Source of the DNA: a virus
Strand: one strand, 5' to 3'
Length of the DNA stretch: 38,931 bases
Virus record (IMG/VR): IMGVR_UViG_3300027899_000030
Location: 1 to 38,931 of that record
The translations under genes and the position numbers were made by a program. This document shows, piece by piece, positions 1 to 38,931 of this stretch (its first letter is position 1; the number at the start of each line of letters is the position of its first letter). The notes under the pieces were generated by a model that did not search any database, was not told the DNA's origin, and was given only the letters and a program-made list of their open reading frames with translations.

Positions 1-562
1 CTCCACAACCACCATTGTTTTGACCAACAGAACCGTTAACACCATGCCCAAGACCTAATCCACCACCACCATTAACACCACCATCACCACCTGTTCCATA
101 AAAAGAACCAGCAGCGCCACCGCCTCCACAATAATTTACATTTGATCCAGTACCTCCAGCACCCCCGCTTGCTGTTAAAAATCCACGCAATGATGAAGAA
201 CCTGAACCAGTACCACCAGCGCCACCACTTGCTGTTGTAGCACTTACTCCGCCTGTTGCAGATAATAAAGTTCCAAATGATGATGTCCCAGAAATAGCTC
301 CAATAGTTATTGTTGGTAATACTTGTCCGGGAATAACGTCCACTATTCCAAAGGCAAATCCACCACCACCGCCTCCACCATAACTACTTGTAGCGCCACT
401 TCCGCCACCTCCAAATACCGCTACTCCCATTTGAAATACGTTTTGTGGTACAGTTTCAGTTGAAGTTGTTGCAGTTATTAATTTAAATTGCGTCCATTTT
501 GATGGAGCAATGCGAGAAGAACCATTAGGAGGCAATGGATAACCATAGCTACCTTTGTTCAT
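1..562 (-). CDS. Glycine-rich tail tip/adhesin protein (partial, runs off left end)
   Basis: The frame opens at the ATG at 562 and stays open to the left edge, giving 187 codons with no stop, so the C-terminus is missing. The first 50 residues are ordinary (start MNKGSYGYPLPPNG). From about residue 51 the protein becomes very glycine-rich, with runs such as GGGGSG, YGGGGGGG, GGAGGTGSG, GGGGAAG and GGDGGVNGGGG spaced by short beta-type segments. Such polyglycine domains are known at receptor-binding tips of tail fibres (the T2/Salmonella-phage gp38 type adhesins), and the position at the distal end of the tail operon fits that role. The ATG overlaps the preceding stop as TAATG, so it is translationally coupled. 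Function as receptor-binding tip is inferred; it could also be a simple glycine-rich fibre shaft. Confidence 0.7.
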   Translation of the reverse strand, partial: MNKGSYGYPLPPNGSSRIAPSKWTQFKLITATTSTETVPQNVFQMGVAVFGGGGSGATSSYGGGGGGGFAFGIVDVIPGQVLPTITIGAISGTSSFGTLLSATGGVSATTASGGAGGTGSGSSSLRGFLTASGGAGGTGSNVNYCGGGGAAGSFYGTGGDGGVNGGGGLGLGHGVNGSVGQNNGGCG

Positions 563-963
563 TAGAAGTTACCGCCATAAGCAATTACTTTTAACCCAGT
601 TTGTGCAATAGTGGTTGTTGCTCTTATTGAATATCCTGTTGGAATAATCATAGGCATAACATTTGCATTGTTATTAGTTGAATTTATAGCATTAAATGCA
701 ACAGCAGTTGTGGTTGATGTCACAGCATTTACTGGTATTTGCTGCCATAAATGATAGGCTGTACCATCATAAATAAATATATTAACAATACCTACAACAG
801 TAGTAGCCACACCTTGTACTTCAATATAATCAATACGAGTACCTAATGAACCAGCGGTTATTACTGTTCCTACCGTTGTAGGTGCAGTCAATGAAGTATC
901 TGCGGTTGTTAATAATGCCGCTCCAAATACGGGAGTTGAAGCATATTGTGCTGTAGTTGACAT
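562..963 (-). CDS. Small beta-rich virion protein, tail-fibre associated
   Basis: A 133-residue protein rich in Thr, Val, Ala and Ile with an alternating polar/hydrophobic pattern typical of a beta sandwich. It contains the segment GIVNIFIYDGTAYHLWQQI followed by a TSTTTAVAF strand, a layout often seen in small phage proteins encoded beside tail fibres. It has no signal peptide or membrane segment. It sits between the duplicated fibre protein and the glycine-rich tip protein, and its stop shares a base with the next start. The protein at 25739-26317 has a similar general pattern. Exact role not recognised; a fibre or tail-tip accessory protein is the inference. Confidence 0.6.
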   Translation of the reverse strand: MSTTAQYASTPVFGAALLTTADTSLTAPTTVGTVITAGSLGTRIDYIEVQGVATTVVGIVNIFIYDGTAYHLWQQIPVNAVTSTTTAVAFNAINSTNNNANVMPMIIPTGYSIRATTTIAQTGLKVIAYGGNF

Positions 964-964
964 A

Positions 965-2026
965 TTAAATTATTCCTTGTGCATATAGTAAATAAGAAGG
1001 TACGGCTGAAAGAACCTGACCAATTGTTATTGCTTGTTGATAATTTACGGCATCGGCAATTTGCAAAGCCCCACCTGTACAATATTCTAATACAAATTCA
1101 GTTCCATTATAAATAGCTTTGCATTTTCCATTGGCGATAATTTCACCACCTTCTAAATTTAAATTAGCCATTCCAAATAAATCATAAACAGTTCCTGCGC
1201 CATTTATTTGTATAGTTGATGCGCCAGTATTAGCATTTGATGCTGACCATATTATTTCAGTTCCAGTAACAATTGTTGGCGTAGGAGATATTACAGGTTT
1301 GTAAGTATTTGCAGTTCCTGTATCAGATGATGCGTAAATGTATTTGTTTTGTTGGATACCACTAACATTTGTAGCATGATTTGTTTGTGACCCACTAACA
1401 ATTTGTAAAGCACCTAATGTGCAATGCTCAACATAATAATTTGTACCATTGAATATAGCTTTACATTCACCGCCAGCAACCAATTCACCACCTTGCAGTG
1501 CCGTACCATTTAATCCGTATAAAGTATAAACAGTACCGTTATTAATTTGTAAAGTAGATGCACCAGTATTGGTGTTTAATACTCTAAAAATTACTTCTCC
1601 AAATTCAATACTCAATGGCATTGATGGGGATAATGCTATTTTATAATTATTAGCAGTACCTGTATCAACAGCAGAAATATAACTATTGCCTTGTATCCCT
1701 GATGCTTGCACATAAGCAGACATCGCTCCTGCTGTTACAAAATTACCAGCAATGTCATTCATTAACCATGCTTGAGCGGTTGTGCCTTCTTGCGCTCTTA
1801 CAATCGTACATATATCTCCACTTCTAGCTGTACAATAAGTTATTTCATGAGCAGTTCTAGTAGAAGCATCAGTTAAAGATATTCTAAAAAATTGTGAACC
1901 TACAGTTGGGTTAGGAAATAAATTACCTGTACCTGGTGCTAAGTTAAGCGTAGTGCTAGATATAGATAAACCACCTGTAGCTACCGTTGTTATTGCATTA
2001 TTTGCAAATATTTCTAACATTGCCAT
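965..2026 (-). CDS. Tail fibre protein with internal duplication
   Basis: A 353-residue protein. Residues 1-105 form a domain shared with the neighbouring 140-residue protein: both contain FPNP, then an LTDAST/ITDAST strand, then a C.(G/A)RSGD turn, then R.(E/Q)EGT.A.AW...D.  This is a common N-terminal domain of phage tail fibres that attach to a baseplate. Residues 111-209 and 224-323 are two copies of one unit (IQ.N.YI....DTGTAN.YK, NTGAST.QIN, GGE, CKAI.NGT, GGALQI). The protein is low in charged residues, as expected for a trimeric beta fibre. Start ATG overlaps the upstream stop as TAATG. Fibre role is well supported by composition and position; receptor specificity cannot be read. Confidence 0.72.
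   Translation of the reverse strand: MAMLEIFANNAITTVATGGLSISSTTLNLAPGTGNLFPNPTVGSQFFRISLTDASTRTAHEITYCTARSGDICTIVRAQEGTTAQAWLMNDIAGNFVTAGAMSAYVQASGIQGNSYISAVDTGTANNYKIALSPSMPLSIEFGEVIFRVLNTNTGASTLQINNGTVYTLYGLNGTALQGGELVAGGECKAIFNGTNYYVEHCTLGALQIVSGSQTNHATNVSGIQQNKYIYASSDTGTANTYKPVISPTPTIVTGTEIIWSASNANTGASTIQINGAGTVYDLFGMANLNLEGGEIIANGKCKAIYNGTEFVLEYCTGGALQIADAVNYQQAITIGQVLSAVPSYLLYAQGII
1058..1357 (-). repeat. Fibre repeat unit 2 (about 100 codons)
   Basis: Second copy of the duplicated fibre module, residues 224-323 of the same protein. Landmarks are DTGTANTYK, NTGASTIQIN, LEGGEIIANGKCKAIYNGT and GALQI. A 14-residue linker separates the copies. Confidence 0.8.
1400..1696 (-). repeat. Fibre repeat unit 1 (about 99 codons)
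   Basis: First copy of the duplicated fibre module, residues 111-209 of the tail fibre protein at 965-2026. Landmarks are DTGTANNYK, NTGASTLQIN, LQGGELVAGGECKAIFNGT and GALQI. Confidence 0.8.
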
Positions 2027-2448
2027 TAGACTACCCTAACCATTAAAACAGAGCCATTACGATAATTACCCCCAATAGGAACACCACCAACAGAAGCGGC
2101 GGTATCATTGGCATAATTACCTAAAGTATTTGTTAATTGTAATTTAGCAAATGCACCTGCCGTCATTACATTCTCAATTATGTCACCAGCGATCCATGCT
2201 CTAGCCGATGTGCCTTCTTCATGTCGAGTAACAGTAAGAACATCTCCACTACGACCTGTACAAAAAATAATTTCATTATAATTAGATGTAGAGGCATCAG
2301 TAATTAATAATCTAAAATAATTACCGCCAGATGGATTGGGAAATAATGCACCAGCACCAGGAAACAAAGTGATGCTTGTATCCAATGCTGTAATTGGAGA
2401 ACCTAATACTGTTTTGGCAAAATTAGAAGTTAATTCTATACCACTCAT
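2026..2448 (-). CDS. Short tail fibre/baseplate-attachment protein
   Basis: A 140-residue protein whose first ~105 residues are paralogous to the N-terminal domain of the larger fibre protein downstream (shared FPNP, LITDAST, CTGRSGD, EEGTSARAWIAGD). After that domain it has only a ~35-residue tail (SVGGVPIGGNYRNGS) and no fibre shaft. It may be an adaptor that docks fibres on the baseplate, or a truncated fibre. Its ATG overlaps the stop of the upstream gene by 4 bases (ATGA) and its stop overlaps the next start (TAATG), so all three are probably co-translated. Confidence 0.65.
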   Translation of the reverse strand: MSGIELTSNFAKTVLGSPITALDTSITLFPGAGALFPNPSGGNYFRLLITDASTSNYNEIIFCTGRSGDVLTVTRHEEGTSARAWIAGDIIENVMTAGAFAKLQLTNTLGNYANDTAASVGGVPIGGNYRNGSVLMVRVV

Positions 2449-3146
2449 ATTACATTTACCTGATAAGTGAATTGAAAGGGTAACGGCAAAATACCGCTGT
2501 CAATAGCATTTTTTAACATTATGGCTGTAGGTCTTGGTATAACACTAAAGGAAGTAACTTCAGTTTCTCCATAATGTGTTACACCATATTCAGCTCGACC
2601 ATATTGTGCAGAAACCAATGCCGTTATTGAAACATTTGTATTAATTGTAATTGTTACAATATTGTCTAATTCAAAAACAACGCTTACATTTGGAGTTGTA
2701 GATATAGCTGGAGAAGAACCATCAACACCAAGACAAAAACGCATAATTCTGCGTTTTAACCAGTTGACCGTAAATACTTGCCCATCACCTTTATAAAAAA
2801 ACCAAGTAACAATACGTTTATAATAATCATCAGTTATATATTGTGGCGTACCAGCAGGGGATTCATCAATACCATTTAAAGGTATGGTGTTCATTGCCCA
2901 TGAATTTAATGGCGCACTCCATGCCAAAAACCCATTAGCAATAGTTGGTCTAGGTATGCCATATAATCCTGTTGCCACCCAATCTAGCATAGTGCCTGAT
3001 TGCACAGTATAAATAGGTAGATTGATATTATTAAACCAATCTAAATATTCTTGCGTCATTGTATTGTAAGCACTTACAAAACTTTGTAAGTTTACATCAT
3101 CAGCATACTGAGTATATAAATACGATGGCAGGATTTTAGTTAGCAT
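2445..3146 (-). CDS. Baseplate protein, DUF2612/gpI-like
   Basis: A 233-residue protein directly downstream of the baseplate J-like gene, the place held by P2 gpI and its DUF2612-type counterparts in small contractile-tail phages. The N-terminus (LPSYLYTQYADDVNLQSFVS) is followed by a helical region around YNTMTQEYLDW and GTMLDWVATGLYG, a DDYYKRI segment near residue 108, then a beta-rich C-terminus with QYGRAEYGVTHYGE. The role inferred is the tail-fibre-proximal part of the baseplate wedge. The family name rests on length, motifs and gene order. Confidence 0.65.
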   Translation of the reverse strand: MLTKILPSYLYTQYADDVNLQSFVSAYNTMTQEYLDWFNNINLPIYTVQSGTMLDWVATGLYGIPRPTIANGFLAWSAPLNSWAMNTIPLNGIDESPAGTPQYITDDYYKRIVTWFFYKGDGQVFTVNWLKRRIMRFCLGVDGSSPAISTTPNVSVVFELDNIVTITINTNVSITALVSAQYGRAEYGVTHYGETEVTSFSVIPRPTAIMLKNAIDSGILPLPFQFTYQVNVI

Positions 3147-3149
3147 TAC

Positions 3150-4574
3150 TTATCCCTGTTGAATAGTAATGGCATTTGAAGCCGCATAGAAATAGCCTTC
3201 AATATCACCGGATATTGCGCCAGTACCAGCATCAGGGGCAGTCAAAATGCCATCAATAAACACGTTAATAACCATCCTAGTTATTAAGTTAATAGGAATT
3301 AATGTTGCAATAGATGCTGTAAATACAGTTTGCATAGTAAAAATATTTACAGGTTGTCCAACAGTAATGCTATTAATATACGTCACTAAAGCTGGAGCGG
3401 CTAATTGCGATACTGCATTATTAGTAACCGCATTATTGGCTACTGAGTTCCACACAAAACCAACAGTTACAATTTGTTGTTGTGGTGTTACATAAGTAAC
3501 TGTATAAGTATCAGGAGAATCAATAATTGATATAGCATTATTTCTTAAATTTGGCGTACAAATGCCGCCAGATATATAAGTAGGATATGATGTTGTATTA
3601 ACGCCAATACTGAATGTTTTTAAGCTAATTACAGTAATGGTCAAAGGTATGCCATTTAAAGCCGTCATGCCTAATATACCATTTATATAAACAACTTGAC
3701 CTGACGTATAACCATGATTTAAGTCAGTTGTTACTACGCCAGCCGTTGCTTTGGTAATTGCTGTTACATTAAGTACTGATCCAACCAATAAAGACACGTC
3801 AAACAAACCTTGATAGATTGCATAGGCTTGTGCGTATAAATCACCACCCCCTACCAATATTTTCCAACCACCACCATTTGCAATAGTTTGTTGTTGAATA
3901 GATATTAATCGAGATTGAACGCCAGCTACATTATTCAATAATGTTTTGACATAGGTTGGCATACCTTGAGCGGCAACCAATCCTGCATTGATAACTTGCG
4001 CTCGGTAATCATCAGTTGTTTGCTCACCTGAACTTGGTGTACCAGCAATAAGGTTATTAACGGATAAAGTAATATAGGTAGGTACAGACGTAATCAATTG
4101 ATTAACAGTATTAATAGGTACTGCCCATGATCCTGCAATAGTAGCTAAACAATAAAGTTCAACAGTTACGCCACCTGATCCTATTACACCACCTGATTGA
4201 ACTACATATTGATATGTACCATCAGATACTACAAATCCTGCTGGAACAATAAAACCAATTGAACCTGTAAAAATAACATTTACACTTGTGTTAGTTACAA
4301 CATCAGCTTGAACGCCATAAATTTGACCTAGTTGATTTAATAAAAACTCATTTGCTCCATATGGTGTTAGTGAATTAACTAACTCAACTCTAGCCGCATC
4401 TATGATGCTTACTGCACCTACATCGGTAGAGCTTATATCTTCAATTAATGAACCTGGTAATTGAGCTGTGTAACCCGGTGTTGTTGAAGCTACTAAAGCA
4501 AGTAATTGAGCTAATAAAGCAGATGGTGCTTGTGGTTGTAATCCTGCTTTTGTAACAACTGTAGGTATTGACAT
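3150..4574 (-). CDS. Baseplate J-like protein
   Basis: A 474-residue baseplate wedge protein. The N-terminus has the usual J signature: a helical part (residues 15-90) with LPGSLIEDISSTDVGA, then PAGFVVSDGTYQYVV, AVPINTVNQL and AGTPSSGEQTTDDYRAQV. Residues ~270-341 form an inserted beta domain that resembles an E1-FCCH-like repeat (AGVVTTDLNHGYTSG, LNGIPLTITVISLKTFSIG) and also occurs in the sheath protein. The C-terminus (LITRMVINVFIDG onward) is typical of the family. It follows the gp25-like gene, with which it shares a base (TAATG). Confident as gpJ/gp6-like; the inserted domain is unusual. Confidence 0.85.
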   Translation of the reverse strand: MSIPTVVTKAGLQPQAPSALLAQLLALVASTTPGYTAQLPGSLIEDISSTDVGAVSIIDAARVELVNSLTPYGANEFLLNQLGQIYGVQADVVTNTSVNVIFTGSIGFIVPAGFVVSDGTYQYVVQSGGVIGSGGVTVELYCLATIAGSWAVPINTVNQLITSVPTYITLSVNNLIAGTPSSGEQTTDDYRAQVINAGLVAAQGMPTYVKTLLNNVAGVQSRLISIQQQTIANGGGWKILVGGGDLYAQAYAIYQGLFDVSLLVGSVLNVTAITKATAGVVTTDLNHGYTSGQVVYINGILGMTALNGIPLTITVISLKTFSIGVNTTSYPTYISGGICTPNLRNNAISIIDSPDTYTVTYVTPQQQIVTVGFVWNSVANNAVTNNAVSQLAAPALVTYINSITVGQPVNIFTMQTVFTASIATLIPINLITRMVINVFIDGILTAPDAGTGAISGDIEGYFYAASNAITIQQG

Positions 4575-4909
4575 TATTGAGCAACCTGTGTATTGATTTT
4601 AGCTCCATTATGAAGCGTAATAGCTACATTGTAAACAGGAACAGGGCTTGTAGTTTTTGAAATAATTAAACTGGCAAAATACCCTGCAAACTGCGCTTGT
4701 GTTTGATTTACATAAAAATCAGGAAATACACTTGTAACCACTGACTGCTGGGCATTAATCCCGTAATTAGCCCAAAATGGCGATTCATTAATATTAAGTT
4801 TTAAACACTGGCATAATGTAGTCACCATAACGGCGTCATTCAAACCATTGCTATCTGTAGTTATTTCTTGCCAAGTTGTTGAGCCAGCTACTCTTCCCCA
4901 AGTTCTCAT
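4574..4909 (-). CDS. gp25/gpW-like baseplate wedge protein
   Basis: A 111-residue protein whose core (NDAVMVTTLCQCLKLNIN, then ESPFWANYGINAQQSV) is the arrangement seen in gp25-like baseplate proteins: a helix with the repeated-gene QCL..., then a short loop and a helix. In contractile machines this family starts sheath polymerisation on the baseplate. It lies between PAAR and baseplate J, the standard order. Start ATG overlaps the PAAR stop by 4 bases. The overall sequence is divergent from lysozyme-related gp25, so the call rests on pattern and synteny. Confidence 0.72.
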   Translation of the reverse strand: MRTWGRVAGSTTWQEITTDSNGLNDAVMVTTLCQCLKLNINESPFWANYGINAQQSVVTSVFPDFYVNQTQAQFAGYFASLIISKTTSPVPVYNVAITLHNGAKINTQVAQ

Positions 4910-5178
4910 GTTAATTCAACATTAGATGCAAAATTACTAATTAACATTGCTCCGCAAGTGGCAGTAGCACCTAATATAGCTACAGGAACTCCACCTACCG
5001 TTGCTTTTGTTGCACATCCTGAAATAATAGGTGTTGTATAATGATAAGGAATTGGACAAACATGCAAGTCACCTAATAATGCAACAGCACCTCCACTTGT
5101 TAAAAAAGTTAAACCTGATGCAGTAATCATTGATCCTCCATGATCTGATATTGTTCCAAGTATTGCTGTATTATCCAT
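4906..5178 (-). CDS. PAAR-domain spike-tip protein
   Basis: A 90-residue protein composed of short beta turns with GDLHVCPIPYH at residues 36-46, then TPIISGCATKATVGGVPVAI and ATCGA. PAAR proteins fold as a small cone that caps the central spike and bind a metal ion through His/Cys residues; H39, C41, H46, C54 and C74 are candidates here. It is encoded immediately after the spike gene and its start overlaps the spike stop by one base. The role is sharpening of the membrane-piercing tip. Confidence 0.82.
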   Translation of the reverse strand: MDNTAILGTISDHGGSMITASGLTFLTSGGAVALLGDLHVCPIPYHYTTPIISGCATKATVGGVPVAILGATATCGAMLISNFASNVELT

Positions 5179-5870
5179 TATGTCACCTTTAAAGTGCCTG
5201 ATACATTCACATCATGTGCGTTCAAAGTTCCAGAAATGCTAACATCACTATTAAGATTAATTTTTGATGAAGCGTTTAAATTTATTGTTGGAGCAGTTAT
5301 TGTTATTGAATTAGTAGCATCGATACTTATTGTTTTATCAGAATGTAAAGTTATAGAAGTGCCAGCCGTTAATGCTATTGTTGTTTTTGCATGTCCTGTT
5401 ATATTTTCAGGTGTTAATGTAATAGTAGATTTTGAAGCACTATCTCTTAATACTACACCATTTGGTGCATAAACAGTAACTGCATGTATATCTACTTGAC
5501 TCCAATCAACATTACCAAACGGAATAAATACTAATGCTGATAAATTTCCTTGTAACACAAGTGATGAAGCATTATCTCCCTGTCCACTCATGGCTGATAA
5601 ACTAGCTGATGCGGTAGTTACAAAACCTTTATCTCCTGCCTTAATAGGATAACGTATATATTCTGCGCCAGCTAAAGGAACTGTTACTTTTGGCAATGTA
5701 TAAATAGTATTGGTTTTTAATTCAAATTTAACAGTAATCATTGCGCCTTGAACTGACACAACAGAACAAGGTAATGATTTACCGTTCATTGCATTAGCGG
5801 CATCTATTTTGCCATCAGCAAATATATTTAATGAATTATTGAGCGGTGTTTTATAGGTATTATCACTCAT
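5178..5870 (-). CDS. gp138-type membrane-puncturing spike protein
   Basis: A 230-residue spike. Residues 1-110 look like an OB-fold part (LPCSVVSVQGAMITVKFEL, then PLAGAEYIRYPIKAGDKGFV). Residues 130-230 are a repetitive beta-helix (ITLTPENITGHAKTTIAL, TSITLHSD, SITITAPTINLNASSKINL, SISGTLNAHDVNVSGTLKV). This two-part layout is that of phi92 gp138, P2 gpV and T4 gp5 spikes that pierce the outer membrane, which supports a Gram-negative host. It has no lysozyme domain. It lies between the hub and PAAR genes with 4-base and 1-base overlaps. Confidence 0.85.
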   Translation of the reverse strand: MSDNTYKTPLNNSLNIFADGKIDAANAMNGKSLPCSVVSVQGAMITVKFELKTNTIYTLPKVTVPLAGAEYIRYPIKAGDKGFVTTASASLSAMSGQGDNASSLVLQGNLSALVFIPFGNVDWSQVDIHAVTVYAPNGVVLRDSASKSTITLTPENITGHAKTTIALTAGTSITLHSDKTISIDATNSITITAPTINLNASSKINLNSDVSISGTLNAHDVNVSGTLKVT

Positions 5871-6931
5871 AATATTGAATCAACAATAGGTAATGATGGA
5901 AATAATGGAGTAGTAACAGCCGAGCTTATAGGCAATAATGTAGGTAAAGGTGTAAATATATTTTCTTGGCTAGTCAAGGAAGCATTTAAAACAGTTATCC
6001 ATGCGTGAGCATCAGAACTTCTAAAGTTACCTGTATGGCGCACCATTATTACCCGTAAATTTTGACCTTGAAACACACTAGACTGCATAATACCACCTGT
6101 TATGGTTGCATTGATAGAGCCGGGTATTGTTATAATTGGTGTTTTTGGCAATGTAATATAACTATTTAAAGCTATGTCTGCTCGCATAGGACAGGTTATT
6201 TGTATAGTTTGAGCATCAATCCATGTAGGTTGACCCATAAGATCGGTAAAATCAAGGTTTACCGTTGGCTTTCCTGTGTTACTTGTATTGTCCCATATGC
6301 TAATAGTATTTAAAATTTTACTTATAGTTATTCCATTATAAGAATTTCCTAAAATATCATAGCTAATTGCATTAACAAATTGAGCTAATTGATTTAATGT
6401 TGCACAGTAATGCGTGACGGTGCTACTTAATACTAATTTAGAACTAATATTAATCTCAAGCGCAACACCTTCATAAGCTCTACTCAATGTTTGTGTTAAT
6501 GCTTGCGTTAAAGATTGACCTTTTTGCCATTCAATAACAATATTAGATGGATTAAATTTAGTACCTGTATCAGACTCGATAATCATATCAAGTGTCATAG
6601 CTGTGCCAATCCAATTGGCAAATGAGCGAACAACACGACCACCAGCTATTAATCCAGCTTGTTGTGGTTTTGCTAATGGCAATCCTTTTTGAAACCCTGC
6701 CCATATTAAAACACTATTGCCAGTTAATTGTGCCGCTTGAGATATATCTTCAATTGGAATGCCCCAAACTCTTACATAAGAAGCATTTGTAGCAACATCA
6801 TAACCAACAACTTGCAAATCAAATTCTACATTTAAAGCAGACATAAGCGGATTGCCCAGTCTATCTTGGCTGTTATAACTTTTGTATTGAACGCCTTGAG
6901 AATTAAAAAGCTGAATACTGTAGTATCTCAA
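5867..6931 (-). CDS. Baseplate hub protein (gp27/gpD-like)
   Basis: A 354-residue, mostly beta protein located directly upstream of the spike, the place of the trimeric hub that connects tail tube to spike. Features seen are a strand-rich N-terminus (LMSALNVEFDLQVVGYD), WGIPIEDISQAAQL, an IEWQKGQSLTQALTQTL segment and a C-terminal NLRVIMVRHTGNFRS. A VEFDLQV...WGI(P) start like this is common in hub proteins of small contractile-tail phages. The call rests on this and on gene order. Confidence 0.72.
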   Translation of the reverse strand: MRYYSIQLFNSQGVQYKSYNSQDRLGNPLMSALNVEFDLQVVGYDVATNASYVRVWGIPIEDISQAAQLTGNSVLIWAGFQKGLPLAKPQQAGLIAGGRVVRSFANWIGTAMTLDMIIESDTGTKFNPSNIVIEWQKGQSLTQALTQTLSRAYEGVALEINISSKLVLSSTVTHYCATLNQLAQFVNAISYDILGNSYNGITISKILNTISIWDNTSNTGKPTVNLDFTDLMGQPTWIDAQTIQITCPMRADIALNSYITLPKTPIITIPGSINATITGGIMQSSVFQGQNLRVIMVRHTGNFRSSDAHAWITVLNASLTSQENIFTPLPTLLPISSAVTTPLFPSLPIVDSIL

Positions 6932-7200
6932 CTTGTTACCTCAAAATTTCCAGAGGTATTTCGATAAACTAATTTGCTTGTAAAATAACCAGCCGTCATT
7001 GATATATCTTGCGTATCTGGCGATCCAATTAAAGGTAAGCAAACTATTAATGTGCCATACAGATCACTAATATTTATATAATAACGTTGACCATACACAT
7101 TCCAATTAACAAGTACTGTGTAAGTTTGACCATCTAAGATAGGTTGAAAACTATAATTGGAAAGTGCATTTGGATTAAAGGTAAAGTAATTGATCGTCAT
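6928..7200 (-). CDS. Baseplate plug protein (Pam3 gp18-like)
   Basis: A 90-residue protein. The pattern F..ILDGQTYTVLVNWNVYGQRYYINISD followed by LYGTLIV and LPLIGSPDTQDI matches the short 'plug' proteins of Pam3-like baseplates (strand, DGxxYxLxxxW, RxYhDhxD, GxxhhxGxPL). The plug fills the hub centre before firing. An upstream in-frame ATG at 7230 would give 100 residues, but the ATG at 7200 forms the TAATG overlap with the upstream stop that is used throughout this operon, so 7200 is preferred. Family assignment is from the motif order and neighbours (hub next door). Confidence 0.72.
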   Translation of the reverse strand: MTINYFTFNPNALSNYSFQPILDGQTYTVLVNWNVYGQRYYINISDLYGTLIVCLPLIGSPDTQDISMTAGYFTSKLVYRNTSGNFEVTS

Positions 7201-7850
7201 TAAATTATTGCCCCAAGTAATCCCGACCATGTTGGATTGCCAATAATCGGTAATCCACCTTCTAAAGATTGCATAAAAGCACTAAAAGCTCCTGCATCTT
7301 CAAGTGTTATTAATGGCTGTACAAAATCAAAACGCCATGCTGTTTGCACTTGATTAGATTCACCACCTGTTGCATCAGCCATTGTATGTAATATACAACC
7401 AGTATAAATATAAGATGGTGTAGCAATAGTATATGTGCCACCACTTTGATGGTGATAATCTAATGTTTTCTTTAACGCAGATATTGTTGCTAATTTAGTA
7501 GCATAACCACCTGTTTTTTGAGCAGGGCATATCATCAACATGGATATATTATTAGGTTGTTTAATAATCGCATTAGCCGCAATAATTTGATTGGCAAACG
7601 GATAGCTTCCTATTTCATTTCTAATCAATGTAGAGCCATTTAGAGGCATCCAGTGGGCAAAATATTGGTCAATATTAGTTGCCGCATCTAATCCATTACC
7701 TTGCAATAATCCTGCAACTAAACCTGTTGCTTCAGTTAATGCTACTATTGGCAACATACCGCCCGGTATTAATTTTGCAATACCATTTGTTAAAATGACA
7801 GGTGAAATTTCATAACCAAGTCTAAATGCTGTGCGTAATGCTGTACTCAT
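7200..7850 (-). CDS. Tail/baseplate structural protein of unknown fold
   Basis: A 216-residue protein between tape measure and plug. It has a hydrophobic, glycine-containing N-terminal third (KLIPGGMLPIVALTEATGLV), a central QYFAHWMPLNGS motif, and a C-terminal ESNQVQTAWRFDFVQPLIT segment; the last part is typical of phage baseplate proteins that contact tube and hub. By position it corresponds to the first baseplate component that binds the tube end. No enzymatic motif is seen. Specific family not recognised. Confidence 0.6.
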   Translation of the reverse strand: MSTALRTAFRLGYEISPVILTNGIAKLIPGGMLPIVALTEATGLVAGLLQGNGLDAATNIDQYFAHWMPLNGSTLIRNEIGSYPFANQIIAANAIIKQPNNISMLMICPAQKTGGYATKLATISALKKTLDYHHQSGGTYTIATPSYIYTGCILHTMADATGGESNQVQTAWRFDFVQPLITLEDAGAFSAFMQSLEGGLPIIGNPTWSGLLGAII

Positions 7851-9650
7851 TTATTGTCCTCTGACTTGTGATGCAATTGTTGCACCTGTCGCATTATAAT
7901 TAGCTGGTATTTGCGATGTTACATTAAGATTGATAGTTGTAGGCTGTTGGATGACATTATTTTTCCAATTTAATGGGGGCAACATATTTGTAGGGGCATT
8001 TGACGTAGAATTACTTGCAAGATCGGTAATTCCTTTGAGAATACTACTTATAAATGCAGATGATATATCTACCATTCCTTCTGTAAGGATACTAGCTCTA
8101 TTAGATGATCCACTATCTTTATTAAATTCATTATTAAATTCATTTACTTTATCTCTACCCATGTACGCCATGCCTTCAGAACCTTCAACGCTTGGAGTTC
8201 CAGTTTTTGACAAACCTTCATGATGATAATAGTATAATTGTGCTGACGATAGATCGCCCCATTTTTTCAGTGCATCTGAGGCTTTTTTAGCAGTAGCAAT
8301 GATTGAAGAATCAACATCAGTAGGATCGGTTAATCCATAAGTTTCTTGCGTAGCTTTTGTAAATTGACCTAATCCTTCAGCAGTGGATTTTGGATTTTTT
8401 GCAGTTGGTATCCACCGTGATTCAAGAGTAATAACATCATTTAAATAACCAGAAGGAAGCCCATACTGCTTTTCAAGCTGGGCAAGCATTGGTGCTTTTT
8501 CTTTAGCTAATGCTTTTCCTTCAGGAGATACAACTAAATCTTTTCCACCATTTTTTATTGATTCAGTTGATTCTTTCTTTTCAGTAGTCCAGCCAAAAAA
8601 GTCAGCAACACTTCTTATGCCATTTTCAAAATCTTTAAGAGATTGAAGTAATTGTCCCGTAGCAATGTAATCCGCAACACCTTTAATTCCATCACCCAAT
8701 GCAATGATAGACTCTTTAAATGTGCCAGTGTTCATTGCCTCTTTTGCAAATGCTGAAAATTCAGTTATTAAAGTAGTAATTTGAGGAGCAAGATCAGTCG
8801 TCAATCTTTTTAAATCTTGGGTAAATTTATCAATTTCTACTGTAAATGCAGTATTTAATTTAGCATAAGCTTCTTGTTGTTTGTCAGTAAGATTTAATGA
8901 TTCAGCATTTTTATTTGCTAATTCTAGTAATGTATTGATAAATTCATTTGAATTATTTTTTAATGATTTAATAGCATCCATACTAAATAAATCAGTAAGT
9001 TTATTTGCTTCCATAAATTGCTTTAAAGCAATGTCACTTCCACCTACTTTAGTTAATTCCGATTTTAGCTTGGGAATCATAGCAAGCATCATTTCAGTAG
9101 GTGTTTTGCCTAAGCGTTCTTCCTGAGATAAAAGACTTAATGACACACTTTTGCTAATATCAGTAGCTGCATCAGCAAAATTAGCTAAAGTTGTATTGAC
9201 ATCCATTAACGGTGCTAACGTATCTTGCAGAGCCTTCATTTGCCCTACATTAACGCCTAACTCTTTTGATCTTCTAAATTCATCCTGCGTTTCTCTAGCA
9301 CCACGCAAATAACCAAATCCAGCACCAGCAACAACACCTGTGCCAATACCTAGACTCCATTTTGCTAATGATGCGCTGAATGATCCAACAGAAGATGTGA
9401 AGTTTTTTAAACCTTCTAAATTATCTTTACGAGATCGGGCTTCTTGTTTGCGATAAGAATTAACTTCTGCCCATTCCATTTTATCTTTTTTATGCTGTTT
9501 TTCTTTTTCAGCATTAAATTTAGTGTCGGAAGCAGAAGATGAAGCACCTGTAGGCGCATTGATGCCAATGGTTAGTTTATGAGCAGTCGCCAACCATTCT
9601 TTGAATTTGGTATCATCAATATCAATCTCAACTATGCTTTTTAATGCCAT
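7851..9650 (-). CDS. Tail tape measure protein with C-terminal lytic transglycosylase domain
   Basis: A 599-residue protein. The N-terminal 75 residues are charged and helical; residues 95-117 are hydrophobic and Gly-rich (GIGTGVVAGAGFGYL); residues 120-350 are helical (tape). Residues ~385-505 form a soluble lytic transglycosylase (SLT) domain: QYGLPSGYLNDVITLESRW, with E410 the likely catalytic glutamate, and AEGLGQF at 424-430 as the G.GQ motif. The domain would open peptidoglycan during DNA entry. At about 0.15 nm per residue the tail would be roughly 90 nm or less. The operon position after the frameshifted chaperone (separated by the HNH gene) is diagnostic. Start ATG overlaps the HNH stop (TAATG). 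Confidence 0.88.
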   Translation of the reverse strand: MALKSIVEIDIDDTKFKEWLATAHKLTIGINAPTGASSSASDTKFNAEKEKQHKKDKMEWAEVNSYRKQEARSRKDNLEGLKNFTSSVGSFSASLAKWSLGIGTGVVAGAGFGYLRGARETQDEFRRSKELGVNVGQMKALQDTLAPLMDVNTTLANFADAATDISKSVSLSLLSQEERLGKTPTEMMLAMIPKLKSELTKVGGSDIALKQFMEANKLTDLFSMDAIKSLKNNSNEFINTLLELANKNAESLNLTDKQQEAYAKLNTAFTVEIDKFTQDLKRLTTDLAPQITTLITEFSAFAKEAMNTGTFKESIIALGDGIKGVADYIATGQLLQSLKDFENGIRSVADFFGWTTEKKESTESIKNGGKDLVVSPEGKALAKEKAPMLAQLEKQYGLPSGYLNDVITLESRWIPTAKNPKSTAEGLGQFTKATQETYGLTDPTDVDSSIIATAKKASDALKKWGDLSSAQLYYYHHEGLSKTGTPSVEGSEGMAYMGRDKVNEFNNEFNKDSGSSNRASILTEGMVDISSAFISSILKGITDLASNSTSNAPTNMLPPLNWKNNVIQQPTTINLNVTSQIPANYNATGATIASQVRGQ

Positions 9651-10270
9651 TAATAAAACCTATTTCCTTTTAATTTATTAACTTTAGCAGGTATTACTTG
9701 TAAATTATTGTGCGTATGTAATCCGCATACTAATGGATGTACTAATGGCACAATATGATCCACATGCCAATTAATTCCTGTTAGTTTATTCCTTAATTTA
9801 GCTAATGAATATGCTTCTTTTATAAAAAAATCATTAGACCATATTACTGTAGCATTTAATTTATAAGAACGCCTTTTAGCACATTGAGCAGAGGTTTTAT
9901 CAGGATTATTTTTTTTCCATAATGCTTCTTTTATTGCATTACTTTCTTTATTTATTTCTCTATAATTCTTTTGTGTTATTGCTATTTTATCTTTGTTTTT
10001 ATATTTATATTTTTTATGATTTATTGTGCATTTATCTTTATTAGATATTTGCCATAACTTTTGAGATATTTTTAACTTATCAGGATTATTAAATTGCCAA
10101 ATTTTAGTAAGTAAATTTACTTTTTCTTTATTGCTTTCTCTATATATTTTTGATTCTAAATTATTACATTTACGGCAATAAGTTTGCAATCCATCTTTAT
10201 TTTTGAGTGCTTTATTAAAAAAAGATAAGTCTGACTCTATATTACATTTTGAACATATTTTCAGACTCAT
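9650..10270 (-). CDS. Free-standing HNH homing endonuclease
   Basis: A 206-residue nuclease. Residues 6-35 hold two CxxC pairs (C6/C9 and C32/C35) in a small zinc ribbon with FF.KA...KDGL between. Residues 43-132 are six consecutive 15-residue repeats starting with Y or W. Residues 168-205 are the HNH core: WHVDHIVPL (H169, D171, H172), HTHNNLQVIPAKVNKLKGN with N188/N189 and H185. The Lys/Asn-rich composition is more AT-biased than the flanking structural genes, which suggests acquisition as a selfish element. It lies 1 base after the tail chaperone GT stop and overlaps the tape-measure start, separating two genes that are normally adjacent. Confidence 0.88.
   Translation of the reverse strand: MSLKICSKCNIESDLSFFNKALKNKDGLQTYCRKCNNLESKIYRESNKEKVNLLTKIWQFNNPDKLKISQKLWQISNKDKCTINHKKYKYKNKDKIAITQKNYREINKESNAIKEALWKKNNPDKTSAQCAKRRSYKLNATVIWSNDFFIKEAYSLAKLRNKLTGINWHVDHIVPLVHPLVCGLHTHNNLQVIPAKVNKLKGNRFY
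9875..10144 (-). repeat. Six 15-residue repeats in the HNH endonuclease
   Basis: Residues 43-132 divide exactly into six units of 15 residues, each of the form [YW]xxxNxxxxxxxxxx: YRESNKEK..., WQFNNPDK..., WQISNKDK..., YKYKNKDK..., YREINKES... and WKKNNPDK.... The units are basic and probably helical, so they may form a DNA-contacting array between the zinc ribbon and the HNH core. Confidence 0.8.
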
Positions 10271-10271
10271 T

Positions 10272-10951
10272 TTAAAACCTACTTGATTTTAATTGATTAA
10301 CAATATGGCGATGCCTAAAATCTTGTGCAGAACTATAGTGTATATCATATTGCTCAAAAAACTCAGTAAAACCAGATTCACAAATCCAGTCTAAGATGGT
10401 ACTAACGAGATGATCTCCATCCCTCCAGAATTCTCTACCTCTGTCGATGTCGGCAAGTAATGAGTGTATTCCGTAGAATTTAACAATGTAGTTTGCACAC
10501 CCCACATTGAGAGCAAGCCTAGAACTCCACTCAGGTTCTCTTTCCTGTGCATTGCCCCACAACATGTAAAATATACAAGTACGTTGTCCACCTCACTTGC
10601 ATCTTGATTATTTATCAATTTCTGTTGTAAAGCATCATAATAAGGAATAGTTTCCCAGCCTTTATTCGATGGCATTACGATATTTGTTAATCGTCTAATT
10701 TCATTAATTAGACCTTTTTCAACACTTTCTAATTCGCCTAAGTCCTTAGCACATTTTTTTAATAAAAGCCCTGCCACTCTAGGCGCGGCTACATGACTAA
10801 GACCTTGCGAATATATCTCAGAAAAAGTTTTTGATATAACTAAAAAATACTTTTCAAAAACTTCAAAACTGATAGGTGTAGAGTGAACAAAACACTCCAC
10901 ACCATCAATATCAACAGGGACAACGATATTCATTGCCTTATTGATTTTCAT
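10272..10951 (-). CDS. Tail assembly chaperone GT, -1 frameshift product
   Basis: The shorter chaperone frame (stop at 10391) overlaps a second frame (open from about 10591 to 10272) that lies exactly one base back in the direction of transcription. This is the lambda G/GT arrangement. If ribosomes slip at 10484-10478, the first 158 residues are joined to 68 residues of the second frame (FYGIHSLLADIDRGREFW to VNQLKSSRF), giving 226 residues. The T extension normally recruits tube protein to the tape measure. The position between tube and tape-measure genes is the canonical one. The second frame also has an ATG at 10565, but no good ribosome-binding site is seen, so the fusion is preferred. 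Confidence 0.75.
10391..10951 (-). CDS. Tail assembly chaperone G (unshifted product)
   Basis: A 186-residue protein starting MKINKAMNIVVPVDIDG. It is mostly helical after residue 30 (FEVFEKYFLVISKTFSEIY, ELESVEKGLINEIRRL), as in gpG-like chaperones that coat the tape measure during assembly. An in-frame TTG at 10969 would add six residues but lies inside the tube gene; the ATG at 10951 is two bases after the tube stop and is preferred. The gene ends at 10391 inside the region that encodes the T domain in the -1 frame. Confidence 0.78.
   Translation of the reverse strand: MKINKAMNIVVPVDIDGVECFVHSTPISFEVFEKYFLVISKTFSEIYSQGLSHVAAPRVAGLLLKKCAKDLGELESVEKGLINEIRRLTNIVMPSNKGWETIPYYDALQQKLINNQDASEVDNVLVYFTCCGAMHRKENLSGVLGLLSMWGVQTTLLNSTEYTHYLPTSTEVENSGGMEIISLVPS
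10478..10484 (-). promoter_or_regulatory. Candidate -1 ribosomal slippery site (G TTA AAT)
   Basis: Read on the minus strand, the heptamer GTTAAAT lies in the zero frame as G_TTA_AAT (Leu-Asn codons of the chaperone). It fits the X_XXY_YYZ scheme except for the first base, in the manner of the G_UUA_AAC site known from equine arteritis virus. It is the best heptamer I found in the overlap 10391-10590. No clear downstream stem or pseudoknot was seen. Confidence 0.55.
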
Positions 10952-10953
10952 AC

Positions 10954-11400
10954 TTATACAAGATTCCAAAGGTTATTGTTGATGTTGTAAATACCTTTTA
11001 CAGTAATTGCAACTTCAGCAGTTGTTCCATTGAACGCCATATCAGCAACAGATTCTATTGCACAATTAACTAATGTGTAAGAAGGAAATGCTAAAGTATC
11101 AGAAGATACAACAATATTACCCAACAAAGTAGTATTTTCCATCTGTGTTTTCCACAAAGATGCAATACCATTTGTTTTCAAAGTGCTTATAACAACAGTT
11201 ACCAATTGATATGGTTCTGGTGCAGTAACTGAACCTGTCATTGTATCAATATAAGTTGTCGCTACACCTTGCAAAGCTAAAGATATACCAGCTTTTCCAA
11301 GATAAGGAGCGGTAACAGTTAGGTTAGGTATGTTGGTGACAACAACACTTCCCCGTAATCTATTAAGCGTACCTTGTGCTATTAGAGGATTACTTGCCAT
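10954..11400 (-). CDS. Tail tube protein
   Basis: A 148-residue beta-rich protein directly after the sheath gene and before the chaperones, the fixed place of the tube gene in contractile-tail phages. The N-terminus GTLNRLRGSVVVTNIPNLTV resembles small tube proteins of AP22-like phages; the remainder has alternating strands (PYQLVTVVISTLKT, ESVADMAFNGTTAEVAITVKG) and ends NINNNLWNLV. It would form stacked hexamers inside the sheath. A Shine-Dalgarno-like AGGA stretch upstream fits high expression. Confidence 0.8.
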   Translation of the reverse strand: MASNPLIAQGTLNRLRGSVVVTNIPNLTVTAPYLGKAGISLALQGVATTYIDTMTGSVTAPEPYQLVTVVISTLKTNGIASLWKTQMENTTLLGNIVVSSDTLAFPSYTLVNCAIESVADMAFNGTTAEVAITVKGIYNINNNLWNLV

Positions 11401-11412
11401 GATTTATATGTC

Positions 11413-12711
11413 CTATGGTGCAAGGTTAGAGATTACAAGATTAAATGTAATCGTCAAGAACCCTTGTTGGGTACTGATAGTTACTGATAATCCGTTATAT
11501 ATACCATTAGCATAATCAGTTGGATTGGCAGTTGTATAATCAACATAAGAAGTAGCATTAACAACTGGTGTTCCACCTAGCATACCAAAAGATACGCCAT
11601 TATTAACAATACTTTGTAATGATGCTTGTAATCTGTTAATACCGTTTTGATTATAATACAATGGATTTACAGAACTATTAGAGCCATTAATAATAGCCGC
11701 CGCTAATCCCATTTTACCGTTGATATATACCCAATCTACAGAATAATTGTGTTGAATAGATGAGCCATCACCCATTACACCTTTTTTCAGTATAACATTT
11801 GATAATCCACCTTCAGCACCTGATGCCATGTAATTAACTTTAGCAGTTTCCATTGTTGGAATAGAAGTGCTATTGACACCCCATGCTGTTAAGCCATACA
11901 TGTAAGAATAAGCCGCTTGTGTAACTAAATTAGTTGCACTTGGAGCATAACCTATCATTAAATGAAATGGTGCGGCTGAGGCTACTTCCGTTAAAGCCGC
12001 TGTTGGTGAAGTAGACACCATAACAACTGATTTAACTCCATTATAAGTTGCCCATGAAGTAGCAGTAACTGGTAAGAAGAAATAAACCGCTGTTGATACG
12101 CTTGTATACTGATTTACAAAAGCAAGTGTAGTCGCTTCAGCGTCCCATAATACAGGTAACAAATAAGCATAAACTATACCAGCATTAGCTGTAATCCATG
12201 CTTGCAACGCTGTTACTCCAGCTGCCGCTGTTCCAGAACCTAATTCCAATACATATACACTACCAGCAGTACCTTGTGCAAAGAATGTAGCCACTGAATT
12301 AGTCAATAAACCAGCATTATAATTAGTTACTGTACCCTGTACTGTAGAAACGCCAGGGTTTACAGCCAACGCATAAGTAAATACTGTAGAACTTGTAACA
12401 GTTATATCATAAGTACCGTTATAACCAATTGGAGTTACCCCAGCAATAGTAGCTGAAATAGGATTGGCACTAATTGGATAACCATGACCGCCCGTTACCG
12501 TAGCCGTAACAACACCCGTAGTCCAAGTCATTGAAGTAATAACTTTAGGTGCGGCTAATATTGCTGTTAATGATGATGCGCTAGTTAACAACGTATAAGT
12601 ACCTGATGAAGTTGTAGTTCCACCTTGCGATACTATCGCTCCTGTTGCTTGTAAGGTACTAGGGGCAGATGCCGCCTGTACGCTTACATTTACATTTACT
12701 ATATTACTCAT
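11413..12711 (-). CDS. Tail sheath protein, DUF3383-like, with inserted beta domain
   Basis: A 432-residue contractile sheath subunit. The N-terminal part (NIVNVNVSVQAASAP, then an SSLTAILAA segment) and the second half (AVYFFLPVTATSWATYNGVK, FHLMIGYAP, LKKGVMGDGSSIQHNYSVDWVY, TISTQQGFLTITFNLVIS at the C-terminus) match the DUF3383 layout; the C-terminal strand donates to neighbouring subunits. Residues ~57-130 are an extra domain (TTGVVTATVTGGHGYPIS, GYNGTYDITVTSSTVFTYAL) like the FCCH-type repeat, probably exposed on the outer tail surface. It sits 12 bases upstream of the tube gene. Confidence 0.85.
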   Translation of the reverse strand: MSNIVNVNVSVQAASAPSTLQATGAIVSQGGTTTSSGTYTLLTSASSLTAILAAPKVITSMTWTTGVVTATVTGGHGYPISANPISATIAGVTPIGYNGTYDITVTSSTVFTYALAVNPGVSTVQGTVTNYNAGLLTNSVATFFAQGTAGSVYVLELGSGTAAAGVTALQAWITANAGIVYAYLLPVLWDAEATTLAFVNQYTSVSTAVYFFLPVTATSWATYNGVKSVVMVSTSPTAALTEVASAAPFHLMIGYAPSATNLVTQAAYSYMYGLTAWGVNSTSIPTMETAKVNYMASGAEGGLSNVILKKGVMGDGSSIQHNYSVDWVYINGKMGLAAAIINGSNSSVNPLYYNQNGINRLQASLQSIVNNGVSFGMLGGTPVVNATSYVDYTTANPTDYANGIYNGLSVTISTQQGFLTITFNLVISNLAP

Positions 12712-12721
12712 TATCTAATCC

Positions 12722-13078
12722 TTAGACGTAAGAGATAGAAAGAACTTGACCAGTACCAGGTGTTACAACTAAGCCAAGAGCAATTGGAAAATCAAGCTCA
12801 TAAATACCAACAGTGTTTGGAATGTTGAATATTAAATTAGCCGCCGCAACACCACCAGTAGTAGCAACATCGCTTATTTTACCAGCAGTTGAACCAGCAG
12901 TTAATACAACAACTTTAGCAACTCTACCTACGCCAACTTTAACTAAAGCCAATGCAGTTACGTTTAAAGAAGAACTAAGGCTTCCAGCAGCTAATAAAGA
13001 TTTACCGTTAGCATCTAATACAAGTGGTGCTAATGCGTTAGATTGGTTTTTTGATACATAATATGGAGATTGTGGCAT
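12722..13078 (-). CDS. Small virion protein (tail/neck or decoration)
   Basis: A 118-residue protein with a strongly beta pattern: ALALVKVGVGRVAKVVVLTAGS, GKISDVA, NLIFNIPNTVGIYELDFPI and GLVVTPGTGQVLSISY. This IPNTVG....D.P...G..V.PGTGQ..S.SY pattern recurs in small structural proteins of many tailed phages; its exact location in the virion is not settled. It is encoded between the sheath and a neck protein. No signal peptide or membrane segment. Confidence 0.65.
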   Translation of the reverse strand: MPQSPYYVSKNQSNALAPLVLDANGKSLLAAGSLSSSLNVTALALVKVGVGRVAKVVVLTAGSTAGKISDVATTGGVAAANLIFNIPNTVGIYELDFPIALGLVVTPGTGQVLSISYV

Positions 13079-13100
13079 TGCCTTGTCCTTGTGTTGATTA

Positions 13101-14033
13101 TTAAATAAAAGTATAGGTTGGAATTGATGATAATATCAATTGACGAGCTATATCTTGAGCAACAGATTGATAATAGCTTATTTCAAACTCAATTGATTTT
13201 TTCATACCTCTAACATTTAATTCAGATTGAGTTCTTACTTCATCCCTAATAATTGGCATATTCATAATACCAAATTTATCATTCAGACTATTTGATAAAA
13301 TATAGTCTTGAAAATCCAAAGCCACATTGTTTCGCAATCCATATATAACTATCTTAACAGTTTCTTGAATCAACTGCGAATGATTTGAAGTGCTGTCAAG
13401 ATAAGGAAATGCTTGCAATGCTTTTTGTGAATTACTAAGAATATTGATAACCGCATACGGTGGTGTTAGGTTGGTTGGGACAAGATAAGCCGGATATATG
13501 GGCATTAATAAATCCTGCGCCAACCAAATTGGTAAGCTGTTAGAAACAACCTGTGATGTATTAGCTAATTGCGCTACATCATTGATAATTTGTGACCGCA
13601 TAGCTGGAAATACAGCGTCACCATAATAGTGATACAGTCCAGACTGTTTATAATACATCGTACGAGCGGTGAAGCTAAATTCTAAATTTTCAAAACAACC
13701 CAAATACATGGATGTTGCTTCTACATGATTGAATGGTGCAACTTCTTGAATAGTAGTAAATATAACCTTTTGTACGGCTATAGTTTCATCTTCATTCTGA
13801 GATTGATTAGAATTGTAATGTAACGAGCCTTCAACTTGTATAGTTATAGGGCTTGGTGGTACATCTGCCAATAAATCAGCACGAACCCAAAACACAAAGC
13901 CATCAAGCGGTAAAATTAACTGCTTGTACAAGTTGAAAGTTATTAATTGGTTTTCTGATAAAGTATTTAAACCAGATGCCAATGACGCACTCATTTGTGA
14001 GCCTTGCGTTCCTGCTTGCTCTAATATGCTCAT
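13101..14033 (-). CDS. Neck/tail-completion structural protein
   Basis: A 310-residue protein in the neck region between connector genes and sheath. Seen are QLITFNLYKQLILPLDGFVFWVR (N-terminal strand block), a central FENLEFSFTARTMYYKQSGL segment, PPYAVINIL and ERDEVRTQSELNVRG-like DEVRTQSELNVRGMKKSIEF near the C-terminus. Proteins with this layout occur at the same place in AP22-like phages as virion components without assigned role. A TTG at 14045 is in frame, but the ATG at 14033 forms an ATGA overlap with the upstream gene and is preferred. Confidence 0.62.
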   Translation of the reverse strand: MSILEQAGTQGSQMSASLASGLNTLSENQLITFNLYKQLILPLDGFVFWVRADLLADVPPSPITIQVEGSLHYNSNQSQNEDETIAVQKVIFTTIQEVAPFNHVEATSMYLGCFENLEFSFTARTMYYKQSGLYHYYGDAVFPAMRSQIINDVAQLANTSQVVSNSLPIWLAQDLLMPIYPAYLVPTNLTPPYAVINILSNSQKALQAFPYLDSTSNHSQLIQETVKIVIYGLRNNVALDFQDYILSNSLNDKFGIMNMPIIRDEVRTQSELNVRGMKKSIEFEISYYQSVAQDIARQLILSSIPTYTFI

Positions 14034-14434
14034 GCTTTTGTCCAAGCTCTAAAATTTACTTCATATAATCCAGAATCAATAAAACTTGGACGTACCGGAC
14101 CTTTTTTTCTTTTAAAACGTAAACTTTTCCCCATTAATGATGCTTTAGTAGGAACACCATCTATTTGTCCATCCATTTCTTTATCAGCAAGGAAACGTCT
14201 AAATCTTTCATTAATTGAATCTATAGCTATATCGCTATCTAAACTACGGCTATCTGTGCCACTTGTAATACCTAAATATGTTTCTGCAATATCATTTAGT
14301 ATTTCTTGTTCATGATTATAGAAAAAATGCTCCATAATACCGTATTTTCTTTCTAATATTCCAGCAACATCTCCTGTAGATATTGATCCTTTATCAGCAT
14401 AGGGTTCTTCATTAACCCCTAAATGCAATATCAT
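14030..14434 (-). CDS. Neck protein of unknown function
   Basis: A 134-residue protein starting MILHLGVNEEPYADK. Residues 15-50 carry STGDVAGILERKYGIMEHFF and HEQEILNDIAETYLG, a helical motif seen in small head-tail junction proteins; the C-terminus is basic (KSLRFKRKKGPVRPSFIDSG). An in-frame ATG at 14446 is possible, but 14434 is preceded by a GGGG seven bases upstream and forms an ATGA overlap. Neck role is inferred from position only. Confidence 0.6.
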   Translation of the reverse strand: MILHLGVNEEPYADKGSISTGDVAGILERKYGIMEHFFYNHEQEILNDIAETYLGITSGTDSRSLDSDIAIDSINERFRRFLADKEMDGQIDGVPTKASLMGKSLRFKRKKGPVRPSFIDSGLYEVNFRAWTKA

Positions 14435-14868
14435 GTAGAACCCCATAGAGTGCCGTAGGATTGCGCTAATCCCATATAGTTACGACCATAAGGAGTTTTA
14501 AGCATTTGAAGGTTAGACATAGTCAGATTCTTCATAAACTCTGGGTTTAATAAAGATTGACCTGTGCTTTCATCATGTGAGTCTGTTATTACACCCGGCA
14601 CAAAATTATTTATTTTAAAACTTGCCCGTAGATCAATAAAGTAACTTTGACCGGGCTGATCCTGAGCAAAATTAATTAAATTATCTGTCGCCAAGTTATA
14701 TACGCATAATTCGTATATATTTGCGCTTATAGATGCCAATGTAATATTAACTATCTCAATAGAAATAGCATAAGAACTAGCAATAACAGGATTATTATCA
14801 GGTAAGTAAACAGTGCTTATCCCAACAACATTGCGTAAATAACTGATATATCCTGCTAGTGATGGCAT
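14431..14868 (-). CDS. Head-tail connector-like protein
   Basis: A 145-residue protein with a compact helical N-terminal half (GYISYLRNVVGISTVYLPDN, ANIYELCVYNLATDNLINFA) and a C-terminal segment MKNLTMSNLQMLKTPYGRNY. The succession helix-bundle, then a conserved TPYGR.Y near the end, is like adaptor proteins that bind the portal ring in this phage group. It is encoded after the capsid genes and before two other neck genes, with ATGA overlap downstream. Confidence 0.6.
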   Translation of the reverse strand: MPSLAGYISYLRNVVGISTVYLPDNNPVIASSYAISIEIVNITLASISANIYELCVYNLATDNLINFAQDQPGQSYFIDLRASFKINNFVPGVITDSHDESTGQSLLNPEFMKNLTMSNLQMLKTPYGRNYMGLAQSYGTLWGST

Positions 14869-15342
14869 TTATTTTCTCTTACGTCCACGAGATACTTCAA
14901 ATCCTTCTGATATAGAAGGGTCTTTGTCTTGGCTAACTTCTTCAATTACTGAAGATCGAGTGTTATTTACAGCACCCGGTGTTAACTGGTCAATATATTG
15001 GTCAGCCGCAATAGCCGCTGCTTTTCTTATTTCTTGACCACGTTCATCTAAAACCTTATCGTTTAGATCAAACGCCAATTTAATATAATCTAATTTAACA
15101 GGTGCATCTACACTGTAGCATAAACCTACAAAATCACGCTGTCCTTTAATCCTTGATGCTTCAATAAAGCCGTATTGCTCATGTTGTTCAATAATGCTTT
15201 TTACTTCTTCAGGTTGCATGTCCCCAAAGATTTGAATTTGTTGACCAGCCGAAATATGCTGATTCATTAATTTGCTAGAGCCAATTACACGGTAGTGAAA
15301 ATGCTCATTTTGTTTTTTAGTATTAGCAACGTATAACTTCAT
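14869..15342 (-). CDS. Hypothetical head-module protein
   Basis: A 157-residue charged protein, starting MKLYVANTKKQNEHFHYRV. Residues 30-60 (ISAGQQIQIFGDMQPEEVKSI) form a strand-loop-helix, residues 60-120 are mixed, and the last 30 residues are polar and probably disordered, ending RGRKRK. It has no membrane segment or enzymatic motif. It lies between capsid (plus the inserted GIY-YIG gene) and connector genes, where phages of this group carry small virion or head-completion proteins. No good Shine-Dalgarno precedes the ATG. Confidence 0.6.
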   Translation of the reverse strand: MKLYVANTKKQNEHFHYRVIGSSKLMNQHISAGQQIQIFGDMQPEEVKSIIEQHEQYGFIEASRIKGQRDFVGLCYSVDAPVKLDYIKLAFDLNDKVLDERGQEIRKAAAIAADQYIDQLTPGAVNNTRSSVIEEVSQDKDPSISEGFEVSRGRKRK

Positions 15343-15377
15343 TTTTTTATGTTTGGGGTTATTTTAATTAGAAGATT

Positions 15378-15401
15378 GAGGTGGGATTTTATCCCCACCT
15401 C
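15378..15401 (-). other. Hairpin downstream of the GIY-YIG gene
   Basis: A perfect 8-bp inverted repeat, GAGGTGGG at 15378-15385 and CCCACCTC at 15394-15401, with an 8-base loop. Neither side is followed by a T-tract, so it is not a standard intrinsic terminator. It may be an mRNA processing or stability element, since capsid mRNA usually needs protection at its 3' end. Confidence 0.6.
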
Positions 15402-15418
15402 GCCCAAAACATCCTTAT

Positions 15419-16297
15419 CTATATATCTTCCTGATTAGATAATACAACATTAAGAGAATCTTGTATTTTCTTTTCTTTTCGCCTAGCGTGAGCTTCTACC
15501 ATTTTTTGTCTAGTTTCAAAAGATCTTTTTTTACCTGTATGGGCTTCACTTATTTTTCGTTTATGTTCTTCAGATTTAGGAACATTTTTAAATCTTATAC
15601 TTAATTTATCTTTAAAATCAGAACTTCTTTTTCTTCCAATATTTGATTGAATTACTTTTTTAAAATTTTCTTTTGCTTTTTCACTATTTTTTTGCCCATT
15701 GGACATGTTTATTTTTTGTTCTTCAGTAAAAATACGACCTTTCATTTTTACTGAAAGATTAGCACAAAACTCAGGTGATTTTTTAATTCCTCTTAATGGT
15801 GCAATTCTTTTTTCAATAGTTTCAGCACTTTGTTTTTTACCTTTTTTCTTTTCAGATTGGCTTTTATTTGCCGCTTCTTTTTTAGGTGAATTTTTTTGTG
15901 CAATGCTCATATTTAAACGCATTTGCTCAGTATAAACTCTACCTATACAATTTTTATTACCTTTGCTTTTTTCAGATAATATTAATTTTGTTTCTTCAGA
16001 ATGATATGCTCCAGTCCATCCTTCACCACCATCAGTGAAATTAACTAATTCAATATTCATTCCTTTAAGTTTATTGATTAACTCAATCTCATAAGCTAAT
16101 GCGTCAACTTCTTTTTCAAATTCTTTTACTATACGAACAATGATATTTTCTTTGCCATATTTGGCAACCATGTTTTTATGATAAGGTGATCTCCCTGCAA
16201 AACGTCTTGCTCTGCGTCCAATTCCTTTTCCTACATAAAAAATACCAAATTCATCCTCAGTATCAGGTTTTGCATGTGTATATACATAATGAATCAT
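15419..16297 (-). CDS. GIY-YIG homing endonuclease with NUMOD3-like repeats
   Basis: A 292-residue enzyme. Residues 1-100 form the GIY-YIG nuclease: VYTHAKP near the start (GIY position), then FGIFYVGKGIGRRARRF (YIG position plus catalytic Arg), the Glu in ALAYEIELI, and LVNFTDGGEG. Residues ~100-280 are basic NUMOD3-like DNA-binding units: HSEETKLILSEKSKGN, SAETIEKRI, SPEFCANLSVKMKGR, TEEQKINMS, SEEHKRKISEAHTGKK and SFETRQKMVEAH. It is free-standing, placed between capsid and the next head gene, and more AT-rich than both. Its AGGAGG ribosome-binding site lies inside a hairpin. It would cleave an endonuclease-free copy of this locus and promote its own transfer. Confidence 0.9.
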   Translation of the reverse strand: MIHYVYTHAKPDTEDEFGIFYVGKGIGRRARRFAGRSPYHKNMVAKYGKENIIVRIVKEFEKEVDALAYEIELINKLKGMNIELVNFTDGGEGWTGAYHSEETKLILSEKSKGNKNCIGRVYTEQMRLNMSIAQKNSPKKEAANKSQSEKKKGKKQSAETIEKRIAPLRGIKKSPEFCANLSVKMKGRIFTEEQKINMSNGQKNSEKAKENFKKVIQSNIGRKRSSDFKDKLSIRFKNVPKSEEHKRKISEAHTGKKRSFETRQKMVEAHARRKEKKIQDSLNVVLSNQEDI

Positions 16298-16300
16298 GAA

Positions 16301-16329
16301 ACTACCTCCTCAATAAATAAGGAGGTAGT
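16301..16329 (-). promoter_or_regulatory. Hairpin that sequesters the GIY-YIG ribosome-binding site
   Basis: ACTACCTCCT at 16301-16310 and AGGAGGTAGT at 16320-16329 pair perfectly (10 bp, 9-base loop). On the minus-strand transcript the 3' arm is AGGAGGTAGT, a full Shine-Dalgarno seven bases ahead of the ATG at 16297. In read-through capsid mRNA the site would be closed; a transcript starting inside the hairpin would leave it open. Comparable RBS-hiding hairpins are known for T4 homing endonucleases such as mobE and I-TevI. Confidence 0.8.
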
Positions 16330-16360
16330 GTATCATATTAATACTATGTTGATAGTATTA

Positions 16361-17383
16361 TCACTGATATGTGGCACTAACAACGGTCACGGCTTCTGGA
16401 CGCAATACCCAACCAGAAGTGATACGCAGTTCAGAAATAATGTTTGTACCGCCTTGTGGCAATGGTGACACGATTTCTTTCGGAGCTGCCATATCTGACA
16501 ACATCAACATAGTTGCATCTAAGCCTGGGGCTAGTTTTGCAAATTCGTTGGTGTTTGGAGTACCAACTGGTTTTTTGATGGTAGGAGCAGAGATAATGAT
16601 AGCATCAGTACCGCCAGCACCTTGACCAATCAAAGTATCATCCAACAACCACTCAACATCATCACCATGTAGGCTTGCTACTTTTTCTACCATTTCAGCG
16701 ATAGTTGCAGTACCAGCACCTTCACGCTGGAATTGAGTTAACTGAACGATGCCAGTATAAGTCAATGCAACTTGAATACGTTGTGGAGTAGTAATTGTGA
16801 TTTTACCTGGCATACCAACTTGCATCATGCGAGTTTTTAATGCTCCAATTTGACCTAGCAAGAACTGACCTAATTGACCATTATCATAAGTTACGATAGT
16901 AGTATTGCCATTAGAATCAGCAGGAAGGTTAACAGCAGTAGCACCAGTTGCATTTAAAATACCTTCGCCATTTGCAGGGCTAAAACCGTACAATAAAGCG
17001 TTACGCATTTGTTGAAAAATACCTTGACGCATACCTAATCTTTGAGCTTCTGGAAGTGAAATACCCCAGTTGCCAGCCGCAGCCAAATCATGGTGATCGT
17101 AATCAGCTTGCGTACGGATAAGATAAGTTGGTGTATTGATTTGTTGCGCTGTTATAGCAACACCAGGCAATACATTATAAGCATTAGTACCAGCGGCAAC
17201 TTTAGTTCTTACATCAACTTTCTTGATGTAAACTTGAAGATCGCCTTCAGATAAACGTACCATTGGTGCGCCATCTGGCAACATACCGAAAGCACCTGAT
17301 GCTTGTTGATATTGAAGAAGTAACTCAGGTAGTACCAGCGATGGGTTGACCTGAATCCAACTTGGAGTAATATTTCCAGCCAT
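16361..17383 (-). CDS. Major capsid protein, DUF2184 family
   Basis: A 340-residue capsid protein. It has the family layout: N-terminus ending LPELLLQYQQASGAF, then APMVRLSEGDLQVYIKKVDV, a Q.D....DLAAAGNWGISLPE block, AL.YGFS...GEGILNAT, KITITTPQRIQVAL, ASLHGDDVEWLLDDTL and a C-terminal ELRITSGWVLRPEAVTVVSA. It forms the HK97-fold shell. It follows the cement gene and has an AAGGAA Shine-Dalgarno near its ATG. A GIY-YIG gene sits directly behind its stop. Confidence 0.88.
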   Translation of the reverse strand: MAGNITPSWIQVNPSLVLPELLLQYQQASGAFGMLPDGAPMVRLSEGDLQVYIKKVDVRTKVAAGTNAYNVLPGVAITAQQINTPTYLIRTQADYDHHDLAAAGNWGISLPEAQRLGMRQGIFQQMRNALLYGFSPANGEGILNATGATAVNLPADSNGNTTIVTYDNGQLGQFLLGQIGALKTRMMQVGMPGKITITTPQRIQVALTYTGIVQLTQFQREGAGTATIAEMVEKVASLHGDDVEWLLDDTLIGQGAGGTDAIIISAPTIKKPVGTPNTNEFAKLAPGLDATMLMLSDMAAPKEIVSPLPQGGTNIISELRITSGWVLRPEAVTVVSATYQ

Positions 17384-17395
17384 TGTTAAATTCCT

Positions 17396-17992
17396 TTAGA
17401 TTTGAATTAGGGCTACAGAGCCAGAATTGTTCCAAGTAGTGTTACCACCACTGTACGAAACTGTTTTGCTGTTACCAATGTTTAAACCAATGATTTTACA
17501 TGGTAAAGCACCGATACCAGCACTGTATGCAATCAATTTTTGGTTAGTAAAGTCCCAGCTAACTTGTACGTTAGTTGCACCAGTTAAAAGAGTAGCCGCT
17601 AGTGCCGCTTCAATAGCTACTGGAATTTTAGCCAACGAACCAAAACGATAGAAATTTGCAGTTTGACCGACTTGACCAGTTGGTACTGGTGATTGCGGAG
17701 TATTTATCCAAGCATGTGCTTGATTGAATACTGAGAAGCCAGCAACAGCCGCATTAGTTAATGCTCTACCTACAGTGCTTCCTAATACATAATTAGCATC
17801 TGATGGTAAGTTTTCATAAAGTGCAACAGCACCCCACATTGGCAATGTTTCAGAACTAGCAATAACGCCACCAGCTAATTGAAAGCGAACGGCTGGTTCG
17901 TCAATTGCTTCACCCTGAACATAACCAGTTGAAGAAATACTAAATCCACCAAGAGCATTGGTGGTTTGCATTGGGTTAATACTTAATGACAT
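17396..17992 (-). CDS. Capsid cement/decoration protein
   Basis: A 198-residue protein directly upstream of the capsid gene, where DUF2184-type phages encode a structural cement protein (gp24-like). It is beta-rich and low in charge: MSLSINPMQTTNALGGFSIS, EPAVRFQLAGGVIASSETLP, MWGAVALYE, VSWDFTNQKLIAYSAG and a final GSVALIQI. It would bind the outside of the shell and stabilise it. AAGGA precedes the ATG. Family name is from length, pattern and location. Confidence 0.75.
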   Translation of the reverse strand: MSLSINPMQTTNALGGFSISSTGYVQGEAIDEPAVRFQLAGGVIASSETLPMWGAVALYENLPSDANYVLGSTVGRALTNAAVAGFSVFNQAHAWINTPQSPVPTGQVGQTANFYRFGSLAKIPVAIEAALAATLLTGATNVQVSWDFTNQKLIAYSAGIGALPCKIIGLNIGNSKTVSYSGGNTTWNNSGSVALIQI

Positions 17993-17997
17993 ATCTA

Positions 17998-19434
17998 TTA
18001 TCCTTTAGTGTTGATGCCGACAAGTTTAGAACCGGGCAATTTAAATTGTCCCATCCAAGCATTAGAGTCGCCAGAGAAAGTAGTGATTTCTGTACCGCCA
18101 CGCATACGAGTAGTGCTTTCACGCAGTACGCCTTCACCATAAGAAGCTGGCATATTAGCGGCAGACATAGCGTCAGCATAAATAGCACGTTCAGCTATAC
18201 CGAGTGAGTTTCCTAATACAGACAAGTCCATATCTTTCCAATCAGCACTGTATTTTTTAAACATGTCAGCTACTCTTCTGCGATATGACAAAGGTTTTTC
18301 ACCCATCATAGGAGCAGGAGCTTTGTCGCCAAATGCGTGAGCAACTGAATCAGCTTTAGCTTGTGCCGCAGACAATTCATTTAAATCAGCATCAGACAAG
18401 ATAGCTGGCATACGAGCTTCAATAGCCGCAATCTTAGCTTTCATTGCCGCATTTTCTTTCATCATAGAATCAGCTACCACTTTAGCCTCCATTTCCTTTT
18501 TGTTTGCACTTTCATCATCATCATCATCACCATCGTCATCAAAACGAGTTTTTGCATCGTCATCGCACATATCATCAGCTTGTGCTTTGTTACGAGCTAT
18601 ATCTTCTTCCATGTCAGCAACTGGAATAATAGGTTCACCACCTAATTCTGGATCGCCAAGTAATGAAACTCCTTCCTCGTGACCTTCAGCTGCTTTTGCT
18701 TCGGCTTGTTTCAGAGTAGCAACATCAGCGGCTAGTCCTTGCACGAGTTTAAATAAATCACCCAAACTGGGTTCAGGTGAAGCCGGTACTGCTTCTGCGA
18801 TGTCGCTCATTGAATCAATCCTTACTGGTTGTTGTGTGGAAACGCCTAACGGTTCGCCACTTTTATCCCAAACGCCCTGCAAACAAATTGCAAGATGGTC
18901 AAGTAAAGCTGGTTCACCTTCAATTAACAATGGATAAGCATCATCCTCTGCAATATTATTGCGTTGCATTTCACTTATCACACTATCATTGTCTTTTAAT
19001 GTTGTCAATACAGCTTTCGCTAGTATCACGCCTGGTGAGGTTGAAAGCTGTTTACTTTCCATCTCATTTATGGCGTTTTCATCATAAATTCTTGCAATAC
19101 CCCAAACCTCTTGGTCAATAATATACGCTTGCATAATTGAACCAATTACACGTTTAGAAAATTCTTCAGGGTCTAATACTTGTTTTTCTGGATGGAACCA
19201 AATTACAGGCAACCCTGCACATCGGTCTAAGAAATCTTGGTTGAGGTAGTTATCTGGATTACGGTAAACGTATTCAGGTTTTTGAATAACTTCATCTGAT
19301 TCGTTTAATTTTTCATCACGAAAAGCAACGCCAGTACCTGTAATGCGTAAAGCATAAAGGGACATATTCCCATAGACTTGTGGCGATTCCATGTCGCCAT
19401 TGATTATAGCTTTTGCTATATCTAGTTCATTCAT
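17998..19434 (-). CDS. Head maturation protease/scaffold, DUF2213 family
   Basis: A 478-residue fusion. Residues 1-190 form the DUF2213-type protease: SLYALRITGTGVAFRDE, CAGLPVIWFHPEKQVLD, RVIGSIMQAYIIDQEVWGIARIYDE, SPGVIL and a DHLAICLQGVWDKSGEP segment. Residues 190-400 are an acidic, helical scaffold part with the run DDDGDDDDDES near residue 306. The last ~80 residues (RMRGGTEITTFSGDSNAWMG) may bind capsid. The protease would cut the scaffold during maturation. It starts in an ATGA overlap with the minor head gene. Confidence 0.83.
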   Translation of the reverse strand: MNELDIAKAIINGDMESPQVYGNMSLYALRITGTGVAFRDEKLNESDEVIQKPEYVYRNPDNYLNQDFLDRCAGLPVIWFHPEKQVLDPEEFSKRVIGSIMQAYIIDQEVWGIARIYDENAINEMESKQLSTSPGVILAKAVLTTLKDNDSVISEMQRNNIAEDDAYPLLIEGEPALLDHLAICLQGVWDKSGEPLGVSTQQPVRIDSMSDIAEAVPASPEPSLGDLFKLVQGLAADVATLKQAEAKAAEGHEEGVSLLGDPELGGEPIIPVADMEEDIARNKAQADDMCDDDAKTRFDDDGDDDDDESANKKEMEAKVVADSMMKENAAMKAKIAAIEARMPAILSDADLNELSAAQAKADSVAHAFGDKAPAPMMGEKPLSYRRRVADMFKKYSADWKDMDLSVLGNSLGIAERAIYADAMSAANMPASYGEGVLRESTTRMRGGTEITTFSGDSNAWMGQFKLPGSKLVGINTKG

Positions 19435-20222
19435 ATCAACTCCAATCCTTTCTTCGTCAACATTTCTTTAGGTAACTTTCTTAAGCTATAAATATATTCG
19501 TAAGAACACCGACAATAGACCTCTTCTGCTGGCATTGTTATTTGGTCAGTATATCCTGCAACACCAACTTTCATCAAGCCATCTTCCATAGCCCAATTTC
19601 CCCGTATTACATATATTTTATCATCACGTTCTTTATGATCGACACGATAATTATAATTTGCTTGTCTGAAACGTGAGTGCCATATAGCCGCAATTGCTCC
19701 ACCACCTTCAGCTACAACTGCATTAATATTAGCAGTTAATTTATGACCTTGATCTATCATCACCCTTCTTTCTTCAAAAGGCAATGATGCTAATGGTTTT
19801 GCAATGTTTGCTTTAACTTCTCTTTTGGCGACAACATCAGAGCCACCATTAGGAATAGATGAACCCCAACCTTGAAAGCGTTGCATAGTACGCTCTATCA
19901 TTTGTTCACGATTTAACGTAATCAAATTAGCTGATGTTGCAATTCGTCTGGTTAATTCGCCACGCAGTTCTGGTTTAACTTTATCAATGGTAAATTTAGA
20001 TACGCCTTTATGCTTGGTAATAGCAGTAGGGCTTGTTACTAGGCGTTTAAATATATCACCCATAGCGTCATCAAGTTTTTGCTTAATAACATGATCTGGT
20101 TGCATTTCTTGAATGAGTGCATTGCGTAGAGCCTTCATCCACCTATCAATGCGAGATTGGCTATCAAAGCCATTAATGGCAATGTCTATAACTGCTTTGG
20201 TCAATACTTCTTTAAACTTCAT
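19431..20222 (-). CDS. Minor head protein, Mu gpF/SPP1 gp7-like
   Basis: A 263-residue protein that starts inside the end of the portal gene. The N-terminal half is helical (MKFKEVLTKAVIDIAI, DRWMKALRNAL), the second half contains ELTRRIATSANLITLNREQ, AAIWHSRFRQANYNYRVDHK, ERDDKIYVIRGNW and PAEEVYCRCSYEY. The H.R...D...GxW...PxExhxCRC order is the MuF signature. These proteins bind portal and enter the head or are ejected. The longer frame from 20276 lies deep within the portal gene, so the ATG at 20222 is preferred. Confidence 0.78.
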   Translation of the reverse strand: MKFKEVLTKAVIDIAINGFDSQSRIDRWMKALRNALIQEMQPDHVIKQKLDDAMGDIFKRLVTSPTAITKHKGVSKFTIDKVKPELRGELTRRIATSANLITLNREQMIERTMQRFQGWGSSIPNGGSDVVAKREVKANIAKPLASLPFEERRVMIDQGHKLTANINAVVAEGGGAIAAIWHSRFRQANYNYRVDHKERDDKIYVIRGNWAMEDGLMKVGVAGYTDQITMPAEEVYCRCSYEYIYSLRKLPKEMLTKKGLELI

Positions 20223-21681
20223 TGCTACCAAAAGGTTGCGCTTGTTCAGTTTGTTCTTGTCCAAATTCTTGACCAAATGGCATTACTGGCTGTGGGTCAT
20301 ACGCCATTAATAACTCCATATCAAGATTCAACTTATTAGGAAATGTCATTTTTAGTTCATTGACATTCTCAGCCGCCCATTCAAGCAATATAGCTTTGTT
20401 TTGTGGGTCAAGATGATCTACTAATTTATCAACTATACCCTGTATACCATCTAACTTTACTTTTTCAGAATTTAATATAGTTTCTTTACGTTCATCTATT
20501 AAATCAGGAAATTCTGCTATAAAACTATTCGCCCAACGATAAAACGCAGTCATATAGTCTATAGCACCATATTCCGCCGGCATTTGTTGTTGTAGCGTTG
20601 CATAAAAGTCTGGAGTCCATGCTTTGCGTTGCACAATCTTAGTCATGAATTCAAATACCTCTTCCATGTCCATACGCACACGATCTATAAACTGTGCAAT
20701 TGCTTTGGCATCTTCTGTGCCTTCACCAAAACCTTCAGCAAAACTATCTTGCGTCAATAACTGCGCTGGCGTTTCTGCGGCTGTGGCAATATTGGTTATA
20801 ATGTTTTTACGGGTAATTGATACCGCACCTTCAATATTTGTAAGGTTTATTGATTCAACAGATTCTTCCAATCCCATACTAAAAACATTACCCGTTCTAG
20901 CATCTCTCAATACTTGGCGTTTAATGTTGGCGGCTTTGCTCATTATGTTGTCAACGATAGAACCAGCTTGTTTCATCTTGGCTACTAACAAACCAGCTTT
21001 ATCCTGAACCAGATCATCGGTAATCATTGATCTGATAAATGATTTTAGAGGAAACAAGGCACGTTGATATTTACTTCTACCTACAAAACCAAAAGCAGAG
21101 CTGGTAAATTGAATGTATATAGGGTCTTCATTCATCACCACTAAACAGCGTGACGGATGATAAGCTTCACCAGCTACCGAAACAGATATAGGCGTTTGAA
21201 ATGTTTTTGATGCAGGGTTTTGATCTAGCACTAATGAACCAGCGGTATTCATTGGGTCAAAAGTATGGAATATTATTTCTAGTTCATGCAAGCGATCTGG
21301 TGGAATAATATCTGAACGCTTATAAGGCAAATCAGTATCAGGATTAATTCCGGTAACATCATAGGTTAATGTAGCAACACCATAGATGGCGGCAAGTCTA
21401 GCAACGTTTTCAATATACTTATCGCACTTCATCAACTTCCATTGACGTTCAAATGATTCTGTAACTAAATCTTCTGGACTATCTGGAACGGATATTTCAC
21501 GGGCTTTTGATAACGCCAATGATATTGGTGCATCAATTAACTTTTTACCCATCGGATGATAGGTATATATTGTTTTACACAATTGATAGCTTGGTTCACT
21601 ACCCGGCTGGATAAAATCCGCCATAAGTAATTGCTGTAATGGGCTATCTAATGCAGTGCCGCCTATTTCAAGAGTTGACAT
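20212..21681 (-). CDS. Portal protein, DUF1073 family
   Basis: A 489-residue portal. Diagnostic parts are LCKTIYTYHPMGKKLIDAPI (stem entry), SFERQWKLMKCDKYIENVARLAAIYG, FVGRSKYQRALFPLKSFIRSMITDD, AAETPAQLLTQDSFAEGFGEGTEDAK, DRVRMDMEEVFEFMTKIVQR and the acidic, Gln-rich tail. It forms the dodecameric ring for DNA passage. It follows terL and precedes the MuF gene as usual. An AAGGA Shine-Dalgarno is present. Databases often label DUF1073 proteins as anti-CBASS Acb1-like; this full-length protein in this location is the portal. Confidence 0.85.
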   Translation of the reverse strand: MSTLEIGGTALDSPLQQLLMADFIQPGSEPSYQLCKTIYTYHPMGKKLIDAPISLALSKAREISVPDSPEDLVTESFERQWKLMKCDKYIENVARLAAIYGVATLTYDVTGINPDTDLPYKRSDIIPPDRLHELEIIFHTFDPMNTAGSLVLDQNPASKTFQTPISVSVAGEAYHPSRCLVVMNEDPIYIQFTSSAFGFVGRSKYQRALFPLKSFIRSMITDDLVQDKAGLLVAKMKQAGSIVDNIMSKAANIKRQVLRDARTGNVFSMGLEESVESINLTNIEGAVSITRKNIITNIATAAETPAQLLTQDSFAEGFGEGTEDAKAIAQFIDRVRMDMEEVFEFMTKIVQRKAWTPDFYATLQQQMPAEYGAIDYMTAFYRWANSFIAEFPDLIDERKETILNSEKVKLDGIQGIVDKLVDHLDPQNKAILLEWAAENVNELKMTFPNKLNLDMELLMAYDPQPVMPFGQEFGQEQTEQAQPFGSNEV

Positions 21682-21732
21682 TATTCCTTATCCTGCCTTT
21701 ATGACGTTGTTAACGTAATATATCATATTATT

Positions 21733-23013
21733 TTAAAATCCGGCATCATTACCCAAAGCTATAGCTATTCCATAGGTAAAAACGTCTAAAAGATCATCCG
21801 CCCGTTTATAAGCGTCTTTATCACCAGGTCTAAATGATAGCACTTGAGATAATAAATGATTGCGTGATACGCCTTTAAAAGTAACTTGTCGGTTATAAGC
21901 TTGCTCTGTTAACTTTACCATTCCACGATATACATAACCGGATACCGATAACGCCCTTTCGTCTTTTCCCACGCTTGTTAGCTTTGAATCAATAGCAGTA
22001 GCGTCCCAGCCACGCCTAAGAGCTTGTTGTAGTAAAATCATACCTGATGCTTTATCTTCAATAAATACACCGGCTGAACCCATACGGGCTTTATATTGTA
22101 CTGATAGGGCTTCAAGGTTTTCGTACACAGTTGGTAACCACGTTTCAAGCAATGCACCATCTATTTGGATAATGTCATAATCTAATATTAATAAAGGCGT
22201 TCCATAATGCTTATTAATAGCACAATAAATTACAGCCGTTCCATCATGTTGACTACCAGATTTTACTGCCGAATCTATGACTGCGAATACTGTATAAGTT
22301 GGAACGCCATCATATACATAATTATTGCCATCAACTAGCAGGTTTTCAAGATTAAAAAAACATTCGCCCGACCAGTCTACGAACTCTGCCAGGTATTCTT
22401 GCCTGTACACTGCTGGGTGATTTTCAGCTTCGAGTTTTAATAACTCGCTAGCCGGCAAATAAGGGTTAGTTGCGCTTGGTGCATGAAATTCTGTGAAGCC
22501 TAGACTTTTATCAGTGCAAATTCTATAAAACCAATTAGCTTCATTAATGCCGTCAGGCGTTGAAAATACCCATGCGCTGCCCGTCATATCTAATAAAGTT
22601 GGTTTTATGGCACGTTCCCAAATATCAGACATTGTATTGTCTTTTGCGAATGCCGCCTCATCAATAAAAACATGATTATATTTTCTAGACCTGCCTGCAC
22701 GTTCGTTTTCTAACGACCAAAAATCTATTCTGCCGCCTGTTTCGGTTCGTATAACGCCCTCAGTCTTACTGGCGTTCTTAACTATAGGCGCCAGCATATC
22801 GAGTAATTCATTATAAACCTCACGCAATATTCTATAATCAGGCGCAAAAATGCCGATGTTCAAACCCTTAGCACTATAGTTTCCAGCTAGTATTTTGAGC
22901 AAATCGGTTTTTCCCCAGCGCCTACCACAGCGTAAGACTGTAAACCTTGAGCGGTTATTGTAGGCGGCAAGTTGCCCAGCGTGGAACGTGGGTAAGTAAA
23001 GTTCTTTTGGCAT
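21733..23013 (-). CDS. terL: Terminase large subunit
   Basis: A 426-residue packaging motor. The ATPase part has an arginine-rich Walker A RCGRRWGKTD at 28-37, Walker B VFIDEA at 115-120 with catalytic E119, and the coupling motif STP at 151-153. The nuclease part has D247 (FAVIDSA), D257 (QHDGTAV) and E319/D320 (VFIEDKASG), plus KRADDLLDVFTYG at the end, all placed as in the RNase H-like nuclease. Length is typical. It is separated from terS by a 113-base gap that contains a direct repeat. Confidence 0.93.
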   Translation of the reverse strand: MPKELYLPTFHAGQLAAYNNRSRFTVLRCGRRWGKTDLLKILAGNYSAKGLNIGIFAPDYRILREVYNELLDMLAPIVKNASKTEGVIRTETGGRIDFWSLENERAGRSRKYNHVFIDEAAFAKDNTMSDIWERAIKPTLLDMTGSAWVFSTPDGINEANWFYRICTDKSLGFTEFHAPSATNPYLPASELLKLEAENHPAVYRQEYLAEFVDWSGECFFNLENLLVDGNNYVYDGVPTYTVFAVIDSAVKSGSQHDGTAVIYCAINKHYGTPLLILDYDIIQIDGALLETWLPTVYENLEALSVQYKARMGSAGVFIEDKASGMILLQQALRRGWDATAIDSKLTSVGKDERALSVSGYVYRGMVKLTEQAYNRQVTFKGVSRNHLLSQVLSFRPGDKDAYKRADDLLDVFTYGIAIALGNDAGF

Positions 23014-23089
23014 TAGGAAGTTATCCTATCAATAGAATGATAGTCTGTATGGTGCGGTTTTGTTGGATTGTTAAGTTTTAAAATAAAAA

Positions 23090-23111
23090 TATACCGTCAT
23101 TTATACCGTCA
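23090..23111. repeat. Direct repeat TATACCGTCA x2 between terS and terL
   Basis: TATACCGTCA occurs at 23090-23099 and again at 23102-23111, so the two starts are 12 bases apart. It lies in the only longer gap of the packaging genes. It could be a pac/cos-related site or a promoter element; nothing further supports either. Confidence 0.6.
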
Positions 23112-23126
23112 AAAATGCAATGTAAC

Positions 23127-23543
23127 CTAGTCTGGCAAACCACCAATAATGGTTAAAACATTATCTTGGCTATCATCGTGCAATAATTCTTTTCTAGTTT
23201 TTTCCAGTGAATTGATACGACCTAAAAATAAATCAATAGTTTTAGGTAGATCTTTTAAACTATCAGGATCTAGGGTTTGAGCTTTTAATGCCCTGGCTAA
23301 TTGTATCCTGGCTATTGATAGCTCGCTATCCAGTTTACCTAACAAGCTAACCGATGTTTGCTCGAGTTGCTTGTCTTCTTCACTTAAAAATTTACTGTAC
23401 ACTGCGCCCGCCTTTATTCCATAAGTGTTATTTTTTGCCGCTCCAATAGACTTACCGCCGTGCATTCTGCACTTTGTTTTTTCTTTTACGGCGTAGCTAT
23501 TACATTGTATTCCAGATCGTTTACTTTTAGCAGTGCATCGCAT
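23127..23543 (-). CDS. Terminase small subunit-like, HGGKS zinc motif
   Basis: A 138-residue protein. The N-terminus has the Cys-Cys-Cys-His pattern C3, C14, C26, H29 followed by GGKS, a small zinc motif common at the N-terminus of phage small terminases. Residues 55-130 are helical (KQLEQTSVSLLGKLDSELS, DLFLGRINSLEKTRKELLH). It lies immediately upstream of terL and is the first gene of the late operon. It would recognise viral DNA and hand it to TerL. A leader hairpin (CCAGC...GCTGG) lies upstream. Confidence 0.8.
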   Translation of the reverse strand: MRCTAKSKRSGIQCNSYAVKEKTKCRMHGGKSIGAAKNNTYGIKAGAVYSKFLSEEDKQLEQTSVSLLGKLDSELSIARIQLARALKAQTLDPDSLKDLPKTIDLFLGRINSLEKTRKELLHDDSQDNVLTIIGGLPD

Positions 23544-23779
23544 GAGGTAGCTTTTTTATTATCGCCTCTCCAGCGCCCGTGAGTGCTGGATTTTGGCTAT
23601 TAATTTAAAGGTTTAAAGTTATTTAGAATATAGCATCAATAAATATTAAATACAAAATAGTTTAATTATCATTAGTTAAACTATATATTAAAAATATATT
23701 AAATATCGCTTGTAATGTCATTTTATACATGAAATAATGAACCATATTTTAAAATCAACCAACCAAACGAGACTATAAA
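23544..23779. other. AT-rich divergent control region
   Basis: 236 bases without a supported gene between the late minus operon and the plus accessory operon. It holds an imperfect stem-loop CCAGCGC...GTGCTGG around 23569-23588 (leader of terS on the minus strand), a 9-bp palindrome at 23657-23684, and many A/T tracts. Promoters for both directions are expected here, but no clear -35/-10 pair could be fixed. Confidence 0.6.
23657..23684. promoter_or_regulatory. Operator-like palindrome
   Basis: ATAGTTTAA at 23657-23665 and TTAAACTAT at 23676-23684 are exact inverted copies separated by 10 bases, so half-site centres are 19 bases apart. It lies in a divergent promoter region and may bind a dimeric regulator. 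Confidence 0.5.
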
Positions 23780-23893
23780 ATGAACGACCTACTTAATACA
23801 AGCTATAAAATATATATCCTATCCGGACTTGCAAGTATCGCTTTTATTGGCGGTATCCGGATCATTTGCATCATTCTTTCAACTTTAAACTAA
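23780..23893 (+). CDS. Small single-span membrane protein (37 aa)
   Basis: Frame ATG 23780 to TAA 23893. After a polar start (MNDLLNTSYK) nearly the whole protein is one hydrophobic helix (IYILSGLASIAFIGG, then RIICIILS). It is the first gene of a plus-strand group and ends 11 bases before the next start. A holin-like or membrane-anchor role is possible but nothing shows it. No recognisable family; reality of the gene rests on spacing and composition. Confidence 0.5.
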   Translation: MNDLLNTSYKIYILSGLASIAFIGGIRIICIILSTLN

Positions 23894-23904
23894 AGAGAAC
23901 TATC

Positions 23905-24516
23905 ATGTTACATATTACAAACCACTCGCCTAATCATAAATTGGCCGGCTTTCAGTCTCTTAATACATCAACTTTGAGTAATGAATTTTGTATTAAGATG
24001 ATGAAGAAACAAGAATTAAAAACCGATATCAGTATCATTTGCCAAGAATGCTACGCTGCTTCAATGCAAAAAAGGTATAAAAACCTGGACATTGCAATAT
24101 CAAAAAATGGTCTTTTATTATCAGAAGCGCCGTTACCCATTAGATATATACCGGTTATCAACGCTATTGCTTTTCGCTTTCATTCCCTGGGTGAATTAAT
24201 CAATCTGCAACATCTAGAGAATTATGCAGCTATTGCAAGTTATAACCCTTTAACCTTTTTCACTTTATGGACAAAACGAAAAGATATAGTGAACGCCTAC
24301 TTTAAAGCCGGTAACGTAAAGCCGGACAATTTAAGCTTTATTTATTCCAGTTCAGTAATTGGCAAAATTGAAAAATTACCTATGTACTTTGACAAAGTCT
24401 TTACAGCGCACAATAAAAACACCGAAGAAAATATCAATTGTCATTCAAAATGTATAGATTGCATGGTTTGTTATTCAAAAAACGATACTATTTACATAAA
24501 CGAGATAAAAAAATGA
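23905..24516 (+). CDS. Cysteine-cluster phage protein (GP88-like)
   Basis: A 203-residue protein starting MLHITNHSPNHKLAG. It has C46-x2-C49 in IICQECYAAS, a central RFHSLGELINLQHLENYAAI, then NPLTFFTLWTKR, PDNLSFIYSSSVIG, FDKVFTAHNKN, and a C-terminal cluster CHSKCIDCMVC (C179, C183, C186, C189). This order resembles the GP88 type of phage proteins whose function is unknown. The C-terminal Cx3Cx2Cx2C could bind a zinc or an iron-sulfur cluster. A TTG at 23866 is in frame; the ATG at 23905 is preferred because it is just after the preceding gene. It overlaps the next gene as ATGA. Confidence 0.72.
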   Translation: MLHITNHSPNHKLAGFQSLNTSTLSNEFCIKMMKKQELKTDISIICQECYAASMQKRYKNLDIAISKNGLLLSEAPLPIRYIPVINAIAFRFHSLGELINLQHLENYAAIASYNPLTFFTLWTKRKDIVNAYFKAGNVKPDNLSFIYSSSVIGKIEKLPMYFDKVFTAHNKNTEENINCHSKCIDCMVCYSKNDTIYINEIKK

Positions 24517-24740
24517 AAACAATAACTGCTAAAAAATTAATAGGTAAAATGTTAGATAATGTCCAAGTAAACATAAAAGGACATAAATATCATGGAATAA
24601 ACGAAAAAACATTATTTGCACTTTACGAAGTTTTATCTAGTTATGGTTATAAAAAACTTTATACACGATCTTTGGATAATGGTTTTATCGAAGTTAAAGC
24701 GGATGATTTTATTTTATCAACTAAAGTTAAGGTTTATTAA
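24513..24740 (+). CDS. Hypothetical small protein (75 aa)
   Basis: Starts MKTITAKKLIGKMLDNVQVN with the ATG overlapping the previous stop (ATGA). The sequence is basic in the first third, then a helix (EKTLFALYEVLSSYGYKKLY) and a C-terminal beta part. It has no metal motif. A longer upstream frame exists but would overlap the previous gene by 79 bases. Translationally coupled accessory protein of unknown role. Confidence 0.65.
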   Translation: MKTITAKKLIGKMLDNVQVNIKGHKYHGINEKTLFALYEVLSSYGYKKLYTRSLDNGFIEVKADDFILSTKVKVY

Positions 24741-24741
24741 T

Positions 24742-24903
24742 ATGACATACAAACAACTACCAGGCCGCCCAACTATACCGGATGAATTAAAAAACAAAGG
24801 TATCATGGTAAGTTTACCGATTATCCTTGTTGATAGGTTAAAACTGGAAAGAAATAAAAGTAGATTAATTCAAGACTTATTAATAAAACATTTTAAGTTA
24901 TAA
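24742..24903 (+). CDS. Small ribbon-helix-helix-like protein (53 aa)
   Basis: Starts MTYKQLPGRPTIPDELKNKG, one base after the previous stop. The end has a strand (IMVSLP) followed by two helices (IILVDRLKLERN and SRLIQDLLIKHF), the pattern of an Arc/CopG-type ribbon-helix-helix DNA-binding unit. It could be a repressor acting on the palindrome upstream of its own operon. Its gene is followed by a strong terminator. The family call is by pattern only. Confidence 0.6.
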   Translation: MTYKQLPGRPTIPDELKNKGIMVSLPIILVDRLKLERNKSRLIQDLLIKHFKL

Positions 24904-24924
24904 CCTTAAAACACTTCATCCAAC

Positions 24925-24951
24925 AAGCCGCCTAAAAAGCGGCTTTTTTTT
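24925..24951 (+). terminator. Intrinsic terminator of the accessory operon
   Basis: AAGCCGC (24925-24931), a 7-base loop, GCGGCTT (24939-24945), then a T run to 24951. It acts in the plus direction, 22 bases after the last gene. Confidence 0.9.
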
Positions 24952-25427
24952 GTCTAAAATTCTATATAGTCTACACGCCACGAATACCAACGCCTAGAGC
25001 GATTTTAAACGATAACATAAAAGCAATGCTAGACTATAGCTATTCAATAAAAACGACTTAAAACTACCTTAAAACGCCTATAAAACTATATAGTTATAAC
25101 GCGACAATATGCCATATTCCACTCTATCAACAAACCGCCTATAATTATTCTATCTTATTGATTATTATCAATAAACCTTTAAAAACACGTTTTAAAGCTC
25201 TTTTACATTTTACCTATGTAATACCATTACTTTAAATTTAGCCGCCTACAATCGATTATAATTGGCTATATAAAACCCTTTATAAATCAATGACTTACAA
25301 ATCTAAATGAGTCTTATTTACATAAATCCCGACTAATTTAGTAGGTTTTTACCTTAAATCCCCTTAAATCCCCTAAATCCCCTTAAATCCACTATTTTCC
25401 AACACCCAACACCCCTAAATCCAACAC
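24952..25427. other. Non-coding AT-rich region between facing terminators
   Basis: 476 bases with no supported gene in either strand. It is bounded by a plus-strand terminator on the left and a minus-strand terminator on the right, so both flanking operons end before it. It is dominated by A/T tracts and contains near-palindromic TATA-rich stretches (such as ACTATATAGTTATA near 25086) and, near its right end, tandem CCTTAAATC-type repeats. An origin, a small RNA or a packaging/recombination site would fit; none is proven. Confidence 0.7.
25352..25390. repeat. Four tandem C(C)CTTAAATC repeats, G-rich on the minus strand
   Basis: CCTTAAATC 25352-25360, CCCTTAAATC 25361-25370, CCCTAAATC 25371-25379 and CCCTTAAATC 25380-25389 lie head to tail. 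A further CCCCTAAATCC is found at about 25412-25422. The minus strand carries several GGGG runs separated by ATTTA(A), which could form a G-quadruplex. Confidence 0.8.
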
Positions 25428-25467
25428 AAAAAAAACGTAGCCAAGAATTTCACGTCTAAGCCACGTT
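25428..25467 (-). terminator. Intrinsic terminator of the early minus-strand operon
   Basis: On the minus strand, AACGTGGCTTAGA (25467-25455) pairs with TCTTGGCTACGTT (25446-25434) over 13 positions with two G-U pairs and one mismatch, and is followed by an eight-T run (25435-25428). It lies 23 bases after the stop of the GG-repeat protein. Confidence 0.85.
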
Positions 25468-25490
25468 CTCATCAAACCTATATCTATACC

Positions 25491-25670
25491 TTACTTTTTA
25501 GTAAATCGGCTACCATGCGATGCTTTGCCACCTTCTACCGCTATTTCATGCCGTCTTTCAGGTGTTAATGACGATGCCCTTGCATCTCCACCCTCACCAG
25601 CAATAGTTTCTTTACGCTCCGAACTAAGTGCCTTAGCCCTAGCTTCCCCACCAGCCTGTCCTTTAATCAT
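25491..25670 (-). CDS. Small GG-repeat protein (59 aa)
   Basis: ATG at 25670 with AGGAGA eight bases upstream, stop at 25491. The protein has three versions of one motif: AGGEARAKALSSERKETIAG, GGDARASSLTPERRHEIAVE and GGKASHGSRFTKK, i.e. GGxA(R)Axx(L)(S/T)xERR.EIA. It is hydrophilic and helical. The repeated GGxARAxxL..E...A unit occurs in small phage and plasmid proteins of unknown function and recalls the GG motifs of bacterial KGG/stress-induced proteins. It is the last gene before the minus-strand terminator. Confidence 0.72.
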   Translation of the reverse strand: MIKGQAGGEARAKALSSERKETIAGEGGDARASSLTPERRHEIAVEGGKASHGSRFTKK

Positions 25671-25710
25671 ATTCTTCTCCTAATGTTTATGTAAATATAC
25701 ATAGTAGTTT

Positions 25711-25738
25711 GTAAGCAAGCTCATGTAAGCAAGCTCCC
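25711..25738. repeat. Tandem 14-base repeat (GTAAGCAAGCTC core)
   Basis: GTAAGCAAGCTC occurs at 25711-25722 and 25725-25736. It lies in the 68-base gap between two minus-strand genes. A recent slippage duplication is the simplest reading. Confidence 0.75.
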
Positions 25739-26317
25739 TTACAACTCCACCCATTCAAAAGTAAAATAAAACTCTGCCCCACTAGGCATTGCTTGCCCAT
25801 TCATGTTAATACATAAAGATTCACCTACACCACGTAACACCATAGGTTGTTGGTTGTTATTACCAAACTCTTCTACCCATTCTTGGACAGGAATGCCATT
25901 AGGTGTTTTAGAAGCCAATGACATTCTTCTACCTCTAATCAATTGTCCTGTACCCAATGATGATGGGTTAGCACTATATAACTTAATAGTAGCTGTTGAA
26001 TCTACATTTAAACTATCATTCTTTGCTATACCATCTGTAGCAAATGTACCACCAGTATTTGCAGTTGTTCTTTTGTAGATATAAAAATCTAAAGTTCCGT
26101 TGGCTGTAGCTGTTGGTGTTATCTCAAACTTAGTCACCATAATTGTTTTGGTAGCACTTCCCATCAACAAAATAATATCCGTTGGTGTAGCAGCAGGAGT
26201 AACATCAGCCCTAGTCGCTGTATAAGTAGGCGATGTTGGTACTGCTCCAAACACCGTTCTAACAGGTATTGCACCAATATCCAGCGTCTGATTGTTATTG
26301 TGTGAACTTATGCTCAT
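25739..26317 (-). CDS. Virion-like beta-sandwich protein outside the structural operon
   Basis: A 192-residue protein with AAGGAAA upstream of the ATG. It contains TPTDIILLMGSATKTIMVTK, FEITPTATANGTLDFYIYKR and ESLCINMNGQAMPSGAEFYF strands, a jelly-roll-like alternation. Similar proteins are found in phage structural gene clusters; the small fibre-associated protein at 562-963 has the same style (G.v.iFIYdGT). Here it lies among early minus genes. It may decorate the capsid or tail, or be a moron. No signal peptide is present, so secretion is unlikely. Confidence 0.65.
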   Translation of the reverse strand: MSISSHNNNQTLDIGAIPVRTVFGAVPTSPTYTATRADVTPAATPTDIILLMGSATKTIMVTKFEITPTATANGTLDFYIYKRTTANTGGTFATDGIAKNDSLNVDSTATIKLYSANPSSLGTGQLIRGRRMSLASKTPNGIPVQEWVEEFGNNNQQPMVLRGVGESLCINMNGQAMPSGAEFYFTFEWVEL

Positions 26318-26329
26318 TACATTTTTCCT

Positions 26330-26446
26330 TTAAAAATATTGACTGACCCAATTAACCCATGCCGCTTTTGGCGTTTCACCATAGGCAACTCTATCTAAAC
26401 TATAACATTTCCAATAATTCCCTACGAATTTAATCTTTGGCTTCAT
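26330..26446 (-). CDS. Small W/G-motif protein (38 aa)
   Basis: ATG at 26446, stop at 26330. Sequence begins MKPKIKFVGNYWKCYSLDRV and ends VNWVSQYF. The pattern W.C.......G.TP..AW..W is shared with small phage and prophage proteins of unknown function. It overlaps the preceding 29-residue frame by 17 bases. Confidence 0.6.
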   Translation of the reverse strand: MKPKIKFVGNYWKCYSLDRVAYGETPKAAWVNWVSQYF

Positions 26447-26519
26447 AACTACGCTCATTTGCCTTAAATCTTTCACAAACAATCTTTTTCCTATTCTTGT
26501 TACTTGTCTTTAATGCCAT
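26430..26519 (-). CDS. Very small basic protein (29 aa)
   Basis: ATG at 26519, stop at 26430. MALKTSNKNRKKIVCERFKA, then NERSYEAKD: a single basic helix. It overlaps the next gene and lies in a run of small minus-strand genes. Its reality is uncertain; it could be a leader frame for the gene that follows. Confidence 0.4.
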   Translation of the reverse strand: MALKTSNKNRKKIVCERFKANERSYEAKD

Positions 26520-26532
26520 TAATAATTACCTA

Positions 26533-26694
26533 TTATCTTTGATGCTGAATCTTCAGATCATACAATGGAAATTCCTTATGGCAATCTATACACTCCTTCT
26601 TCCTCCATGAAACATAGATTGCCTTATTTTTATGCTTACATATCTTTACTTGAATAGGCGCATTAAACAAATTAATAGGCTGAAACTTCAACAT
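26533..26694 (-). CDS. Small Cys/His-rich protein (53 aa)
   Basis: ATG at 26694, stop at 26533. The protein begins MLKFQPINLFNAPIQVKICK, and carries C19-x-H21 and C41-x2-C44-H45 (KKECIDCHKEF), consistent with a small zinc ribbon. Similar short phage proteins act as DNA-binding or anti-host factors, but none is identified here. It lies 8 bases after a membrane microprotein on the same strand. Confidence 0.6.
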   Translation of the reverse strand: MLKFQPINLFNAPIQVKICKHKNKAIYVSWRKKECIDCHKEFPLYDLKIQHQR

Positions 26695-26702
26695 GTTCCA
26701 TT

Positions 26703-26786
26703 TCAAAATAAATCCTTATACAGCTCGAAAAACACCCATGACGCAACGATATACCCAACCCCTAGCCAAACTATTACTTCAATCAT
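26703..26786 (-). CDS. Membrane microprotein (27 aa)
   Basis: ATG at 26786, stop at 26703. Nearly all of it is one hydrophobic helix (MIEVIVWLGVGYIVASWVFF) ending ELYKDLF. It overlaps the end of the upstream gene by 8 bases. It is one of three single-span microproteins in this 1.2-kb cluster. Confidence 0.5.
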   Translation of the reverse strand: MIEVIVWLGVGYIVASWVFFELYKDLF

Positions 26787-27012
26787 GTTTAAGCTCCTCT
26801 TCCACTCTCATGTCCAAATAACGCCCCAATGTATCAATAGCCTCTTCTACATCTTGCTCTTTATCCTTTGCACCCCTATTTCCTGCACAAAGTAACTTCT
26901 TTACCGCATGTTGAATACATGGGTCTGTCACGTTAAACAACTCCAACACACGATACACATCAACCGCATCTAAATGTCTTACATCTTTGTAGTAATGTTT
27001 ATATTTAATCAT
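26779..27012 (-). CDS. Conserved-type small phage protein (77 aa)
   Basis: Starts MIKYKHYYKDVRHLDAVDVY. The core (DVYRVLELFNVTDPCIQHAV, KKLLCAGNRGAKDKEQDVEE, AIDTLGRYLDM) is a helical unit found in many phage early regions, with the pattern DVY.VL...V..P..QHA.KKLL..G.RG.KD...D..EA...L.R. Function unknown; often next to replication genes, as here. The start overlaps the stop of the zinc protein upstream by 8 bases. Confidence 0.72.
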   Translation of the reverse strand: MIKYKHYYKDVRHLDAVDVYRVLELFNVTDPCIQHAVKKLLCAGNRGAKDKEQDVEEAIDTLGRYLDMRVEEELKHD

Positions 27013-27223
27013 TATCCCACGCCCATGCTAACCTACACCCATCACCGCACCATCTAGGTACAGTAATATTACCTTTAAAAATTATAGGCTCAACATCTAA
27101 CCCACAAGTTAAACAAGCCCCATCCCCATTAATATTAATCTTAATCGCCTTGTTGTGTATATTCAGTAGCAATTTCTCTAAAATCCCTTCTTCAATTAAA
27201 TCCGATTTGTCCAAATCATCCAT
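27005..27223 (-). CDS. Zinc-ribbon protein, DksA/TraR-like end (72 aa)
   Basis: The preferred ATG at 27223 is preceded by GGAAAGAG and shares its A with the upstream stop (TAATG). After an acidic N-terminal helix (MDDLDKSDLIEEGILEKLLL) come C37-x2-C40 (ACLTCG) and C58...C62 (RWCGDGCR), a four-cysteine zinc ribbon like the C-terminal finger of small DksA/TraR-type phage proteins. It may modulate RNA polymerase or bind DNA. Upstream ATG codons (27235) would add 4 residues only. Confidence 0.68.
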   Translation of the reverse strand: MDDLDKSDLIEEGILEKLLLNIHNKAIKININGDGACLTCGLDVEPIIFKGNITVPRWCGDGCRLAWAWDND

Positions 27224-27306
27224 TACTCTTTCCATTCGTTCCACAAAACAATAATAAAAATAATAACACAAACAATATACGGTATTACTCTTAACGCATC
27301 ACCCAT
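27223..27306 (-). CDS. Membrane microprotein (27 aa)
   Basis: ATG at 27306, TAA ending at 27223, sharing one base with the next start. The sequence is MGDALRVIPYIVCVIIFIIV followed by LWNEWKE: one hydrophobic helix with a short charged end. It overlaps the preceding microprotein by 16 bases. No family is recognised. Confidence 0.5.
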   Translation of the reverse strand: MGDALRVIPYIVCVIIFIIVLWNEWKE

Positions 27307-27389
27307 AACAATATCCCAAATAACGCTATAAACATCCCTATCAAAAAAGCAACAGGCATTAAGTACCATTCACACATTTTTCTTTTCAT
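27291..27389 (-). CDS. Membrane microprotein (32 aa)
   Basis: ATG at 27389, stop at 27291. Basic start MKRKMCEWYLMPVAF, then LIGMFIALFGILLWVM: one transmembrane helix, N-terminus likely cytoplasmic because of the positive start. It overlaps genes on both sides. Confidence 0.5.
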   Translation of the reverse strand: MKRKMCEWYLMPVAFLIGMFIALFGILLWVMR

Positions 27390-27540
27390 CAATAACCTCA
27401 ATAACACCTTTTCTACGTTGTTGAAACTTTCCTTCATGCAATGTAACTTTCCCATCCACCTTTATTGCAACAGCACTTATTCCAAATTGCTTTTGTACCA
27501 TCCTTAACAACTCATTAATCTCATCCATCCTGAATACCAT
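27370..27540 (-). CDS. Hypothetical small protein (56 aa)
   Basis: ATG at 27540 (MVFRMDEINELLRMVQKQF) or 27528 (MDEINELL), stop at 27370. A helical start is followed by GISAVAIKVDGKVTLHEGKF and a basic end (QQRRKGVIEV). It is the first gene after the replication protein and a long hairpin. No family recognised. Confidence 0.6.
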   Translation of the reverse strand: MVFRMDEINELLRMVQKQFGISAVAIKVDGKVTLHEGKFQQRRKGVIEVIDEKKNV

Positions 27541-27550
27541 ACCAATGACA

Positions 27551-27592
27551 TACCTACCACCCCCCTTCTTAAGAAAGGGGGTAGGGTAGGTA
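27551..27592. other. Long imperfect hairpin after the replication gene
   Basis: TACCTACC (27551-27558) pairs with GGTAGGTA (27585-27592); inside it CCCCC (27561-27565) pairs with GGGGG (27577-27581), and TTCTT/AAGAA closes at 27566-27575. About 18 pairs in total. No T-tract follows on the minus strand, so it is not a standard terminator; cruciform, processing site or origin structure are options. Confidence 0.7.
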
Positions 27593-27612
27593 TATTCCAG
27601 ATCATTCCACCA

Positions 27613-27644
27613 TATACCCTGCTATACCCTAGGTATTTTAGTGG
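27613..27644. repeat. Iteron-like short repeats beside the replication gene
   Basis: TATACCCT occurs at 27613-27620 and 27623-27630, 10 bases apart (one helical turn). GGTAGGTATA occurs at 27633-27642 and also at 27585-27594, and its reverse ATACCTACC at 27550-27558. The cluster ends 11 bases from the stop of the Toprim-helicase gene. Confidence 0.6.
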
Positions 27645-27654
27645 TAGGTATATA

Positions 27655-29544
27655 CTATACAAGCCACCAATAATTGCCATTATTTCCTATAAGCTTTTGT
27701 TTTAATAGGGAGTTTTTACAACGACCAAAGTCTTTTGATACGTTTTCAGCCCCCTTAAATACCTCTTTAATAAAGGGATACCACTCATCATAATGGACAG
27801 TGGTATGGTATCCACCATTATCATCCATAACGCAGTCTTTTTTACCATTAATCTCTAATGTTTCGATTAGAGAATCAATTGTTTTTTGTTGATTTTCTGT
27901 TAATTCTTTTTCTTTTTTAGTCACGCCTTCATATTCTAAATAAACAGAAGTAATTTGTTTATCTTCATCAGCGTCATAAAACATTTCACCATCAAGATCA
28001 ACTTCTTTAATAGTAAAGTTCATGTCACTACCAGCTCCAAAATCTTTAGACTTGGTGCAAGCGAATTTAACAACATCTTTACCATCTTTGGTTACACAAA
28101 ACTCTGCGTCCATAGCCGCTTTTATAGATGATGAACCCCTAGAACGACCCTTGTCGCCATGACCACTATGATGAACAGTAATAATAGCGGCATTAAGCTT
28201 ACGAGCAAGTAGCTCAATAGACTTAAAATACATAGCCATATCTTCACTAGAGTTTTCATCACCAACCATGTTCCTGTGCAAAGTATCAATAATAATAATA
28301 TCGGGAGCAAAATCCATGTCCTCTACAAGCTTACAGATGTTTTCGGCTTCACGGGCATCAAGTAAATTAATGGAACGTCTGCTAAAACGTATTCTATCGC
28401 CATTGATGGTGCTACCGTTATATTTCTTCATCAATGCTTTGAATCTAAAAGTAGCACCACGCAATCCTTCACCCATGATAACTAGAGTATTTAATTGTGC
28501 TTTTATCTTATGACCATGCCAATCTTTACCAATAGCACCGCAAAAAGCCCAATCCATAGCGAATAAAGATTTTCCTGCACCTGACTCCCCAAAAAGAAGA
28601 TTCATTGAGCCACGCTCCAGCAATCCCTTAATTAACCATTGTGGCGTAGTAACATTAGCCATCATCTCTGTTAATGATACAAATAAACCTTCATGTTTTA
28701 TTTTGCCAAAAACAATGTCACGAACAGCATCAATGCCATGTTGCTTCATAACATCATTAAAATCGCCATGAATGTCAGGATAGACAACATCAACACCGCA
28801 TAGATTTGCTTTATCAATACCGATGCCGCTAACATCATTATCAGCGCAAATAACAATACGCTTCTTATCGTATTGTATTTTTAACATGTCAGTAACAGCT
28901 TTAAGATTTCCTGCGTTAAATGCTATACACACAGCTAAATTAGTAGCTTGATATAAACTATCCGCAGTTGCAAAACCCTCCGCTACTAACAATGTTTCAC
29001 TGGCGATAGGATCACCTATCCAACAATGACCGCCCTGCATTTTACCGCCAGCATGAAATCTTTTAGCCCCATCACTGAATATAGATTGCAATGACTGTAT
29101 ATTGCCAAGTTCATCATAAACAGGTATTAGGAGCTTACCGCCAAACACTTTTGCCATGTTTGGATTGATTCCTTTATCCGTTAAGTAATCATGTTCCTTA
29201 ACAACAACTGCCGCATCAAATAATGATTTTGCTTCTCTAGCGGCAACTGCATAATCTTCATCACGTTGCAGTGTTGCTTTGCGTTTAGCTTCTTCAAATT
29301 GCTGACGCATTGCCTCCTGCTCAGTAATACTTGGCGCATAATCTCTATGCGCTTGCCATTGGTGTTGCTCTCCACTGCGCCAACATCCAAATACTGCACC
29401 TTTCCCATCGTCAAAAACTAATACCCATCCAGACCTATCAGATTGCTTGTTGTTAGTCGAAAACCTAGTAACTTTACCAATACCAATATGGTGTGGAGGC
29501 GTATAGCCTACCGCTTTTATTGCGTCATTAAGTTCATTTAGCAT
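27655..29544 (-). CDS. Toprim-helicase replication protein (primase/RepA-like)
   Basis: A 629-residue protein. The first ~110 residues contain SDRSGWVLVFDDGKGAVFGC, a DNA-binding-like part without zinc cysteines. A Toprim domain follows: LLVAEGFATADSL (Glu at ~189) and IVICADNDVSGIG (Asp at ~235). Residues ~315-500 are a RecA-fold ATPase: Walker A FGESGAGKS (~318-326), MGEGLRGA, Walker B IIIIDTLHRN (Asp ~420), ITVHHSGHGDKGRSRGSSS. The pattern is that of phage and plasmid RepA/primase-helicase replication proteins. A GTG at 29556 would add four residues; ATG 29544 overlaps the HTH gene and lacks a Shine-Dalgarno, so coupling is likely. Confidence 0.87.
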   Translation of the reverse strand: MLNELNDAIKAVGYTPPHHIGIGKVTRFSTNNKQSDRSGWVLVFDDGKGAVFGCWRSGEQHQWQAHRDYAPSITEQEAMRQQFEEAKRKATLQRDEDYAVAAREAKSLFDAAVVVKEHDYLTDKGINPNMAKVFGGKLLIPVYDELGNIQSLQSIFSDGAKRFHAGGKMQGGHCWIGDPIASETLLVAEGFATADSLYQATNLAVCIAFNAGNLKAVTDMLKIQYDKKRIVICADNDVSGIGIDKANLCGVDVVYPDIHGDFNDVMKQHGIDAVRDIVFGKIKHEGLFVSLTEMMANVTTPQWLIKGLLERGSMNLLFGESGAGKSLFAMDWAFCGAIGKDWHGHKIKAQLNTLVIMGEGLRGATFRFKALMKKYNGSTINGDRIRFSRRSINLLDAREAENICKLVEDMDFAPDIIIIDTLHRNMVGDENSSEDMAMYFKSIELLARKLNAAIITVHHSGHGDKGRSRGSSSIKAAMDAEFCVTKDGKDVVKFACTKSKDFGAGSDMNFTIKEVDLDGEMFYDADEDKQITSVYLEYEGVTKKEKELTENQQKTIDSLIETLEINGKKDCVMDDNGGYHTTVHYDEWYPFIKEVFKGAENVSKDFGRCKNSLLKQKLIGNNGNYWWLV

Positions 29545-29704
29545 TGAAATAGTCACTTAAAATTTTGACTAAATCATAAGGTACACGTTTCAATTTTTGG
29601 TTAGCAAACTTCCATAAAATATTGTAATTAACATCAATAGCAATACTAACTGCTGATAAATTCATGGGCTTTAATTTATTGATTATTTCATCTGGTGTGA
29701 GCAT
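29534..29704 (-). CDS. Small HTH regulator (56 aa), Cro-like
   Basis: ATG at 29704 with AGGAAAA upstream, stop at 29534. The protein MLTPDEIINKLKPMNLSAVS, then IAIDVNYNILWKFANQKLKR and VPYDLVKILSDYF has the helix-turn-helix pattern of small phage regulators (L.AVS.A......LW....K......Y..V..LSDY). It is the first gene of the minus early operon and faces the plus recombination operon, so it may bind the 115-base divergent promoter region between them. Overlap with the replication gene by 11 bases suggests coupling. Confidence 0.7.
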   Translation of the reverse strand: MLTPDEIINKLKPMNLSAVSIAIDVNYNILWKFANQKLKRVPYDLVKILSDYFNAK

Positions 29705-29740
29705 AGTTTTTCCTTTTTAAAAAATATTTTTGTTTAGGTG

Positions 29741-29768
29741 TTGCAATTTTAATTTATATCGGTAAGAT
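29741..29768 (+). promoter_or_regulatory. Candidate sigma70-type promoter for the recombination operon
   Basis: TTGCAA at 29741-29746, 16 bases, TAAGAT at 29763-29768. It lies 52 bases before the ATG at 29820, which has AGGAG about nine bases upstream. GTTGC (29740-29744) and GCAAC (29771-29775) bracket it as a weak inverted repeat. Confidence 0.45.
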
Positions 29769-29819
29769 AAGCAACTCGAAAAGAAAGAAATTTTAACCTC
29801 AATGTAGGAGTAGTAAAAA

Positions 29820-30578
29820 ATGAGTGTATTAAGCTCAATAGCAAAACCAACTGATCGTTCGATCATTTGCACAATAACAGGTGATGCAGGATTAGGCAAA
29901 ACCAGCCTTGCAAGTACTTTTCCTAAGCCAATATTTATTCGTGCTGAAGATGGGTTACAAGCCGTTCCTGAAGCTATTCGTCCTGATGCTTTTCCAATCT
30001 TATCTACGGTTGATAATTTGTGGGAGCAACTAACTTCTTTAATTAAGGAAGAACATGATTATAAAACCTTGGTTATTGATAGTATCACTCAGCTTGATAA
30101 TTTGTTCACAAATTATATTGTTGATACTGATCCTAAAAAGCCCAGAACAATTGCCCAAGCACTTGGCGGTTATGGTGCTGGCTTTCAAGCAATATCTTCA
30201 TTACATGGCAGAGTTCGTAAAGCGGCTGGCATCTTAAATGAAGTAAAAGGAATGAATATTGTGTTTATTGCTCATTCTGAAACAGAAACAATAGAGCTAC
30301 CTGACCAAGACCCCTACACAAGATATAACATTCGTATGCAGAAGAAAAGCGTTTCGCATTACACGGACAATGTTGACCTGGTGGGTTATCTTAAACTTGA
30401 AACCCATACTATGGGGGATGGCGAACGCAAAAAAGCAATAAGCGATGGAACTAGAATACTGGTAACATACGCCTCCGCATCAAATGTTAGTAAAAATAGA
30501 TACGGCATAAATAATGATCTAGTTGTAGTGGCTGGTCAAAATCCTTTAATTAATTTAATTCCTAGCATCGGAGCATAA
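29820..30578 (+). CDS. Sak4-like RecA-fold single-strand annealing/exchange ATPase
   Basis: A 252-residue protein with Walker A GDAGLGKTS (21-29), RAEDGLQAVP after strand 2, Walker B TLVIDSITQL (D87), and VFIAHSETE at the sensor position. This is the AAA_24/Sak4 pattern of phage recombinases, which work with an SSB and an exonuclease. Both are encoded downstream, matching the usual operon. An AGGAG Shine-Dalgarno precedes the ATG. The length is typical. Confidence 0.85.
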   Translation: MSVLSSIAKPTDRSIICTITGDAGLGKTSLASTFPKPIFIRAEDGLQAVPEAIRPDAFPILSTVDNLWEQLTSLIKEEHDYKTLVIDSITQLDNLFTNYIVDTDPKKPRTIAQALGGYGAGFQAISSLHGRVRKAAGILNEVKGMNIVFIAHSETETIELPDQDPYTRYNIRMQKKSVSHYTDNVDLVGYLKLETHTMGDGERKKAISDGTRILVTYASASNVSKNRYGINNDLVVVAGQNPLINLIPSIGA

Positions 30579-30580
30579 AA

Positions 30581-31093
30581 ATGAGTAACTTTTGGGTAAC
30601 ATCTGATAACAAAAACATTGTAGCAACGGGTGAATTTACTTCTGGTGGTGGCAAAATTGAGAACATTCCTGACGATACAACGTGCCTAGCTTTAATTGAT
30701 GAAGCTGGCATTGCTGAGTATGAAGGTACTGAATATGTTAATTTGCGTTGGACAATAGCTGAGCCTATTGCATACAAAGGTCGCAAAATATTTCAAAAAA
30801 TACGGATTTATGATGCTGATCTTAAAAAAGCGGATAAAGCTAAAGAAATGTTATTAAACATTGATGCCAACTGTGGTGGAAAACTTGCTGAAAGTGAAGA
30901 AGCACCAAATGATAAATCAATGGCGAAAGCCCTTCTTAACAAACTGATGTTGGTTAAAGTATTAGTGTGGGAACTTAATGGTAAGTCTGGCAATTGGATA
31001 GCGTCTGTAGCTCCAAGAAAAGGTACTTCATTACCAGAACCAATTTCTACAAAAGAACCAACTGTTGAAGATGTAGATAACATCCCCTGGTAA
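30581..31093 (+). CDS. Single-stranded DNA-binding protein, DUF669-like
   Basis: A 170-residue protein, 2 bases after the ATPase gene. It carries FTSGGGKIENIPDDTTCLAL, then YVNLRWTIAEPIAYKGRKIF, a KAKEMLLNIDANCGGKL helix and LMLVKVLVWE strand, as in DUF669 phage proteins, and ends VEDVDNIPW, the acidic aromatic tail by which SSBs contact replication enzymes. Partner of the Sak4 ATPase. Replication/recombination role inferred from motif and operon. Confidence 0.83.
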   Translation: MSNFWVTSDNKNIVATGEFTSGGGKIENIPDDTTCLALIDEAGIAEYEGTEYVNLRWTIAEPIAYKGRKIFQKIRIYDADLKKADKAKEMLLNIDANCGGKLAESEEAPNDKSMAKALLNKLMLVKVLVWELNGKSGNWIASVAPRKGTSLPEPISTKEPTVEDVDNIPW

Positions 31094-31103
31094 ACAACTT
31101 TAA

Positions 31104-31119
31104 CGCACAAGGATGTGCG
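31104..31119 (+). other. Short hairpin behind the SSB gene
   Basis: CGCACA (31104-31109), loop AGGA, TGTGCG (31114-31119), followed by ATTTTAATTAT. The T-tract is weak; it may act as an attenuator or mRNA end between SSB and downstream genes. Confidence 0.5.
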
Positions 31120-31146
31120 ATTTTAATTATTAATGAGATAAATAAA

Positions 31147-31464
31147 ATGAAAGCAACAACTTTAAATAGATTAACACAAAAACAAGTCTGGGAAATTTCA
31201 AAAAACATTGAAGCAGATATTGAGTTATATACAAACACTGAATATAGCTTTATAGCAGAAGAAATGAACAAAATATTTGATTATGAAATTACTATTCATA
31301 ACATAAAGCACATAAAAGAAGTTACTGGTTTAAAGATTGGCAGACCACGCAATATTCCAGTTTCAACAGCGCAAGAAGATATTAAATATATTGCAAATCT
31401 TCTTCTTAATACTCAAAAATGGATAGGTGATGAAGTATTGCTTTCTATTATTAATAAGAAATAA
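31147..31464 (+). CDS. Hypothetical protein (105 aa), HTH-like
   Basis: Starts MKATTLNRLTQKQVWEISKN. The first 80 residues are helical, including YSFIAEEMNKIFDYEITIHN and IKHIKEVTGLKIGRPRN; the latter half-motif FIAEEMNKI...ITIHNIKHIKEVTG resembles a helix-turn-helix. It lies between SSB and exonuclease genes and ends 9 bases before the exonuclease start. Role unknown; a small DNA-binding protein is likely. Confidence 0.62.
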   Translation: MKATTLNRLTQKQVWEISKNIEADIELYTNTEYSFIAEEMNKIFDYEITIHNIKHIKEVTGLKIGRPRNIPVSTAQEDIKYIANLLLNTQKWIGDEVLLSIINKK

Positions 31465-31473
31465 GGAATAACA

Positions 31474-32334
31474 ATGGAACAACGCACAGAAGAATGGTTT
31501 GCCGCCAGGAAGAACCGTGTAACAGGATCAAGTGTTGGTGCAATATTAGGTATGTCACCATTTATGAAGCGCAAAGATGTAATGCGTAACATGGTAAGAG
31601 AATATCACGGTTATCCTAGTGAATTTACGGGCAATATAGCTACCAACTATGGTACGCATAACGAACCTATTGCATTAGCTGATTATGAGTTGAAATACAA
31701 TACAAAAATAGAGTTGACTGGCTTCCATACTTTTGAAGATTGGCTTGGAGCATCACCAGATGGATTAATAGGTGATGATGGTTTAATTGAGATCAAATGC
31801 CCTTATAGTTTGCGTGATAAAACACCAGTAGAATTTAAATCTATAGACTACCAAACGCATTACTGGTTACAAATACAAATACAATTATTTGTGACTGGCA
31901 GGGAATGGTGTCATTTTTATCAATGGTCAGCTCATGGAGAGATGCACGAAACAGTGTGGTTTAATCCTTTAGCTATTGATAAATACTTACCGGAACTACG
32001 AGAATTTTATGAAGAATATCTTATAGAGCGTGAACAACCAAACTGTATGAAGTATCTGGAAGAGAAACGTCAGCAACTTCAATGTGAATCAATGCTGGAA
32101 TTGTATCTTGCGGCTACTGAAGAAATTAAGAAGCTGGAAGCAACACGCAAAGATATACTGGCTGAGATAGTTACATTGGCTGGTGAAAAGGATAGTGAGA
32201 TTGCTGGTCATAAATTAACTAAAGTAATTAGAGCTGGTTCTATATCTTATGCCAAAGCTGTTAAAGATTTAATGCCTGATGCTGACCTTTCTGAATACAC
32301 TGGTGAACCAAGTAGTTATTGGAGGCTGTCTTAA
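31474..32334 (+). CDS. YqaJ-type recombination exonuclease
   Basis: A 286-residue lambda-Exo-like nuclease. N-terminal RTEEWFAARKNRVTGSSVGA is the family's first block. Catalytic residues are E64 (EPIAL), D96 (ASPDGLIG), E106 and K108 (IEIKCP). QTHYWLQIQIQLFVTG follows, with the Gln used in nuclease ends. The second half is helical, ending in a GSISYAKAVKDLMPD segment. It resects double-stranded ends for the Sak4 annealing system. Its stop overlaps the next start (TAATG). Confidence 0.9.
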   Translation: MEQRTEEWFAARKNRVTGSSVGAILGMSPFMKRKDVMRNMVREYHGYPSEFTGNIATNYGTHNEPIALADYELKYNTKIELTGFHTFEDWLGASPDGLIGDDGLIEIKCPYSLRDKTPVEFKSIDYQTHYWLQIQIQLFVTGREWCHFYQWSAHGEMHETVWFNPLAIDKYLPELREFYEEYLIEREQPNCMKYLEEKRQQLQCESMLELYLAATEEIKKLEATRKDILAEIVTLAGEKDSEIAGHKLTKVIRAGSISYAKAVKDLMPDADLSEYTGEPSSYWRLS

Positions 32335-33353
32335 TGAATCCAAATATATTGATAATTGAATCTTGTGAACGTAAAAAAGAAAACATACATAAAACATGTA
32401 TTGTTCATGTACGAAATAGTTTAATTATTAAAGATTATTTACAATGCGACATGTTAGCGCACATGTCAGAAATACCTGAATATCTTGATAAGAAATATGA
32501 TGCCATAATTTGCATGTATGCATCACCCTACATGAAATACAATGCTTATTTAGAAATTCTTAATAATAACCCTCAGGCAAAAATGTTTTGGTTGGTCAAT
32601 GACCATGATGTTGAAGATAACATTCTTTTGCGCAAATGGAGTCATGGAAATCAAAAAACTTATGACATGATTTGCAATAATCCAAGAGAAGGTTACAGAG
32701 GATGGATATTAAGAAAGAAATCTGATGGTAAGTTGCTTAATGATTGGATAACAAATTGGAATACTTTAAATTTAAATACATTAATTTTTGATAAATCTAA
32801 ATATTTTGATGCTGATATAAATAAAGAAGGTGTTATTTATTATGGAACATTTAGAAAGCATCGTATAAAAGATATGCTTGAATACAATGGTCTTGATTAT
32901 GATTTAAGTTCATCAACTAAAAACCATGAAAAATTTAAAACTGCTGGAATACAAGCGCACTTTATAGATCGTTTAGATTGGGAATATCAGTTTGTTGCTC
33001 AAGACATATTTACAAAGAATCTAAATGATTATAAATACTCTTTGTATTTTGAAGATGTACATACACATGATAATTATGCTTTTATGGCTAATCGTTTTTA
33101 TGAATGTGTTATGGCAAATGTGCTTATGCTTTATGATTTTAGATGTTTAAAAACTCTTCAAGAATGTGGTTATAGTTTTAATGTTACACAAATTGTTTAT
33201 AACAATATTGATACTCAAGATTTAATTAAATATTTAGATTCAAATCCTAATGTTTATAAAACTTTATTAAAAATACAGCAAAGCAATATAGAAAAAATAA
33301 TAAAAGAAAGAAATGAAGTTTTATTAGCTATTTCAAATATTATTAAAGGTTAA
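32334..33353 (+). CDS. Putative GT-B glycosyltransferase
   Basis: A 339-residue protein that starts MNPNILIIESCERKKEN. The ATG overlaps the exonuclease stop and has GGAGG nine bases upstream, so 32334 is better than 32319. The N-terminal half is Rossmann-like (ILIIES, DAIICMYASPYM, AKMFWLVNDHDVED). The C-terminal half has EGVIYYGTFRKHRIKDML, then YSLYFEDVHTHDNYAFMANR and FYECVMANVLMLYD, which resembles the GT-B acceptor-side block with the conserved Glu in RFYE. It is embedded between DNA recombination genes and is more AT-rich than them. A substrate on DNA or on a cell-surface sugar are both possible. No hydroxymethylase is seen in the window. Confidence 0.55.
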   Translation: MNPNILIIESCERKKENIHKTCIVHVRNSLIIKDYLQCDMLAHMSEIPEYLDKKYDAIICMYASPYMKYNAYLEILNNNPQAKMFWLVNDHDVEDNILLRKWSHGNQKTYDMICNNPREGYRGWILRKKSDGKLLNDWITNWNTLNLNTLIFDKSKYFDADINKEGVIYYGTFRKHRIKDMLEYNGLDYDLSSSTKNHEKFKTAGIQAHFIDRLDWEYQFVAQDIFTKNLNDYKYSLYFEDVHTHDNYAFMANRFYECVMANVLMLYDFRCLKTLQECGYSFNVTQIVYNNIDTQDLIKYLDSNPNVYKTLLKIQQSNIEKIIKERNEVLLAISNIIKG

Positions 33354-33354
33354 A

Positions 33355-35133
33355 ATGAGCTTACGCCCCTACCAACAACAAGCGCATGATGCTGCTATAA
33401 ACTGGATAAAGAATACAACTGACTCTTGCGTATTAGAACTGCCAACAGGGAGTGGCAAATCTTTAATTGTGGCTGAAATTGCCAACACGTTGCATAAAAT
33501 TAGCAAAGGCAAGCATATATTATGTCTTGTCCCCTCAAAAGAGCTGTTAGAACAAAACGCAGAAAAGTATAGAGATACTGGCAATCAATGTAGCTTGTTT
33601 AGTGCCAGCGTTGGCGAAACTTGTATAAAACATCCAGTCGTTTTTGGAACACCAGTTAGCGTTAAAAATAAGATTCATCGGTTTGGCTCTAAATTTTGTG
33701 CTGTAGTTTTAGATGAAGCGCATCGCATTACGCCAACAGTTAAAAGTATTATTGTTGCTTTGCTAGAGCATAATCCAAATTTAAGAATAATAGCACTTTC
33801 TGCTACTCCATACAGGATGGGGAGTGGTTATATTTATAGGATGGATGAAAACGGCAATGCTTATAGTGATGACAAAGCAAAAGACCCTTATTTTAGTGCA
33901 AAGGTTTTTACTGTGTATGCCCGTGACCTTATTAAACAAGGTTACTTAACATCACCTACTATTGGAGGAATAAATACAGGTCATTACGAAACATTGGAGT
34001 TGCAAACAAATCGCATGGGTAATTTTGCCTCTGTTGACATTGATAGAGCATTTCATGGACAAGGAAGGCTCACCAGTTCGATTGTAGGCGACATTGTGTC
34101 ACAAGCAGTAAATAGACAAGGAGTAATGATTTTTGCGGCTACAGTGCAACATGCTGGCGAAATTATGGAATCATTGCCACCATCTTTATCAGCTATTGTC
34201 ACTGGTAAAACACCAAAAGATAAACGTGCTGAAATATTGCGATTATTTAAGAACAGACAGCTTAAATATTTGGTTAATGTTTCGGTGTTAACTACCGGGT
34301 TTGATTGTGTACACGTTGATTTAGTAGCTATTTTAAGAGCTACCGAGTCAGTTAGCTTACTCCAACAGATAATAGGTCGTGGATTAAGAATTGATAATAA
34401 TAAAACAGATTGCTTGGTATTGGATTACGCTGAAAACATAGAGCGTCATTGCCCAGATGGCGATATATTCAATCCTGATATTAAAGCTGGAATGACAGGA
34501 AATGGTACTTGCTCAATTAAAGCAGAATGCCCTGAATGTGAAACAATAAATGAATTTGCTGGAAAATTAAATGAAGAAGGATTTGAAATTGATGATAATG
34601 GATACTTTATTGATCTTGAAGGTAACAGGGTAGAAACAGAATATGGCGATATGCCAGCACATTGGGGTAGACGATGTTTTGGATTGGTAAAAAATAAAAC
34701 TATACATAAGCTGGTTAGATGCACATATAGATGGACTTTTCGTTCTTGTCCGCATTGTGAAGCAGAAAATGATATAGCGGCTCGATATTGTTGTGATTGT
34801 AAGGGAGAGCTGATAGACCCTAATGAAAAATTAGTAGCAGATTTTCAAGCCCGTAAAAAAGACCCTCATAATATGCAAACTGATAAAGTAGTTGATATGA
34901 AAGTGCGACCAACTATTAGTAAAGCTGGTAATGAATGTTTAAAAGTAGATTTTATAACTGAATACCGTTCTTTTCCAATCTGGTTTACCAAAAAAATAAC
35001 AGCTCCATATAATGAGTTTATGGCGCAAACTATTGGTGGCAACATAAAACCAAACACTATCACCTACAAAAAGAAAGGTGAGTTTTTTACAATTTATGGA
35101 TATAACAAGGTAGCTGATGAAATTCCATCCTGA
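33355..35133 (+). CDS. RadD-like DEAH superfamily 2 helicase
   Basis: A 592-residue helicase. Motifs: RPYQQQAHDAAINW (Q-like start), Walker A PTGSGKS (30-36), DEAH (120-123), SATP (149-152), TGFDCVHVDLVAILRAT and QIIGRGLR (338-345). The C-terminal third contains C392-x2-C395, C465-x2-C468 and C479/C480-x-C482, zinc-ribbon type pairs such as CPHCEAENDIAARYCCDC found in RadD-like helicases. It follows the glycosyltransferase by one base (TAAAATG) and overlaps the nuclease downstream. Role: DNA branch unwinding in recombination or repair. Confidence 0.88.
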   Translation: MSLRPYQQQAHDAAINWIKNTTDSCVLELPTGSGKSLIVAEIANTLHKISKGKHILCLVPSKELLEQNAEKYRDTGNQCSLFSASVGETCIKHPVVFGTPVSVKNKIHRFGSKFCAVVLDEAHRITPTVKSIIVALLEHNPNLRIIALSATPYRMGSGYIYRMDENGNAYSDDKAKDPYFSAKVFTVYARDLIKQGYLTSPTIGGINTGHYETLELQTNRMGNFASVDIDRAFHGQGRLTSSIVGDIVSQAVNRQGVMIFAATVQHAGEIMESLPPSLSAIVTGKTPKDKRAEILRLFKNRQLKYLVNVSVLTTGFDCVHVDLVAILRATESVSLLQQIIGRGLRIDNNKTDCLVLDYAENIERHCPDGDIFNPDIKAGMTGNGTCSIKAECPECETINEFAGKLNEEGFEIDDNGYFIDLEGNRVETEYGDMPAHWGRRCFGLVKNKTIHKLVRCTYRWTFRSCPHCEAENDIAARYCCDCKGELIDPNEKLVADFQARKKDPHNMQTDKVVDMKVRPTISKAGNECLKVDFITEYRSFPIWFTKKITAPYNEFMAQTIGGNIKPNTITYKKKGEFFTIYGYNKVADEIPS

Positions 35134-35539
35134 TATACCAGTTTATGGCGATATAACATTTCGAGGTGATTGCCCTTCTGAATCATTGGAGGCAGTTACA
35201 TTTTTCGCCAAGTTAAGGCGTGAACATCCGAATACCTATGGATTAATTGCAACTCATATCAGAAATGAAGGTTTGCGAACTTTTCATCAAGCCGCTAAAC
35301 AAAAGAGCGAGGGAATGACCAAAGGCGCACCAGATATTATTATTCCGGCAAGCGTTGCGTTTATCTGTGAATTAAAACGTCAAGACCACACCAAGTCAAA
35401 ATGGCAGGATGGACAACAAGAATACCTCTTGGAAGCCCAGAAACAAGGGGCTTTCGTCTGTGTTGCTCTTGGTTATGCTGGAGCTTATCAAGCATTTAAT
35501 TGCTGGATTGAAAAAAAATCTTTGCATTATGATAAATAA
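35117..35539 (+). CDS. VRR-NUC nuclease
   Basis: A 140-residue VRR-NUC enzyme. The catalytic core is GAPDIIIPASVAFICELK: D73, E85 and K87, followed by Q100/Q101 in WQDGQQEYL and GAFVCVALGY. Family members cleave branched DNA (junction or flap). It starts 17 bases inside the helicase end, so both are co-translated. It probably resolves recombination intermediates in place of RusA or an equivalent. The first 50 residues (SLEAVTFFAKLRREHPNTYG) are also typical. Confidence 0.88.
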   Translation: MKFHPDIPVYGDITFRGDCPSESLEAVTFFAKLRREHPNTYGLIATHIRNEGLRTFHQAAKQKSEGMTKGAPDIIIPASVAFICELKRQDHTKSKWQDGQQEYLLEAQKQGAFVCVALGYAGAYQAFNCWIEKKSLHYDK

Positions 35540-35582
35540 ATAATTAAGATAACCCCACCTTAACAACAACGAGAGAAACTAA

Positions 35583-35801
35583 ATGAACAATAAACAAATA
35601 GCAGTAATGATAGTAACCGCCCTTACATGTGGTTTTATAATTGGAACTACCTATGCTAAGGACAGCCATTCTGTCCAAATTCACAAGACTGGCAGTGGCA
35701 TGTTTATCATCGACAAGGGCATTAAAGGTGATGAGCGAATTTATCAGGTACTGGAGTTACCAACCAACGTGCCTAGCTTTGTAAACAAAGGGGAATTTTA
35801 A
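35583..35801 (+). CDS. Small exported or membrane-anchored protein (72 aa)
   Basis: Starts MNNKQIAVMIVTALTCGFII, a basic then hydrophobic start consistent with a signal peptide or anchor (possible cut after TYA). The rest, KDSHSVQIHKTGSGMFIIDK and onward, is polar and beta-type and would lie outside the cytoplasm. A GAGAG Shine-Dalgarno precedes it. Function unknown; such proteins may alter the host envelope. The stop shares a base with the next start. Confidence 0.6.
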   Translation: MNNKQIAVMIVTALTCGFIIGTTYAKDSHSVQIHKTGSGMFIIDKGIKGDERIYQVLELPTNVPSFVNKGEF

Positions 35802-36133
35802 TGAAAGGTCAAGAAACGCATGATTGCATGGCAGAAGAAGATTATTATTTTGATGATGATGAGATTGGAGTTCAATTGCAAGTAGATACATTCATTGATG
35901 AAATGCTTACTGACCATGAAATTGGTGGTACTATGATCGCACAATCATTTGTTGATTATTGCCAAGCACTAATAAATGGTGAAGTAATTGAAACTGATGG
36001 TGCTGAGTTCTTTCAGTTAATTGAAAATGCAGTATCTTCCCCAAGATTTGAAGATCGTCATTTACCTATTAACCAGCTAATCCAATCCGCTATGGGTTGG
36101 CAAGCATTGAAAATAGTTACCTCCCTAAGGTAA
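35801..36133 (+). CDS. Acidic hypothetical protein (110 aa)
   Basis: Starts MKGQETHDCMAEEDYYFDDD. The first 40 residues are very acidic; the rest is helical (FVDYCQALINGEVIETDGAE, HLPINQLIQSAMGWQALKIV). It has no metal motif or membrane segment. It is the last gene of the recombination operon and is followed directly by a strong terminator. Acidic small proteins of phages are often DNA mimics or inhibitors, but this is speculative. Confidence 0.6.
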   Translation: MKGQETHDCMAEEDYYFDDDEIGVQLQVDTFIDEMLTDHEIGGTMIAQSFVDYCQALINGEVIETDGAEFFQLIENAVSSPRFEDRHLPINQLIQSAMGWQALKIVTSLR

Positions 36134-36140
36134 TCCGCTC

Positions 36141-36166
36141 GCCCTGCTCCGGTAGGGCATTTTTTT
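36141..36166 (+). terminator. Intrinsic terminator with UNCG tetraloop
   Basis: GCCCTGC (36141-36147) pairs with GTAGGGC (36152-36158) through a C(UCCG)G tetraloop, followed by A and seven Ts (36160-36166). It ends the recombination operon. Confidence 0.92.
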
Positions 36167-36177
36167 GAGGCTATAAA

Positions 36178-36414
36178 ATGAAAGATCAAAAAAACAAACT
36201 GCCCCACCGTTTTACTCGTTATCAAGAAATACAAATCTGGTGCATCATAGCAATCGCCATATTAATTGCTGTTACAAATGTAGCATTTGCTAAAACAACA
36301 CCAACGACCAAACATTGCCTTCAACTTGGTAGGCAATATCGTCATGCAGTACGCACAAATAATATTAGTAGACACCACCTAGCAGAACGTCTGTGGGTTG
36401 AGTGTGGGAAATAA
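36178..36414 (+). CDS. Small single-span protein (78 aa)
   Basis: Basic N-terminus (MKDQKNKLPHRFTRYQEIQI), then a hydrophobic span WCIIAIAILIAVTNVAFA and a possible cut after AFA. The C-terminal 40 residues contain two cysteines (CLQLGR... and ...VECGK) and many His/Arg. It lies 12 bases after the terminator, so it needs its own promoter or read-through. Role unknown; a lysis accessory protein cannot be excluded. Confidence 0.55.
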   Translation: MKDQKNKLPHRFTRYQEIQIWCIIAIAILIAVTNVAFAKTTPTTKHCLQLGRQYRHAVRTNNISRHHLAERLWVECGK

Positions 36415-36619
36415 ACAAATTTAAGGCAGTGTAACCGCACTCTTTGTATAAAAAGGCATGGACGCAGTTAGGCTACGCTGGAGGCTTGAAAATTTATCAA
36501 TGCCACTGATTATGTTCTGCCAGGTGTTTTCTCGGCATAATCAGAGGGTAAAGGCTGGCGGTTTTTGATAGCGGCTCAATTGATAATCCAGCACATTATT
36601 AACTTTTTAGAGATTTATT
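36415..36619 (+). other. Structured, more GC-rich intergenic region
   Basis: 205 bases between a small gene and the HTH gene, visibly richer in G/C than its surroundings. It contains GCAGTGTAACCGCACTC-like pairing at its start (GTG/CAC) and a perfect 8-bp stem TGATTATG (36507-36514) with CATAATCA (36536-36543), plus several GGC/GCC runs. An internal frame of 36 codons (36458-36568) also exists. A structured RNA or leader is likely; no known family is recognised. Confidence 0.5.
36458..36568 (+). CDS. Possible 36-aa frame inside the structured region
   Basis: ATG at 36458 with AAAAGG just upstream, stop TGA at 36568. MDAVRLRWRLENLSMPLIMF, then CQVFSRHNQRVKAGGF. It is a basic peptide whose codon use differs from the neighbours. 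It overlaps the stem at 36507-36543, so RNA structure alone may explain the region. Doubtful as a gene. Confidence 0.25.
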   Translation: MDAVRLRWRLENLSMPLIMFCQVFSRHNQRVKAGGF

Positions 36620-37087
36620 ATGTTAACAGAAGAGGAACGTATTGAAAAAAGGCGTTTGCATAACAGACGCTACCGTGAAGAAAATAGAGCATCAATTAAT
36701 GCTCGAATTAGAGCTAAAAAACTTAGACAAAGGGCTACTGAAATGCCATTAATAAATGAACAATTAAACATTACTAAAAAAGAAATCGCCAAGTTAATTG
36801 GTGTTAAGATGCTGACACTTGAAAAGATTTTAAAAGATAAAAAGTTTAATTCGCCAAAACATACAGGTGTGCATTTTGATGGAACGGTTTTATTTAATAG
36901 AAAAGAAGTTATGGAGTGGATGCCGTACATTCGTGAAGCATCTATTTTTATAAAGAAAGGCAAACTTATTGTGTTATCCGGTATGTCTGCCCAGATCGTA
37001 CACTTTATGCGTAAAAACAAAAAAATAGAGAAATATTGCGATGAACTAAGACGCAAAGAAATGGATGGAAGGATTAACAATGGATAG
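36620..37087 (+). CDS. DNA-binding protein with helix-turn-helix (155 aa)
   Basis: The N-terminus is a basic helix (EERIEKRRLHNRRYREENRA, then INARIRAKKLRQRA). Residues 50-100 hold a winged-helix/HTH pattern: ITKKEIAKLIGVKMLTLEKI followed by GVHFDGTVLFNRKEVMEWM, like AlpA/MerR-type excisionase-like domains. The end is basic. It could regulate this right-hand operon. An AGAGA lies upstream of the ATG at 36620. Confidence 0.65.
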   Translation: MLTEEERIEKRRLHNRRYREENRASINARIRAKKLRQRATEMPLINEQLNITKKEIAKLIGVKMLTLEKILKDKKFNSPKHTGVHFDGTVLFNRKEVMEWMPYIREASIFIKKGKLIVLSGMSAQIVHFMRKNKKIEKYCDELRRKEMDGRINNG

Positions 37088-37313
37088 AGATATTGATTTT
37101 TCGCTTATGTTGCAAGTTTTACATGCAAGAGGGTTTAGTCTGGCAGACATAGCTAAAAAAACTAATAACTCGCCACATGAATTATCAAAAGTTAAACAAG
37201 AAACATTAAGTCCACCAGCCGCTTGGAATGAAGGTATAGCATTACTTGACTATTGGTTAAAAGCAACTGGTGAAAAACCCCCTAAAATTGGAGATCATTA
37301 TGAAGAAATCTGA
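37080..37313 (+). CDS. Small HTH protein (77 aa)
   Basis: ATG 37080 with AAGGA upstream, overlapping the preceding stop by 8 bases. MDRDIDFSLMLQVLHARGFS followed by LADIAKKTNNSPHELSKVKQ is a helix-turn-helix of the Cro/phage regulator type (L..RG.S..DIA..T......L...). The end (WNEGIALLDYWLKATGEK) is helical. Regulatory or DNA-binding role inferred. Confidence 0.65.
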   Translation: MDRDIDFSLMLQVLHARGFSLADIAKKTNNSPHELSKVKQETLSPPAAWNEGIALLDYWLKATGEKPPKIGDHYEEI

Positions 37314-37632
37314 AATAAAAATGCACACTCGATCTATCCTTGATAAGTTAGAAATTTATCATGTTTGTCCTTCTACCACTGGTTATAAAAAATCAGCCAT
37401 TCCTGACATCATAGCGTGTGTATCAGGCACGTTTTTAGCTTTTAACTGTGTTGGTACAGGAAAAGAAATTACGCCCACCAAAACGATTGAATTTAACACT
37501 ATTGTGGAATCAAATGGTATTGCTTTTGTTGTTGATAGCCAGAACATTCTTATTTTAGAAAATACTTTAACTGTAATTAAACAAATGAAAGAGGGTCTTA
37601 TACATGAAGATGAAACATCCACTTCCAAATGA
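37300..37632 (+). CDS. VRR-NUC-like protein with lost catalytic residues
   Basis: A 110-residue protein; ATG 37300 has GGAG upstream and overlaps the previous gene by 14 bases. IPDIIACVSGTFLAFNCVG (34-52) aligns to the VRR-NUC core PD(I/V)IGC..G.FFA(I/F)E(V/C)K. D36 remains, but the catalytic Glu is N49 and the catalytic Lys is V51. GIAFVVDSQNILI closes the fold as usual. So the fold is kept but the active site is broken. It may be a DNA-binding or regulatory remnant. Confidence 0.68.
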   Translation: MKKSEIKMHTRSILDKLEIYHVCPSTTGYKKSAIPDIIACVSGTFLAFNCVGTGKEITPTKTIEFNTIVESNGIAFVVDSQNILILENTLTVIKQMKEGLIHEDETSTSK

Positions 37633-37807
37633 TACTGCAAGATGTTTGGGCAGTAACTGCGAAAAAAAACAAGATTGTTCACGGTATTTATCTATTGAAG
37701 TAGATACTAAGGATTATTTCTGGCACATGGACGCTAAACGTGAATTAAAAGAGCAAGATTGCACGTTGTTTATAGATTTTAGAAATGGTAATTATTATGA
37801 GTGTTGA
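37604..37807 (+). CDS. Cysteine-rich small protein (67 aa)
   Basis: ATG at 37604 within the end of the previous gene. CLGSNCEKKQDCSRYLS (C14, C19, C25) plus DC at 52-53 and a final Cys give a small zinc-type cluster. The remainder is charged. The pattern C...NC..K..CSRY..........C..FI occurs in phage early proteins of unknown role. It overlaps the first array gene downstream. Confidence 0.62.
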   Translation: MKMKHPLPNDTARCLGSNCEKKQDCSRYLSIEVDTKDYFWHMDAKRELKEQDCTLFIDFRNGNYYEC

Positions 37808-38078
37808 AAGAGAGTTATTAAAAAATATTTTAGCTACGGGGTGGTTAAACAATACTATTTATTGCCGTGAAGTAGAAAAACTTCTTGCCCAACCCGAACC
37901 TTTTAAACCAGACTGGGATAATTACAAGCAAGGTGTAGCAGATTCAAAACGTGAGCCTTTGAGTGATGAAGCGATAGCAGACTTATGGTGGAATAACTAT
38001 GTAGGCACAGCAGACTCGGTTCGTAACTTCGCAAGAGCTATTGAAAAAGCACACGGCATTGGAGTAGACAATGAGTAA
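37797..38078 (+). CDS. Tandem-array protein A (93 aa)
   Basis: First member of a family of small co-encoded proteins. Start MSVERELLKNILATG at ATG 37797 (an upstream in-frame ATG at 37785 is less likely because other members begin MSxERELL). Middle KLLAQPEPFKPDWDNYKQGV, then REPLSDEAIADLWWNNYVG and NFARAIEKAHGIGVDNE. The LLAQPE linker and KAHGIG end are shared with later copies. Its last codons overlap the next gene through the shared ATGAGTAA. Function unknown. Confidence 0.72.
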   Translation: MSVERELLKNILATGWLNNTIYCREVEKLLAQPEPFKPDWDNYKQGVADSKREPLSDEAIADLWWNNYVGTADSVRNFARAIEKAHGIGVDNE

Positions 38079-38313
38079 AGAGAGAGAGTTACTAAGAAAA
38101 ATACTCAGGGACACTCAATACATTAATTATGAGTGTAACGATAAGATACGAAATGAAATCGTAGAGTTCCTTGCTAAACCTAAACGAGAGCCTAAATTCA
38201 CTTTCGATTTAGAACGGATGACGTTGGCGCTAGATTCACCGATATCAGATGTTACTGTGGGAGATTTGATGAAGCAGGTTAAGCAAGCAATGTTGGAGGT
38301 GGGGAATGAGTAA
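38071..38313 (+). CDS. Tandem-array protein B (80 aa)
   Basis: Start MSKERELLRKILRDTQYINY. Middle FLAKPKREPKFTFDLERM, end KQAMLEVGNE. The N-terminal block and the xLAxPxxxP linker are family-typical; the C-terminal HGIG part is missing. It begins inside the stop of protein A (ATGAGTAA) and ends the same way. Confidence 0.7.
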   Translation: MSKERELLRKILRDTQYINYECNDKIRNEIVEFLAKPKREPKFTFDLERMTLALDSPISDVTVGDLMKQVKQAMLEVGNE

Positions 38314-38551
38314 AGAAATAGCTTTATTGAGAAGAGTAAAGGTGTTGTTGGAATGTTCCAATATGGAACCACTGCAAGATCAAGCTGATTTAATTATTAA
38401 AGAAATACAAGAGCTTCTAGCTCAACCTGAGCAGAGGCTCACCCCATTAACATCAAAACTTATAAGTCTAGGTAATAACTGCCATGAGTCTTTTATAAAG
38501 GGTGTTAGATTTGCTGAGAAAATGCACGGTATACGACATTGGAGAGAATGA
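38306..38551 (+). CDS. Tandem-array protein C (81 aa)
   Basis: Start MSKEIALLRRVKVLLECSNM. Middle ELLAQPEQRLTPLTSKLISL, end FAEKMHGIRHWRE, related to KAHGIG in other copies. It overlaps protein B (ATGAGTAA) and shares its stop base with protein D's start (TGATG). Confidence 0.7.
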   Translation: MSKEIALLRRVKVLLECSNMEPLQDQADLIIKEIQELLAQPEQRLTPLTSKLISLGNNCHESFIKGVRFAEKMHGIRHWRE

Positions 38552-38895
38552 TGAGTAGAGAAAGAGAGTTGTTGGAACATTGCAGAATGTATCTATCCTC
38601 GTTGGGAATGTTTTATGAACATGGAAAATTAATTAATAATATTGATGAACTACTCGCCCAGCCTGAGCAAGAGCCTGAGCCTCTTTTAGCAGAAACAAAG
38701 ATTGAATGGTATGGGAAAGGGTTTAGACAAGGGGTCAATGAGTTTGCACCACCCAAACCCTTAACAGAAGATGTTATATATGCTCTTGATAAAGAAGGGG
38801 TTGTTGAAAATATGGACGATCATCAAGTCAGATACGTCATTAGATGGATAAGAAGAGTAGAAAAAGCACATGGCATTGGAGGTGGTAATGAGTAA
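38551..38895 (+). CDS. Tandem-array protein D (114 aa)
   Basis: Start MSRERELLEHCRMYLSSLGM. Middle ELLAQPEQEPEPLLAETKIE, then PPKPLTEDVIYALDKEGVVE and RRVEKAHGIGGGNE. It is the longest copy seen. Longer in-frame starts (TTG 38539, ATG 38548) are less likely given the family start. Its ATGAGTAA end starts the next copy. Confidence 0.72.
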   Translation: MSRERELLEHCRMYLSSLGMFYEHGKLINNIDELLAQPEQEPEPLLAETKIEWYGKGFRQGVNEFAPPKPLTEDVIYALDKEGVVENMDDHQVRYVIRWIRRVEKAHGIGGGNE

Positions 38896-38931
38896 AGAAA
38901 GAGAGTTACTGAAGAAGGTATTAGCAACAGG
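38888..38931 (+). CDS. Tandem-array protein E (partial at right edge)
   Basis: ATG at 38888 inside the end of protein D. The visible 14 codons read MSKERELLKKVLAT, the family start, nearly identical to proteins A and B. The gene runs off the window. Confidence 0.7.
   Translation, partial: MSKERELLKKVLAT

Follow-up and report, generated by a model that had tools for sequence, protein, structure and literature searches.

Several phages attach sugars to their DNA, and TET-linked routes are another known kind of DNA glycosylation. For RB69/NP and for the Shewanella phage Thanatos, the available sections of the reports describe a phage DNA glycosylation directed against restriction, in which the sugar is placed directly on the ring oxygen at C5 of cytosine (PMC13390438; PMC12838424). 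According to the same sections, these phages encode hydroxy-/hydroxymethyl-dCMP synthases of the thymidylate synthase (TS) superfamily, or candidates for such enzymes, and also sugar-activation genes (PMC13390438; PMC12838424). In the available sections, a TS-family enzyme for the acceptor nucleotide, either proven or a candidate, accompanies the DNA glycosylation of T4, of RB69/NP and of Thanatos. The Krischvirus SAP has glucosylated cytosines without a known synthase or glucosyltransferase gene and stands as an unexplained exception (PMC13390438). The Tet-associated glycosyltransferase (TAGT) is a phage DNA-sugar transferase which, in the accessible part of a survey of T-even glycosyltransferase homologues by PSI-BLAST, is solitary in 288 of 753 phages, i.e., occurs there with no other T-even glycosyltransferase (PMC13216743).

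The DNA analysed here, called the window in the following, is a stretch of 38,931 nucleotides from an uncultured virus record (IMGVR_UViG_3300027899_000030). On its plus strand it carries a gene for a protein of 339 amino acids (32334-33353; ATG at 32334, stop codon at 33351-33353) which resembles the T4 DNA beta-glucosyltransferase (BGT) in AlphaFold2 modelling, structure comparison and profile alignment, and a Shine-Dalgarno-like GGAGG (32321-32325, plus strand) lies 8 nt 5' of the ATG. The ORF is not due to chance, because a homologue with 97% identity occupies the same place in another contig (L002) and relatives are found on 60 IMG/VR contigs. Its neighbours on the same strand are the gene of a RecE-like (YqaJ-type) recombination exonuclease (31474-32334; PHROG match 4.5e-43) and that of a RadD-like DNA helicase (33355-35133; PHROG DNA helicase, 1.1e-84), forming the left and the right edge of a cargo slot. 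The initial annotation had named the neighbours YqaJ and RadD and had described tight overlaps on both sides. PHROGs bear out an exonuclease and a helicase, although under broader names (RecE-like exonuclease, DNA helicase), and the overlap holds upstream, where the ATG and the exonuclease stop codon share one base (TAATG), whereas a 1-nt gap separates the stop at 33353 from the helicase start at 33355. The recombination operon begins with genes matching PHROGs of a Sak4-like annealing protein (29820-30578, plus strand) and SSB (30581-31093, plus strand), and a DNA primase is found among the flanking genes on the opposite strand. In the left part of the window, ten scanned proteins gave terminase, portal, head protease, head, sheath, baseplate and tail-fibre matches, and the phage is therefore a myovirus.

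Relatives of the protein were found on at least 60 IMG/VR contigs with 42-97% identity in the best segment; most are nearly full length, and one (L065) comprises 94 residues only. At least one further locus, on a MAG contig, was found in a collection of 84,980 genomes. The collection scans, for relatives of the glycosyltransferase as well as of the helicase, were seeded by short peptide patterns, and all counts derived from them are lower bounds. A distant relative (27% identity over residues 164-330) is present in 5 of 50,697 phage records, representing the three isolate phages Cronobacter S13, LPCS28 and Citrobacter Ci1, and the same five records were retrieved with L063, L062 and the S13 protein (S13_057) as queries; S13_057 was also recovered as a relative by hhalign (Prob 99.6). 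A literature search on these three phages gave nothing usable. In the scans made, the family thus occurs almost only in phage records. The family set consisted of 59 loci and the window, reduced to 30 representatives under 90% identity, with the S13-type relatives outside the set; left out were L009 (split reading frame), L065 (94 residues) and L011, L012, L013 and L015, which were dropped as the same contigs as L002-L005. L009 (3053-4038) is nearly a copy of L003, but two ORFs of 166 and 159 aa replace its single glycosyltransferase frame, owing to either a broken gene or an error of assembly.

Sequence searches with single models gave little for these proteins. The window protein had no useful match in Pfam, PHROGs, NCBIfam or PADLOC, and an NCBIfam MrpA match was rejected as being far under the cut-off (E 0.03). 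Matches of eight family members to Pfam and of four relatives to PHROGs were discarded (best E 0.09 or worse), and an eight-member profile gave no useful match to PDB sequences. PF09198, the Pfam model of BGT, was not listed for the eight members at E up to 10, with HMMER filters dropping weak matches, and it did not match in S13 either; none of the searches made produced a direct HMMER link from the family to BGT. Among predicted viral structures the best match came from an uncultured phage, a protein that bears the name 'Glycosyl transferases group 1' (22% identity, TM 0.74). The searches made of open-licence papers gave no description of this glycosyltransferase family.

The relationship becomes visible on the level of the predicted fold. 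Of the solved structures, T4 BGT came closest (Z 18.8) to a first AlphaFold2 model from 8 sequences (pLDDT 76), and a second model from 30 sequences reached pLDDT 88.8 and pTM 0.88. The second model aligned to T4 BGT with Z 23.3-23.4 at 2.9 A over 301 residues with 16-17% identity, and to the T4 alpha-glucosyltransferase (AGT, PF11440) with Z 18.8-20.0 at 3.6 A and 10-12% identity. The top nine rows of the structure comparison are T4 BGT and T4 AGT, followed by 6eji (Z 17.8, 4.8 A), so that the best chain outside the T4 enzymes trails BGT by 5.6 Z units and the best AGT by 2.2. With Foldseek, T4 BGT took ranks 1-6 with both models; AGT came eleventh for the first model, whereas the 50 matches listed for the second did not include it, and there it was seen in the realignment only. 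The models thus show a GT-B fold with T4 BGT as the nearest solved structure. These two models and the structure searches bear out the glycosyltransferase proposed in the initial annotation, the ORF coordinates being exact; the predicted fold is that of a glycosyltransferase, and no Pfam glycosyltransferase model matches the protein. The phage HY126 glycosyltransferase (PDB 9iqz), on which no paper was found, is likewise a phage GT-B enzyme and is far less similar than BGT (Z 15.3).

A shared fold does not show the substrate, and DNA as the substrate would be deduced from the relationship to BGT. Many GT-B enzymes share this fold, including the envelope enzymes PimA, TarM and WaaG (Z 15-17), and the protein might accordingly be a surface glycosyltransferase acting on LPS or capsule in lysogenic conversion or superinfection exclusion. 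We regard this as very improbable: the best chain other than the T4 enzymes falls well behind BGT in Z and aligns at 4.8 A compared with 2.9 and 3.6 A, the window and 20 of the 30 representatives lie near recurrent early-region clusters, four of which have no known function, and the genome collection yielded one locus only, a count that is a lower bound.

Comparison of profiles supports the nearer relationship to BGT. The 30-member profile (29 rows kept) was aligned by hhalign to a profile of seven BGTs, taken from 124 phage records with a BGT match, with Prob 92.8 and E 4e-7 over 256 columns; the best of 100 column-shuffled control profiles reached Prob 5.0. The sequences speak against AGT being the closer relative, since hhalign with one AGT sequence gave Prob 0.2; AGT resembles the protein in structure, where it ranks second after BGT in the realignment (Z 20.0, 3.6 A), and differs from it in having no detectable sequence relation. 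In the BGT alignment, D100, G188, R191, R195, D258, R269 and E272 of T4 correspond to D90, G171, R174, R177, D241, R254 and E257, each of which is invariant in 30/30 representatives. Among the seven BGTs, D100 is Asp in 7/7, D258 is Asp in 6/7 and E272 is Glu in 6/7. In T4 BGT, R191, R195, R269 and E272 take part in UDP binding, and a functional role of D100 agrees with the title of the 1nzd entry, which names a D100A mutant. The equivalent codons on the plus strand of the window are those of D90 (32601-32603), of R174 to R177 at the end of the motif YYGTFRKHR (32853-32864), of D241 (33054-33056) and of R254 to E257 (33093-33104). The same invariant residue is present in 7 of 24 aligned BGT-invariant columns, compared with a mean of 0.35 and a maximum of 4 in 10,000 shuffles, the alignment itself favouring matches. 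T4 Y261, present in 7/7 BGTs, is not kept, and an invariant Thr stands at the aligned position in the family.

Based on the BGT-like fold, the profile alignment and these residues, the protein belongs to a sister family of BGT, which is new and recurrent in environmental phage contigs. It is not a member of PF09198, because the model of this family gives no match. With T4 BGT it shares the full-length GT-B fold (339 aa here, 351 aa in T4), and it differs from it in that the family shows neither PF09198 nor another HMMER match and comes with no hydroxymethylase-type gene that could be found. The likeness to T4 BGT that the initial annotation had suggested as a comparison is therefore seen in fold, profile-profile alignment and catalytic and UDP-binding residues alike. 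By analogy, the enzyme would bind a UDP-sugar between two Rossmann-like domains, with D90 acting as the base; made early, it would transfer the sugar from the UDP-sugar to a base of the replicating phage DNA, and the glycosylated DNA might resist cutting by host restriction or CRISPR nucleases.

In T4, a dCMP hydroxymethylase of the TS family supplies hydroxymethylcytosine, to which BGT transfers glucose from UDP-Glc in duplex DNA. For the partner genes, 38 of the 60 IMG/VR contigs, mostly the longer ones, were searched together with the window and S13, the TS search also covering one MAG. As a control served six BGT records (UPWr_E2 was left out), and in 6/6 the thymidylate synthase model PF00303 gives a weak-scoring match of hydroxymethylase type (E 1e-16 to 1e-24) at most some 2 kb away from bgt; 3/6 have an additional strong thymidylate-synthase-like match elsewhere. 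Among the 41 carrier records, three match PF00303, all strongly (E 6e-76 to 1e-110): the MAG, S13 and G002, which is the contig of L003. The type of enzyme was judged from the score for G002 and for S13 also from the annotation, the S13 match being annotated as thymidylate synthase and adjoining dihydrofolate reductase. G002 has in addition a second, partial PF00303 match with stops (E 6e-13); a thymidylate synthase, a GIY-YIG-like ORF (by eye) and then this partial match follow each other at 12533-14677 of this contig, as if a homing insertion had duplicated the end of the thymidylate synthase gene. A hydroxymethylase-type PF00303 match was thus seen in 0 of 40 phage carrier records. Most of these are fragments, but contigs of 76, 107, 140 and 154 kb are among the records, and the S13 genome (182 kb) is complete. 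The window has no TS-family match at all (PF00303), in agreement with the initial annotation, which had seen no base hydroxymethylase there.

Other routes were likewise not apparent. The C5-cytosine methylase model PF00145 matched in 0/40 carrier records, and so did a TET/JBP model, a weak negative because that model was silent in all control genomes. The TAGT model PF20691 recognised its controls (PS2 and COW86c, 2/2), matching neither the 40 carrier records nor the window protein, which sets the protein apart from TAGT. QueC of the 7-deazaguanine route was found in 0 of 41 records including T4. A TS-superfamily synthase of the kind that the available sections report for RB69/NP and Thanatos was also not found in the carriers. 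A PhyH-type 2OG oxygenase near the glycosyltransferase of L058 was rejected as a general partner, as it occurs in 2/40 records only, the contigs of L058 and L059, which look alike. Overall, apart from the glycosyltransferase, the most widespread gene clusters reach 33 of the 60 loci and 12 of the 30 representatives at most, and none is common to all lineages.

The T4 acceptor is hence not evident, because the 40 phage carrier records contain no hydroxymethylase-type match. The protein might nevertheless be a usual glucosyltransferase of hydroxymethylcytosine, the hydroxymethylase being encoded beyond the ends of the contigs or having diverged past recognition. Most carrier records are indeed fragments; the window record, too, is linear, with a first ORF that is cut by the left end. 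This explanation appears improbable to us in view of the BGT records, all six of which show the hydroxymethylase-type match close to bgt with the same model, of the four long contigs without a match, and of S13 and G002, which have only thymidylate-synthase-like matches apart from the short partial one in G002. The initial annotation had assumed that a hypermodified base would need an enzyme outside the window; as no hydroxymethylase type appears in the carrier records, fragmentary as most are, the absence of a hydroxymethylase of the T4 type is probably not the whole explanation.

The gene is located in recombination and replication regions of several phage types. A primosomal/replication-initiation-like protein is encoded within three genes in 11/30 representatives (one example annotated), and primase, NinB, NinG and RusA are neighbours in about two representatives each; 10/30 have no recurrent neighbour cluster within three genes. 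In L003 the gene lies beside a DNA ligase and a FEN-like exonuclease (named by eye), and in S13 the homologue is flanked on either side by a single hypothetical gene, beyond which lie UvsY and UvsW. In L057 (3014-5029), a 671-aa protein is encoded beside the glycosyltransferase, and its start resembles another glycosyltransferase by eye.

Moreover, the gene moves alone, as a low-GC cassette. Its GC content is 0.259 (0.168 at third positions) compared with 0.37-0.40 in the main neighbours; a small ORF at 31147 is also low in GC (0.27). Between the window and L002, the glycosyltransferase genes are 94.3% identical in nucleotides and the six flanking genes 70-80%, with fourfold-site differences of 0.133 and 0.42-0.56, respectively. 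The high identity of the gene within diverged flanks therefore shows a recent exchange. A 235-bp piece at about 38647-38881 is 99.6% identical to L002 as well, its surroundings being far more diverged.

Relatives of the helicase were found in 56 other IMG/VR loci (L002 is not among them), and the glycosyltransferase is absent from all of these. The exonuclease lies upstream of the helicase in 54 of the 56, and the slot in between is empty in 15/54. The commonest cargo is an HTH-like protein (21/54), followed by N6/N4 DNA methyltransferases (8/54, seven of them of the helicase-fused type of L141), PAPS-reductase (DUF3440)/ParB modules (5/54, one of which also has an HTH-like gene outside the 21), HNH-like genes named by eye (4/54) and a pair of small ORFs (1/54); these classes rest on Pfam searches with one or few examples each. 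Clustering of the helicases at 95% identity left 28 clusters, with the slot empty in 9, HTH-like in 8 and occupied by methyltransferases in 3. The methyltransferases and the weakly DndC-like PAPS-reductase/ParB modules favour a role in DNA modification for the glycosyltransferase; since an HTH-like protein is the commonest cargo, the slot is not for DNA modification alone. From the placement among DNA enzymes, the initial annotation had argued for action on DNA or on a nuclease-related target; the neighbours are indeed recombination genes, but in relatives the slot is empty or holds other cargo, and the exonuclease and the helicase are therefore not necessarily partners of the glycosyltransferase. 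Taken as a whole, that interpretation is partly supported.

Our preferred reading is that the protein is a phage DNA glycosyltransferase of early type, a sister of T4 BGT, which acts as a stand-alone anti-restriction enzyme on an acceptor not made by the T4 route, and we consider this reasonably likely. It apparently does not depend on any constant partner gene. Because no hydroxymethylase-type, C5-methylase or recognised TET/JBP gene was found, either the hydroxyl acceptor would be supplied by an unrecognised phage or host enzyme or an unmodified base would be glycosylated. More tentatively, we suggest that these environmental phages might glycosylate DNA with no hydroxymethylated nucleotide as precursor. 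The sugar would then go directly to an unmodified base, or to one that an unrecognised or host enzyme has hydroxylated within the polymer, and the single gene would make up a portable anti-restriction system.

The main rival is a target other than DNA, i.e., a BGT-derived enzyme that modifies a host molecule early in infection, such as a tRNA, a metabolite, or a protein or nucleotide belonging to a defence system, and that therefore needs no base-hydroxylating partner. This would agree with the lack of a partner gene cluster and of a hydroxymethylase-type match in the 40 phage carrier records, and also with a gene that moves on its own. Furthermore, the net charge at pH 7 is negative in 24/30 representatives, which is unusual for a DNA binder, and the counterpart of T4 loop 66-77, the loop that BGT inserts into DNA, is eight residues shorter in the alignment, with Y66, M67, K68 and Y69 being invariant there. 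However, both nearest folds are DNA glucosyltransferases and the BGT active-site set is kept, and we judge a host-molecule target to be rather unlikely.

The carriers seem to have no T4 acceptor-making enzyme, so the glycosyltransferase, if it acts on DNA as we prefer, may be the sign of a DNA modification yet to be discovered. From a BGT sister family that spreads alone, lacking such enzymes in the records searched, one would expect either that a glycosylatable base arises by a new route or that DNA-type glycosyltransferases have a new target, and a partner-free DNA glycosyltransferase, if true, would be a useful labelling reagent. With respect to the unexplained glucosylation of SAP, the 30-member HMMER profile, searched at E up to 10, failed to match RB49, SAP and TB34 and matched S13 with 7e-30; the same profile misses the true BGT in T4, vipetofem, LR756500 and PS2 and is therefore blind to relatives at the BGT level, so that SAP could hold one.

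Further observations concern the slot and the right end of the window. The PAPS-reductase/DUF3440 and ParB modules (L089 2222-4995, L091 3508-5004, L101 1971-4261), accompanied in L089/L090 by a cupin-like gene, are possibly a phage module for DNA modification or anti-defence; the DUF3440 protein is weakly DndC-like in PADLOC, and nothing usable on DUF3440 in phages was found in the literature. The HTH-like slot protein has about 229 aa (for example, L093 4315-5004), its HTH matches being sub-threshold only. In L092 the slot holds two small overlapping ORFs (3066-3251 and 3235-3669), methylase-like by eye, the second of which has no Pfam or NCBIfam match. The RadD-like helicase of the same contig (3600-6269) carries an in-frame intein-like insertion, judged by eye, in an ORF of 889 aa, and the helicase match in L129 is of similar length. 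Finally, four tandem small ORFs of the window, starting at 37785, 38071, 38306 and 38539 (37785-38895), look alike by eye, with starts like M..ERELL followed by LLAQPE or FLAKPK, and probably form a paralogous array.
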